From NCBI GenBank assembly GCA_907163375.1, contig CAJQUW010003174.1, positions 744,001 to 808,000 on the forward strand: a DNA stretch of 64,000 nucleotides. Reading direction: 5' to 3'. The stretch is from Prostheceraeus crozeri. Taxonomy: Eukaryota; Platyhelminthes; Polycladida; Euryleptidae. A program made the position numbers and the translations under genes. Under the pieces are notes generated by a model. The model ran no database searches and had not been told where the DNA came from. It was given only the letters and a program-made list of their open reading frames with translations. This document shows positions 1-64,000 of this stretch, piece by piece (positions within the stretch are counted from its first letter, which is position 1; every line of letters begins with the position of its first letter).

Positions 1-14
1 CTTGAAATGTGCAG

Positions 15-251
15 AACTTGGGTGGACATACCTACCAATGTTTTCGGAGAATGGAAGAAGTCGAAGGATGTTTTCACGAATTGGTGGAAAATATCAATGC
101 AGACTGGATCCTGCCTTTTCGAAGTGAGGACTGCAGTTGTAAGAAAGTTAGTGGTGGCTCTAATGCGTTGCAATGCTCGCTTTTGGCCCACAAGCAATGC
201 AGAATTGGGCAGGAAGAGCTCGTCACTGCTGGTAAACCGTGTAGGCTCTGA
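15..251 (+). CDS. possible 3'-terminal exon of an unidentified gene
   Basis: One frame is open from an in-frame stop at 3-5 to a TGA at 249-251. A cag at 12-14 could be a splice acceptor, so the exon would start near 15, but its pyrimidine tract is poor. The roughly 79 residues look protein-like: a segment with YQCFRRMEEVEGCFHELVEN, then a cysteine-rich part (CSCKK, QCSLLAHKQC) and a C-terminal KPCRL. I do not recognise the family. A canonical AATAAA follows at 439-444, about 190 bp after the stop, which suits a last exon plus 3' UTR. The start of the gene would lie left of the window. The overlapping frame at 7-321 is open by chance. Confidence 0.3.
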   Translation, partial: NLGGHTYQCFRRMEEVEGCFHELVENINADWILPFRSEDCSCKKVSGGSNALQCSLLAHKQCRIGQEELVTAGKPCRL

Positions 252-438
252 CACAGATTTTCTTTTCTTAAAGTTTATGTGCCGTTTTATGTATAGGGTT
301 TGTTTTAATGGAGTTTCGTAGGACAATGATTTGATGATTTCTAACTTTTGTAATTCCATTTTTGTTTTTTTACATTGAATCTGAAACTTCTGTAATGTGT
401 ACAGTCATTGTTCATTGTTCTTATCGGCATGAAAAACC

Positions 439-444
439 AATAAA
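439..444 (+). terminator. AATAAA poly(A) signal candidate
   Basis: A canonical AATAAA hexamer lies in an AT-rich stretch downstream of the possible terminal exon. In a genome this AT-rich the hexamer also occurs by chance, so its value rests on the upstream frame. Confidence 0.3.
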
Positions 445-1350
445 TTAAATTTGAAATTTGCCACATATATTTTAATATTCATTTTCAATGTAGCGCAGGA
501 AAATCACAAGAACACGACTAATGCATAAAATCTCTATGATGACATCCTATGCAGCTGATTATACCTGATGATCCGTACACCATTATGTTTCCAAAATAGG
601 CCTACTTCAGCCATCAAAGCCACAGCCATTCTCAAGAGGACTAAAATTTTTAAGCGATAGATGGAAAAATATGAAATTCTGTTAGTAGATGTTGTGAAGA
701 AATCACATTGTGACCTGTATTTTAAATATTCTAGTCATATACATGTATTCAGTCTTTGATCAAGGAATGCCACAGAGAATTCACTGCTCTGATTTGTCAT
801 TCATTGCCACATTTAGATTCTACTGATGTCATCCTGTATCATTTATTGACTTTGATATCAGCGAGGAGAATCCTTTGAGAGAATTGATTCCGGTTGAAGA
901 CAAGAATGACAACACGGGGAGGGATCTCAAAGTATTTTAGTTACCAACATTTCTTATATGCCGAAAACTTTCAATAAAAATTGTCAGCATTGGTGTCGGG
1001 TCATGAGAAGTCACTGGATGTTGCAAGATAACTCAACACACAGCATAATATTCAAGTGAATCAAACGTCATGGTGTGCGTATAGGATTCATGTGAAAGAT
1101 GTGGATATACATGTAGTTCCTCGCTTGTCAAATTCTTAACCTCATTCTGACTCTTCTTGCCGGAAAATTTCACCTTTTGACTTTATCCATAGTGGGTAGA
1201 GGGGATTCCCCTCCGAATTTCTTGAAAGTTATCAAAGGAATTTTCTATTTAATCCTATCCATTCTCTGAAGCACATCGCCACTCCGGGGGATCGCCCCTC
1301 CTAATCTCCTATAGTGCTACTCCGAATGATTCACAGTTCAACACATAGAG

Positions 1351-2443
1351 CAAGGTTGCTATAGGGCTTGAGTTTACCCCCAAGTCGCAAGCTCCAAGCA
1401 ACCAAGCAAGAATTTTGATGACCCAAGCCTATAACCATATGCAGAATTCTACTACCATAGAATTGCACCCTAGCTCCCCTAGAGGGCTTGGGCTCCACAC
1501 CCATGTCTCACATGATGCAAAATTCTAGCTACCATAACCCCCATGCCATTATTATAAGCCTGTACCATACATACAGGGTTGTGTAGCAAAATTGCCCACC
1601 CAATCAAATTAGTAAAAATGTACGATCATCCTCATTACACGTTTATTAATACAAATCAATATTGAACAAGCATTTTAGTCTCGTAAGAATGGTCAGAAAA
1701 ATGCAAAAAGAAACGAAACTAAAAAGTGTGTGCACCTCTAGACGACTGTATTGTTTTTACAAAATTAACAGCAGTGGCCACTTTTGCTGCACAACACTGC
1801 ACATTATACTATGTAGGCATGCGCATTAACCTGGCTGCATAATAACCGGGTCATCCACTGGCACTGTGTCTGGGCCTGTCTATCCGGGTAGCCTATGCAT
1901 GGGCTTGCTATTCAGGCTTAGGTTCTGTATCACCCTATCAAGCCAAGCGAAATGGATTTTTGTTCCATATAGTCGGGCCTAACGAATCTAGTCTAGTCAG
2001 CCTATAGGATAAATAGCAGGCTATGGCAAAATGCTATCATCATGATGTTGCATTTTCTAAGTTTAGCCGACCTTCCCGATAGCAAGCCTAGGGTTACATT
2101 ATAGGCCTTGCAAGTCTACGACTTACTTATAAATTGATTCTTGATAAGCCTATGAATAATGCCGTAGGTTGGCGCTCATTAAGTATGGACATTATCTGCG
2201 ATAAAGCCGAAGCTTGCACCGGCACAGTGTATATGTAGGTAGATAGCCAAGATATTTTGGGCATGTCAAAGGAAAATGTGAAATAGTGTCGAAAAAATAG
2301 CACGAGACCGAGAGAGAAAATATTGGACTTTCACAGACTTACAGCAGAAGATTTACTTCGTCTTTTAGGTTTGGGCTTGGGTTTCACTCCCAAGACTTGA
2401 GTCCAAAACCCAAGCGAACCCAAGCAACCCAAGCAGCAACCTT
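1351..2443. mobile_element. hAT-like non-autonomous DNA transposon, about 1.1 kb
   Basis: The left end CAAGGTTGCT and the right end AGCAACCTTG are perfect inverted copies. The flanks just outside, acatagag on the left and gcatagac on the right, match at 6 of 8 positions, suggesting a worn 8-bp target duplication as made by hAT transposases. CCCAAGC/GCTTGGG-type heptamers are dense next to both ends (about 1358-1450 and 2370-2440), like subterminal transposase-binding repeats of hAT elements. There is no transposase frame inside, so it would need help in trans. Confidence 0.55.
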
Positions 2444-3079
2444 GCATAGACTAAGCATATAAGAGTTAGAGTGCCGACTCACAGGAATTTCAGAATAGAT
2501 TGAAACTTCTTATTTCAAGAGATTCAGTTTTTTGCGGAAATTTCGTTCTTGCAGTCTAAAAAATGATTGAAATATTTTAAAAATCAAAAACTTTGCAAAT
2601 TTTTAGTGTGTTTATATACTAGCGATTTGGAGTATCAGACTTCAACATATAAGTAGTATGAGACTCGCAGTATATCAAAAAGAATGAAAATATAATAAAG
2701 AATACTTTAATTAAACGGAGATTCAGCTGACGATGAAGGAAATTTCATCAACTGCATTGTCAGGTCTTCACACAAAAGTTGAAATCCTATTCTGCTTCTT
2801 GGCTGAAATTTCAAGTTTGCTAATTTTGTAGATCTGTTACATGCAGCTCTCTTTCACGAGGCTAAGTGGATGTGTTAGCTGAAGTCTCTTGTCCAAATTA
2901 TTAACTAGCACACTGCATTCTACCGTCTATAGAGATCATTGTGCAAAATTGAGTTAGAATCATGAAACTCTATGCATTTAGAATTCAACTATTGATATTT
3001 AATTGTGGATTGATGCAACTTTTAGAGTTGTATAATTTCTTGATTCACCAAACTAAGCTTCATTTCTTATCTCATTGTT

Positions 3080-3720
3080 CCTGTTGTTTCTCGTCATTGA
3101 GACTGATACGAAGTATTCGCCACTCAATATCTCAGACGGTGCTTCTATCTCTCCTGACTTCGCTTGATTTTTCTGGTCTGGATTATGGAAGTGTCGTCCT
3201 TACCGGACATCCCAATATTCAGCAGAGGCGACTACAGGCTGTTCTGGATGCGTCCGTTCGACTGTTTTGCTCTCCAGAATTTGGTGTAAGTCTGGCCCCC
3301 TCATGAAGGATCTTGGTTGGCTCAGGTTCCCAGACCGCATACCCTACAACACAATTTGCCTCATCCATCACTGTCTGCATAGGAAAGGACCATTCTATAC
3401 TTGACTGAATCCCTGAACTTGGCGTCTGAGAAGTCACAAAAGAAAATTTCGCAACAGTGGTAGCCTCTCCCTTCTCGTGCCTCCTACATCTCACAAGACA
3501 CTTGGGGATCGAGTGTCGTCTGCAGCTGCACCTCGAGCGTGGAACCGCATCCCTCAAGGAATCACAGACATTGTGAATTTCGCCTCTTTTACCGACGCTC
3601 TGAAAGCTGATTTTCTTAACCGATGATTTTCTCTGTTTTAATGTTGCTTTTTGTTTCACTTTGTGTACATTCCTTTGTTAATGTGGCCTTGAAGTCACTG
3701 ACGAAATGCCACTAACAACA
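3080..3720 (+). pseudogene. LINE (CR1/L2/Jockey-like) reverse transcriptase 3' fragment
   Basis: Pieces in more than one plus frame give the C-terminal part of a non-LTR reverse transcriptase: a segment reading LRLIRSIRHSIS, then SGLDYGSVVLTGHP and RRLQAVLDASVRLF, then GWLRFPDRIPYNTICLIHHC, and near the end APRAWNRIP. These are the conserved post-catalytic blocks of CR1/L2/Jockey-type LINEs. In-frame stops and shifts, for example after the EFG codons near 3285, break the frame. A short 3' UTR runs to an A-rich tail near 3715-3725. It is a 5'-truncated dead copy; the clade cannot be fixed by eye. Confidence 0.75.
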
Positions 3721-4896
3721 AAAAATCGTGCTCTCTCAATCTACGAGTAAATAGTGCTGTGAAACCATTTACATCCTTTAAGCTAATTATGATCATTGTC
3801 CTTGATTGTGATATAATTGCTCATTCGGGAAGTTGCTCAAATTGAGTAGTCTAAGTGGCATGATCAAACTCAAGGCTGAGCATTGAATTAAAGCTCTCCA
3901 AGGCTCTCATCACACGGAAGATTTGTAAAATACCATTCTTCCTTCTGCATTGCCATCATGAGCAGTCAATTCCGTTGTAATTTCTCTAAAACTACAAAAC
4001 TTTGCATATTCCACATGTGATATTAGGTCACAACTCGAGGTCATTTAATAAAGTCGAAACTGCAAACAAATTGGGGATTTAAATGATACTGAGCTGCTAC
4101 TTTGCCTAATATGCTGACTCTATGGTTCAACATACTCAGTCTATGCACTTTCTGATGATGCAACAATTCAAAATCTGAAACCACCAATTTTCACAGATGT
4201 TTGATTTTTTCCGAAATTAGGAATCTCCTTGACGATTGCTACTGACGATGCCAAACTAATCGCATGTATTGAAAAGTTGAGATCGAATGCAAAAAGAGAT
4301 TGATGAGTTTGATTCGTTCAATGAATACAACTCAAACATGCATGTAGATAAATGAGCTGCGAAGGATTTCCCTTCATAATCCTCGCGTCATTGCTAATAC
4401 GGTATTTTTTAAAAGTACTGTTCAAATAACTTTGAATATCCAACATACCATTTGACATCTATGATTCAATTCGAGATGATGATATGATTCATGGACTCAC
4501 ATTTATAAAGAGAAGCATCGATGCTTTTGGCCGAAACTTATGACACAAAAGAGTTTCCAAAATGTGCCAAACTTCAGACCTTCTAAAAACGTGCTTTGAT
4601 ATTTTCATAAATTTCTTCCAGTGATTTTTATTTCAAAGTTTGAAAGTATGTTAAAACTTGGCTTTAAGATTACCAAAGAAAAAATACGAAATGGGACTGA
4701 AAAGCTACTCGAATAGGGTTACATTCTCTTAATTTAAATATCTTGACAGTTTTTCTCATCCCTGTACTACGCAAGGCATATGGCCATCGGCCATTCAAGT
4801 AAGGTAGGGACGAGACAGCCTTCGCACACTCGCAATTCTCACCAAGTTAGGGTTAGCACGCTCTAATGATAGCAGTGGTGCCTCCTGCAGCGGACA

Positions 4897-4968
4897 GACT
4901 CGAGCCCTGGACCCTCTGCAGCGCCGTACTGAAGCGCGACCCTTTACCAACTGAGCCATCCTACCACC
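4897..4968 (-). repeat. tRNA-derived SINE head (family S3)
   Basis: On the minus strand an A-box-like TGGCTCAGTTGG is followed at tRNA spacing by a B-box-like GGGCTCGAGTC. These are the internal RNA polymerase III promoter elements. The cloverleaf does not close well, so this is a SINE head or pseudo-tRNA rather than a tRNA gene. The head at 47421-47498 has the same order of elements and very similar spacing. Confidence 0.5.
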
Positions 4969-5254
4969 TCATGTCATGCGCTCTTGCAGTGGGGATGCAT
5001 TCTGCAATGGTGACATTCATTTTTTGTCTTAAGTTGGCTTATATCTAAAAAATATTTTAAAATTCAACCTTCAATTTCATGAAATCCTATGGGTAGCGCA
5101 TGTACATTTTTCGCATGCCTTTCTCGTGGAGTCTTAAGGACATGCATACCTCTTTGATTTTACAAAATGTGGAAGTTTGAATGCGGTCATATGCTACTTT
5201 GTTGGATTAGATGGCAGCTGTCCCCTGTCGGAGGACAAAATCTCATCAATCTCA

Positions 5255-5650
5255 AGGTATGCACGCTAGCCGCGAAAGGATAGAGTGCTAAGAAAGCTTA
5301 TTAATCGATAAGAATCTCCAAGTTTAATCTATAAAGGATAAGGAACAACAGTATAGAATACATCATAGCGACCTGCAACAGCCTTCTCGAAATGATGCAT
5401 GTATAATTTGACTATGCAATTAGAGATGTAGAATGCGAGATGTTGAGGATAGAGGTATATACAATAACAGTTCAATATCTTATCGTAGCAATCATGGTTC
5501 ATTATTGCGAAGACTAAAATAGAATTGTGGACATTGCGTGGGAAAACTCGGGTGCGACGTGGCGAAACTCATAAAATGTGATGAGATATTTTATGCGAAG
5601 GCGTTCCAAATCCGCATGAAATTTCAGCAGATACGAGAAAAAATATTATG
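5255..5650 (+). repeat. dispersed repeat R5, copy 1
   Basis: This stretch realigns in the same orientation with 8640-9115. Shared blocks include aagaaagcttatt, cagttcaatat and aaaatgtgatg. No coding frame or terminal repeat is evident. It is probably a decayed transposon of unknown class. Confidence 0.5.
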
Positions 5651-5901
5651 AAAAATCGTTAGGAATCTTTGTGAGGGCGCCGCTGATTATCTAGATAAAA
5701 GACTGTGGAATGTAGAACTTTCTCTCTTGTCAACTTTCCACTTGTCATCATAATCATTTGCACGTATTTTCGCATTATGAATTATAAAGTTTCTGAAGCA
5801 AGTCACACAAGAACATGAGAGTTGCACATTTGCATGAAAAAACGCTGTTAAAATAATTTGTATAGATAAAGCAGTCAAGAATATTTAAATCTACAATGAA
5901 C

Positions 5902-6871
5902 TTAAACATATCTGACCTGGACTTTTTTTTAACTGTCTCAGCCTGGGGAGGGGCCGATTCGGCCACCCCCTCAGATTTCCTAAACTAAATACTCACATTT
6001 AATGAAATTACATGCATACTATATTTCGGGCATGTTCTTTTCAGTGGTGGAGTCGGTTTTTCAAAACTTTAATTTCTCCATGCTATAAACAGCAATTCAA
6101 AATTTGAAAGTGCACTTTTTACAAATTTTAGATACTTTTTATTGTTGCAAAACCAATCGCTTCGGAATGTTAAAAATACTAAAACATAACGCGAAAGTGT
6201 TCTATCTGGCATGTTTCTTGCTATATCAATGCTAATTTATTACTTTTATTCATACATATATAATAATGCTGTATGAATAGTATTTCAAATTTCAAACATT
6301 AAAACAGTAAAAAGTCTTTTTTTCATGTGCGAGAATTTCATTCCAAATTGGCTATCTATCATTAGCTAGAATATATTATCACAATGAAACCTAAGTGAAG
6401 ACAAATACGCAATTATTACAATGATGCATTTTTCCAAAAGTTTCATTATTCGTGCAAAAAATGAGAAAATGTTCATTATTCTACTATTTATTCATGAGTA
6501 GTATATGGAGGATGTAGACTAAAACGCATTCAAATACTATCCCAATATCATAGTATAAAAAGCATTGATGTTATCAAAATCATTAATTTTTGTCTATTAT
6601 GCAACACTACATTAATTTATTCGAGAAAAAGTTTGAAATGAGAGCAGAAAGTAAATTCCAACGATTTTTAGGCATCGTAACTAATTTTCAGTTAGCTCCT
6701 ACGGCCAAAATATTTGGTCAAAACTAAATCTTTTACTCCCAAAAGATGCGCAATTAAAAGTTAGGAAAAATTACGGAGGGTAGACTTCTCACTCAAAGAC
6801 GTTCAGCTGTGGGATTAAAAAGTATCTAGGGCGGGGCCGAATCGGCCCCTACCCAGGCCAGATAGGGTTAA
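5902..6871. mobile_element. piggyBac-like MITE with TTAA flanks
   Basis: TTAA stands at both borders (5902-5905 and 6868-6871). Inside them the ends read ACATATCTGACCTGG and, on the opposite strand, CCCTATCTGGCCTGG, which match at 12 of 15 positions. Both ends then carry a GGGGCCGATTCGGCC block (about 5951-5965 and 6834-6848). TTAA target duplication with CCCT-type ends is the piggyBac signature. There is no transposase frame in the 960-bp AT-rich interior. Confidence 0.6.
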
Positions 6872-8639
6872 ACATATAACATTTTCCCACACATTAAATT
6901 CCTACTTGTATTTGAACTCATATAATGAACAGCTTGACTATCAAGCATTGAGGAAGTAGAGATTGCTTACACACTCTGTCATTCGTCAAATTTCTATGGC
7001 ATTTTGGAAGTATTTTAACATTAACCAGCTGCGAAACAGAACGCGACTGTAACTTGTTTATCTTCAAATTATTATCGACAGGACCCATTAGCAATTCGAA
7101 AGCTGTCACCACCAAAAGGAACAAAAACGCTTTCAAGTCTGCCATCTGTAGCTTTCTGATATTCCACCTATTTAATTTCGCTTGAACGTACTATTGCCAA
7201 TGGACATATGATACATTTCATTCGATAGATCGCAGTCATAGTCCTCATTTTCATGTATGAACATCTTATGTGTGAATTCTGTGGACTCTTTAGCCATCTG
7301 AGGCAATGAAATGACAAGAATACTTGCAGTGAAAACAATCTTCTCATACAATGTCAACTTTCTAGGTGTAACTGGCCAATTGTTAAATTATTAATTATAA
7401 ATGAATAATAGTGCTACTAACAAATGAGTAAAAATTATCTTATTGATAAGAAAATCAGAAAAAATATTTTGGAATATCAGTGTGAATTTTGTGTATTTTT
7501 CCTAGTTTGATAAAGAGTGAACTTGCATTGATATTTCGAAACTTCAACTGATCAACTGATTCCCATAAAGATACATAAAATATTATTACACAAGCTGAAC
7601 AATTTCTCTCAAGAAATATAAAGCAAATCATCAAATCAGACAAATCATCACCAAAGAAATTAAGTGAAAGATGTATTACGAAACCTTATCGTCACAACCA
7701 CTGTCGTATTCACCATCACCATGGAAATACAAAGAAGCATAATAAAAACATCCACTCGTCTTCAAATCACTAGGTGACGCGAGGCCTTCGATCATATTTC
7801 ACCAATCGGGTTTAATAACCTTGTTTTGATAAACCAGCTTTAGCGAATAGAACCAAAATTTAATCGGCTTATTGTGATCGTTTATTTGACTTTATGCAGA
7901 CTAAGATATATATATCAAAGAGGTTGCAAAAAACACTCAATTTGATAAGCAAAACCCCTAATATTGAAGCTGGCTTCCCTAAAATACGACCTCAACGACA
8001 TTTCAATTTGTGGCACAAAATGGTCAGTCCTAGCTATTAAAGCAATTTTCTAGGCATTATGATTGCGTAGAGTATCATAGTCTCTTTTAATCGAATATGA
8101 TTTGTCTAGCCAATGAGAACGGCTCGTTTTCCTTGCAAATATCAATCTTATCAATCTCTTTTGTACTCGTAAGTAACTTCTCAGCACATTCAACCAGTTT
8201 AGTATCGCAAACAACAGTCGTTAAGGAGTCACATAGCGAAAATTCGGAAAAATTTCAAATGTTAGTCAAATAAGTGACTATGAATTTTGAACTGGTAATT
8301 GCAGTACGAAGATGGGTGAATTAGATCACATGAAAACCACTATAAAAGCGCATCACACTAAATATGCAGATCTATGAATTTCATGCGCATCAGAGCACCC
8401 TCAGGAATTTTAATGCGGATTTTTATAAGAGCTCATGAAATTATCATGAATCTCATGCTATTCTCATAAGAAAATATTTAACTCATAAAAATCTCATGAT
8501 TCTTTGATGAGAATATAATGAGTGGTAATGAGATCATTCATAAAGTAAATATCTCATGATGCACTCATTGGAAAATCTTGAGTATTCATGAGGACTTTGC
8601 GAAAATAATTGTATCACTATGGTAGGCCTACTTGCAACA
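6872..8639. other. AT-rich stretch, otherwise unassigned
   Basis: Apart from the weak frames near 7 kb I see no gene or mobile element end. Between about 8430 and 8585 the words CTCAT/ATGAG and TCATGA recur about a dozen times, giving a locally self-complementary but irregular tract. Confidence 0.4.
6918..7357 (-). CDS. weak candidate: small secreted-peptide-like frames
   Basis: Two consecutive minus-strand frames could be exons. The downstream one starts at an ATG at 7145 with a hydrophobic N-terminus (LKAFLFLLVVTAFELL) resembling a signal peptide and ends at 6918. The upstream one (7357-7172) contains a good acceptor-like tract ending in cag near 7296, followed by an acidic segment ENEDYDCDLSNEMYH. 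A third short open piece with FHGDGEYDSGCDD lies at about 7690-7735. No family is recognised, codon signal is weak and chance frames are common here. Confidence 0.15.
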
Positions 8640-9115
8640 ACTTTATAAGTAGCAAGGTATTTATATTAGGCACGAAAGAAAGGAGTCACAAGAAAGCTTA
8701 TTCAATCGACAAGAATCTTTAGTCTATAAAGGGTAAAAAGCAAAAATGTAGAATATATCATTGTGATCTATTTCGAAATCATGCTTAAATAATTTGACTT
8801 TAAAATGAGCATGACTATGCAAGACGTTGAATGTAGACACATATACAATCACAGTTCAATATTTCATCATGATGAATTATGGTCGTGTATAACGAATGCT
8901 GAAATAACATTGAAGACGTGGCTAGGAAAGTCTCTCGCGCAACGTGGGGAGACCATGAAAACCTCAAAAATATCAGAAAAGTGAATTCAGAAGTATGAAT
9001 AACAACGCTAAATTTTGCTTATGAGAATTTTATGAGATGCTCACAAAATGTGATGGGATATCTCGTGGTAATGCGTTCAAATTCGCATTAAATTTCATGA
9101 AATACATATGAAAAA
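8640..9115 (+). repeat. dispersed repeat R5, copy 2
   Basis: This is the same-orientation partner of 5255-5650, sharing the order of blocks from aagaaagcttatt to atttcatgaaat-type sequence at the end. It is longer by small insertions. There is no coding capacity. Confidence 0.5.
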
Positions 9116-9463
9116 AGTAAATTCACAGGAATATAGAAGTGAACAGTAATGACAATAACATGCAATTTTAATGAAGATAATTACCTTTCAAATGACAGCC
9201 TAAATCGTCGGTGCGTAGCGATAGGTAATATAATTGTTACTGAACCTAAAATCTATGACATCGAAAATTTATGATTTTGGTCTGCAAAACACTCAAATCT
9301 ATGATAATTTTCTACATAGCCCATGCAGCTCAGAACATTAATGTGTGTCAAACTTGAGATATCTAGGTGTTCAAATTATGAACCATGAATCATCTCAAAG
9401 CCATTTTCACTGGGAATGCGAAAATGGATGGTGAAATGCTCCTACCTCAATGGTGTTACATAG

Positions 9464-9507
9464 CAAATTAGACGGCCTTAATCATGCAATTGAGGCCGCC
9501 TAATTTG
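9464..9507. repeat. short inverted repeat (14-bp arms)
   Basis: The arms caaattagacggcc and ggccgcctaatttg pair with one mismatch around a 16-nt spacer. It could be a small MITE remnant or a stem-loop; nothing around it decides. Confidence 0.5.
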
Positions 9508-9690
9508 GAATTGGAGATATATAAACGACTTTCATAGAAAAAATATAAGTGAAATATCGGCTGACAAACCTAACTTACTCAACAACAATAGGAAAGTGAT
9601 ATCACAATTCACGTGAAGTGGGAAAAGTTCGATGATGACTTAATGAAGAAGGCCAACGTTGATGTGGCAAAAGATATCTGACATCTTACA

Positions 9691-9768
9691 TCTGATCAGG
9701 GAATACTAAGATATCTGTATATCTACCGGGATATAACTATGTAGATATCTTAGTATTCCCTGATCAGA
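9691..9768. repeat. perfect 26-bp inverted repeat
   Basis: Arms at 9691-9716 and 9743-9768 are perfectly complementary over 26 bp, separated by a 26-nt spacer. The palindrome is compact and undecayed, suggesting a recent insertion of a hairpin-type element or a recent inversion-duplication. There is no ORF. Confidence 0.8.
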
Positions 9769-10690
9769 TATGCGTGATGAAAATCCGTGTTATTGGCAAA
9801 TTTTCCTGTTGGACTGTGTCAACTTCAGTAAGCTACATCACAGGTAAATGGATAGTTTGAATCATCCATTAATTCCTCATGCACTTTGATGATGTGATCC
9901 GAGGCACATAATTTTCTTCATTCAACTGTTTCTTTTTTCTTCGTCTTGAGAAATGAAGTAGAGAACGGATGGAATCGTAATTACGCCTTTGAGAATACGT
10001 GCATCCTCTTCAAATCTTAGAATAATGAAGAGGTCATTGAAAGAATTAAAGATAGTTTGAGTGTATTAGCTCACGATGAACTGATCGTCGTCAATGAGTT
10101 ATCGAAGTGTGCGAAGATAGATGGCACTCTACTTATGCTTTCTTTCATCTCACTATTGAAAAAAGTTCTCAACCTTTCATTAAGGTGCTCCATCAACACG
10201 ATATCTATAAGTCCTAAGTGCACCAGGGATACAATAAAGTTAAGAAACTTTGACTAGATTTGAGAAGAACGATTGAATATCATTCGCCTTGTCGAAAATG
10301 TCAAACATTTAAAACGATTGAAAAAGGAATCTCAAAGAGTTGTTTAAGAGGGAGAGAGGATTAAATGATTCAATTGAAATGTTGAAGTTTTTCAGATATA
10401 ATAGATGCAACGTTTTCAAAGTTTCTAATTTCGTGAATTCACTTAAGGCTACATGGCTGTCATATTTTCACGAGGCCTGCATGTAATTGTGCTTTATTGA
10501 ATTAAGAGATTTTCAAAATGAAAATAGAAGTAGAAATACAGAACTCTATTGAAACTAAAATCGCGTGAATTAATAATAAAAAATCAAAGCAATTACAATA
10601 CAACTTTTGCAATGAGAACGATGTCTTCAGACTGAACAATTTATCAGCCGCAGGCGTCGCGTTTCGTTTTTAATAGAACTCATCTGCATG
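9769..10690. other. gene-free AT-rich sequence
   Basis: I see no supported gene, RNA or element end. The 66-codon frame at 10057-10257 has no recognisable features and is expected by chance at this base composition. Confidence 0.4.
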
Positions 10691-10697
10691 AATCGGG

Positions 10698-10770
10698 ATG
10701 ACTCAATCTAGCCTGTGATATCTAGAGTGGCTGAACAAGCTGAAGGACTGCTCAACAGGATGTTTTGTGT
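10698..10770 (+). repeat. repeat R7, copy 1
   Basis: It shares a block of about 60 bp with 38015-38080, including the core gctgaaggactgctcaac against actgaaggactgcacaat. Same orientation; class unknown. Confidence 0.4.
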
Positions 10771-10854
10771 ATCCGATGATTGCGTGTTTAAAGAATCTCA
10801 AAATCCACGACTGCCAATGAATTGCGTGCAAGTGCTTGTTCAAGTCTTAGTTCA

Positions 10855-10895
10855 CGTGCCTTTACACGTGCAGCCTGATTGCTGACACCACAGCA
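10855..10895 (+). repeat. R6 MITE terminal fragment
   Basis: The run gtgcctttacacgtgcagcc followed by gattgctgacac matches the left end of the fuller R6 element at 62048. It is isolated here from the foldback at 11418 by repeat R1, implying insertion or rearrangement. Confidence 0.4.
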
Positions 10896-11035
10896 TTAGA
10901 CAGGTCCTCTCTTCTTCCGTTTGACCAGAAAGGAAACATTGGAACGTCACGTTAATGAAATGGCACAATCTGCTGACATAATGCCACAGAAATCGAACAA
11001 TGAGCAGCCAAGTTCAATATTAAACACGCCAAATT

Positions 11036-11402
11036 GTGCGAAGTTTCAGTGACAGTTATCAACCGAATCGCACAGCAAAGAGACACAGTCGATGTCAAGT
11101 TCTACAGAGAAGTTTGTGAACGCCTTTTCGTACGCCGGCTACCCTTTTTAATAATGATCGAAAGGACAAATATTATCGAGAAATTTGAGGAATGATCTGA
11201 ATTCTTCGAATCTGCAGGAATCGTGGCGATCGGAGCATTTTGAAGGAATTCAGAGCAATCCGCAAGCGACGCACGACTATTTTTCCTATCTCTGTAAGGT
11301 ATTAAAAATTTCTTTTTGCCCACTTATTAAGTTCCTGCATGTGCCATCTGTTTGAATCAGTCTGCACTTCTAGCAAAGTGATACGGTCAACAAACAATCT
11401 GT
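11036..11402 (+). repeat. dispersed repeat R1, copy 1
   Basis: It realigns with 26480-26790 and 34602-34990 in the same orientation. Diagnostic shared words are atgatctgaattcttcgaat and ttctacagagaagtttgtga (the latter in copies 1 and 3). The copies differ by many substitutions and small indels, so the family is old. The minus-strand frame over 11102-11323 has a counterpart in copy 2, but copy 3 breaks it. Confidence 0.6.
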
Positions 11403-11417
11403 GGCTGACACTGTTAA

Positions 11418-11755
11418 GTCAGAAAAGAATGGAAACAAAGACATGCCTTCAATAATCGTGCTTCGTGCATCATCAGACAGAGTGCAGACAATAGCAATTT
11501 AATGGTGATAAAGAGAAATGCATTGATCTCATCAGCTTTTTATCCTTTGAGTGTCAGTCAAAAGTGGCGACTAAATTTGCGCCTTGTTTAACTTTAGCTG
11601 CCACTTTTTACTGCCACTCAGAGGACAATAAGCTGATGAATCAATGCATTTCTCTTTAACACCATTCATTGAATTGTTATTGTCTGGTGACGCACGAAGC
11701 GAGAATAGTGAAGTCATGCCTTTACTTCCATTGCTTGTCCATTCTTTTCTGACTC
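11418..11755. mobile_element. R6-type foldback element, about 340 bp
   Basis: The left part starting agtcagaaaagaatgg and the right part ending ccattcttttctgact form long imperfect inverted arms covering most of the element. Words such as tgcattgatctcatcagc and its partner gctgatgaatcaatgca face each other. The interior matches 62100-62260 (atgccttcaataatcgt; gataaagagaaatg). It is non-coding and MITE-like. Confidence 0.65.
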
Positions 11756-12259
11756 ACCATGGATCGATTTGCAATGAAAATATGTTTTCATCATAGATCA
11801 ACTTATTTTGCAAGAATGAATGAAGAGAATGTCTGATGATAATAAATTCGTCGAAAATGACAAGGGAAGCTTATTGTTCGGCCCATCAATGCGTGTAGAT
11901 GAAAATAATCACTGATCATAAAGAGTTGCAATAAAGGCAAATCTCCTACAATGAAACTCTACAGCCCGCTGAATCGCAGCATCGCCTCCCAGTTTCCAAA
12001 TAAGTGAATACCAAGAAAATAATCAAATGCTTGAAGGGTAGTACTATTTTACCGTATTTTTCAGTTCACGACACCAATTGCTTATTGATTCGCATGAGTG
12101 GGATATTTAGTGTGACTGCAATTAGTGTTAACATCTCAACATTACGCATTCTACTTCCTAGTGTAGAAATCGTGATTTATTTGCAATAGCATTGTCCTAC
12201 ACCGATGGCCTGAGTCCGCGGCCCACCTGAAGATTAAAGCTTCAAATGATGATTCATTA

Positions 12260-12705
12260 GGTGACATGCCACGCTCAATTACGCGTAATTAACGCGTATA
12301 CTACGCGTAATTGCACGTGACCATAAATATCCGTGGCTATGCGTGACATTGCTGCAACATCTGTCGGCAGTCCTGCTATATAGACCTTGCGTCTCATGTG
12401 TCTGCATGTATCAGAGGCTAAACAATGTGATAGGACCTCAATTTCATGCTCAGGGAAGACAGAACATGCTTAGCGGTTCATCCGTGGTTCAAACGGCAGC
12501 GCAGACAACTGTAGACGACGCGCAAACTATAACCGCTCGCCCGCGTGCATTCATAAACATTCCCCATGTTTTAACAGCATCAGATCACGTGATTTCTGAC
12601 TCTTAGTGCAGCGCGTATGTACGCGGGTAGAAGAATAGAATGTCCTTAACCACGGATGTTTGGGGTGCTCCGTAATTACACGTGAATCACGCGTGGCATG
12701 TCACC
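12260..12705. mobile_element. MITE with GGTGACATGCCACGC ends
   Basis: The left end ggtgacatgccacgc and the right end gcgtggcatgtcacc are inverted copies. Inner blocks also face each other (tacgcgtaattg-type words, and atccgtgg against ccacggat). There is no clear target duplication. Its interior frame at 12343-12606 has no recognisable domain. Confidence 0.6.
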
Positions 12706-12879
12706 CAGTGTACCCCCAGACAGTGCATAATTGCAATCATGTTCTTTGTTTCATCATGTGAACCCCAAGATTTACCTAGAAATTGGATTCATATCAAAGT
12801 CTTTTATTATTCTATAACAATAGGAGACTTTGATCTAAATCTGATTTCTATGCTAAATATTGTGGTTCCAAAGATGGAA

Positions 12880-13398
12880 GAAAGAATCCCCTTGCTGCAC
12901 AAGACATCGCCTTAATTGAAAAGGTCCAACGACGGCTTACTCGTTGTGTAATGAATCTGTCGGGTCATTCCTACGAAGACCGCCTTTGAATACTAGGAAT
13001 ACCTACCCTACACCGTCGTCGCCGTGCTTTTGACCTGATTCTCGTACACAACATTTTTCATTCCCTTTCTCCATGTCATCCGGGAACTTTTTTCCATCCT
13101 GTCACTTCAAGGACTCGTGGACATGACCTGAAGGTCTTAAAAAATCCCTTGAGGGTTCAAGCTCAGGAATATTTTTTCTCGCAACGTGTAATCGACGCTT
13201 GGAATTCGCTCCCGGCATATATTGTTGAATCGGCATCTCTTCAGGATTTCAAGAGGAGTCTGTACAACTTTCTACGCTCAGAAATGAGCTTTGTAACTCT
13301 TCCTGTGCCTGTGTAAAAGTTATGTGTGAGAACTTGCCTGTATGTGTTGACTCTGTTCTATACACACTGTAAATTTGATCTGCCTTGGTTCTATATGA
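12880..13398 (+). pseudogene. second LINE 3' fragment, 5' piece before a hAT insertion
   Basis: Plus-strand frames give the tail of a non-LTR reverse transcriptase: IEKVQRRLTRCVMNLSGHSY, then RRAFDLILVHNIF, TRGHDLKVLKNP and QRVIDAWNSLPAYIVES, ending in FKRSLYNFLRSE. This block order is typical of CR1/L2-like elements. One stop follows the SYEDRL codons near 12988. It ends in a 3' UTR that is interrupted at 13399 by a hAT element. It is a different lineage from the fragment at 3.1 kb. Confidence 0.75.
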
Positions 13399-14288
13399 CA
13401 GGGTTGGAACCGGCCGGGTTTTTAGCGGCCGGCGTCATCTAAATCGGCCGGCCGGTGAATTCAAAACCGGCCGGTCCGAGGCCGGCGTATCTAAAACTGG
13501 CTGGTCAGAGGCCGGCCTATTTAAAATTCTGATGCTTTCATGGTCATTGAAGATCAAGAGCGTGTAGATGAGTATTACTACGTGTACGTTCCAAAGTAAC
13601 CGCATGACATTTTTGATGAGATGAATGTAACTCCGATATGTGAGACTTGATAAAGGACTAGCATAATAATTTAGGCTATCGCAGGACTTGACGTTTCTTA
13701 ATAGCATCAAGGATTTAATTGTCTTGTGTCATGTTGACCCTGCTCGCAATTATTCACTCTCAGGAAAGTTTAGAGGATGCCATTTCTTGTTGTTTACTTG
13801 GTCACAATCTCTAGTTCCGAAGCGACGGACATCTGTTGCTATGGGCAACATGAGGACGCGGGGCGATCTGCATACAGCCTCAGCAGCAACGAAGGAAGGA
13901 TTGGCAAGCGACGGGCAATCATCAAATGTGAATTGAGGTGTCACGATGTAGTACACTTCACTAGTTTTGGGTCATAGATTTACGAGTAATCAAAGCTTTA
14001 ATCAACAATCCACTTTCAAATGCTCAGTTAGTAGGTAATGGCAACACATTCAAGTATAGGTCTATATACACATGTATATATATGGGTAGATAGACTATGC
14101 ATCAGACATTATTTTATATATTTGCAGGCTCCTACAATGCTGTAGCAGTGATGCAGTTGGTGATGTCGGCAGTTGACAAAAAGGCCTGAAAAAGCACCGG
14201 CAGGCCGGTTTTCAAAATTTGCGGCCGGGCCGGCGGCAGGCGTGACTAAAACCGGCCGGCCGGTGGCCGGTGGCCGGTTCCAACCCTG
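13399..14288. mobile_element. non-autonomous hAT element with 8-bp target duplication
   Basis: The ends CAGGGTTGGAACCGGCC and GGCCGGTTCCAACCCTG are perfect inverted copies. The 8 bp on the left (13391-13398, ctatatga) and right (14289-14296, ctatatgt) match at 7 of 8, the hallmark of hAT insertion. GC-rich clusters of GGCCGG/CCGGCC words fill about 13400-13530 and 14185-14285, while the middle is AT-rich. The small frames inside (13688-13977) resemble no transposase. It sits in the 3' UTR of the LINE fragment. Confidence 0.85.
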
Positions 14289-14296
14289 CTATATGT

Positions 14297-15491
14297 ACTT
14301 ATCGTAGTAATTAACTACATAATTGTAGTTATTTACTGTCTGAAGATTTTATCATTTCAAATTTATCTTTTATTAAAGTCTAGCAGCTTCTGCTCATGCA
14401 AGTTTGCCGCAAAAGTTGATTTAAAAAAATGCAAGCACTACATTCTTTAAACTATCGGTGCGTTTGATTCTAAGTCTTTTTCTTCTGTACAGCATTCCTC
14501 CCTGCTTGTAATTGTAACTACTTGCAGTAGAAAATAGACTTCGTAATCGTTCAATTCGAAGCATTCTGTCTGGACTCTGTAATTCAAGACATCCGAAATA
14601 TGATGAACGGAGGTAAGTTGCGTGTGCGGAGAATCAGATAGACTACATCAATTATTCAGACCTCACCAATTACATCTCCTTGCCGTCTCAAAGTTGCACT
14701 ATTTTCGATATCCTTCTCCTGACTGTCTTAAATGGTTGCTTTGATAATTAACTTTTTGAATGCTAGTCGAAGCAGTGGTGGTTCTATGAGGGCTAAAGGA
14801 AGCATACTCCCCCAAGAATATTTGTCGTTTATCCTCACCGCATGTTGTAAGTACTCTAACAAATGACTAAAATTCATGATAGTTGATGTTCCTCATCCGT
14901 TCCTATCAATACATCAGGATGCAATTGATCTAAAATTGCGATTAAAACTCTTTTTTCCAACATAATACAAAATGATGCTTTCCATGTTGCATCTTGATAT
15001 TTTGTTTTGTTATCTTATTCCATCATTTTTGCTTCATTTTCTTCGATTGACCAACCGTTTAGATGAATCGACAACTTAAAATACTTCTGGAATGTCGAAG
15101 ATATGCTACTCGTAATTTTCGACGTCGCATCTTTATACCAGAAAAGCAGAACGTGGATTTTTTCGTGCAAAATCTCTGTGTGTCTATGTCATACTAGGCC
15201 TACATTGTTGGCATATACTTCATTATCTGCTACATACACTCGCACATTTAAATATATGCAGTGCACAAATGTGGCATATGAAACTTGTCCATTTGCTCAG
15301 CACGTCTCTTTGCTTGTCAATAACTGAAAATATTTGACAACATTCAAAGTATTAAGAACATGTTAGTTGTCATTCTAAAGCACATACAGGTGCACAACAT
15401 TCAAATTTTGAAGACTGTATTTGATGTCTCTGGTATAATTGAATTTATAAAACGCTGTACTCATAATCAACAACATAAAACAGACATTTTT
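14297..15491. other. gene-free sequence after the hAT element
   Basis: The first part is probably the continuation of the interrupted LINE 3' UTR. Beyond that I see no gene or element ends; the 74-codon frame at 15103-15327 shows nothing recognisable. Confidence 0.35.
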
Positions 15492-15507
15492 GGAATCTAT
15501 GGTATTA

Positions 15508-15613
15508 TAGTGATATAACTACGACATCTGTACTACCACAGAAAATGTAGCACGAGGCGAAGCCGAGTGCTACATCTTTCTATGGTAGTACAGATGGAGT
15601 AGTTATATCACTA
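15508..15613. mobile_element. palindromic element with GCGAAGC tip (P1)
   Basis: The segment is a near-complete palindrome. Arms run from tagtgatataacta to tagttatatcacta, pair through atctgtactacca and tgtagcac, and close on gaggcgaagccgag, whose centre GCGAAGC is a triloop mini-hairpin known to be unusually stable as DNA. There is no coding content. It lies at the left edge of a longer insertion that ends near 16080. Confidence 0.75.
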
Positions 15614-16080
15614 TTATCAAACGATCAAGAAATGTCAATGAACTCTATGGACCAGTGACGATATAGACAATCTGCTAAGAACACAAACGTGGTTGGCTTT
15701 CCATGGCATCCAAAGTCCTAGTAGATAGCCTATCCAATATTGATGTCATGCATTTCCATAGAAATTAACAATACCATAGAAAGTACTATTATCTACTTCT
15801 ATGTGCATTTCCTTCATTTGAATTTCAAGTGAACCGATATTTAACTGGCATTTGCATGAGGTGTAGCCTTATTATCTATACCCAAGATATCATCTAAGCT
15901 TACTTGCAATTTTGGTGCATTGTAGGGTAAAAAAATGTAGCACGGTAGCCCATTGGATTACATGTATTTTGATTCATAGAAATTCCGTTCTACATTAGAA
16001 AATGTAGAACGCATAGTTCAACATAGTGGAGATAGGAAGGGAGTTTGATAATAGTATATTAACAGCAAGAATGAGTAGTG
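15614..16080. mobile_element. rest of an insertion interrupting repeat R4
   Basis: The word gaatctatggtatta just before 15508 and the run from ttacaagtcttaag at 16081 are adjacent in the second R4 copy (61780-61808), so 15508-16080 behaves as inserted DNA. Within it, gtttgataatagt at 16051 inverts actattatcaaac at about 15610, and a second CATAGAAATTAACA palindrome lies at about 15768-15816. Confidence 0.45.
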
Positions 16081-16320
16081 TTACAAGTCTTAAGATTTCC
16101 ATTTTCACCAGATATTGGGGCAAAGCTGATCAATTTTAATTTGTTGCCACGAGAAAGATCCATTGAGTTCTTTTAAGAACTGATTAATCCAACGGTTACA
16201 GTAGCATTGCATTTGCACACTTGCGGATTGGGGAACGCCATCAGTCCTTATTAGGACTACTTCAATTAATAATTTAAATTAGAAAGCATTATATTCTATT
16301 ATAAATGGCTGCTGGAATGA
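16081..16320 (+). repeat. dispersed repeat R4, copy 1
   Basis: It matches 61796-62036 closely over about 240 bp in the same orientation, with shared words such as aagatttccatttt, gagaaagatccattgagttc and attatattctattataaatg. It has no coding frame. High similarity points to a recent family. Confidence 0.75.
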
Positions 16321-18760
16321 TTTTCATCATCGTATGAGAAATAATACATAAAATAATGAACAAAGTTACATAACGAAAGAATTACACAAAATGAAAGATG
16401 AAAAATGAATGAACAAGCTTTAGGAAGAAGTCAAACAATTCTCGGATGAATAGAATTCTCGAGTCTGAATGGATTTTCGATCAAGTAATTTTGTCGAAAG
16501 AAAAATTCCAGTTCCATGAAACGAAGAGATTTCAGGATTTTCAACTGTCAAGAATTTAGGCTACAATTAATCTACATTTATAATGATGACTACTACAGAC
16601 AGAAATATGTCAAAAAGTAAGGCTTGTGAAAGGAAAAATGACAGGATTTTGATTTGATGAGAGGAACAGATTCACGAAGAAAATTATCATCTGCATCTGC
16701 ATATCTTGAAAAACTTACTTGTAGTTTTATCTCTCGACTTTGATTGAAGAGTTAGATTTTTTCATTCTTTTAACTGTCAGGAAATTTGCTAAATTTGAAT
16801 AATTAATATGAAAAGTTTTTATTTCACTTTATCAAAACTGACACACTGCAATCACATTTTCACAAGATTTGAATGTGCAATAACAGCAAAGTCAGAGATT
16901 ATCTTCAGGTTGTTGTATTCATTTATCAGATAAAGCAAATGACAAATGGCTACCAGAAGCGATTTATGGGCAGCCCCGAAACAGTGCCAATTTACCACAA
17001 AAAGCACGATTTCAGCGGTTGCCGCAAACGTAGAATAATAGAAATTAATTTAACTTATCCGGCCACAAAAGAGACTTAAAGAGAGCGAATGAAGAGCACG
17101 CCCCGGGGACGCACTGCTGTTTTTTCTGCAACCTCTTTTGAAAATACCGCAGTTTTGAATTTATCGAATTCCACCCGGGGTCTTGGACCCTGCCCCTCTC
17201 CAACACATGCATTTTTTTACATTGCTCAAAAGCTGCAAGACACGACTCTAACAATAGCAGCTGTGGAGAGTTGATTGTTCAATTCAAAGCATCTGACTTT
17301 CCACAAGGTCGAAGGGATATTTGTAGGCTCTCAGCTCCTAGCTCCAACATTAACCTTTCGCCCAATGGAGAGCCCACCCTACCGAAAGTTTTATCTAGCT
17401 CCTGAACAAAAGAAGATGCGGACTCTAAATTTTAGATAGCTTATTTCTACGTATTCCACAGCTTTCCACCAATTTTGAACAACATCGGCTGAATACATTC
17501 GCCACAATGAGATTTCAAAAATTTTAATGTACGGCAGATTTGTCGAATTTTGCACTATTTTCGCTTTGAATGTTTTCAGGCGTCATTATTAATATTAAAA
17601 CTATTCGAATTTACAAAACAATGTGTTCTCGTGACAATTTGAACAGAAAATGATAATTCCCTTGTAGATTCCATTTAGACTTCGACGTTTTGAATTCAAA
17701 AATTCAAGATGGTTTCTCAGGAAATATTAGCCATTGTAAAAAATTATCTTTTTGACCTTTAACCTTACATTTGGCTTCCACCATGTCCTTGAATATCAGA
17801 ACAATGATGATATTCTGACTCGTCATGAGGAGAGCTTTCTTTTGGTGTATTTTGTTTTGAATTTGTACCTTTAGCTTCGGAAATAAGCAGGAGGCGATGT
17901 GCACCCTTCCCCCCCCCCTACGCGAGGGTTATAAACAGCTTGCCGGCAAGGAATCAAGCACAGTCCTCGAACTGCGTAAGCGGCGTGATGATCACCAAGA
18001 CTAATGAAGCGCACTCTCCACTATCATGTCGGGAGCATGCAAAGCTTTGCGCACGTAGTTTTCTGAAGATTTCTTAACTTCCATTTGTGGAGGGCGACCT
18101 ATCAACAAACTAGTCAACTATTACTGCTGGCAAGCTATACTACATCTGTTAGTCGACCCAACTTTTAAGAATAAGTGGAAAATGATTCAAATCTAGGATT
18201 CAATTGTATTTTGTATTTATCGGCTACAGATGAAAGCTTGTCATGAAATATGACGAGAAGCGAACTAAAATTATGAATGAAAATAACCACGAAACTGAAG
18301 AAACCTGATGTAACATCGCTGTAAAGGTCTAGACCCCTAAACTCCAACCTGTACCGCATGGCATCTCTCAAAATCTAAGGAAACATGGCTACAGGATGAC
18401 TTTCTGACACTTCATGATGAGAGCTTTCATTTAATGTCTTTCATTTTGAATTCCGTCATGCGGTTACTGAGATTCGGACAATAGATCATAATTATAGCAG
18501 AAAATTCGTCTTTTTAACTTTCGAAAATAAATTTGACCTCAATGAATTTGAAAACAACGATAATATCGTGACTCTTCTGATGAGAGTTGATGAGAGCATG
18601 ATTTAGAACAAAAGAAGCCATAATTATTCGAATAACATAGATTTCATGGAGCTGCTGCTATGGAAAGCGTATTTTCTGAATGTGATAACTCCATGCATGA
18701 AAATGAATCGATGCAGGAGGAACGATGCACTTTAAGTTCCCTTAATCAGTCTTCTCTATA
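16321..18760. other. gene-free sequence
   Basis: No gene, RNA or repeat end is supported. A short CCCGGGG-containing GC patch at about 17095-17185 and a C10 homopolymer near 17910 stand out in otherwise AT-rich DNA. Confidence 0.35.
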
Positions 18761-18970
18761 GCGGCCTCCGTGGCACAGTGGGAAAGTGCATGGCCCAACG
18801 ATCTTCTGGTGCAGAGGTCGAGCCCCGAGTGTCATTGGACATCAGCAGGAAGAACATCCGGACTAAAATATTCCAGACGAAGGTCTATGTCAGCACCATC
18901 GAAGCTCCCAATATGGGGGAGCAGTGACGTCACAGCCTCCTGTGCAAGTTCGGTTGCAAGACAATGATTA
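18761..18970 (+). repeat. tRNA-derived SINE (family S4)
   Basis: A plus-strand A-box-like TGGCACAGTGG at 18770-18780 is followed by a B-box-like GGTCGAGCCCC at 18816-18826, the spacing of an internal RNA polymerase III promoter. Downstream is a body of roughly 140 bp richer in GC than its surroundings. I see no matching second copy here, so the 3' border is uncertain. The B box lacks one base against consensus. Confidence 0.5.
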
Positions 18971-19904
18971 GCCAATGCATTCAAATTGTGCAGTGTTGCA
19001 TGAACAAAATAGCTACCATGCAGCCTTTTTAGAATAGACGCATTTCAATCGTATAGTTGAGAATGACTTAATAATTAATCGTCAAAAATAGAATTCACAT
19101 TGATTTCTTGAGTTTTTGCATATATCTGTGTTTGCTCCCGGTATGCTGTCTTCAAATAAAAACGCATGAAAAATTTGTTCAAATAGTAATGTCTGCATCA
19201 TTTTTTGCTTACTTTAAGAATTCATTTCTGCTTGAAATATCCTGCATTCAGGACTTTTAAAATAGTCCTCAGGGGCACTGTGATCGTCCGTTTGATCAAA
19301 TCCAGCATTGGTTTTGAAAAGTATGAGAATTTTTCTAATTGAAACTAAAATTCGCGGAGGCGAACCATCAAAATCATCAGATGAATAATGAGTTACTCTT
19401 TTCCTTTCCTGCCCCCACGATATGGATTGGTTTAATCTGTGTACAAAAGAATACTCAGCATCCATTACCTCTCTTTGCACTCTGAAATCTCTTTGCGCTA
19501 TTAAAATTTAAATTGAAAAACTGTGGACTTTTCAGGGGCGTGGCGATGAATTTTTCCACACTTTATTCACACAGCTTCTTTAGTGAAACATAAGTCCTCA
19601 AATTCATTAAATTCTTTCAGACACATTTCCGCGCTGTCGGGGCCTTTCCAAAGTTAGTTGTGGTCTCAGGTTGATCGGTATGCAGACTGATGAAAAATAA
19701 TTTCGTACGCAGCTGTAAAGCAAGAATGCGATGTTTTTACTTTCATGAAAATCTAGATAAAGATTATTATTCATCTTTTCATTTCAATGTTTTAAGCGAC
19801 TGCAATAGCTATAAAATGTTGCTTTTTTCCAGACATTTTGAGCACGTTTCCATTGTGTTTGCAAAAAGGCAGCATTTATTAATTATTGGAGACACATAAC
19901 TTTG
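18971..19904. other. gene-free sequence
   Basis: No supported feature. The minus-strand frame 19480-19214 and the plus-strand frame 19690-19899 have no recognisable motif. Confidence 0.35.
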
Positions 19905-20385
19905 GTGAATTGCCAGTTGCGTGTTTAAAGTAATATTTAATGAATGCCCGTCGGAATTTCACTAACTTTCTAATTGCAAATCTCAAATTTACCCGGGCAT
20001 GACTGCAAATTTAAATAGGGAGTTGTGTCGATGTTGAGAGATGTGAACTAGGCCTGCTGATAATTCCTGATATTTAATGAAATAACAGCTATTCAGGTCT
20101 GTTCTTATGTTTCAACTGAGAATACAACTCAATATCTAATTATTCTATTTTCATCACATAGAATGTGCCTCACGCGACTAATAACTGTGTAGAAAGGCAC
20201 ACAGATTCAATGTTCGATGAGGGATAGATATTCAAGAACTCCATTTGGTCCACAGTACATCAGCAGTGCCTTCAATACTCAGAGGCCTTCAGATAAAGAA
20301 ATAAAATTCGACTCAGAGTTCGATACAGAGGCGTCGCCACGGGAACAATTCGTTTATGGATCGCAACCGTATATATTTTAAATTT
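19905..20385 (+). repeat. dispersed repeat R2, fullest plus-strand copy
   Basis: It starts near a GATTTGCCAGT-type end and runs to gatcgcaaccgtatatattt. It is matched in inverse orientation by 27004-27440 and partly by 36075-36190 and 46572-46855. Shared blocks include gttgtgtcgatgttgagaga and cgagttcgatacagaggcg-like words. No protein is encoded; it is probably a non-autonomous DNA element whose terminal unit also occurs alone. Confidence 0.6.
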
Positions 20386-20738
20386 CACGGATTTAGATAT
20401 CTAAAAAGCTATCTAAAACCTATCTGATATCAATGAAATTTCATCAATACTTGCCATAAATGCAAAGTTAGAGATGCTGACATTCTCAATGTGCATGTAA
20501 TTGGGTTATTACCCGTACTTCAAAAAAATTGATTCTCTCATTCCAAAGTCTCTCATTCGAAAAATAAACATTCTAGCTGTAAATGTAAATTCAATAGCGC
20601 TAGATTGCTGGATTCGACAATGCATTTATCCGGCCGAACTTTACTAATCAAGGGTCGGCGTGTCCCTAGTTGTCATGATAGCGTACTTTCATGACATATT
20701 ATTATCAATGTGCATGGCCGATTTAGTCCTGTATCATA

Positions 20739-21386
20739 CTCCGGCAGCCAGAACGAGTTTCTGCAGGGAATGAGGTCGAAAATGAGACTTTCACATTGTG
20801 CACCCTATGAATGCTACGAATTTGCTCGTTTGCCGAATTTTACCTTGTCAGACACGATCAAAGAAAAACATGTTATTCCAATAGGATAAATATTGCAGTT
20901 TTTTGGTTAAATTGATTTTTTCTATGTTTTCTCTTATCAATGGAATAGTGCTAACTAAATCTAGAGCCATAATTTGTCACATGGAGCGTCTTCAAATCAT
21001 GTCTTATCATGTTCTAAAATATTTGCCGTGAAGCTAGACACATTCAGATATGGCAAGCCTCCAAATGTCGGCAAAAGCAGGTATTTTGAGCAATTTACTG
21101 CACATTTAGCCACATGCACGCATGGATCGACGAAGTGCTCTGAAAACATATCATGCCAAAAAATCCGACTCACCTAACAAGAGAAAACATGAAAATTTAA
21201 CTAAAAGCTACAAAGTGAGTCACATTGCATTTACATGTGTTTGTCTTTGATCCTGTCTGACAAGAAGAGGAACTCACTAGAACTCGGCAGACGTGGAGAT
21301 TCGTATTAGGCATATAGGGTTTATATCATTCTGTGAAAGCCTGAATCGGCCTCGTTCCCTGCAGAAGCTCGTTCTGGCTGCCGGAC
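20739..21386. mobile_element. R3 foldback element flanked by TA (Tc1/mariner-like MITE)
   Basis: The ends CCGGCAGCCAGAACGAG and its inverse CTCGTTCTGGCTGCCGG lie just inside TA dinucleotides at 20737 and 21387. The arms extend about 200 bp inward with mismatches. TA flanks fit Tc1/mariner-type insertion. The same family occurs at 63076-63797 and, degraded, at 37592-38425. There is no transposase. Confidence 0.7.
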
Positions 21387-23315
21387 TATTATTATAGAGT
21401 ATCGGATTTCCATGGCTACAATTACGGAAAATAAAGTTCAGACATGTCTCATGCATTGAGGAGTAGCTGCATTGATTGACTGTCATATCAACCAAGTTGA
21501 AACTAATGATTATTGATATAAAATGAAAGATTTAGTTATACATGCTTGTAAGCCATCGAATTTCAACGATAAATAAACATCTCCAGAAATGCAATTTGAT
21601 GGATTTAAACACGATCGAAATTTTAACGATCGATTTTAACACCATCGAGACTATTACAATGTCAGCATCTCATAACTAAGCTATCAGCAGAGCTGACGCT
21701 AACTAGTCCGGGCAATCTACAGCGAGTTACAACATTTAGTCGCCACAAATTACAGTAGTTCCAATGGTTGGTTCATCTTCTACAGAAAAGAATTCCTTTT
21801 TAACATATCAATAATTTGAGAGAATCCAATTTGGGGAACACCCTGAATTTTCCACTTGATGTCACGAGGTTTTCTTTCGAAATATACTGACCATCATGCG
21901 CTTACTCCAATGAAATCGCAGATACAGATCGCAAATAGCCAATCAAAGTGGAGTATTGCAGCTTTGTCTCACTTACATGCATTGCATTTAACAGTCACAT
22001 GGCTCTCACCATTACCAGCACTGCTTTCCTGAATTATGTCATTTCCAAGTGACTAGATTCGGATTGAAGTGATCCGACTTATTTATGCTGTGCTGTTGTT
22101 GAAATGACTTTTTGAATATGCATTACATTCATCAACTATTTCAGGCGAAAATGATTTGTAACTTGGTGTGACACGATCTTTGTTGAAAGTTCTCTCACAA
22201 TGCATTTGACTATAATTGTGGCAGTCCTATGCTTTTCGATTTTATTCCAGGTTGTGTTTAATTGCAGCATTATTTTGTTCAATTGACCGCGAGGTTTAAC
22301 TGGTGAAATTTTCCGGTCCGTTAAAATTATTGATTAAGAACCCTTGTCCTAAATCATCAGCACTGCGTTTTATGCACTTGCATATATTTTATATGATGGA
22401 TATAGTCATCTATATAAAGTGCGCATTCTTATTCATCTTTAGCCGGTCTCATCTTTCGCTAGCGCTATCACTAGCTGATGACATTGAATATCGATGCAGA
22501 GGTTTTTCAATGTGGCCACCGATAGAACCGCCTTGAGGGAGAAGGGATGCTGAGTTCTACTTCGTAAATATCTATCCTGTCTCGGCAGGTTTGAAATGGT
22601 CAGCTATCAACTTTAAAATAGGTCATCAAGTGAATAAACGTGACAGAATTCCTAGAAAGGTTTAATTTTGACTTTGATTTTACAACGCAATTATCTGTGA
22701 CTGTGAGCTGTCCTAGATCCCTCATTAACACTCTCTATAGTACACTCACAAGCGCAAGTCATTACAACTTACTTTTTTTCGGATGCTGGAAAGCAATTCT
22801 AATAACTGATGGCATCTAATTACTTTTTCTGTAAACAGTTGAAGTCAAAATGTTTACATTTTGAAAGAGAATTGAAGGCGTCTCCCAAAGTATATCTTCA
22901 ATTATTGAATGACTCATTTCTGAGTACTAATTCATGCGCATTGAAGTGATATCTCTTTAAATGAATGACAAAATGCATGTGTATATGTCTAAAACTGTTG
23001 CACTATTTTATACAGCAGCGATTTGCACTAATGCAATCTTACATTTTTACTCCAATGATTGTTGTGTTCCTTAAGGCATGCACAGATTACAGCTGCTGCA
23101 AAATTATGTAACTTCCTACATTCAAATTTGTTTTACTTGCGGTGCACTATCCCTTCATAATTGTATAAAGGAACTAGCCTCCTACATATCGTTTTCAACA
23201 TTGCATTTGAATGTACATTATTCCAATTTTCTTTCACGATTCACTTTGCTTCTACTCTATCAGTATTTTGATGTTCTTTTGGACTACAATACATGAGCAG
23301 GCTAACAATAGAAGT
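21387..23315. other. gene-free sequence
   Basis: No gene supported. A minor local repeat of acgatcga/attttaac words lies at 21608-21650. The word tagagtatcggatttccatgg at about 21396 recurs near 50845 and, inverted, near 30293, so a small transposon fragment may start there. Confidence 0.35.
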
Positions 23316-23319
23316 AAGA

Positions 23320-23769
23320 AAATAGGACGTGCTGTGCTACGACCTCAACGCGAGAGGGGCAATGGTCAGCTCAATCCGGAAACGCGTCCAGCTGACATGT
23401 ATGCATCCCTGATTGTTCTCCCGGTAAGCCAGCAGCCGTGGATGTGACTGTTACGTACCCGCTCAACCACACAAATATAACAGGAGCGAGCTAACAGTCT
23501 AACATGTGACAGCCACAGCTGACCACAGAAAGCGAAACAACAACGCAGAAAAATGCCGCAAGTTGGGAGACGAAGCCACCAATGTTGTCACTCGCCTTAG
23601 TCGCAGACTGTCGACACAAACGGGAGTGACATTCAATGATGCGATAACATCAATTTGTAGCAGAATCTCGATGTCACTGGTTCGGGCTAATGCGCCGGCC
23701 ATCATCAAGCGAAATGCTGCCTCCGTTGGTCGATCTGAGATCGAACGATCACTTGCGACTTTTCCTTGA
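23320..23769 (+). pseudogene. degraded retroelement C-terminus (RPAD...DVTV type)
   Basis: Three overlapping frames give in order ETRPADMYASLIV (about 23378-23420), then GKPAAVDVTVTYPLNHTN (23426-23476), then HRKRNNNAEKCRKLG and LVRANAPAIIKR towards 23730. This order (RPAD, then DVTV..PLN, then an ExK...C..LG block, then LVRANA) is the C-terminal domain found after reverse transcriptase in a class of repetitive invertebrate retroelement proteins. RPAD and DVTV could be nuclease residues, which is inference. Two frame changes and two stops show it is dead. The reverse transcriptase part is not present upstream. Confidence 0.6.
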
Positions 23770-23884
23770 CGTTTTTGTTTTTTACTTCTTTCTTTTCATA
23801 TTTTTTTGAAATTTTCTCTATAATTTTTTGAAATTATGCTTGCTAACTTTCATGCATGTTGTTCGAAAACCGAAAATAGGTATT

Positions 23885-23975
23885 CTATGAAGCAAGAAGT
23901 ACAAGAAAATGTAGAAATCCGCGGCCGCGAAGCGGACGACGATTTCTACGATTTTCTTGCCCGCTGGATTCATAG
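23885..23975. mobile_element. palindromic element with GCGAAGC tip (P3)
   Basis: The outer arms ctatgaa and ttcatag are followed inward by caagaaaatgtagaaatc facing gatttctacgattttcttg, and the centre is ccgcgaagcgg. The tip contains GCGAAGC, as in P1 at 15.5 kb, though the arms are unrelated. It interrupts a weak frame and has no coding content. Confidence 0.6.
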
Positions 23976-24128
23976 AGCAGCTTGTCCTCTAAATCTATGG
24001 CAACTGCCCAATAACCAATGCGATTACACGAACATTTCTATGAAAATTTATCTTGCCTCTCAGAAAGGCAAGGATCAAAGATATTGTAGTGAATGCTATG
24101 CCGCATTATTTCATTGATGCCCGCCAAG

Positions 24129-24158
24129 AGCCGGCAACAATCGTCGTTGTTGCCGGCT
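24129..24158. repeat. perfect 12-bp stem-loop
   Basis: AGCCGGCAACAA and TTGTTGCCGGCT enclose TCGTCG, itself self-complementary in part (CGTCG). GC-rich against its surroundings. It could be an element terminus, for example a Helitron-type 3' hairpin, but no CTRR end follows nearby. Confidence 0.7.
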
Positions 24159-25002
24159 ACTGAAACAGAGACCACTGTCTATGCACCTATATGTAGCCAA
24201 AAGCTTTCAGATTTCTACATGTGCATGAATCATAGCACGCATTCACTACAATAGTAATCATGCCTAGCTGTTTCAAGCATCAATGATTCTTACAGCCTAG
24301 AAACAACTTTATTATATAAACCATAAATGATGGTAACAAGCACGTAAATATATACAGCTAAAGGCAAGTAAAAGACATATAAAAATGTGTGTGCAAAAAT
24401 GCGAAAAAAATAAAAATAAATTTACTTGAGCCGGTTAGAAATGCTCATATTCGCGCATTTGTGGGATAATGTTGAAAGGAATATCTGAGAGAGAATATCA
24501 ATTTTCTTATTCCGACGAAATCCTCTCAGAGATATTCCTACACTGCGGATCATGGTGAAACATATTTTTGTACGAATATGCCCCATTATGTCTGAATATT
24601 TTTCACCATATTTTTGTGAAAGCAAATTCGCGAGTCTTTTGTGAAATAGTCGAGCAGACGGACCAGCACCAACAGTGGTAGAAAAAATTAGAGGAGAAAA
24701 ATATCCCTTTTCGATGTTTATTATTCGCTCTTCATAAATACGCTTCTTTTCTTTTTCGTTTCGTTCGTATATTTGTTTCGCTGTTTCATTTCCTTTTGAT
24801 GTAGAAAATCGATTTGCTCGACCGCTATGCGGCCTCGGCTGTATGACTCATTGATGCTTTCAAAATCTAGGTATGATTGATGTATTGTGCGTAATTGAGC
24901 TATGGTACAATGTGGAAAAAGGAAGGCAACCATGTATCCCGTAATGATGACATCTCTATCTATATGCATGTGAAAGACATTTTTGAAATCTCAATCAGCG
25001 TA
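24159..25002. other. mostly unassigned; contains a repeat shared with 39.6 kb
   Basis: At 24829-24880 the word gcggcctcggctgtatgact, followed by gctttcaaaatctag, recurs at 39607-39652. No gene is supported elsewhere. Confidence 0.4.
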
Positions 25003-25383
25003 CACTTAGCACAATTGAAAACGCACCACCTGTCAAATCCAGCTAATTCGAAGTAAATCGCTTCGATTGAATATGGAATGACAGACGCACGCTAATTGAC
25101 ATAGATATCTGCACGACGGCGGTTTGATGGTGGGATTGCGTAATTGTTCAGACTGAATTACTGAAGCAAGCATTATCATTACCGAATTACTTAGCAAGCA
25201 TGTGTTCAAATTGAATTTCGATCATGAAGTATAAAATTAACGACTTATTATGGGAAATGACGGTTTTGTGCCGTAGCACAGATATCTATGTCGGTTAGAA
25301 TGCGTCCTCCATTCTTTATCAATCGTGTATAGCGATCAATTTGACGGATTTGACAGGTGGTGCGTTTTCAATTGTGCTAAGTG
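25003..25383. mobile_element. Tc1/mariner-like foldback MITE with TA flanks
   Basis: The left end CACTTAGCACAATTGAAAAC and the right end GTTTTCAATTGTGCTAAGTG are perfect inverses, and the match continues through cgcaccacctgtcaaatcc to about 39 bp. TA lies on both sides. Inner arms are weaker (tgacatagatatctg against cagatatctatgtcg). There is no transposase frame in 381 bp. Confidence 0.75.
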
Positions 25384-25430
25384 TATATATCTACATGTGT
25401 ATTCATAGCATTGTTGACCTCAAAAAGTTA

Positions 25431-25543
25431 TGTAATAGATACTGCATAGATTTGAGGTCATTATTGCTATAATTATCGAGAGCCGAAGGCTCGAGGTTAT
25501 TTTGACAAACAATGACCGAAGAAATCTATGCATTATCTGTTAT
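25431..25543. mobile_element. palindromic element with CCGAAGG tip (P2)
   Basis: Arms tgtaatagatactgcataga and tctatgcattatctgttat pair imperfectly, then ggtcatt faces aatgacc, and the centre is gagccgaaggctc, a GAA triloop closed by CC/GG. It is adjacent to the Tc1-like foldback. Non-coding. Confidence 0.6.
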
Positions 25544-26479
25544 AATGCATTCCTTTTTCATAGAAATCTGCACCAGGTTAATAATCTTAATCAGGAAAAT
25601 AATTACCTACTTCGTGGAACATATTAACCTGTGGACATAGAAAGCCTTGCAGAATCATGCATTATATTGCCCTACGACATTCTTCATATCATGACAGATC
25701 ACCCTCAAATATTTAGAGGATAATCTGTTTTTCCATTGTTCGCCTCATTGAGAATTGACCACTCATCACTTCGGTGTGGAGCTGCTAACTCAAATCATGC
25801 GAAATAGAATTAAACCATATTTTCAGAAAATTCATCGACAACTTTTGAACTTTACATCGTAACTTTCCAGCAAGATCAAAAATATACTTTTCCTAATGGC
25901 GAAGACAGAAATTCATGAAATAAAGAGTAGAGAATCATTTTGTCCGTTTGAGAGAGTCATTATAGCCATCGAGGCTCATTAACGTCCATGAAACCATCAA
26001 AGCGTTCATTCAGATATCAACAGACATTTACGAAAGGAAGAAGTTCTATCTATGAGCTGCTTCAAAGTCAAACATCAACTATTCTATTCAGGTTAATCTA
26101 GTCAATGAGATATCATGTTCAAGCTAACGAACTTTTCTATCACTTGAGGACTGAAACAAATGACGGATATCTCTCATCACGAAGATTGAACGACTCGTTG
26201 AGATTAGAGGGGGAAATAGTTAGCTTCATGGACAGATATATCGTGTAGTGTTATCGTCAGTGGTGTAGTGGACTAGTGGTAGGGACACAAGTAGACAACT
26301 AGGCAGCACTCTATGTGTCGCATATCGCACACTCTCGCAAACCGGTTTAGACAGCAGCCAGTGAGTAGCGTGCGTATTGTAATATTACTTCAAACACACA
26401 AAACACACATCGCTCTCCAGCTACATTCATTGTGTGCAGTGAGGAATGCCGAGTAGATGATGGTAAAATTATCAGGTGA
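25544..26479. other. gene-free; possible weak tRNA-like word
   Basis: Near 26262 the sequence tggtgtagtggactagtgg loosely resembles an A box, but no B box follows at the right spacing. Nothing else is supported. Confidence 0.3.
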
Positions 26480-26790
26480 ACCAGTTTTTTTCGTGCGTCT
26501 GCTATCTTCTTTGATACTGATCGGAAGGACCAACATTGTGGAAAAAACTTGAGCAAAATGATCTGAATTCTTCGAATCTGAAGGAATCGTGGCAATCGAA
26601 GCACTTTGATGGAATTTACAGTAATCCGCCAGCGACGCATGACTGTTGCTTGGAGACCTATACATGCAGGCTATTAGAAATTCCCTTTTGCCCACTTTTT
26701 GCCCATCGTGTGCTATCGGTCTGAATTAGTCTTTACTTCTAGTAAACTGAAAGAGTTAAGCAATCTAATTCTGTGGGTGGGGAACTTGAG
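26480..26790 (+). repeat. dispersed repeat R1, copy 2
   Basis: It aligns with 11140-11402 and 34720-34990. It shares atgatctgaattcttcgaat and a later gcccactt/agcaatctaattctgtg-type tail with the third copy. Same orientation as the others. Confidence 0.55.
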
Positions 26791-27003
26791 GAACCGCGAG
26801 TCTTGTGGGAGAGTGGGCTTTTTCTTCGATACCGATTTTCTTCCGGCAACAGAAAAATGCAGAATCGGCCTTCTCGGTCACAGAAAGAAGAATTTCTACT
26901 ATTATGAGAAATTAGAGGTGTATAACTCCTTTGTTTTGTTAATGAAATTTCCACCGGCAATCATTAAATGCCACTTGAAACACATTACTGGCAAATCGCC
27001 TAT

Positions 27004-27440
27004 TTAAAATATATACGGTTGCGATCCATAAACGAATTGTTCCCCTGGCGACGCCTCTGTATCGAACTCTGAGTCGAATTTTATTTTTTTATCTGAAGGC
27101 CTCTGAGTATTGAAGGCACTGCTGATGTTCTGTGGACCAAATGGAGTTCTTGAATATCTATCCCTCATCGAACATTGAATCTGTGTGTCTTTGTACACAG
27201 TTATTAGTCGCGTGAGGCACATTCTATGTGATGAAAATAGAATAATTAGATATTGAGTTGTATTCTCAGTTGAAACATAAGAACAGACCTGAATAGCTGT
27301 TATTTCATCCAATATCAGGAATTATCAGCAGGCCTAGGTCACATCTCTCAACATCGACACAACTCCCTATTTAAAGTTGCAGCCATGCCCGGGCAAATTT
27401 GAGATTTTGGCCAATCCGCGCGGTCAGTCACGTTCCAAAA
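27004..27440 (-). repeat. dispersed repeat R2, minus-strand copy
   Basis: It is the inverse of 19930-20385 with long near-identical runs; the block around ggttgcgatccataaacgaa is the same. At its left, 26940-27003 holds the R2 terminal unit (ggcaaatcgcc). Confidence 0.65.
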
Positions 27441-27967
27441 TCGTGCAGTCTTATATCAAGTGTTCTTAAAGTATTATTCAAACCAACTTTTATGTTTCAC
27501 ACATGAGTCAGGTGCTGAGGTTCGCAAAAAGGTTAGTCGTCATAATTTATCTGCCACTTGTTTTTGTCGGGACAAATTTAAAAGCGGTCAGTCACTTTCC
27601 TCAGAGAAAGCGTTTTCTGTAGTTGATTAATACCTGAGTCAAACTCTGCGAATTGTGATTTTCTTTTGCTTAGATAAGATGTTTTCCGTGTTCGTCATAC
27701 CAACCACTTCTTTCACCTCCAATAATAAAAGAAAATTCCGACTACTCATAATTCTAGACAAAGCAATGTCCGGTCAGTCATGTTCCAAAACTATAGAGCA
27801 GACACGAAGTAAAAAGGCAAGCTAAGTTCATTACTAAAACATCTTGATATAACCCATATATAGTATTCAACATTTCATAAAGTACTTTTGTTTTATCAAA
27901 CAGCAGTCTCGACTCTATAGATTAAACTTGAAAAATATGTACCTAGTTGATGCTTCCCGCGGATTCA

Positions 27968-28235
27968 CCCATTTGAAATTAGCAAGTTAGTGATTTCGAC
28001 GGACATTCAGTAAATATCACTTTGAGCACACTACTGACAAATCGCCTAAGTTAATTAAGGATGCAATTCAATGTTTGATTATTCTGTTTATATTGTGTTT
28101 GCAAAATCAGCGTTTATCAATGATTGCAGGCGCACCAACTGACGCGATTTGCCAGTGGTGTGTTCCAAGTGATATTAAATGAAGGCCTGAAGAAGCTTCA
28201 TCAACTTGTTAATTGCAAATATCATAATGAATAAA
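27968..28235. repeat. inverted pair of R2 terminal units
   Basis: A minus-strand terminal unit (27968-28048) and a plus-strand one (28140-28235) face each other across 95 bp, meeting at acaaatcgcc and gcgatttgcc. This is either a small foldback derivative of R2 or the scars of two insertions. Confidence 0.5.
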
Positions 28236-30505
28236 TCAAATCAATAACAGAAAACTCTCCTTGTTCGCGGCTCTTCATGATTGGACACTGATAAATATTG
28301 CACTTTTGGGCGCAGAAATTTCTAAACGCTATTAACGAACGTCTCCTGATTCTTATTCGTCAACGATTTCTTCCAAGGATTGAGGATATCAACTAAATAC
28401 AACAATGATGTTGTCGGCTGCACACCAAGCATTGAGCTGGGAGGCATGCTGCCTCGAAATATCTCGAAAGTAGGATATTCGCCGTTCAAACACTAAGCAA
28501 GCGGCCAGTATTGATCAAGACATTCAAAAATATCTGTTTGTAGGCACAATATGGATTTGAATATCCATCCTTAGAATTGCTTGATGAGTTGCGATCGTGC
28601 CCTCTCCTAATTTCTTCACAGTTTCATTCACAAAGTGGCTGACCACATATCACGAAAAAACAATCAAATACCAGTACGTTGCTCAAAATTGTCACCACAT
28701 CATGGCATCTATTTAGTACTATCATAGGCCTACATATCAGACGTGTTCGATTTCAAGCATCTGATTTACGGCACTTTTTTCTGAGCAGAAGATAACAGAA
28801 TTGCATAGTTTTGAACAGGCCGAATTCATATTCTCGAACAGCAGAAAATCTTACATGTATCTCTGTTCCCATATTTTCGAAATCTGAAGGTTTGAACTTA
28901 TTAAACACTGTTATTTGCTTTTTTTGGTAGAATTTCATTACGAATTTCACACAGTCTGGTGCACAGTCTGCCCAATCTAGAAGTGTGTGCTTGTAATTCA
29001 GTCAGTCCATCTGGCTACATGCATCACATGACTTCTTGTGGATCGAACTTCCTTGTCTCAACGGACTTCTCTTGCAAGTGGGGAGATGGATAGATGTCTC
29101 CGAGATCACTATGACATTGAGTTTGTGACTCCCCCGATCATTGCTTTGATAACTTTGCTGACAGGCTTGGTCGACATGCACCTCACTACTTGAAAAAGTG
29201 GCAGCACAATGTCAACATCCATCCCAATCGTAAGCACGATTATATCCACTTGAATTAACGATTATCGATCCCGACTGACGTCAGAAAAGCGGTACTAACG
29301 CTAATAAACTTACACGGACAGCCATCAAATATATTTCCCGCTGACATGCCTGCCATCCCTTGGATCCGTCATTGCGTACTGCCAAGACTGTAAAGATCTG
29401 TAGTGAACAGTGTCCGAACAAATCAGTTGATCCACAGTTTAGATATTGATGTTATGCATTACTCTACAATTTTATCATGTATTGAATAATCCGAGTTTTA
29501 TGTTAGCCAAACGTATCAAGTCAAGTACTAGTTCATTTGTGAGTTGATACAGTCTTGGGAACGTTCCCATGCCAACTTTTTCGCTACCACATCGCTGGTT
29601 ATTTGACTGGCTTGTGACATTTCAGCCATGAAACTGATATCAGTCTAAAATCGGTTCATTTTGAACTAGGAGCAATTGAGGCCGAAGAGAAGCAATGACA
29701 TCCATGTGAGTCAAATTGTTTTGGTATTTTGTTAGCGTAAAGAGCCCGCTGATCTTTAGGTATAGCAAATAATGTCCACAGTCATTAGCGGAGATTCATG
29801 GGAAAGAAAGGTCATTCGAGGCATGAACGGTGATATCATAAAGAACTGCGAAAACACATTCAATGTCATTTCAACCATGACACTGGCATCAGCCTGGATA
29901 CTGGACAATAATGATTAGAGGAAAATGACGCCATAATTTGATAAGAATAACTGATTGCAAATGCTTGGTAATCAATTCGCCACGAAACATCGCAACAAAC
30001 TGAACAACGGAAATTGAGGTCAGCAATTAAACCTCCTGGAACAAGTCAACAATTTCGGAGGCAACTTGATGAATGCTGAAAACTTGTCATGAGACATCAT
30101 TGAATTTATACTTGTACGAGTAGTTTGATCCGATTCGGTGACCTCCTTATTGCTGTGGTCTGCGTAACTCTTTGAGAGGTAAAAATATCAAATACCGAAC
30201 TCGGCATTAGGGCTCAAAGAGTTAAAACAAAGGTGCCTGACTCTTGTGAACTTTCGTTTTAGCGCATTATCAAGCTTTCACCAAATATCGCTGCCATAGA
30301 AATCCGACCTTTCTCATTGTCTAAGATAGTAGGTAGATGGATGGTAATTTCAGCCGCACATTTAGGCGTTCTATGTCAGCATTCCTAGAAAACGTGTCAT
30401 AGTTGCACATTCTTGCCACAAGGCGATGTATTACATGTGCTTACCTTTGCTCCCTTTACCGGCCACCAATCCCAAATTCCTCCAGGGTGGGCCGTATATT
30501 ACATG
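28236..30505. other. gene-free sequence
   Basis: No supported gene or element ends. A word ctgccatagaaatccgac at 30292 is the inverse of one near 50850. The 65-codon minus frame 28950-28753 carries no motif. Confidence 0.3.
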
Positions 30506-30709
30506 TATTTTATCAAAATGCTTTTGTACATAATAGTACATAAAAATATACAAAAAATATACATAATAATACATTTATAGTTAACTGCCTTAAGAGAGGG
30601 TGAAGACCCGAAACGTTGGCAACTTTGTATCTGATTTATCATTTATCGTGGCATAAATACTTTGGGAGAGAATTACTTAGTTTTGAAAATTTCTTATTTT
30701 ATCAAAATG
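30506..30709 (+). mobile_element. short retroposed PLE-like 3' end with direct-repeat flanks
   Basis: The 15-bp word TATTTTATCAAAATG occurs at 30506-30520 and 30695-30709, with similar bases beyond it, like a target-site duplication. Between them lie AT-rich sequence and a hammerhead-like motif ending in cccgaaacgttggc, a phrase characteristic of Penelope-like element ends. The piece has no protein-coding part, so it would be a severely 5'-truncated copy or a derived short element. Confidence 0.45.
30587..30620 (+). ncRNA. degenerate hammerhead-like motif (PLE type)
   Basis: The order fits a minimal type I hammerhead: a CTTAAGA core in place of CUGANGA, helix II from GGGT/ACCC around GAAG, then GAAAC, then GTT. 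Short helix I pairing GCC/GGC flanks it. The change at core position 5 (G to T) would inactivate it, so it is a fossil if real. Confidence 0.45.
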
Positions 30710-31112
30710 TTTTTATATATCAAGAGAGATGATAATAGCCGTGAATATATATAAAGTGCACTGATAGACTGCCTGCATGTAAAAAGAAGAGTCGCTGCGT
30801 AAAACAATTTATATGTTCAAACTAGGGGTCGCAATACCGATATTACCCTTACCGGCTTTATCGACACTTTCCATTTTTCAGAAAACCTGTTTTATGATTT
30901 CTAAATACCGGTTAATTTTTCTGCTCTGTTTCTATTGTTTAATTTGGCTGAAGAAATATTGCTTTAGAAATGAGAACGGATATCGAACTGAGAATACTTC
31001 ATTATCACCACATAAAATCAATAAATCATGCTACAATATCGCCACAGGCCTTTATCCATGCTGGAATAGAGAACTGTCGTGAATTGAGACATGTTTCGAT
31101 TTAATGAAGTGA

Positions 31113-31439
31113 TTGAATTGCACCAAAGAAGACGATGATCCACAAATTTCCAAGATCGATCGTCAATCATCTCAAGAAACAAAGAAAACGGAAACGGCGC
31201 CAAATGCAATGAAGACAATAAAAGAACATCAGGAAAAAACAATTTCACAATCGTTGCACAGAAATCCATCTGATTTCAGTTCAGTCATTTTAGGTGCAGA
31301 CATTTCATCAGCAGAGACAAGTGCGAGTTTCTTCTTCAACTTTCACGAGTGTCTTCTCAATATTTCATCGACATTAATGGAAGCGGAGAGAGCAGTCTCT
31401 ATTTTTTGTTTCCTATTCGTCTGCCAAACAAGGTACTAG
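31113..31439 (+). CDS. weak exon candidate, hydrophilic
   Basis: A 108-codon plus frame has a lysine/glutamate-rich composition (KEDDDPQISKIDRQSSQETK) rather than the hydrophobic bias of chance frames here. It has no ATG at its start and no recognisable domain. It ends just before the MITE at 31446. The opposite-strand frame over 31018-31269 is its shadow or vice versa. Confidence 0.15.
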   Translation: MNCTKEDDDPQISKIDRQSSQETKKTETAPNAMKTIKEHQEKTISQSLHRNPSDFSSVILGADISSAETSASFFFNFHECLLNISSTLMEAERAVSIFCFLFVCQTRY

Positions 31440-31445
31440 ATGTGT

Positions 31446-31664
31446 CACTGTAAACCAGCACCTCCTAAATCACACACTGAAGCGAGACATTATTCGTAAC
31501 TAATAAAAAAATCCTAAGGCAAAGCGTTTTAGGAGGCTAGCGCACTAGTGTTATTGTTCTCTTTAGTATGTCAACATTCTATTTCACGCAACCTCCTAAA
31601 ATTCCAGTGTGTCGCGCTTTAGGATGCTTGTTTCTTCGATTTTAGGAGGTGCTGGTTTACAGTG
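31446..31664. mobile_element. CACTG-ended MITE, 219 bp
   Basis: The ends CACTGTAAACCAGCACCTCC and GGAGGTGCTGGTTTACAGTG are perfect inverses. The word cctcctaaa/tttaggagg recurs four times in the element, giving internal hairpins. CACTG ends suggest the CMC (CACTA/Mirage/Chapaev) group, but no target duplication is clear. Confidence 0.75.
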
Positions 31665-34600
31665 AGGGTTCATTCACTCAAACATTTATCACAAAGAAAA
31701 TCGTCTTGATTGGCGAATGTGTCTATTTTTAATATGCCAGACTCATATACTACTACATTCGTTGCTTCAACATGTTTTGCTCGATGAAGACATGTCACAG
31801 GTTGCTTTTCGTGATTTCATTTTAAAATGTTTTGTCATTGCTTAAACACCGAAATAACGGCTTTGTAAAAATGATCCGCTATTGCGACTTCTAGTTCAAA
31901 CTCGAATCTTTAAAACTGTTATTTGTGAAATTCCATTTGGAATGAGAACATATTTTAAGATAATATTTCATGTTTCGATTCTTGGCTTCATAAGTATCCT
32001 ATTCATAAACTTGTTTGTATACCGATGTATTAGCTCAATATTACAAAAGCATTATCATGTATCATATTTTGTCATATTTACTAAATTTTCTACTATTTTT
32101 AACAACGTGCGTAAAGTGTCTTGATGGCGAAAGTTCTAAACTCAATATTTGATAGCAAGTTATCACTTCCAAGAAAATGAGACAATGGGGATCAGATGTA
32201 TTCGATTGAGGATGATACAGATGACACGATGTAAGTCTTTCGATTATTGACTTCGCAGAGATCTGACCAGAAACGAAGGGAGCATTCGACGATGCAATGA
32301 ATGTCCGCTATGTAGGCTTATTGAATGCGATTGTCCCTTCTCCCATGCAAACCAAGTATTTCCACGCTAAAAATTCATAGAAAAATAACACATCTGTTTC
32401 AGGGGCGATTCATTTGGATTGAATCAAATAACACCAAAAAATATATATTCATGAAAAGCAATTCCTCCAAATATTCAACTAGTAAGCTATTTTGAGATAT
32501 CTGTGGCGTCTTTTTGGTACCACTAGTGATAAGCACGTTTCCAAATATAAGTCGCTAAACTTCTACATATTTAGTTGCTAAAAAGAGTAACGCACGGAAG
32601 TTTGCGTCTTTTAGTCGAATACTTCCGATTGCTCAGAAGTCAATATGCAGGGAGCTGACAATGAGCAAGATGTTTCCAACTTGACACATGTTGAGTTCAC
32701 GACAATCATTCAGGGAATCACCTTTGTCATAACTCACATTGACACAAGATGTGACTTCTTTATGTCGTGGGAGACCTTATCTTCTGATCATTTTAGAATC
32801 AATATGACAGAAAATTTGCGTTAATCTATCGCAGAAATGCATTAACGGTTCGACACACGCTCTTATGTAACACGTTCCAATACGACTTCTTCTACTTTTG
32901 ATAATCTTTTAATAAACTTCCACTAATCTGACGTCTTCTACATATAATGTGTTAAATCTCAATTTTTGCTATCTTGAAACAATGTCTGTCAAAGCCAGTA
33001 TCAGCGAATGAAAACTAACTGAACCATAGAGTAGTTATATTAGGTAGAGTGGTAACTCCGCATTTATTAAATCCCCAATGTGCATAAACTTTCGATTTTA
33101 TTAAATGAAGTCAACGGAGATACAGGTGGTATTGTCACCAAATGTGAGATATGTAAAATTTAGCAGTTTTGCAGAAATTACAACGGAATTGAGTGATCAT
33201 AATAGTGAAACAGAAGAAATAATGGTGTTTCACAGATTCTCATGACAGCCTTAAAGATTTAATGTTTTCTAAATTAGCAATTCGATCATTCGTGTTACTT
33301 TCATGTTCAACCTCAAGAGTATTTTCAAGCGTGATCATATCACAGGCAACCTGCCACTTGCAGAGCAAAATTACATAATCAAAGACAATGATTTCATTTA
33401 ACTTTGAACGATGTAAATGGTTCCGCAACACTGTTCAGATTCTAGAAATGAAACATGAATTTAGTGAATCATAAAATCATGCCGGTTAAAATTGAATTAA
33501 AAACTTGAAATTTCAGCCAAGAAAGCACGAATTATATCACGACTTTTTCATGAAGACTTCCATCATAATACAATTCATGAAATTCCCTTGATAATCAGCT
33601 TGATTTCCGCTTAGTTAGGATGCTTGTTATCAAATATTCATTCCTTTTGATATCCAACTTGTTTTTTACTACTTATATAGGAGAGTCATCTCGGTAGTAT
33701 ATAAATTGGCAAATTTTGACTATTTTCAAAAGTCCTCAAATATTTTTTTGGACCACGGGAACGTTATCTCCGCAAGAAACCGAATATTTTGATATAGAAA
33801 GTTTCACTGTATACAAATACTTTTTTGAGTCGACACTCTACCTATGTATATATGCCTACTCTATGAATTGAACAATCGAAGCTCTAAAACGTCGTCACGA
33901 ACTGGTATCATGTTTTTAACGATCTAAGTATATAAGCTCCCACTGTAATCTTTAATAGATTTTTGCCTACGCGATGTACATCGCGCAGAAGATCTATGTT
34001 TTCACATTTCAATAGCATCCTCGTACTCTGGAAAGATCTTTGGGGAGAGATTAGCAACATTTATTGTTTTTTCATAATGTGTGTGCATTACATTTCCGTG
34101 TGTAGTGAGAATTGCGAGCTGCAGTATATCTCCACTGTGAATACGACAAACTAAACCTTCGTGTTTTGAAGTGATTAGCTTTTTATTCTTCCCGACTTCT
34201 TCAATTTATGTAATGCTTATTGTAACTTCGCTGAATCATGACTGAATTTATTTTTCTTCATTAATTAAGACCTGTAAACAGGAACTATGGAAAACCTGTG
34301 TAGTTACACAATTTACCTTGTGATTTTGATATGTTTCAAGCGCATCAGTAGCTCTGTGTCGAAAAACAAGTGTTTCATGCGATGAAGACCATAAAGACAA
34401 AGATTAACCTAGTGAACTTCCATTGAACTACATGCGACTTCGAAGCTTTCGTAGTCGTTTGTCGCCCTTTCATTAGCACTTCAAGTTATCCGTGACCACA
34501 GAAATAGATTCATTTGCGTATGGGTGAGTCTAGAGTGGACATAATGATATCCCAGATATGGTATGCAATGATCGTCGCAGGCGATAAAAACTGATATGAA
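31665..34600. other. gene-free AT-rich sequence
   Basis: No supported gene, RNA or element boundary in about 2.9 kb. The frame at 31882-32124 is hydrophobic, ends without context and is not supported. Confidence 0.35.
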
Positions 34601-34601
34601 G

Positions 34602-34990
34602 ATTGTGCGAAGTTTCATTGACTGCTATCAACCGGATCACACAGCACAGCGACACAGACGATGTCAAGTTCTACAGAGAAGTTTGTGAACTTTTTCCGTG
34701 AGCCTGTTATCTTTTTTTAACAATGATCGGAAGGTCAACATCATCGAGAAATACTTTGTGGAATGATCTGAATTCTTCGAATCTGAAGGAATCGCTGTGA
34801 TTGGAGCATTTTGAAGGAATTCACAGCAACCCGCAAGCGGCACACGACTTTTATCCCATCTCTAAAAGGGATTAAGAATTTCCTATTGCCCAATTAGTAG
34901 TGTTCCTGCATGTGCCATCGTTTTGAATCAGTTTGAACTTCCAGCAAAGTGATACGCTTAAACAATCTAATTCTATGACTGTACCCGTGT
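34602..34990 (+). repeat. dispersed repeat R1, copy 3
   Basis: It covers the full span of copy 1 (11036-11402), starting tgcgaagtttca and ending aacaatctaattcta, in the same orientation, with scattered substitutions and indels. Confidence 0.6.
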
Positions 34991-36074
34991 AAATGTGCTT
35001 TGAGAGATACCCTAGTGTACTGATCATGAAGCAGCGATTTGTTTGAAAGACTCAGTCGAAACGCTGCATAGTTTTCTACTAACGTAACACCAATCGCATT
35101 TACCGGTAATGTAATGGAAGGTTAAATAGATTTTGTTAAGACCATGCTATAATCTTGATTCTATAAATCATAAAATCAGTAGCTGGAAATGAGTTCATTT
35201 ACTTGATTTGATAAATGAATAGTGAGTGAGAGAAATGCGTTGAAATTCTTATGTCTCGTCAAGGAAATCATTAAACGATGTACGAGGCATTCAAATCTCA
35301 AAGAAATCAAAAAAGACAAGAGTCTTTGTGTGATTGAGGACAATAAATCTGAATGTGTCAAAGATAGGATAGAGAAGACATGTCTTTGATCATAATGATA
35401 TAGAAGTGACGATTGCCCACGGAGCTCCTCGTCGTAATGTCTCAAACAATTGCTATTTTTCCGAGAAGAATGAAGCAATATTTCATGTAATTTCCTCGTT
35501 TTTTAGGCAATACTTTATCATGTCTCATGCGATTGTAGATATCACAGCATTCAAATGAGGGAACTTTCTTGATAATTATCTCAAATTCTAACTTCATAAC
35601 TACTACTCAATGGTTCTGCGTGCGATTCAAAAAGAAAACTAGTTTGTAAATGCAGTATAAAAGAATTTACTATTGACTGACTCTTGGCCAGAGGATAGAG
35701 GCGATGACTTTCTTCTTGTACCTACGTGTACGTGTACATTACTCCCCCAATGAGTGCCATGTTTCAATTCGCTGGCAATTTGATGACATCCGAATGCTCG
35801 GTGATCAGATAATCGCATGGTACAAGAAAGAGGTGAAGACTTTTATAAGAAAATAAAGATCCTTAATTTAATAATTCAACGAAGCAAAAGTGCTCCAAGG
35901 CAGCTAAGAACCTGACTAATGGACTACATACTACAGAGACATCTCGGTGTCGTGGTCTAAACTCACAAGATGCAAATGATTATGACATGATTTTCTTCGA
36001 ATTTGAATAATATTCATTTCCTACTTAATGAGGCGCCGAATTCACAGCAGTATAATTATTTGTGCAAATAGAAT
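34991..36074. other. gene-free sequence
   Basis: Nothing is supported. The 100-codon minus frame 35478-35176 has no motif. Confidence 0.3.
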
Positions 36075-36190
36075 AAATAAGTAGACATTGAGTTGCACCC
36101 CTAGTTAAAAAATGGGAGCAGACCTGAATAGCTGCCACTTTATCCAATATCAGGAATCATCAGTAGGCCTAGTCCACTTCCCTATTTTCG
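36075..36190 (-). repeat. dispersed repeat R2, partial copy
   Basis: It shares gacctgaatagctg, tccaatatcaggaat and catcagtaggcctag-type words with 27285-27345, in the same (minus) orientation, then diverges at ccctattttcgg. Confidence 0.5.
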
Positions 36191-36604
36191 GCCGAAGCTT
36201 TCACCAAGTAAGATTCATGGTTTGGCCGATAAATAGGACGCTAAGATACCTGATACATTCCAGATGGAGATGCATGCATAGAATTACCTTCATTCGATGA
36301 AAAAGTCTTTTTCAGTACTCTGAGCGATATTTCACTCGATATCGCTCCTCTTACTGTAAAATTGACTTCCTAATCTTCGTGAAAACAATTATTTCATGCA
36401 TCTTTTTTGACTTTTTTCATTAAGTTATTTACTTTCGATTTAGTTCTTCGCAAATTTCTGATAAATTTCCTATATAAGATTATAAAGATCTGAAAGAATA
36501 ACACAAGAACTGCAGAAGATGAAGATTGATACTCTCAGTCAACATCTTCACATGAAATGTCCTGCGGATTGAACATAATTTCTAGCTTTCTTCAGTCGGA
36601 GAAT

Positions 36605-37002
36605 TCACCATGACACGAATTTGACATGTGCATGTCGTAGTTGATATATTAAAGGTTCTACACGACAAATCCTTCGCAAACTCTGCACATCATGCCTGTG
36701 GTCAAGATTCTTCAATATATCTGTCACATGAAAATTATCAAAAGGGATGCTGATAATCAGGGATCATGTAACGTCAATTGTCCTTTCATTGTCCTTAAGA
36801 ATAATCCCCGAAAGTCTTCCTGCATCTTCATTAGAAATTCCACTGTAACAAATTCAGGGCAATCGCTTTCAATCAAACTGCGTATAAGGACATTACTGAG
36901 AGTAAAGAATTCATGTCTGCTGTCATTGATTCCATTCTGCGTAATATGCATTTCTTTTGAGCGCACTTTCTGATGCTGTAGCCATCTTGAAGTTTCCAGA
37001 TA
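36605..37002 (-). pseudogene. possible frameshifted coding remnant, family unknown
   Basis: Two minus-strand frames run end to end. The first (37002-36757) is about 82 codons and reads protein-like, including HEFFTLSNVLIRSL, DCPEFVTVEFLMKMQEDF and MKGQLTLHDP. The second (about 36775-36605) continues with ISIPFDNFHVTDILKNLDHR and RICRVEPLIYQLRHAHVK. A one-base shift near 36765 would join them. Composition looks coding, but I cannot name a family. It may be a dead host gene exon or transposon fragment. Confidence 0.3.
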
Positions 37003-37072
37003 TGATGTTTACATAGAATATCTTCAAATGCTCTAAATTTGAGTCAATGCAGACAGGCTTATACACTTAGTA

Positions 37073-37505
37073 CACTGTAAACCGTAGACCGACAATTATC
37101 CTACAAAATTACTGACAAAATCAACCAACGATTGTCACCTCCAATATCCTGCGATATCCGACGAATTTGTAGGTTCTCCACCGACATCGAAACAGATGCT
37201 TTGTATGCAGATTGTAACTAAACAAAGACTGTTGAATATTGATTGATTTTTTCGATTAGTGATTGCTTTGACTTTTGGGCAATCTGTATTATTGCGTGGA
37301 AAAACCATGATTTATTTTGACAATTTAATTAATTACCTAAATTTTTGATAAAATTAAAGCTACAATTCTTTGCTATTCATTTTGTCGCTTTTTGTCAGAT
37401 ATTGTAGGTGTTCAGTGGCAATCATCCTACAAGAACTAACAATCACCGAGAAAATAGATTTTGTAGGATGAATGTCTGTCAATTGTCACTCAAAGGTTTA
37501 CACTG
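37073..37505. mobile_element. second CACTG-ended MITE, 433 bp
   Basis: The left end CACTGTAAACC and the right end GGTTTACACTG are near-perfect inverses, and the first eleven bases equal those of the MITE at 31446. Inner words atcctacaaaat and attttgtaggat face each other near both ends. The interior is AT-rich and non-coding. Confidence 0.65.
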
Positions 37506-37507
37506 TA

Positions 37508-37584
37508 CACAATCAGCTTACACAATATCACAATTAGATAATTATACACAATTAGATAATTATACACAATTAGCTCACACAATC
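37508..37584. repeat. short tandem repeat, 18-bp unit
   Basis: The unit acacaattagataattat occurs about two and a half times, with degenerate versions on both sides, directly after the MITE end at 37505. Confidence 0.7.
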
Positions 37585-37591
37585 AAGTAAG

Positions 37592-38425
37592 GCCGGCCCC
37601 CAGCACGAGTTTCTGTTGAGAACGAGGCCGAAAGTTAGACTGTCACCGAAAGATGCACACCCTACGTCTGCGCATGCGTGTCTGTCGGGATAATAGCGTC
37701 TAAGAAAACACATGTAATGAAGCACAATGGGAAAATGACTGAGATTTCAGTGAAAATAATATTTTTCTGTTTTGCATCTGTGTAAGTGAGAAGTCATTGA
37801 AGGCAGGGAATGTTTTCAGGTCATTGTTCATTATGTGTCAACGTGCTTTCCCCATTTATGCGATACATTCACGGAGATTCAGCAAACATTTAAAAATGTG
37901 CAAGCATAGCATTTTGATGAATAGAAGGATGTTCCCAGACTTAAGCAAATTAAGCACGAGAATTCCCTGGCAGCCGCAGACGCTACGTTCCGCCCTACAA
38001 GGACTTGTCAGTGAGACTTGGAATAACTCAAACTAGCTTAAAATATCTAGAATGGCTAAACAAACTGAAGGACTGCACAATCTGCGTTTGAATATCCTGG
38101 CTAGCAGTGCTACTGATAATCAAAAAGATTGCAGAATGACAGTTTGCCAAGGCAACTTTGATTAAATTCTGCGGAATCACATTCTTGCATGCATCAACGA
38201 TCAGATGTAGTTGTCAATGTGATAATAGCAGGTGCCCATCATATGAAGAAACTCTTCGCTAAAAGTATTTGTGACTTTTAACTTAGAGTACTTCTCAGTT
38301 CAACAAGGAAAACGTCACTCTGCTTCCCAATGTGCTTACGTGCGCTACTTCATCTTGTTTGCGAGAAGGAAACCTGGCAGAACTGGGCAGACGCGCAGAT
38401 TCGTAGTAGGCAATGGGAATGCATC
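37592..38425. mobile_element. degraded R3 foldback copy
   Basis: The left end keeps cacgagtttctg and gagaacgaggccgaaa, matching the R3 terminus. The right part keeps cagaactgggcagacg and agattcgtagtaggca, matching the inner right arm. The outer right terminus is lost. Confidence 0.5.
38015..38080 (+). repeat. repeat R7, copy 2
   Basis: It shares ggctaaacaaactgaaggac-type sequence with 10723-10760, within the degraded R3 copy. Confidence 0.4.
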
Positions 38426-38504
38426 ATTCTTGGTTGTTCCATCTATTTAATGATCTGATAAGAAATAGATGAAATTACATTCTCAGCCGCTAGTCTTCTT
38501 GTAG

Positions 38505-38642
38505 TGCGGTTGTGCGAGAAGCATTTTGAAAGCTGAATCTGCGGCTGTGATGGCAGTTGTCAGAGATGATACTCATTATGCCATGAAGCAGCTAACGGAA
38601 ACTCCTGACATAACCTGTCATCCCATCGACTGTCACGATCAG
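38505..38642 (+). CDS. candidate internal exon, 138 bp
   Basis: A pyrimidine-rich acceptor (ctagtcttcttgtag, ending at 38504) opens a frame of exactly 46 codons that ends at CAG before a gt at 38643. The peptide is cysteine-bearing and balanced, with SILKAESAAVMAVV, YAMKQLTETPDITCHPIDCH. The donor (gttata) is weak. There is no recognised domain and no neighbouring exon to join, so this remains a candidate. Confidence 0.25.
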
Positions 38643-38668
38643 GTTATAGTGAATATTCAGTGTAACCG

Positions 38669-39130
38669 GTGATACAAAACTTCATCTCTGTGTATTTCAT
38701 TCACCTAGCGGAATTTGAAACCTTATTGAGATTTCCAAGCACGAAAATAGACACCCACCCATTCAATATGAGTCTCATTTCCCCTAGGTTTGATTTCCTG
38801 ACTAATGTTTTATACCATGACCTTTGTCTATCTCTCCTGTTCTACATGCATCTATTTCAGACATCGTGGATCTTAAAAAACGATTTTAATTGTCATGCTA
38901 TATTACAACTCAAACCCGATTTATTTGTAGAATTTAGAAAGGAATCTGTTTGGAGGAAAGAATTTATCACCCTAATTGCTTTCGGCTACTCCTTGTCAAT
39001 GAGGTTTAATGGATGGGATGGTGTGAAGACGGTTCGGTCCCTGCATACAATCTTTGAAATTAGCTCTTCAAGTACCACGAGAAAGTGTGCGCATTCTGGA
39101 TTGGCCTATCCACACGGGGGATCTGATTAG
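38669..39130 (+). other. 153-codon open frame, probably chance
   Basis: It is the longest otherwise unexplained frame in the right-centre of the window. Its N-terminal half is hydrophobic in the manner of chance AT-rich frames, and its tail is serine/threonine-rich. No motif, promoter or splice context supports it. Confidence 0.15.
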
Positions 39131-39700
39131 GACCCTTTGGCACCCCTGCTGTGGTTGTTATTGAAGAAAATCACATGACTGACCGCTGCTTCAATTTTAA
39201 AGTCTAGCCGATTCTATATATTTTGAATTACGATCTCATACAAGCATTTATAGCATGCAAAAGTACAGCGCATAATTGCTACCAATGGCTACAAAGTGAA
39301 ATTTTTTGATTCCTTTACTTTGTGCAAATAGTTTACAAAAGGAGAGTGCCCTAATCTCGTAATTTGCGCTTTTAGTCTTGTATTATTTCCAGAGAGGGAG
39401 CTACTTTTGATTTGTGAATGCGTGCATTAACGTTAGCCTCAATGCTGTGTGACTTGCAACAGAATATTTCGCAAATACCCGGATTCATTGAATTGTTAAC
39501 ATGTGAGAATATTCTTACATCTCCACAGGCAAATGGAAAGATATTTTTTAATCCTATTCAGTCGGGTCACTTGCATGTCGGGTCACTATACTTTATTCAA
39601 TTTAATTACGGCCTCGGCTGTACGACTCCTTGAAGCTTTCAAAATCTAGACATTATTGTTATATTGTAATCTACATGAAAGAAATACTACTAAATGAAGT
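39131..39700. other. unassigned; contains repeat shared with 24.8 kb
   Basis: At 39607-39652 acggcctcggctgtacgact and gctttcaaaatctag repeat the block at 24829-24880. The rest shows nothing. Confidence 0.4.
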
Positions 39701-39702
39701 TA

Positions 39703-39813
39703 GACGAGCAACCTGGCAATAAATAAATTTATCAAATCTCAGCAGATGTAACCATCTGGAGACATGGTTCGTCCTCTTGGGCCTCATGAGTCGTGGGCAG
39801 GTTTAAGCCAGCG
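39703..39813 (-). repeat. 5'-truncated SINE copy A with broken hammerhead
   Basis: On the minus strand this reads as the 3' two-thirds of the SINE at 39962: a B-box remnant, cccacga, a hammerhead-like block, then the gataaatttatttattg tail. The core is CTCATGA instead of CTGATGA (39784-39790) and GAACC instead of GAAAC (39766-39770). Helix I pairing is also eroded, so it should be catalytically dead. It lies head-to-head with copy B. A short plus-strand copy of the tail (ttattcattgccaggctact) follows at 39815. Confidence 0.7.
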
Positions 39814-39961
39814 ATTTATTCATTGCCAGGCTACTTGTCTGACTCACATGTACTCACGTGAGGCCTGCGTGAAGCGCCTCAATCTCAGATACGGTATTAA
39901 GTGGCATCTCCACGTGCCTGCGCTACAGCAGTGCCTCCCTGGCTAATTCCCGCTCTGAACA

Positions 39962-40130
39962 GATGGTCCGGTGGCCTTGTGGTTAGAGGGTATGCTTGCA
40001 CATCCTCTAGTTCCAGCGTCGCTGGTTCAAACCTACCCACGACTGATGAGGCTCAGCAGGCCGAAACATGTCTCGTGGTGGTTATATCTGTTGATATCTG
40101 ATAAATGTATTCATTGTCAGGTTACTTGTC
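39962..40130 (+). repeat. tRNA-SINE copy B carrying a hammerhead ribozyme
   Basis: A tRNA-like head has an A box TGGCCTTGTGG at 39972-39982 and a B box GGTTCAAACC at 40024-40033, the internal RNA polymerase III promoter. Four bases after the B box a hammerhead fold begins, and after it a short AT-rich tail (gatatctgataaatgtattc) ends near 40130. The element is small, about 170 bp, with no coding capacity. It would be transcribed by polymerase III and moved by a partner LINE or PLE. The tail recurs in copy A and at 39815, confirming a repeat family. Confidence 0.75.
40037..40078 (+). ncRNA. type I hammerhead ribozyme
   Basis: All core positions are present. Helix I is CCACGA (40037-40042) with TCGTGG (40073-40078), six pairs. 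The core is CTGATGA (40043-40049). Helix II is GGCT/GGCC with loop CAGCA (40050-40062), including one G-U pair. GAA follows at 40063-40065, and helix III is a minimal AC/GT stem with a two-base loop (40066-40071). The cleavage base is C40072, so self-cleavage is predicted between 40072 and 40073. Very short helix III is typical of hammerheads in Penelope-like elements, which may need a dimer for full activity. Activity itself is inferred. Confidence 0.8.
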
Positions 40131-41470
40131 ACATATAGATAGTATTCTTCAACAGATTTCTGAAGTATATCGTTAGTCTTTTGAATTAAATTCAGTTATT
40201 AATTGCTATTTTATTTGTGATAGAAATATTTACTGCGATCTCAAACTATGCATCCAGCTAACAGCCCATAAATAGAAATTAACGTTCTCTTTATAGAAAA
40301 TACTAATGTAAAGGTCAGGAATTGTTTGACCATCAAAAAGCTACTTGATGGCATTTCCTTTTTAAGTTTTCCATATTTGCTGAGAGCAAGTTATTCTGAT
40401 GATCAAATTAAGTGGAGAGATTTCCTTACAGATTTCCTTTCTATGAATTAAAATTACAATCCACTTTAGGAGAGGCATGAACGCAGGTGCACACAAGAGA
40501 AAAATCAATGCACTTCTCTCACTCCTGCCATACCACACTTAGTAAAAACAATCAGAATATTAACCTCCTACTGAGTAATAAAAATATGATAAAACTATTC
40601 TCGTGACAGATGCAGATGCGTTCTATTTTAACTCACTCTGAACCTTTGTCGGTGTGCAGCTATAATTGTAATATACAAATGTATAATAAGAAATCCTCCC
40701 ACGTATCACAATTCTTCAAGAGAAACCTTTGACTATATAACAATTAGAATGCCATCGTATGTAGACATTTGACAGATGAATTAGGGATCATTGTTCATTT
40801 TTGAATATAATCTCATTTATGCGTTGAATGAGCATGCAAAGCTGGGCTTCCATCTTATATTTGAAATGGTGTTGAGTGCAAATATATATCAGTTGCAGTG
40901 ATCATGCCAAACGGATGATAAAAGTTTTTCTTTTGCTTTCTCAGCAATTTGAAATCCTCCAAAAAAGAAGAGCATGTTGTTATCCATAATGCACTATATA
41001 TAATCATCCTTACGCTCGTATTGAGAATGAGAATATTTGGGGCAATTCCAATACTTAGTTTTCACAAACATTCATACACGTACACAGAAGTAGCATAAAC
41101 TCACAAACCTGTGGATATGTAGAATATACGGACGAAGCGATTACACGCAGAAATAAAAGTATCGTAAAAAGGAAAGTGATGAAAAGTTCATGCCAAATCT
41201 AACCAGGTACAGCAGGCGCGCACTACGCACTACAGCAGGTACAACTACGCCAAGGTCACAGCCAACTATCATCTCAATGCCACACTTTGATCTCGTTGAT
41301 GAAATTCGCTTTTGTACGAAAGAGTCTAAAATTAAGGGTCATCGCTGCCGACTTCCACTGAATGGGACGTGTTCAAGTGACCGAAGTATCAGAGGACTCG
41401 CATGGTATCTCGTCATTTTAAATGGTCTAACGATTATTGTTGCAGAAAATATGAGCAAGCTATAATTCTT
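40131..41470. other. gene-free sequence
   Basis: No supported feature. The frame 41190-41465 has mixed composition and no motif. Confidence 0.3.
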
Positions 41471-41476
41471 ATCGGT

Positions 41477-41560
41477 TAGATAGCAAATTTGGGACGGCAT
41501 TCATTCAACTCACTGCGTCCGGGAGACCTTGGTTCAAATCTTTGACCGGTCAAACCTTCA
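41477..41560 (+). repeat. possible tRNA-like SINE head (family S5)
   Basis: A cggttagatagc-type A box remnant is followed by ccttggttcaaatc, a good B box (GGTTCAAATC near 41530), and then a tail ttgaccggtc. The A box is poor. It could be a decayed SINE head. Confidence 0.35.
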
Positions 41561-41564
41561 AAAG

Positions 41565-43077
41565 AATACTTTTAAAGTAGGTGCACTCTGCATTCTTGAT
41601 AAAACAGTCAACGCAAGAAGAATAAGAGTGGGATAAATCACAACTCGACCACATGGAAGAAAGGCTCCGTGCCCAATGTGCCTCAAAATATAAACAAGGT
41701 TTATTCATTTTTATCATGATTACATCACGAATGGGTGGAAATTCAAACTTTTCGAAATCGATGTTACCCTACTAGGCGCTGACTTGAAAGTAGGTAAACA
41801 GAGGAAAGATGTTCCTCCAGCCATATCAATACACATTGTTGACAAAATGTAGACTATCAACCGCTTGAGCTATGAAATTATCAGTTATGAAGCCACAAAC
41901 TTCCAATCACTAGTTACGACATTTAATTAGGCAAACCACACTGTTTCCTAAGCCTAGTGTCTCTACTGGTCAAGTGAATTAATTTGGTAATTCATCAATT
42001 ATGAGCTCAAGATCAAATTTGATGAGAATAAGAAAAAGATAAACGAACTTTTCGTGGTGTGCAACGATATACACACAATACCTCTAAATTCAAAGAAAAC
42101 TCTTATGGAATTATTACTCCTGTCCAAGATAGATGACCATAGACGTGAGATTCTCAAACTTCCATTGTAAACATACTTGTTTCATGTCTCACTGAAATAA
42201 TCACATAAATAAACAAGAAATCATTGTAAACGTAAAATTCAATTTAGTTTCTAAAAATACATTTCCAATTAAGTTACATATATCTTCCCCATCGTATTTA
42301 TCTATCTGCACTTGTCTGAATGGAGCATTCATGCTGTTTTCCACGCAGGAATGTTCATATTTGTCTTCACTAACAACGGCGCTATCTATTACAAATCGCA
42401 ACGTGAAATCCAGGATTGACATTTTGAATGACAATTATTGGACTATAAAGATAAATGAGGTCTTTTTCCTCTTTCTGTAACATTTCTGCCTGAGAAATAG
42501 GAGTTGACAAGGCCCAATATGATGTCTTATTTGCACATTTTTCACAGCTGTAATGAATGTTTGTCGGAACTTGGTTTAAACTTCAATAATCAGAGACAGT
42601 TGTTGGCAACCTAAAATAAAGTCATTTTGGAACGAACTGTAAAATCATCACGGCATCCATTACAGCCACTTAGCCTTCCTACCGATCTGAATGCAATCCT
42701 ACTGTGGTGCATGTTTATACAGCACCATCAAAGCAAATGCAAGTTTAAAAAGTAAAAATTAGCCTAACTAGTTATTCGATGCACTTGGAACTATATAGAT
42801 AGATCTACTTGTTCGTTTCAGCGTATGTTCTTGCCGATCTCCAATTTTTGAAATGAGCGTTGATTGACATATTTTTGGTGACAGAAGAAAGTTTTGAGAA
42901 ATCATTATTCTCTTTTCCAGTTGATGTAGCAACGTTTGAGTTTTGGGAATTGACAGCAAAGAAAATGAAAATCAAAAGCTGTGCTTCAAAGCAAATAAAG
43001 CTCAAAATCAGCGACTTTGCTATGATACAATACTGTGATAGCTGAAGTATGACATCGTAGCAGATTGAGCCCCAGCG
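41565..43077. other. gene-free sequence
   Basis: Nothing is supported; the short minus frames at 42201-42434 and 42768-43098 have no motif. Confidence 0.3.
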
Positions 43078-43114
43078 CTTCGGAGAACTTCGTTTCATTT
43101 TATCATTTTACTGT

Positions 43115-43165
43115 GTTTACCAAACTGCAATTTCACAGACAATGTCTTCTTCGTCAGTGGTTGGA
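43115..43165 (-). ncRNA. hammerhead-like motif in left PLE arm
   Basis: On the minus strand ACCA precedes CTGACGA, then a hairpin on agacattgtct, then GAAA, a short stem ATT/AGT and TGGT to close helix I. The core CUGANGA and GAAA are kept, but helix II has extra bases between stem and core (gaa and gt), so folding is uncertain. The right arm carries the same motif. Confidence 0.45.
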
Positions 43166-43374
43166 ATGTAAAAGTGCACATGTAATAGTCAATCAGTTAT
43201 CAAAAAGAAATTTTCTCCAACAGAAAGCTAAGAAGTCACAAACGTAAAAACAGTGGTACTGACGCAGTGTTACTATTTAACAATAAAGACCTGTCAGTAG
43301 CGGCAATGAGTACAGATTCTGCGATACGAGTATTATTCGTTCAATAACAGATAACGCTGAATTATGGTTCACGT

Positions 43375-43480
43375 GATATTTCAGTTGGTAGGGCGCGACC
43401 TTTGATATGCTCGTTAATTCTAGTTTGCAAATGCGGAGCTGTCTCACCAATGTAGCAATTTGGACAAAAATGTGTAAATG
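43375..43480 (-). pseudogene. GIY-YIG endonuclease fragment, left PLE arm
   Basis: The minus strand gives NCYIGETAPHLQTRINEHIK, the YIG half and helix of a GIY-YIG nuclease domain as found at the C-terminus of Penelope-like reverse transcriptases. The upstream VIY piece is in another frame because about 13 bases present in the right arm are missing. It is a dead fragment. Confidence 0.7.
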
Positions 43481-43562
43481 ACATATTCTGACAGCGTCTC
43501 TGAAAATCCTGAGGCCAGTGAAATATTTATGAATGTTTCCTTGTCATCTTGAATGAAAATTC

Positions 43563-44446
43563 TTGAAATTTTCTCTCTTTTTCAATGACTTATTACACGT
43601 GTTTAACAAAGTCAATGACAGTATTCAATTTACTGCAGAGATCCCAGATAATAATGCGCTTGATTTCTTGGATATCACCATTATCATCGAAGGGCACGAT
43701 ATTTATTATAACTGGTTTGAAAAACCCCAACATTCTGGCATCTCTCTGTCGCGTGACAGCTACGTACCTCAACATGTGAAAACTAATTACCTCAAAAATA
43801 ACAATGAATACGTAAAAAGTCGTTGTAGTGATAAACGTTTTATTGAAATATCTGAGAAAAAACTGAACAATAGGAAAAATGGGTTTCGCCAAAAAGATTG
43901 GAAATATACGTGCAAACGTAAAGCGAGCAAAAGAAAAACTGAAGAAGGAAACTGTAATCAACTGCATTTCAATTTCATTAATGACTGCACAGAAAAATTT
44001 ATAAATTAATTGATAAGTACAATTTCTTAGTCAAACTAGTTAGCAAACCAAATAAAACTGCATACAATAGTTTAAGAAATAAAAAGAAACATGCGAACTG
44101 TGACTTATGTAATTACTTGCCAGAAAACTTGAACTGTATGAGCCGTCATATCATATATAAGTTTACATGTAATTTACGTATGCAGTTTCATATTGGCATA
44201 AGCAACAGGCCATTTAAATTTCGTTTTATGGAGCATAGTCGTAGTTTGCACAATAGAAACTCCAGTAGTGCTCTGACTGATCACGTTCTTCACAAGCACC
44301 AAACACGTGACTTGACTATCAATGGTTTTGATTTGACTGTTCTTGAAAAGTGTTCTGACCCTCTAGATACTCGCTTGCTGGAAGCGAACTATATTAAACG
44401 TCTTTCTCCGCAAATCAATCGCAAATATGAGCTAATCGATTTTTGA
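43563..44446 (+). pseudogene. Penelope-like RT thumb plus GIY-YIG endonuclease, frameshifted
   Basis: The first frame (43563-44009) contains IQFTAEIPDNNALDFLDITI and WFEKPQHSGISLSRDSYVPQ, the segment following the catalytic palm in PLE reverse transcriptases. A second frame (43985-44446) continues with AYNSLRNKKKHANCDLCNYL, IIYKFTC, then FHIGISNRPFKFRFMEHSRS and LLEANYIKRLSPQIN, a full-length but divergent GIY-YIG nuclease. One frame change near 43985-44009 separates them. The fingers and palm are missing, so it is 5'-truncated at the junction with the left arm. It is a different PLE lineage from the arms. Confidence 0.8.
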
Positions 44447-44512
44447 ATCTTATTCACATCATCCGCAGTCCGACAGCAAATCTTCATTTACTCCATTCAC
44501 TTTTACTGCTGA

Positions 44513-44555
44513 TACCCTTGAGGACGGGTGAATACCTGAAACGTTGGACTGTACA
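44513..44555 (+). ncRNA. degenerate hammerhead-like motif after the central PLE
   Basis: The order is TTGAGGA (in place of CUGANGA), a stem GGGT/ACCT around GAAT, then GAAACGTT. The first core base is T rather than C and helix I is short. The gaaacgttgg phrase equals that at 30608. It is placed just downstream of the endonuclease stop, as expected for a PLE terminal repeat. Confidence 0.4.
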
Positions 44556-44639
44556 TATGTTTTTAACTTTATAACTACGCGAAGATAAAAAAGAAGAGAA
44601 AATTTCAAGAATTTTCATTCAAGATGACAAGGAAACATT

Positions 44640-45110
44640 CATAGATATTTCACTGGCCCCAGGATTTTCAGAGACGATGTCAGAAAATGTCATTTACAAA
44701 TTTTCTTGTGAACACTGTCCAAAGCATAGAAATAAACTGTTTATCTGAAGTTCGCTAGAATGGAAATTGACTCAAGGTCGCGGCACATCCGGGGGAACTA
44801 AGTTGGGGCATGAAGAACCAATTAAAACCTTCGATTTACTCATGTGACTGATTCTAACCCAATGATGCAGACGTTGGCAGGTGCATCTAAGTGAAAATGC
44901 GTGCGATTTATGTGCCGTTATTGTGCATTGCATGAAGCTTAATTTCCATTCTAAGAGGTTTTATTGTTGTCAATTTCTATGGTCCAAAGTGTTACATTGG
45001 CGAGCCCACTAGGCATTTGCAAACTAGAATTAACGAGCATATCAAAGGTCGCGCCCTGTCACCTTGGATTTTCACGTGAACCATAATTCAGCGTTCTCTG
45101 TTATTGAACG
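44640..45110 (+). pseudogene. GIY-YIG endonuclease fragment, right PLE arm, split by a MITE
   Basis: Plus-strand pieces read SENVIYKFSCEHCPK up to 44724 and then, after an insertion, CYIGEPTRHLQTRINEHIKG from 44990 on, followed by HVNHNSAFSVIERIILV. The cysteine pair and the VIY and YIG motifs are those of a PLE GIY-YIG domain. The insertion and a lost base after the helix break it. Confidence 0.7.
44725..44981. mobile_element. 257-bp MITE with 8-bp target duplication
   Basis: The ends CATAGAAAT and ATTTCTATG are inverted copies, and GTCCAAAG stands on both sides (44717-44724 and 44982-44989), a perfect 8-bp target duplication as made by hAT-type transposases. The left PLE arm shows the site without insertion. 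A related copy lies at 60955-61085, sharing cccaacttagttcccccgg in inverse. Confidence 0.85.
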
Positions 45111-45283
45111 AATAATACTCGTATCACAGAATCTGTACTCATTGCCGCTACTGACAGGTCTTTATTGTTAAATAGTAACATTACGTCAGTACCATTGTTT
45201 TTACGTTTGTGACTTCTTAGCTTTCTGTTGGAGAAAATTTCTTTTTGATAACTGATTGACTATTACATGTGCACTTTTACATT

Positions 45284-45335
45284 CCAACCACTGACGAAGA
45301 AGACATTGTCTGTGAAATTGCAGTTTGATAAACAA
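45284..45335 (+). ncRNA. hammerhead-like motif in right PLE arm
   Basis: It is the inverse counterpart of the motif at 43115-43165, with CTGACGA at 45291-45297 and GAAA at 45314. Here helix I has TGAT instead of TGGT, weakening the pairing. It lies about 170 bp downstream of the endonuclease stop. Confidence 0.4.
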
Positions 45336-45377
45336 CAGTAAAATGATAGAATGAAACGAAGTTCTCCGAAGTATGAT

Positions 45378-46571
45378 AATAATATGATGGCAGAATAACT
45401 CTCTCAACAAGCTTAAAACGATCGCAAATTCCATTTGATTTTTTCGAAAAATCGAAGAAAAATCGAAAGGAAAGCTATGTTTTGTAATTGTTTGCACTTG
45501 CAGTATACTGACGTGCTTGGCGAATTTGTGAAAATTCGAAAACCCATTTCCTGTCTAGTGCGAGATGAGTTTCGAAGTCGCAAAATGAATAAGAAAATCT
45601 AAGTATATAATATGTCAGAGCAACCTGAAATGACAAGGCTGAAGTGCAGCAAACATGTAAGTTTCGTAAAGAGGCAGAATAATTTTTCACATTTTTGAAT
45701 TATCAGTAGTATGAGCCAGGTAAGCGTAATTCAGACAATTATCTTTACTCTTACATAATTGCATAACATTGTTATGAGATGATATCACCGATGCATTTTA
45801 ATTCAAATAATATAGCCAAAATCACCATATGATGGCCTATCTAGAAAAGAAAATTATTCAAAGTTTTGCGGATGTACTTTGAATCAAAGGAATTTATTTG
45901 AACATTTCCCGGGCCAATTTCAAAAGTGTTTAATATGTAGCTAAAGCTAAAGCAAAATTTCGAGAAGCGCCTCCTCCCTCCAACCGGACGCACACAATGA
46001 AGAGAAAATCAATATCTTCATTATCACCTTTTAGTGTGGCTGAATCAATTTCTGCAATTTTAAATTGACCGTTGCTCAAATATTGTCGGAAAATAATTCA
46101 AAAATCAGCCTCCGTTCGTATTTTCAAACATTTCATGCGGCTAGTACTGTTTTGTGAAGAATATTACTGCTATCCGATGCTTATTTCCTCCAACAAACAG
46201 ATGAATTTCTACTACATTTCGCTTTGAAGCAACAAAAAAAGACTATGAAAGCAACTTCAGATTTAGAGAATCTGCGTGCTTCAAGAAATCACAAGAATCA
46301 CAAGCAATTCAATGATATTTTAATGAAATCACTGACTCCGCAACTCTTGAAAATGTAAACATGTAATTGTGATAAAGCAATTGCAGTGTGGTCAATCTAC
46401 TGCAGGCGTTCTTGTATGGCTTCACTTTATCACGTAAGACTGCTTATGAGAGAGAGCTCCTCTCCTTAAGCAGACTCAACGTACGGCGCACGAAACCATA
46501 TTACCAAATCACATGCATGCAATGATTTAGGATTGGTAATCAACATTGCTAGTAGTGGATGGACTAGATCT
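45378..46571. other. gene-free sequence
   Basis: No supported feature. Confidence 0.3.
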
Positions 46572-46855
46572 AAATAGAATAATTAAATTTTGAGTTGCAT
46601 CCTCAGTTGACTCAAGCGATTTGCCAGTAGTGTGTTCGAAGCGATATTTAATGAATTTTTTCGAAATTTCACTAACTTGCTAATCGCAGATCTCAAATTT
46701 ACCCAGGCATGCCTATCCTACTTTAAATAGGAAGTTGTGTCGATGTTGAGAGATGTGAACAAGGCCTATTCATGATTCCTGATATTGAATGAAATAACTG
46801 TTTCCATTTCTCAAGTGAGGATTCAACTCAATATTTAATTATTCTATTTACATTA
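46572..46855. repeat. dispersed repeat R2, foldback-like copy
   Basis: From 46616 it matches the start of the copy at 19905, beginning gcgatttgccagtagtgtgt and running to ctcaatatttaattattct. The first 40 bases (46572-46610) are the inverse of the last block, so this copy has inverted ends. Confidence 0.5.
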
Positions 46856-46893
46856 AGTTCATGATAACAATAGAATGAACTAAAGTTAACGAT

Positions 46894-46991
46894 AGATCAA
46901 ATTACCATGCAAAAGATGTGCGGTTGGTAGGATTCGAACCTACGACCAAGGTTAACTAGACCTGCGATCTACCAACTGAGCTACTAGCCAC
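46894..46991 (-). repeat. tRNA-like SINE head S2, copy 1
   Basis: The minus strand reads GTAGCTCAGTTGGTAG, a near-perfect A box and D arm, an anticodon arm with loop CTAGTTA (AGT, threonine-type), and GTAGGTTCGAATCCTAC, a perfect T arm with B box. The acceptor stem has several mismatches and the D stem one, so it is a pseudo-tRNA. The 3' side continues into acatcttttgcatggtaatt, repeated in copy 2, which shows a SINE body. Confidence 0.6.
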
Positions 46992-47185
46992 TTATGCGAC
47001 TGTCAATTGGCAGGATCAAACCCTCACCACCACACATCAGTTGTCATATCAATAATAATCAATGAATAAATAACACGTCACAATTGTGACCGCCGACATT
47101 AAGGCAAGTAGCGGGGATCGATTATCCACCAAAGCATCTTAAACTATGTCGTGAATGCAATTAACAACAATGAGATTAAATACAC

Positions 47186-47262
47186 GATAGATCAAATTAC
47201 CATGCAAAAGATGTGCGCTGGTAGGATTTGAACCTACGACCAAGGTTAACGAGACCTGTACG
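47186..47262 (-). repeat. tRNA-like SINE head S2, copy 2 (truncated)
   Basis: It repeats copy 1 about 292 bp downstream in the same orientation: atagatcaaattaccatgca, then the B-box region ggtaggatttgaacctacg and gaccaaggttaac, and stops at gacctg in the anticodon arm. It is a duplicate or separate insertion lacking the A box. Confidence 0.6.
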
Positions 47263-47390
47263 TGAGTGTGTTATAATTGACAAAACAACAATTGCCAAGA
47301 GTTATAAGCCCCTAGTTACTCAGAGAACATGTACGAGTAGCAGCAATTCTGCTTCTCTGTTCAAAAAGGCTGATTCTTCTTTTTTTACTG

Positions 47391-47422
47391 TTAAAGAAAT
47401 TTCGACGGGCATTCATTAAAGC
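47391..47422 (-). repeat. R2 terminal-unit scrap
   Basis: The word atttcgacgggcattcatta is the inverse of the R2 terminal block gaatgcccgtcggaatttc seen at 19943. It directly abuts the SINE head on its right. Confidence 0.45.
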
Positions 47423-47498
47423 ACAGATAGACTCGAACACCGGACGTTGTGCACTTCCACACCGAAGTGCGGTCCCTTACCAACTGAGCTATCCCACG
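47421..47498 (-). repeat. tRNA-derived SINE head (family S3), copy 2
   Basis: The minus strand has GATAGCTCAGTTGGTAAGG (A box) and GGTGTTCGAGTC (B box) with an extended anticodon/variable region, as in the head at 4897-4968. The cloverleaf is imperfect. Confidence 0.5.
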
Positions 47499-48394
47499 GA
47501 CAATCTCGCATGATGAATCTTAAGATCCAAGTCACTTCCATATCTACCCCTGGCTTGTCAGTGCAAACTCAAGCGTGCTGTTTGAGATACAGTTTCCATT
47601 TGTCAGCAAATATTCATCATCCTGATGGGCAGAAATGGGCAGATAGTTTGCCTTGAAAATGATAACTTCCCATTGAGTACTTCGGAAGGAATTTCTTTCT
47701 GGGAAGACATCCTCCAGTAATTGCTCAGGCGTAGGAGTTAACGTGCAATCTCTACGCCTTCCTATTGTCTACTACGGAGCCACGTTCTCTTGTATGGCGA
47801 AGGTGAAGTCATTTTGGTCTTCCATTGATATGGATTCATTATAACTAACTTCCATTTAATACAGCGACGTTAATCGACAAGAGGTTCATCTTTAAACACT
47901 ATTTATTTGGTAATGCCAGTTAAACAGCATTCCAAACACTTCTCAAATGATTTTGAATTCCAAATACATTAAGCCAAATTTGCAAGTTGTGGAAGACTCA
48001 TTCTGAAAGCATGAGATGAAATTCCGATCTATTAACTGATCAAGATTGAAGATTTTGAAAGTATATTTGCCTCAATTAACTAAATTTACATACGAGAAGC
48101 GGATAGTTTCAACGTATTTCATTAACTCAATGTATACTGAAAAGCAACAAACTTTCGCCTGCAAATGTCCGCGAATTTCGCTAGCGTGAGTATCTCACGA
48201 AAGCTTTTTACTATGGATATTGTAAGATCCTTCGCGGGGATTGTCTTAAATGAAGTCAAGTTGAATGCTGGTTTCATATGCATGTTATTTTGATTGGAAC
48301 TATTTTAATATTCACGCAAGTATACTAGTAGGCTGCATTCTTTTAGTACTTGCATTTACTTCTAAATATGAACATGCAGATGCTACTATAGCTA
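47499..48394. other. gene-free sequence
   Basis: Nothing is supported. Confidence 0.3.
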
Positions 48395-48553
48395 TCGGAG
48401 GGCCGGAACGTATCTACTAACACAGGAACATATTCTTTGATTCATCAATCTCATTACAAGTGAGGTATTCTGAGGCATCATTTGTGCTTTGGTGATGATT
48501 TTGCATTTATACTTGTAAGTTGTTTAAATTATATTGTTGTTCCGGACCTCCGA
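48395..48553. mobile_element. small MITE, about 160 bp
   Basis: The ends tcggagggccggaac and gttccggacctccga are inverted copies with one mismatch. The interior is AT-rich and non-coding. No target duplication is clear. Confidence 0.65.
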
Positions 48554-48861
48554 CTAATTAGGACTTATTAATTAGTTAAGAAACCTATTAGGATCACCAA
48601 ATCTAAAGCAAGCTGAATCATTAATGCCGTTTATATCAACACTCGTTTTATGATATTGATTGAAATGTGACGCATGACATTTTGAATATGTGAATGCACT
48701 AAAAAAATCCTTCGATCTTATCATCGACTGTACTTCACTGACAATGTACACTCCTTCCACAGAAGTTGAAATAATTTCTCCATCACTGCCATCTCTGTAC
48801 ATGCCACATGTCCGTATATACACATTAACTAATTGTATACGTAGTTTTCATTTATTGAAAA

Positions 48862-48950
48862 AATATGAAAAAATAGTATAGTAATATCTATATATACTAT
48901 AATATAGTAAATATACTAAAAATAGTATGAAAAAATCATCATTAAAAAGG
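48862..48950. repeat. AT-rich low-complexity tract
   Basis: Words such as atagtat, tatatactat and gaaaaaatag recur over about 90 bp, giving a simple-sequence region next to the minus frame 48823-48572, which is not supported as coding. Confidence 0.6.
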
Positions 48951-49056
48951 AATAAGTATAAATAACAAATTCTTAGAAAATTCCAAGAAACCTTTCTTAT
49001 GCGAAGTTCGGCCGTTGTCAACCCACTTAATTTGCAGGCAGTGTATGAGCAGTCTT

Positions 49057-49270
49057 AAGGTCCATTCACACCGGACACAGCAGGGTGCGCCCTCACGTGT
49101 CCAGAACTTTCGTTCAGAACCTTAGCAAACCTGTGGGCTGTTCACATCGGACGCGGCGCGTCCCCGTGCGTTTATGTGTGAACAGCCGCACATGTTCATT
49201 ATAGAACTTATTAAACACTTAATAAGTACTTATTAAGGTACTTATTATCATTAAGGCGTGAATGGTCCTT
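49057..49270. mobile_element. MITE with AAGGTCCATTCAC ends
   Basis: The left end aaggtccattcacacc and the right end ggcgtgaatggtcctt are near-perfect inverses. A nested GC-rich hairpin (gctgttcacatcggacgcg facing tgtgtgaacagc) and an AT-rich hairpin on taataagtacttatta lie inside. Flanks suggest a TTAA-like target (ttaa left, ttta right), so a piggyBac relation is possible. Confidence 0.65.
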
Positions 49271-52200
49271 TAGTCAGCGCTTTTTTGTATGCAAATGGCA
49301 CACATCCCTGAACTCATGAAAATAGGTTGGTTTACAGTGATCATGAAAACTGTAAGATGTCAGGTTATGGATGAACATTTCTTAGTCTTAGCTCTGTCCA
49401 TGCCGAGGTGGGAGAGAATTCGGGGTCGCACAACTTGCGGCTTTTTGAATTTTAGTTTTTGCACATTTTCAAACTTTTTCCAAAAACTCTTTGGATGAGG
49501 TCCCGTGAAATGGAAAAGCTAAGAGCAATTTTAAAAGTACTTTTCTTTAAAGGTTTGAATTTTGACACTTTTTGCAAACTATTTTCGATGATAACATCCA
49601 CCGACGCGCATCGATATTCAGTATGATTACAGCATTTTGTACATGAATCTTTGAATCATTCTGTGATCATCTATTATGGGCATCGAAATGAATATCGGAA
49701 ATTCGTGTGTGTATAAATTCGGCTTATTAAAGTAAAATGAAGAATGCATCTGTAGAAAATACCGTTTCACAGATACATTGAAATGGCTAGTTTTAAGAGG
49801 AAATCATAAACATTTCACATGTGAGCAATTACATTACCATTCCATTCACAGATCGAACTTTTTGAAATTTCTTTTCTGCTTATAAGTAAGTACCTTTCCA
49901 TTAAATGCACATTCAACAAGGTTGGCATCGTTAATACCAATCATTCAGGAGATTCGTATGTATCGCCAAAATTCGGTAAACTACAAGAATTTCAAGCTTC
50001 CGTCAAAATTGGATATTTTAGATGTTGAGGTGCTATACACAGATGAATATTTTTATTGTACACTTAATACGCTGGATTTCCATGAAATTCGGAGCAATAC
50101 TTTAGAAGGTAAAGACAGTCGCTCAATTCATTAATCCAAAACAATACCCAGTAACAATAAACAACAAAATCAAAACAATGTGATATGAAAGTAATGCACT
50201 ATCGCTTTCGTGGTCTCTATTCATGTGCAACGACCAAGTGAAATGAAATGCAACAAACGGGAAAATTGGGAACTAATTAACTGTCAATCACCACGGTAAC
50301 GACAGAGTGTAGATGAAATTTACTATACTACACTACATTACATTCATATTACATTGTTTTGATTTTGGTGTTGTCTTTTTTTAGTCACGATCTCATACAT
50401 TCAGATCGGTATAAACCCATGTTCTCGGAGACTTACCAAGCCTCAGGGAGATCAAGGGTGCGACGTCAGTTCAATGTTGAACTGGCTGCTCATTGTTCGA
50501 TTGCTATGACATTATATCAGCAGATTCTGCCATTTCATTAGCGTTACATATTCCAATGTTTCCTTTCTAGTCAAACAGAAGAAGAGACGACCTGTCTAAT
50601 CCTATGCATGCAACAGATTCTTGCCGGAGGGCGATGAATTGTAAGTTATTTTATCAAAGTAATTTTAAATAAGAAATGATTATAACTGTTAATATCTGCG
50701 ATGTGCACTGATAAGCTGCCGCCACCTTCCCATTTGTCAACCACTGGAAGCCGCCATCGCATGAGCTCCGGTGTCATGACAACGCATCTCCTCGACGTAG
50801 TATTGCTTTTAATGGCCATGTGCCCTCTAGTCCTTTATTGTTATAGAGTGTCGGATTTCTATGGCAGAAACCAAAAGATAGCTACGTTAACATGTAAGCT
50901 GGCTATAAGGAATTATCAAAGGTGGACAAAACTTAATTTTTATAGCCATTTTTTATTAATCTTTATAACCGAAATAAAGTAGTATCTGCATCAACGTGTC
51001 TGAGTGTCATATTGGATGACTACAACCTCCAAGTCATCCGTGTCACAGCCTATGGTCCACAACAGACACTGCATTGATATGGAAATTTCTTAAAACTCAA
51101 GTCTAAGGCCTCAGCCGTACTGAGAGCTTTTCCAAGTGTTTCCCAGCAAAGCGTTTTGCAGCAAATTAAAGTCATTATGACAGCAGTTGTAGACTGCCAC
51201 ACTGCGACCAAAGTAAACCAGAGCGATTGATAGCTTGCGGAGATACGTTTGCTCCGGACACTCGCGTGCTTTCAATATGTCTGAGGCTTTCCTCAAGCCT
51301 ACAAGGAATCGGTGAAATGACAATGATATGCGATGATTGCCAATACATGGACGGAAACATGGCCTTGAAAGCGCATGTGAATGCACCTAGTGATGTCGTA
51401 TCTCATCAGTTCTTTATGCTGAAGTCTAACTTGGTGACAAGGCTGAATTTTTCGAACCCTGAGACCATTGTTCAGAAAATTTAATTTCTGAGAGACATGA
51501 AAAAGCGAAGTGTCTCCCCATCCAGTAATGTTGGGCAACTGCGGTGACACGCTTGGAATTACAAAGTGAAGAAACAGAAAAATTAATAGCGAATAACATC
51601 CCATCACAGTAAATTAGTGCCTAGCAAAAGCATGGCAGGGATTCACAAAAGGATAAGCTGCTAATACTCCTGCAAATCACCGGAACACTTATCTTCCCCA
51701 CTTTCCGCAAATCACTGCAGAAATTCAATCTTTCCTTGAATGAAAATTTGTCGGAGTTTTCTCTCCTTTTATATTTTTCGAAATATTTAGGAATTCAATC
51801 ACCCCAGATCATCTGTTGGTCACCGAGGACCCCTAACGATCTTCATTCACCTCCGGGGTCCACTTAGACCTGAGCTGGGTAACACCGATTCAAATGTACT
51901 AGACTGACATTAACATGTTAATCGACTGAACTGCCTATTCAAGCAAATGAAACATTAGATTTTTCATTGTTGCTCTTATTTTAATTAAGACATTATTTCT
52001 TCCCAAGTAATCGTCTTAAGTCTGAGTGAAAGCAGTCGGTTGCCGATCAATAGGATTTGCTACTGAGTAATTGACTGACTAAAATAATAAATCTGAGCGT
52101 CCCTAAACTACAGGACATCTTACACTGCATTCTCAATGTCATCCTCAGTTAAGAAGCGCTAATTGAAAATGTTTGCTTATTAAACTAAAAATAACATTAA

Positions 52201-52530
52201 GAGCTTCATGTGTAATTCGTTATTGAAGATAACATCTAACCTTATGAACACTGTTACAGGAGAAAGTCACGGACAATTATGCCTCAAAGGTTAGCCAAAC
52301 CAACGTATGAAGCAGAGATACACGTGCAGCAATTTGCAGAATCAACGTAATGTTTTAAACTAATTAAACTGTTTTTAGCAATACAAAGGAAGAATTTTAA
52401 ACCCTTCAACGTAATACGCTCGTAGCTTCGTCATGAGCAGGAAAACTGGATATCACAGAAAATTAATCGGCTAGCAGCAAACATTTATCATACGAGACTT
52501 GTGCAAAAAGAGTCCAAAATTTTTATATCG
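49271..52530. other. gene-free sequence, 3.2 kb
   Basis: Several frames of 60-102 codons on both strands (for example around 50701-50982 and 51111-51607) overlap each other with no recognisable motif. A fragment gtcggatttctatggcag at 50851 repeats one near 21396 and 30293. No gene is supported. Confidence 0.3.
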
Positions 52531-52539
52531 AATAGTGAC

Positions 52540-53110
52540 ACGAAATGAACGGCGAATTCCTTCAAAATCATCTCCGCGCTCATCAGCACACGTTTACATT
52601 CTTGTTTTGCATGCATTGAAGCACCTGGAAAAGTCTTCTTCTTGCATGCATCTGAGCAGGGTCGTTACTTTATCCGCAAATGTCGTCGATGTCGTCAAAA
52701 CGCTCATTTTCAGACATTATTTTAGTTAGGGAAATCGAAAAGAAATCCCACGACGGAAGGTCCGGAGAGCGAAGGGGATGATCCAACGGTGTAACTTGTC
52801 TTGATGCCAAGAACTGACGGACGGTCACTGCTGAATGCGCTGAGCGTTGTCATGGTACAAGAGTCACTGCTTGCTTCCCCACAGGTCTCCTCGTTTTCGT
52901 CTGATCTTCACCATGAGTCGATCAAGGACTTCGTTGTATAAATGCGGGAACACATTGTGTCACTCTTCTGTAGTCAATGAAGACAATCAACAGGACTTTC
53001 ACCTTGGATTTGTACATTCTTGCCTATTCCAGCACAAGTGTTCTTCATTCTCAAGTTCTCCGCCAAAATTGCATTGACTGACACTTCGGACGCATTTATA
53101 ACATATTTAC
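52540..53110 (-). pseudogene. mariner transposase relic (DD34D)
   Basis: Minus-strand frames give in order SEVSVNAILAENLRM (helix-turn-helix end), then ARMYKSKVKVLLIVFIDYRR, YNEVLDRLMVKIRRKRGDLW, LYHDNAQRI with the second catalytic aspartate (codon 52849-52851), and LDHPLRSPDLPSWDFF with the third (codon 52745-52747), then RFDDIDDI. The two aspartate codons are 104 nt apart, one base short of DD34D spacing. The segment with the first aspartate is deleted. No terminal inverted repeats are seen. It is a dead copy of a mariner-family element. Confidence 0.75.
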
Positions 53111-53887
53111 GCTTATTAGATGATGATGTCTGTTATTTTCCTTCATTATTTGCAATGAGGAGATTCTTCAAATATATAACTGCAACTAGCAAATATTATG
53201 CACCGCAAATGTTTAGCTATCACTTCTTCACGAACCGAATTTGTCGTCACAAAGGCGCTACGAAATGCTTTCAAAGTTCAACCAATTAGAGTGCAAAATT
53301 AGGGCCAATCAGCTAAGTTGCATTGACCGTTTTTATCATTATGTTGCTTTAGGGACACAAAGTTTTAAATGAAAAAGATTTTTCAGAAAAATAGATTTTG
53401 ATACATTCCAAAAAGTGATCTGCTGTTGGCAATCACGCTTAGGGATCAGGCGGGTCCTTGATGTTAACTTATTGATTGTATTTATTCGCTGGGAAGGACA
53501 ATCACTAGTCTTTGCGTGTAAGCCTTTGTCGTTAGTCATAGAGCTCGAATTTCAAATACTCTGATGATCATCATTTCATTACTCGTTATGCATACCTACT
53601 ATGAATAAAATGTTATAGCCTCAATATGCCATCATGAAAACCGGGAAAAGAAGTAAGGCTACATCTTTGCTTGATGCTAGCTGTCGGTGCTAGGAAGAAA
53701 GAAATCCAAGTAACATTCCAAAATCTAAAATCCAAGGGGACGGTGAAGAATACAGAGCGCTTAGCGTGGCTTACGGGAGATGAGAGAGCTCCCATTGTTA
53801 AGTCTTGATGTATGAGGCGAAGTTTGTGTAAAGGCGGATTACATATTTATCACAGCGATTACATCTTTATGGGATTCGAAGATGAAC
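53111..53887. other. gene-free sequence
   Basis: Nothing is supported. Confidence 0.3.
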
Positions 53888-54030
53888 AGGATCTGTTTAC
53901 TTGTGGGAATCGAAAAGGTAAAGATTGATGTACAGGATTTGTTTACATGTGCGGATCGCAAAAAGGCATACTGTATTTATTGATGGGATGAATTTAATGA
54001 CAGGATCAGTTTACATGTGGGAAACGCAAC
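53888..54030 (+). repeat. degenerate tandem repeat, three units
   Basis: The unit acaggatctgtttacttgtg-gga-tcg occurs at about 53894, 53932 and 53999 with changes (acaggatttgtttacatgtg; acaggatcagtttacatgtg), spaced about 40 and 70 bp. Confidence 0.6.
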
Positions 54031-54118
54031 AATTGAATGATGTCTGACTTATCTTTGTGACATATCTTTCAAGACATATCATTACCTATTCAGTATTTTG
54101 TCAGCCACTACGACGTAT

Positions 54119-54123
54119 GTGTG
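54119..54123. repeat. gypsy target-site duplication, left
   Basis: GTGTG here equals GTGTG at 58509-58513, exactly flanking the two LTRs. Five base pairs is the usual size for Ty3/gypsy integrases. Confidence 0.8.
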
Positions 54124-54334
54124 TGTCGTGATCAAAACAAGCAGATTCGCGATCAACCAATTTCTGTATTCCTTTACACAGCGCTATGGCTTTATATACT
54201 GAATACAAATCGTGATAACAGATCGTGTGAGATAAAGGCACAAGACAAACTTGTCAATAGAATGTTTATCTTGCAGTCAAACAATCGGGTCGGATATCCA
54301 TGTCGCATGCATCGCATGCGAGCACAATACCACA
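54124..54334 (-). repeat. gypsy 3' LTR (211 bp)
   Basis: It is nearly identical to the other LTR over the first 110 plus-strand bases (from gtgatcaaaacaagcag). It lacks a stretch of about 20 bp after gataaaggca, differs in the adjoining block, and has a small cgcatg duplication. A TATAAAG on the minus strand (about 54190-54200) could be the promoter core. Confidence 0.85.
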
Positions 54335-54346
54335 CTCGCCCCATCC
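54335..54346 (-). promoter_or_regulatory. polypurine tract
   Basis: On the minus strand GGATGGGGCGAG lies directly before the 3' LTR, where plus-strand DNA synthesis is primed. It has one pyrimidine-interrupted site, as is common. Confidence 0.6.
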
Positions 54347-54374
54347 GACTTTGAATTCAAATTGGAGATCTACC

Positions 54375-55787
54375 TCAAGGTCGGTTGATCATCAATGCCG
54401 AAACGGAACGGGGGCCGATGTGGTCGTTGAGAGCGTCTTGGAAGCTGCATCGAATCACCAGAATCAATTGCGGAATTGCCCGAGGCTTGTTCTTTTTCCT
54501 TGGTATTTTGCGAGGCGACTGAAACGCTGAAGATGATGTATCATATGCATCAAGATCATGTGATAATACCCCAGCATCCGTAGGAACCAAACTGATCCTA
54601 TGCAAGGCTGTATTAACAAAAGTATTATCAGGAAAAATAACCCGAACAGTAGTTTGATTAATCATACGCTCTACCTTACCTAGTCGGCCTTTTATGGAAA
54701 ACTTGGGTGATGACGGGAATCTTAGAAGAACTTCCTGACCTGCATTTAGGCTACGAAATTTGTTATTTTGAGAAAAGGAATTGCGAGGCATGTTAGAGAT
54801 AGCTTGCTCCCTTAATTTCTGTGATCGATCGTTTTCTTTTTTAGAACTGAGAAACCAAAGAAAAAGTCAACAGGACGACAGTTAATGCTGGTGTGCACTG
54901 AGGTGCGGTAGTTAAGCAAAGCCGAAGGTATTGCTTTAGGCCAGTGATAGCGACTTAGCCCTACTTGATTGAGATAGGCTTTATATTACTTTGTATGGTA
55001 CCATTGAAATGTTCGGAGCAACCATTGCTTTTAGGAGAATAACCATTCGTTCTAATTTTATGGATACAGTATTTTTCCAAGAAACCTAGAAAAGTTTCGC
55101 TAAGGAACTGTGTTCCCCGGTCTGTAAGAATAGAATCCGGGAAACAAGTGATGCAGAAGAGCTCTTTACATGTCAAAATCAAAGTATCTGCTGACATGTT
55201 TTTACTGGAAAAGCAAAAGCGTATCTCGAAAAAAGGTCAATTACTGTTAGTATATATTTATATCCCTGAGATTCTGGTGAAGGCCCTATATAGTCTAACG
55301 CCAGGATCTCCATTGGAGCTTTAGTAACGAGGGGCTCATCGGGTGGCGATAAAAACGCCGGCTTTGTGAAGGAGCAAATTCGACAATTCTTTACGAATTC
55401 CTCTACTGACTTCCTATAACCAGGCCAGAAGCAAGTTTCACCAAGACTAGCTAATGTAGACGTGACTCCACGGTGGAGACCATGACATAATGTAAGAATT
55501 TTCAAGCGCATATGCTTCGGTACATATATCTGTTCCTTATCATTGTACAGAACACCTTGTTTTACCTTAAAAGATTTTCTCTGAGACCAGAGTGCATATG
55601 AAACGTCAGCCGGTTTTCGTCGTAATTGGTTATTGATAATGGCAGAAATAATACTTTGACATTCAGAATCAAATTCCTGAGAACGTTCTACACTGGAAAG
55701 CTCAACAGCTGGAGGTACAAAATCAATCGAGTTAATGCGTGAGAAGCAATCTGCTACTACATTCTGTTTCCCTGTGCAGTATAGCAC
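54375..55787 (-). pseudogene. gypsy integrase region
   Basis: Starting from 55787 the frame has the end of RNase H (GKQNVVADCFSR), then the zinc-binding HGLH...CRIC set, then the catalytic core with ALDYIGP (first aspartate) and DLFSRYAFAFPV. After a frame change at about 55190 it continues with LTDRGTQFLSETF (second aspartate) and PKSNGCSEHFNGTI (glutamate). A stop near 54960 and another frame change lead to the C-terminal part LNAGQEVLLRFPSSPKFSIK (54791 onward). All three catalytic acidic residues are visible, but the frame is broken. Confidence 0.85.
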
Positions 55788-56870
55788 ATCAAAAGTCTCC
55801 AGCGAAGGATTTTAGGGCTAATTTTAATGGAGTTGAATAAAAATTGGATAGGTTTATGATCGGTTATTACTGTAAACTTACGGTTTAGAAGGATCATTCG
55901 TGAGCGAGTTATGCCCCAATAGATAGCAAGAGCTTCTTTCTCAACTATATCATTATTTTTCTCAGAAGCTGAGAGAACTCTAGAGAAGAATGACACTGGT
56001 TCTCCGGTCGATGTTTGGAGTATAACTGCAATGGCTTTATCAGAAGCATCTGTACGCAAAACGAGGTCATCGTTAGGACCGGAAATGACAAGTACAGAGT
56101 TAGATATTTCTTTTTTTAATAGTCTCGAAAGATTCAAGTGCTGCTGGTGACCAAAAGTCAATAACTGGATTTTGCTGACGATTGTTCTGTAAACAGTTTT
56201 TCATATCAAGTAAAGGCTTGCAAACATCTGAAAACTGTTTGACATACTTAGAAAAGTAGGTGACAAAACCTAAGAAACGCTCTCGAGATTTCAGCTCGCC
56301 AGGAAGTGGAAAATTTTCTAGTGTTTCGGTTCGAGACTTAACAGGGTTTGACAGTACCATTTTCGACATAGAATCCAAGAAACTCAATGCTGGTACAAAC
56401 TAAAGGAACATTTTTTCCTGTTTAGACTAAGTCTGTTTCCTAACTAAGTTCAGAACTTCCCTCAGGGTTTCATCGTGAGCTTCAGCTGTCGGACCATAAA
56501 TGAGAAGGTCATCTAAATAAAGTAAACAATTTGGAATGTCACCAAAAATGGTGTTCATTATTCTAGAGCATGCGGCAACGGCATTTTTTAGGCCGAATGG
56601 TAGACGAGTGTATTGCCAAAGCTGACCATCAGCATGAAATGCGGTTTTTGGGCGGTCTGATTCAATTAAAAGTATCTGGTGGTAGACTTGGGAAAAGTCT
56701 ATCTTACTGAAGACCTTAGCATCGTTCAATTTCAAAATAAGTTGTTCTATGTTCGGAATGGGGTAGGCATCAAAAGTAGTTTGAGTTAACTGGTTTATAG
56801 TTAATGGTCAGTCGTTTCCCACCATCTGACTTAGCTACAACAACTGGACATGACCTCCATGGACTGCGGG
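55757..56870 (-). pseudogene. gypsy reverse transcriptase and RNase H region
   Basis: Frames give SRSPWRSCPVVVAK (about 56860), YPIPNIEQL, FSKIDFSQVYHQI, LPFGLKNAVAACSRIM and the catalytic YLDD (56519-56508), then a connection with FLGFVTYFSKYVKQF (56387-56100), then RNase H with LRTDASDKAIAV, EKEALAIYWGI and TDHKPIQFL. Breaks lie near 56765, 56410 and in an A-run near 56110. Confidence 0.85.
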
Positions 56871-57079
56871 AAACTTCTCTCCCCTGCTGTCAACAGCTCA
56901 TCTAGCTTCTCAATAAATAATAAATTGACTGTCTGATCTATTGACTGGACGAACAGCTGAGCGTATTGGCTTTTCGTTTGGTGTGGCAACAATTTGGTGT
57001 ACTTCTACTCCAGTCAGACAACTATCGTCCAAGTTTTTGTCAAATAAATCTGAAAATTCAGTTATGAAATCAGGAAACA

Positions 57080-57370
57080 GTGAGAAGATACTATGTCCAC
57101 AAATACTCAGAAAATTTCATTTTATCCAAAAGATCTGCGCCCAAGATTGTGTCAACAGATATCTCGCCTACAAAGAGATGGACACTAATCGTCGTATCGA
57201 GAAATGTCAAAGCAGTTTGAAAGGATTTGCTCAACTCAAGGTATCGGCCATCAGCAACAGCTGCTCTAAAGGGTTTATCATCCAAAAGACATGTCCAACC
57301 GAACTTATATGCTGTTGTACTTATTATGGAAACAGTAGCTCCAATGTCAATAAGAAACTTGATTTTTTTC
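57080..57370 (-). pseudogene. gypsy aspartic protease
   Basis: The active-site segment reads FLIDIGATVSII at about 57365-57330, then a flap region, then SVDTILGADLLDKMKF with the ILG motif. The usual DTG/DSG triplet is DIG, so the active site is altered. An A-run just upstream (about 57360) shifts the frame from gag, and a stop lies at about 57091. Confidence 0.7.
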
Positions 57371-57439
57371 CTAGAACTTCACATTCAAGAAAACGAAGCC
57401 TATTTTCATTTTTATCGCAGTGTACAGACAAGACTTCCT

Positions 57440-58203
57440 TGGAGTTCTTAGATTTACAAAACTTAGCTGTGTGGCCTATACGACCACAAGCTGAGCAAGT
57501 GGCACGTTTGAAACATTCGTCAACGTTGTGACCATATTTTTTACAGTGTCGGCAAACAATTAGTTTCAAACATTTGTCAACGTTGTGACCAGATTTTTTA
57601 CAATGTTCGCAAAATAAGCGGCGTCTTGTCTGTTCAGATGCGTTTATTGGCGATACCGTATCAACTTGAAAGGTAGTATGATCAGTTTCTTTCAAGGATG
57701 AAACATTTTTCTCAGTTTGTTCTATAGCATTGGCTTTTTTAATAACCTCGGCAAGACCTACATCTCCCTGTCGCAGAAGAGCCTCTTATTTTCTTGTTTT
57801 TAATACCTATTATCAACTGATCGCGAATAAGCTGATTAGGTATGGTATCAATAGCAGTATCACCAAAACTGCAAGTAGCAACTAGATTCTTAAGTTTAGA
57901 AACGTATTCATTTATTGTTTCGTTGGATAATTGAAAACAAGTTAAAAATTTGTGACTATAGAAATTGACTTGAAAGGTTGAACATAATGCAACCTCGTCT
58001 TTCATTTCATTATAAGTTGCCGGCTGGGGTTCAAAACTTTTCACAAAAGATCTAGCTTGTAAACCAGCAATAGATAACGATTTACATTTATGAGCGTCAT
58101 CAGGTTTAGTAGTACTAAGGTAGTAAAAATCTTCAAAAGCTTCTAGCCAGTTTTTGAGAAAGTTAATATCCAGATGCTTTGGTGGCTTTAATCCTGATAA
58201 CAT
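57440..58203 (-). pseudogene. gypsy gag with three CCHC zinc knuckles
   Basis: It starts at an ATG at 58203 (MLSGLKPPKHLDINFLKNWL), a capsid-like region with LSNETINEYVSKLKNLV. A frame change at about 57785 (two bases lost or one gained) interrupts it. Downstream, three knuckles of the form CX2CX4HX4C lie at 57611-57570, 57554-57513 and 57497-57456. The first two are almost the same (CxHCKKxGHNVDxC), exactly 57 nt apart, indicating a tandem duplication. The product would package the element RNA in virus-like particles. Confidence 0.8.
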
Positions 58204-58256
58204 GGTTCCAACGTAAATGGATGCAGGGGCTTACCAGATCCGATGACTGAAATCCG

Positions 58257-58267
58257 CGTGGTCGCCA
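58257..58267 (-). promoter_or_regulatory. gypsy primer-binding site (tRNA-Arg type)
   Basis: On the minus strand TGGCGACCACG begins four bases after the 5' LTR. It is complementary to a tRNA 3' end ...CGTGGTCGCCA, as in an arginine tRNA family known in animals. The match beyond 11 nt is not clear to me, so the tRNA identity is an inference. Confidence 0.6.
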
Positions 58268-58271
58268 AATT

Positions 58272-58508
58272 TGTCGTGATCAAAACAAGCAGATTCGCGA
58301 TCAACCAATTTCTGTATTCCTTTACACAGCACAATGGCTTTATATACTGAATACAAATCGTGATAACAGATCGTGTGAGATAAAGGCACTGTAAACGAGT
58401 CAATAGGCACAAGACAAACTTGTCAATAGAATGCATTACGTGATCAAGATAAACAGTCAATAAACAATAGGGTCGGATATCCATATCGCATGCGAGCACA
58501 ATACCACA
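58272..58508 (-). repeat. gypsy 5' LTR (237 bp)
   Basis: It begins TGTGGTATTG and ends CACGACA on the minus strand. It is longer than the 3' LTR by a segment of about 20 bp flanked by short aggca repeats, plus a diverged block around 58430-58465. Confidence 0.85.
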
Positions 58509-58513
58509 GTGTG
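58509..58513. repeat. gypsy target-site duplication, right
   Basis: GTGTG, identical to the left copy at 54119-54123. Confidence 0.8.
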
Positions 58514-59983
58514 GGACCCCGCTCGTCTGGATTTGAGTGTTCAGGCTAGGGGTCGAAACACAACTAGACGAGTACCTGCTGATGACTGACGGACTGCAGT
58601 ATTATATTTTATATTCCTTAATCGGTAGCTGAAGTAGTGGTCCATGTATTGTAATTCAAATGAAGAAATGTGGAATTACATGAAGTACTATAGACTGATG
58701 AAGAAACTGGCGATAACAAATTCAAGTGAAGAAATAGTATTTTCCATGTGTAGTCTTAGGTATAGTGTGTATAGTTTCATTGCTTTCGGTATAGCAGAGT
58801 GTCATTATCAGAGTTGGAAAAGTCGGAATTGGAATTGGAATTGGAATTGACCTTGATAAACCTCAATTCCACTCTTTCGATAGACCTGTGATAAATCTAT
58901 TTGTACAAAATTTGAGATCACAGTACTCGGCCGTTGTGTTTACTGGACGCAGAGATAAGAGATAGATCGACAGAGGTAGCTTTATTCTATTGTTGAATAA
59001 AGTGTGTTTTTTTGTGACTTCGATGGGCCTACAGCCCCAGACAATGCTAATTCAGCAATTAAGCAAACAATGAGAAGATAATCATTTTTGTTCAATCTGT
59101 TATTTAGTCATTTATCATGTAAGATAATTAATTAAAAAAACAATTGTTGAATTTAGTTATTGATTAGATAAGCACAAAAATTAGAGATTAACTTAATTGC
59201 TGTACACACGAAAAACAATCGGTTTGGAAAGAGGAAAATTAACCCTGCATTAAAGGGCAGCCTATCAGTTCAAATCACAATATAGACAGTATCAACAAAT
59301 TATTCTAATAATTAATGATTCAATTAAAATGGCAATGACATGAAATGTTATTCAACTTCCAATCACAACAATTGACAATATTAATTTTCAAGACTATAGT
59401 TATACAAATACGATACTCAACGATAAAAGAAAAACTTTAAACTTGCAGTTCACTTCTTGATGTTGAATTCACTTCAATTCGATCGGACTCACTTATACCA
59501 AAATAATATCATAAATATCATGAATATCAGTGTCACTTATACCGTCAATCTTCAATCGCGCTCGCTGATGTGTTGTCACATACGCTACTGTGTTGTTGTT
59601 CGCTGGTAGGCAGTTGTAGTTGTTGCTTCTGTAGTCAAGTTACGGAGTTCTTCTAACAGCTACTGAAGATGTCGTATGTGTTGTTGTTGGTAGTTGTTGT
59701 TGTTTCAATTTCTCATCGTCTCTAATTTATGCAAATTTTTGACACTTGACGATAAATCCACTTTCTTTTGAAAATTGAAAGAGTTTCCTTTAATCTCTGC
59801 TCGTTAGCTTTCGACCCGACCACATTTCGTTCTTATCACGGAATTTTTAATCTCCTTTTTTAACATGGACCATTAATCAGTTTTTATGATCTCATTTATT
59901 ATCGTCGTTTTTTCTTCCATTAACAATCACGTTATCCGCACATTGAATTTCTTTCTTCTGTCAGTTTATTAATAGATTTATTC

Positions 59984-59986
<3 letters not shown>
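58514..59986. other. mostly unassigned; short GGAATT tandem
   Basis: At 58824-58849 ggaatt repeats four times. Similar ggaattgaat words recur near 61385-61450. Nothing else is supported. Confidence 0.4.

Positions 59987-60074
<88 letters not shown>
59987..60074. repeat. (TC)44 microsatellite
   Basis: Eighty-eight bases of uninterrupted TC dinucleotide, ending at a CATAGAA word similar to the end of the MITE family at 44725. Confidence 0.95.
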
Positions 60075-60078
<4 letters not shown>

Positions 60079-60954
60079 AAGTAGATAATAGTACACTAGA
60101 ATGGAAGTTTGATATCTTGCCTATGTACGATGATGGCACATGGAAAAATCTATAGTTTGTAGATCAGATTCGATCTAAAACATTGATTCATAGTCTAACT
60201 ATTTGCCAAGTTGGTTGTGGAAGTTGTTGGCAGCAAATTAATGCAGGATTTTTATGAAGATAGTATTAAGTGGGATGGTGGCATAGCCTACTATTCCCTG
60301 GGCTGGTATATTGTGTCGATTTGCAGCAGTCATTAACAACTATTTTTCAAAATTCGAATTAAAAATTGGTCCACAAAGTCATAATTGAAAGTGGGCGGTG
60401 CACTGGTTGTAAGAATATCTCAAGAATTCAATAAAAAAATTCTAATTATAGGATGATTTCTCCTTCATACGGTTAAGAAACCTAGCGCATTTGTCGAATA
60501 AACACATTGAAAGCGTCTTCACCGACAATTTCTCAGATAAGTGAATAGTCGCTGGAACTTTTCAATTAATCATTAAATGACACGTGATATAGTGTGATGA
60601 TATTTTGGAAGCTGATATTCGAAAGCATGTAAAAATTTTGAACATTGTTCAAATATAATGAACAGGGAGCCCTTTAAAATAAAATGAATACTCTGAGATT
60701 TCTTGGCCTCTGATTTCAAGCTGGACCAATGTATGTTCTGTAAATCGACATTGCAAGTTGCATATGTGACTGATAATACTCTTGATAGATTATAGGAGCG
60801 ATATTTCAAAATGATAAACGTACAGAACGTTTTAAAGGATTTCTTTCTTTGTCATCCTGTCACCGCAGTATTTTGTAAATTCACTATTGCTTTTGTGTAT
60901 GATCTTTGGACAAGGGGCAGCAATCCAGATCACAATTTGACTTGATAAATATAA
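60075..60954. other. gene-free sequence
   Basis: Nothing is supported; the 78-codon minus frame 60809-60573 has no motif. Confidence 0.3.
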
Positions 60955-61085
60955 ATACAAATAAGAAAACATGGAAACCAGCTCGCACAATTTGCGTTTT
61001 GCCCCAACTTAGTTCCCCCGGCGTGTGCCATAATTTTCATGCAATTTCCATTCTAGGACTTTCTATGGTACTGTTAATTTCTATG
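60955..61085. mobile_element. partial copy of the CATAGAAAT MITE
   Basis: It shares gccccaacttagttcccccg, aatttccattctag and the end aatttctatg with the inverse of 44725-44981. The right end abuts a CT microsatellite directly. The left end is not clear. Confidence 0.55.

Positions 61086-61114
<29 letters not shown>
61086..61114. repeat. (CT)n microsatellite, 29 bp
   Basis: Uninterrupted CT dinucleotide starting right at the MITE terminus tttctatg. Confidence 0.9.
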
Positions 61115-61117
<3 letters not shown>

Positions 61118-61779
61118 GTTTGATTCTTTGCTGCCCGTTAATTTTCCTTTCTCTTTTTCACAAGATGTTGAATATCTCGTTTACGAAACGAAAATGGCGT
61201 AGGCTGACCGGCTACATATATACATGTACATGTACACAAGAAATATGAACTATGAACATGAGAACGCACATAGGAACGACGCAGGGAACGGCACACAGGA
61301 ATAACGAGGATAGGATACGGGCACATGGGTTAGATTGAAGCGAGGAAACTTTAGATACATTAACATATACGCGTCATGCAATTATCGGAATTGAATCTCA
61401 TTATGGAATTGGAATTGAATTGAACTGTTTCGACTGTAATTGGAATTAAAACATTTCAGTAGAATTTTTCCAGCTCTGGTCATTGTAGTTCTATTGTTTA
61501 CCTCCATTATCCACTTTCCACTTATCCACTCTTACCATTATCCACTTTGTGTAGTATCAGATATAGTTCACTTGTAATCGGTGAAGTAGCATCGTTGTAT
61601 TTCCATATTTTACCTCCACTTTTCCAATTTTATTCATCGGTTTCCTGTTGTTTTATAATATCCATTTTTAATTTCCTTAACCTATGGTGACCATTGTCTT
61701 ATTCTATTTCCACTATCAGCATCTGTAGTCGGTACAGTATATTAGACGTCTGTTTTGAACGTGTATACGGCAGTGTTTA
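61115..61779. other. gene-free sequence
   Basis: Contains ggaattgaat-type short repeats and a tcca/ttatccactt-rich tract near 61500-61560. No gene. Confidence 0.35.
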
Positions 61780-62036
61780 GAATCTATGGTATTAGTACAA
61801 GTCTTAAGATTTCCATTTTTACCAGATATTGGGCCAAAGCTGATCAATTTTAATTCGTTGCCACGAGAAAGATCCATTGAGTTCTTTTAAGAACTGATTA
61901 ATCCAATGGCTTCAGCAGCATTGCATTTGTACACTTGCGGATTGGATAACGCCATCAGTCCTCATTAGGACTACTTTAACTAATAATTTAAATTAGTAAG
62001 CATTATATTCTATTATAAATGGCTACTGGGATGCAC
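61780..62036 (+). repeat. dispersed repeat R4, copy 2 (uninterrupted)
   Basis: It matches 16081-16320 plus the word gaatctatggtatta that precedes the insertion at 15508, so this copy shows the unoccupied state of that site. Confidence 0.7.
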
Positions 62037-62047
62037 TTGGGGTGCTT

Positions 62048-62290
62048 TTACACGTGCAGCAGGATTGCTGACACTTTTTGACCCATGATGAGTCTCAAGA
62101 AGCGAGTCCAAGAAGAAATAAACAATGGAAGCAAATGCATGCCTTCAATAATCGTGATTCGTGGGTCCCCAGACAATAGCAATTCTGTGAATGGTGATAA
62201 AGAGAAATGTATTGATCTCATCAACTTATAATCCTCTGAGTGCCAATAAAAGGTGTAAGCAATTAAGTTGCCCGTGTAAACGCACACTAA
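62048..62290 (+). mobile_element. R6 MITE
   Basis: The left end ggtgcttttacacgtgcagc and the right end gcccgtgtaaacgcacac are imperfect inverses. The interior matches the foldback at 11418-11755 (atgccttcaataatcg; tggtgataaagagaaatg). It sits directly after R4 copy 2. Confidence 0.6.
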
Positions 62291-63075
62291 AGGTAAATTT
62301 CAATTGATTTGTTTATTGTAATTTGTGCAATGATTTGATCAAAAATAAAACAATTGCAGTTGAATAGATAATTGCAAAATAGTTACAAATATTTAATTAC
62401 AATTGCTGCATCAATTAGATTAATTGAATAGAATCAGATGCTACATGCTTTAATTATTCAAAATGCTTAAAGTATTCCACCAGATATCTAGTAATCACAA
62501 TCACGATCATCATACTAGCATATTTTCAACCGCTAACTGATCTGACTGTGTTTCATTAAGATCGGGGACAATGAAAATGATATCTAAATAATCTCATTCT
62601 TCTCCATATCTACTGTACATGCATCATAATCATCTTACATTGAATCTAGCACATTTCTAGGCGATCTGTGGCCAACTTTGACAACTGAGAATGATTAAGG
62701 TCATCTAGACTAAACGGTTGCCGCTACCGATTTCACATTTTTTAAATATTTGCACAGTGATATGTAGTAAAGATCTCCTAAATGCTACTCTAGCAAGTAT
62801 ATGACATTATATTTCCTGATTTCTAATTTTAATATTACATATACATACAGTACGTCACGAACTGAACATGTACTTTTACTCGAAATGTAAAACCAAACAA
62901 GGAGAATGTACTTGGACAATTTATGCTAAACAACATGATGAAAATCTTTCCAAATATGTCATAGCCTTTATGATAAAGTCAAGTATACATGTGTGTACAA
63001 GTACCAACAACGGTTAACATCTGTTTGATCCATACGTGACATTGATGGCTCAAAATATTATGAAATCCCAATATA
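62291..63075. other. gene-free AT-rich sequence
   Basis: Nothing is supported. Confidence 0.3.
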
Positions 63076-63797
63076 GTCCGGCAGCCAGAACGAGTTTCTG
63101 CAGGGAACGAGGCCGAAAATGAGACTTTCACAGAATGATGTACACCATATTCTTGCTACGAATCGGCACGTCTGCCGAGTTCTAGTGAGTTCCTCTTCTT
63201 GTCAGACGGGATCAAAGAAAAACACATGTAAATTCAATGGGACGCAGATTGCAGTTTTTGGCTAAAATGAAGTTTTCTTTGTTTTCGCTCATCAACTGGA
63301 AAGTATTAAGTCTGAAGTCATAGTTTTCAGGATGGCATGTCTTCAGGACATTTCCTATGATGTGCATGTGCTATTATCATGTTTCTGATCGGCGATGTAT
63401 GTGAGAATGTGGCTGGATGTGGATAAAGTTGCTCAAAATGTTTGTGTTTGCAGACATTAAGATGCTCGCCAAATCGAAATGTGTTTAGCTTTATAGACAG
63501 GGTGCATGAAAATGAAAGGAAATGACCTGAAGACATTCCATGCCAAAAATTGTCACTCTGGGCTTAATACTTTTCAGTTCACAAGCGAAAACATAGAAAA
63601 TCTCATTTTAGCCAAAAGCTGCAATCTGCGTCTCATTGGATTTACATGTGTTTTTCTTTGATCCCGTCTAACAAGAAGAGGAACTCACTAGAACTCGGCA
63701 GACGTGACGATTCGTAGTGGGCATAGGGTGTACAACATCCTGTGAAAGTCTCACTTTCGGCCTCGTTCGCTGCAGAAACTTGTTCTGGCTGCCGGAC
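63076..63797. mobile_element. R3 foldback element, best-preserved copy
   Basis: The ends GTCCGGCAGCCAGAACGAG and its inverse lie inside TA dinucleotides (63074-63075, 63798-63799). The arms run roughly 300 bp inward, including cgaggccgaaaatgagactt against its partner near 63750, so nearly the whole element can fold back. The minus frame 63536-63327 is not supported as coding. Confidence 0.75.
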
Positions 63798-64000
63798 TAA
63801 TAGTATCGCTTGGTAAGTAGTCCTATTGTCTCCATTTCATGCAACATTGAAAGAATACAAGCATGTCATCGCACGCTGTTTCCATCGCATCGCAATTGGC
63901 TGACCTGACAGTAGGAAGTTAGAAATCAAGTATTTCCATTGGCCATTCAAACACCGCCATCTGAATTTTTTTTCGGTAGTGATAAACAAACTCACCATAT

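Follow-up and report, generated by a model that had tools for sequence, protein, structure and literature searches.

A hammerhead ribozyme motif at positions 40037-40078 of the window (the whole 64-kb stretch of DNA that was analysed) raises the question of what kind of mobile element carries it, and whether self-cutting is part of that element's life cycle. The original prediction described an intact type I hammerhead built into a tRNA-derived SINE, whose polymerase III transcript would sever its own tail. A hammerhead within a mobile repeat bearing Pol III-type boxes is indeed present, but a simple tail-cutting SINE is not the best reading, because the element family forms 303-bp tandem units and head-to-head insertions. 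These two features fit the cycle of a retrozyme, where multimers are cleaved down to single units. The insert at 39700-40130 is probably an old copy of a non-autonomous retroelement whose 303-bp unit follows a cycle like that of animal retrozymes or of Smalpha in Schistosoma, with circles copied in a Penelope-like manner.

The hammerhead and the insert that carries it

The hammerhead motif is real. The core CTGATGA/GAA, the six-pair helix I (CCACGA/TCGTGG, also recovered in the computed fold), the four-pair helix II (GGCT/GGCC, one pair being G-U) and the cleavage base C at 40072 (C17), directly before the cut, are all found as first described. A strict type I descriptor run on both strands of the window has its sole match at 40043 (+), and the same descriptor has no match in 20 Markov windows (one strand). 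The best Rfam match is HH9 (RF02275), an intronic ribozyme of amniotes, which covers 40027-40092 at 27.5 bits (E 0.012). Its outer helix I and UACC internal loop align with the window hammerhead, but the score does not reach the curated cut-off of 52 bits; a younger copy of the element, in L015, scores 29.7 bits. The conserved core and the three helices, with helix I open, are those of a type I hammerhead, helix III existing only as a one-pair stem or in a dimer. A ribozyme scan of IMG/VR returned no matches.

Helix III is the part of the motif that departs from the earlier drawing. The AC/GT helix proposed there would require a loop of two bases and is impossible as drawn; within one molecule, ACATGT can form one pair closed by a CAUG loop, which by energy computation is 5.7 kcal/mol less favourable than having no helix III at all. 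The minimum-energy fold of the 42-mer retains helices I and II and pairs the core AUG with CAU. All six pairs of the palindrome are possible only between two copies. Newt hammerheads with a comparable helix III are reported to cut far better as dimers (PMC6155905, PMC7229834), and better cutting as dimers has likewise been suggested for minimal Penelope hammerheads (PMC7761336). Since the helix III first proposed cannot form in a monomer, the lone window copy is, on this structural model, probably a poor self-cutter. The insert contains one intact hammerhead, in the forward arm, and one broken hammerhead, in the inverted arm; with a single intact forward hammerhead and an unstable monomeric helix III, efficient self-cutting of the window copy is doubtful.

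Table 1. Features of the insert and of the neighbouring Penelope-like element (window positions; unit positions refer to the 303-bp repeat, and sites A and B are defined in the text)
Feature	Position	Strand	Details
Inverted arm	39700-39814	-	Unit 187-301, 87% identity to C815 unit; A end on the outside
Broken hammerhead, inverted arm	39755-39796 (approximate)	-	CTCATGA for CTGATGA; helix I decayed
Forward arm	39814-40130	+	Unit 273-299, then 15-298; 88-89% identity; A end on the outside, at 40130
A-box-like TGGCCTTGTGG	39972-39982	+	One mismatch to the consensus used
B-box-like GGTTCAAACCT	40024-40034	+	One mismatch to the consensus used
Outer helix I strand AACC	40030-40033	+	Overlaps B box; partner 40080-40083 (Rfam alignment, fold)
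Type I hammerhead	40037-40078	+	Helix I 40037-40042/40073-40078; core 40043-40049, 40063-40065; helix II 40050-40053/40059-40062; cut 40072/40073
Palindromic helix III ACATGT	40066-40071	+	One pair as monomer, six pairs as dimer (fold; dimer by analogy, PMC7229834, PMC6155905)
Outer helix I strand GGTT	40080-40083	+	Partner 40030-40033 (fold)
GATAAAT	40101-40107	+	Where other copies have their B end
Tail between sites B and A	40108-40130	+	
Decayed Penelope-like element, RT end and GIY-YIG region	43557-44446	+	GIY-YIG E 0.002, under cut-off

The head of the element carries an A-like and a B-like box whose starts lie 52 bases apart, each scored against a box consensus. A pair in this order, with one mismatch each, occurs by chance in 8 of 20000 Markov units, so that the boxes are in excess of chance; the hammerhead begins two bases past the 11-base B box, not four. 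The description "tRNA-derived" fares less well. The Rfam tRNA model has no match in the 121 bases searched at E values up to 10, ARAGORN calls no tRNA at the element, and a tRNA cloverleaf in the head was accordingly rejected. With no recognisable tRNA fold in its head, the element is not filed here as tRNA-derived, and "tRNA-like boxes" is the wording that the sequence safely allows. The 303-bp unit is devoid of TTTT on either strand, a property found in 31.5% of shuffles (one strand). Elsewhere in the window, ARAGORN places a tRNA-Thr (AGT) at 46918-46991 that reaches only 32 bits with Rfam and may be a pseudogene or the head of a SINE.

The insert extends further to the left than the repeat first described. 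The segment 39703-39814, overlooked at that stage, is inverted and 81% complementary to part of the element, so that the insert consists of two arms placed head-to-head (Table 1).

The 303-bp family and its insertion ends

A ribozyme pattern of 35 bases with four free positions has 1853 matches in the 2.05 Gb genome (14,165 contigs), in which the reversed control pattern has none. By COX1 the host is a flatworm: the best named relatives are the polyclads Stylochus stellae and Pseudostylochus intermedius, both at 69%, and three proteins without a species name score higher, the top one at 91%. So many intact matches speak against a wholesale loss of core bases from the family. Across 32 distinct copies no two-sided helix change was found; because these copies are young and were mostly retrieved by the intact-ribozyme pattern, the absence of compensatory changes says little either way.

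The repeat unit is 303 bp long and is found both in dispersed insertions and in arrays that reach about 44 units. A type I hammerhead in tandem repeats of this length agrees with the animal non-LTR retrozymes, whose repeats measure about 150-450 bp. Among the first 100 of the 1853 pattern places, 33 of 37 same-strand neighbours are exactly 303 bp apart, and opposite-strand neighbours are arranged minus-plus in 17 cases and plus-minus in 2. The longest array, in C815, has 43 full forward units and one partial unit behind about 1.1 inverted units. Units at the 303-bp spacing are highly identical to each other, and those of C815 carry scattered changes of their own. In C46 (L012, L013) a segment bearing the element recurs at a spacing of 5833 bp and was seen three times. 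In C171 (L042, L044) another insertion apparently interrupts a copy of the element, and unit 148-157 (TGGTTAGAGG) is present on either side of the interruption.

Insertion ends were mapped for 32 insertions, which drew on part of the first 100 pattern places and had been retrieved irrespective of their ends, through overall similarity or the intact-ribozyme pattern. In 24 of them an inverted arm is present and the 3' ends of the units face outward, the head-to-head shape of a Penelope-type insertion. The other eight (L014, an old fragment in L017, L022, L023, L033, L058, L059 and L061) are single-orientation, truncated or old. One head-to-head insert, L041, has a truncated outer end, which leaves 23 with both ends resolved; four ends (L015 left, L051, L064 and C815 right) were scored by eye, C171 was scored across its inner interruption (L042 and L044, which have T181 in common), and C46 was counted once though repeated.

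The outer ends fall at two sites, A at unit 298-303 and B at about unit 271-280. One A end is combined with one B end in 22 of the 23 resolved inserts (P 2.9e-6 if the ends were independent), and the tail between the two sites is thus present at one end only, as is the optional tail of Penelope-type insertions. The insert in the window is the only A/A case. Arm length is variable, the inverted arm of L015 measuring about 10 bases. Flanking words of 9-13 bases in common, outside AT repeats and with up to four element bases per side included, are found at 9 of 26 insertions, compared with words of at least 9 bases in 4.9% of 452 control cross-pairs (650 pairs, less 198 with pure AT words). The 50-base flanks of the 26 insertions are AT-rich, with means of 0.74 and 0.77 against 0.62 in the window. 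Inner ends of the head-to-head arms fall within unit 185-211 in 13 of 38 cases, where 3.4 are expected for this range picked post hoc. The ribozyme cut site was considered as an end of the cDNA and rejected, as only one of the 38 inner ends (C26, unit 241) lies there and there is no excess.

Variants common to both arms and rival explanations

In several inserts the two arms carry the same uncommon changes. In C186, G26>T is present in all 12 covering units of both arms and in one other of 24 covering inserts. In the main insert of C274, C89>T is present in 17 of 18 units across both arms, the exception being the outermost left unit, and among 25 covering inserts it is seen elsewhere only in a small insert beside the main one. 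In C648, three changes are present in four of four units. When rare variants are defined as those present in at most two of 22 inserts, 5 of 53 cases are common to both arms, compared with 3 of 1466 in cross-element pairs. These observations support the copying of each insert from a single template for a few young inserts, not as a proven general rule; the claim is limited in this way because the remaining 48 of 53 rare variants are confined to one arm, many of them in diverged copies such as that of the window, and because the arms of C99 differ at four places.

The shape of the insertions suggests that a Penelope-type reverse transcriptase spreads the element by copying a small circular RNA, and several other histories can be weighed against the same record. 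The element could be a common Pol III SINE that depends on a LINE for its mobility and carries the hammerhead as a passenger. The A and B boxes in excess of chance, the flanking words in common and the dispersal of the copies would all agree with this, but the two fixed end sites, the head-to-head inserts with two outward 3' ends and the tandem 303-bp units make it improbable, as fixed double end sites, head-to-head inserts and tandem units are not usual in LINE-driven SINEs. Those tandem arrays, with their high identity between units, are what a satellite DNA with a hammerhead, spread through unequal crossing-over or DNA circles, would be expected to form. It would not be expected, however, to give dispersed inserts that have target duplications and end at two fixed sites, nor the uncommon variant present in both inverted arms of C186; a satellite origin is quite improbable. 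Inverted ends and target duplications also recall a fold-back, MITE-like DNA transposon with terminal inverted repeats, yet the shorter arm may measure as little as about 10 bases, as in L015, or as much as several units, as in C186 and C274, and the ends lie at the unequal sites A and B, so that this origin is extremely improbable.

A further alternative retains Penelope as the mover and differs in how the second arm arises, namely at the palindrome TTGATAAATTTATCAA (unit 272-287), where the cDNA would prime itself or switch strands, instead of by priming on the other target strand. In the sequence, site B adjoins the centre of this palindrome, the variants common to both arms are as would be expected, and self-priming has already been proposed for the inverted repeats of Penelope (PMC3846280). 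Both outer ends, however, are unit 3' ends adjoining target DNA, the arms are unequal in length and in their inner ends, and purified Penelope is reported to extend both target strands (PMC11167929). We regard self-priming as rather unlikely.

Copying of a circular RNA by a Penelope-type enzyme, with priming on both target strands, can be set out as a cycle. The motif, the boxes, the arrays, the two end sites and their A/B pairing, the duplications and, in some inserts, the cross-arm variants are read from the genome; from these we infer transcription, cutting, circles and an enzyme. The A and B boxes within the unit would initiate Pol III transcription, and, a TTTT stop being absent from the unit, transcripts would run on through tandem units. 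The multimer would be cleaved by its hammerheads, which would act best in pairs, and a host ligase would close the resulting 303-nt pieces into circles. A Penelope-like enzyme with RT and GIY-YIG domains would then open AT-rich DNA, and reverse transcription would start from RNA site A on one target strand and from site B on the other, the enzyme being able to circle its RNA template several times. Finally, the two cDNAs would be joined head-to-head so that both 3' ends face outward, and roughly 8-13 bp of target would be duplicated. Every new full copy, whatever its start on the circle, would have its own promoter, provided that the Pol III-type boxes work. We tentatively extend this proposal to a Penelope dimer that opens both target strands, its subunits starting at A and B of one RNA circle and both rolling round it to write divergent arrays that meet head-to-head. 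Such an event is a serious possibility; if it occurs, the near-strict pairing of A with B ends would be its genomic record.

Penelope-like elements and other known systems

Several properties of Penelope elements in other animals bear on this proposal. In Adineta, an inverted pLTR is described as completing the insert, a 31-bp tail is optional at one inverted pLTR, any duplications measure 8-10 bp, copies are most often arranged head-to-head, and an unrelated gene has been carried by pLTRs (PMC3846280). The Anolis Penelope protein is reported to cut and extend both target strands, to prefer AT-rich DNA and to start reverse transcription at two RNA sites downstream of the hammerhead cut; insertion in vitro did not need the hammerhead (PMC11167929), and its role in the 303-bp element could consequently be confined to making unit RNA.

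Penelope copies are abundant in the genome, with 25,621 first-look candidates, and among the 150 of these that were scored and listed, all 17 opposite-strand neighbours within 10 kb are minus-plus. The Penelope-like sequence at 43557-44446 is an example of the kind of enzyme envisaged and at most a candidate partner. It is part of a decayed element at 43034-45380 with partly inverted flanking pieces, at which two copies of a hammerhead-like CTGACGA...GAAA motif are found, at 43157 (-) and 45291 (+). No partner sharing hammerhead and tail with the 303-bp unit was found in its subfamily, the unit having no significant match at 20 loci of the subfamily, including that of the window (best E 0.12). 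The window also contains a broken Gypsy-like retrotransposon at 54375-58230 (-), with RNase H and integrase zinc-binding matches, and two long inverted repeats. One, at 9690-9769, is weakly microRNA-like, under curated cut-offs, and is probably a small fold-back element; the other, at 12752-12877, has microRNA-model matches under the cut-offs.

An element of this kind is already known from published descriptions, both as Smalpha (PMC2770079) and as tandem retrozymes (PMC7229834), and Smalpha of Schistosoma is the precedent for a hammerhead in a tRNA-related SINE (PMC2770079). As far as the literature searched shows, what is new is the insertion record, which ties a hammerhead element to a Penelope-type, two-site, two-strand mechanism: that literature, in which few subscription papers are covered, contains no account of this element and none of Penelope-type ends for any retrozyme. 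For such animal elements, copying of circular RNA by a Penelope-type enzyme had been no more than a proposal. In an element only 303 bp long that has 1853 near-identical ribozyme copies, start sites, arms and target duplications stay readable, and the poorly known Penelope mechanism may therefore be testable on it.

By description, Smalpha and Sjalpha of Schistosoma resemble the present element in being SINE-like, in carrying a type I hammerhead and in their flatworm hosts (PMC2770079, PMC8490949). The head of Smalpha is described as tRNA-related (tRNA-Gln-TTG in S. mansoni; PMC2770079, PMC8490949), whereas the tRNA model has no match here; a 335-bp example is given for this group (PMC8490949), compared with the 303-bp unit, and helix III is minimal in the present flatworm element. 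Animal non-LTR retrozymes likewise consist of short tandem units (150-450 bp) that contain a type I hammerhead. They number thousands in some genomes, target duplications, where these occur, are a further similarity, and those of amphibians have a weak helix III with a palindromic tetraloop (PMC7229834, PMC7761336). The Pol III-type boxes within the unit and the two-site head-to-head ends distinguish the present element, neither being described in the accessible text of these reports (PMC7229834, PMC7761336). Penelope-like elements have been named there as a strong candidate for moving retrozymes, short of demonstration (PMC7229834).

Penelope-like elements are also reported to have an inverted arm, a tail that may be present at one end, duplications of 8-10 bp and AT-rich targets (PMC3846280, PMC11167929), and in Anolis Penelope the hammerhead similarly lies upstream of two start sites for reverse transcription (PMC11167929). 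The 303-bp unit is far shorter than an RT gene, in contrast to Penelope-like elements themselves, and its tail of about 24-31 bp compares with tails of 31 and 30-40 described for them (PMC3846280, PMC11167929).
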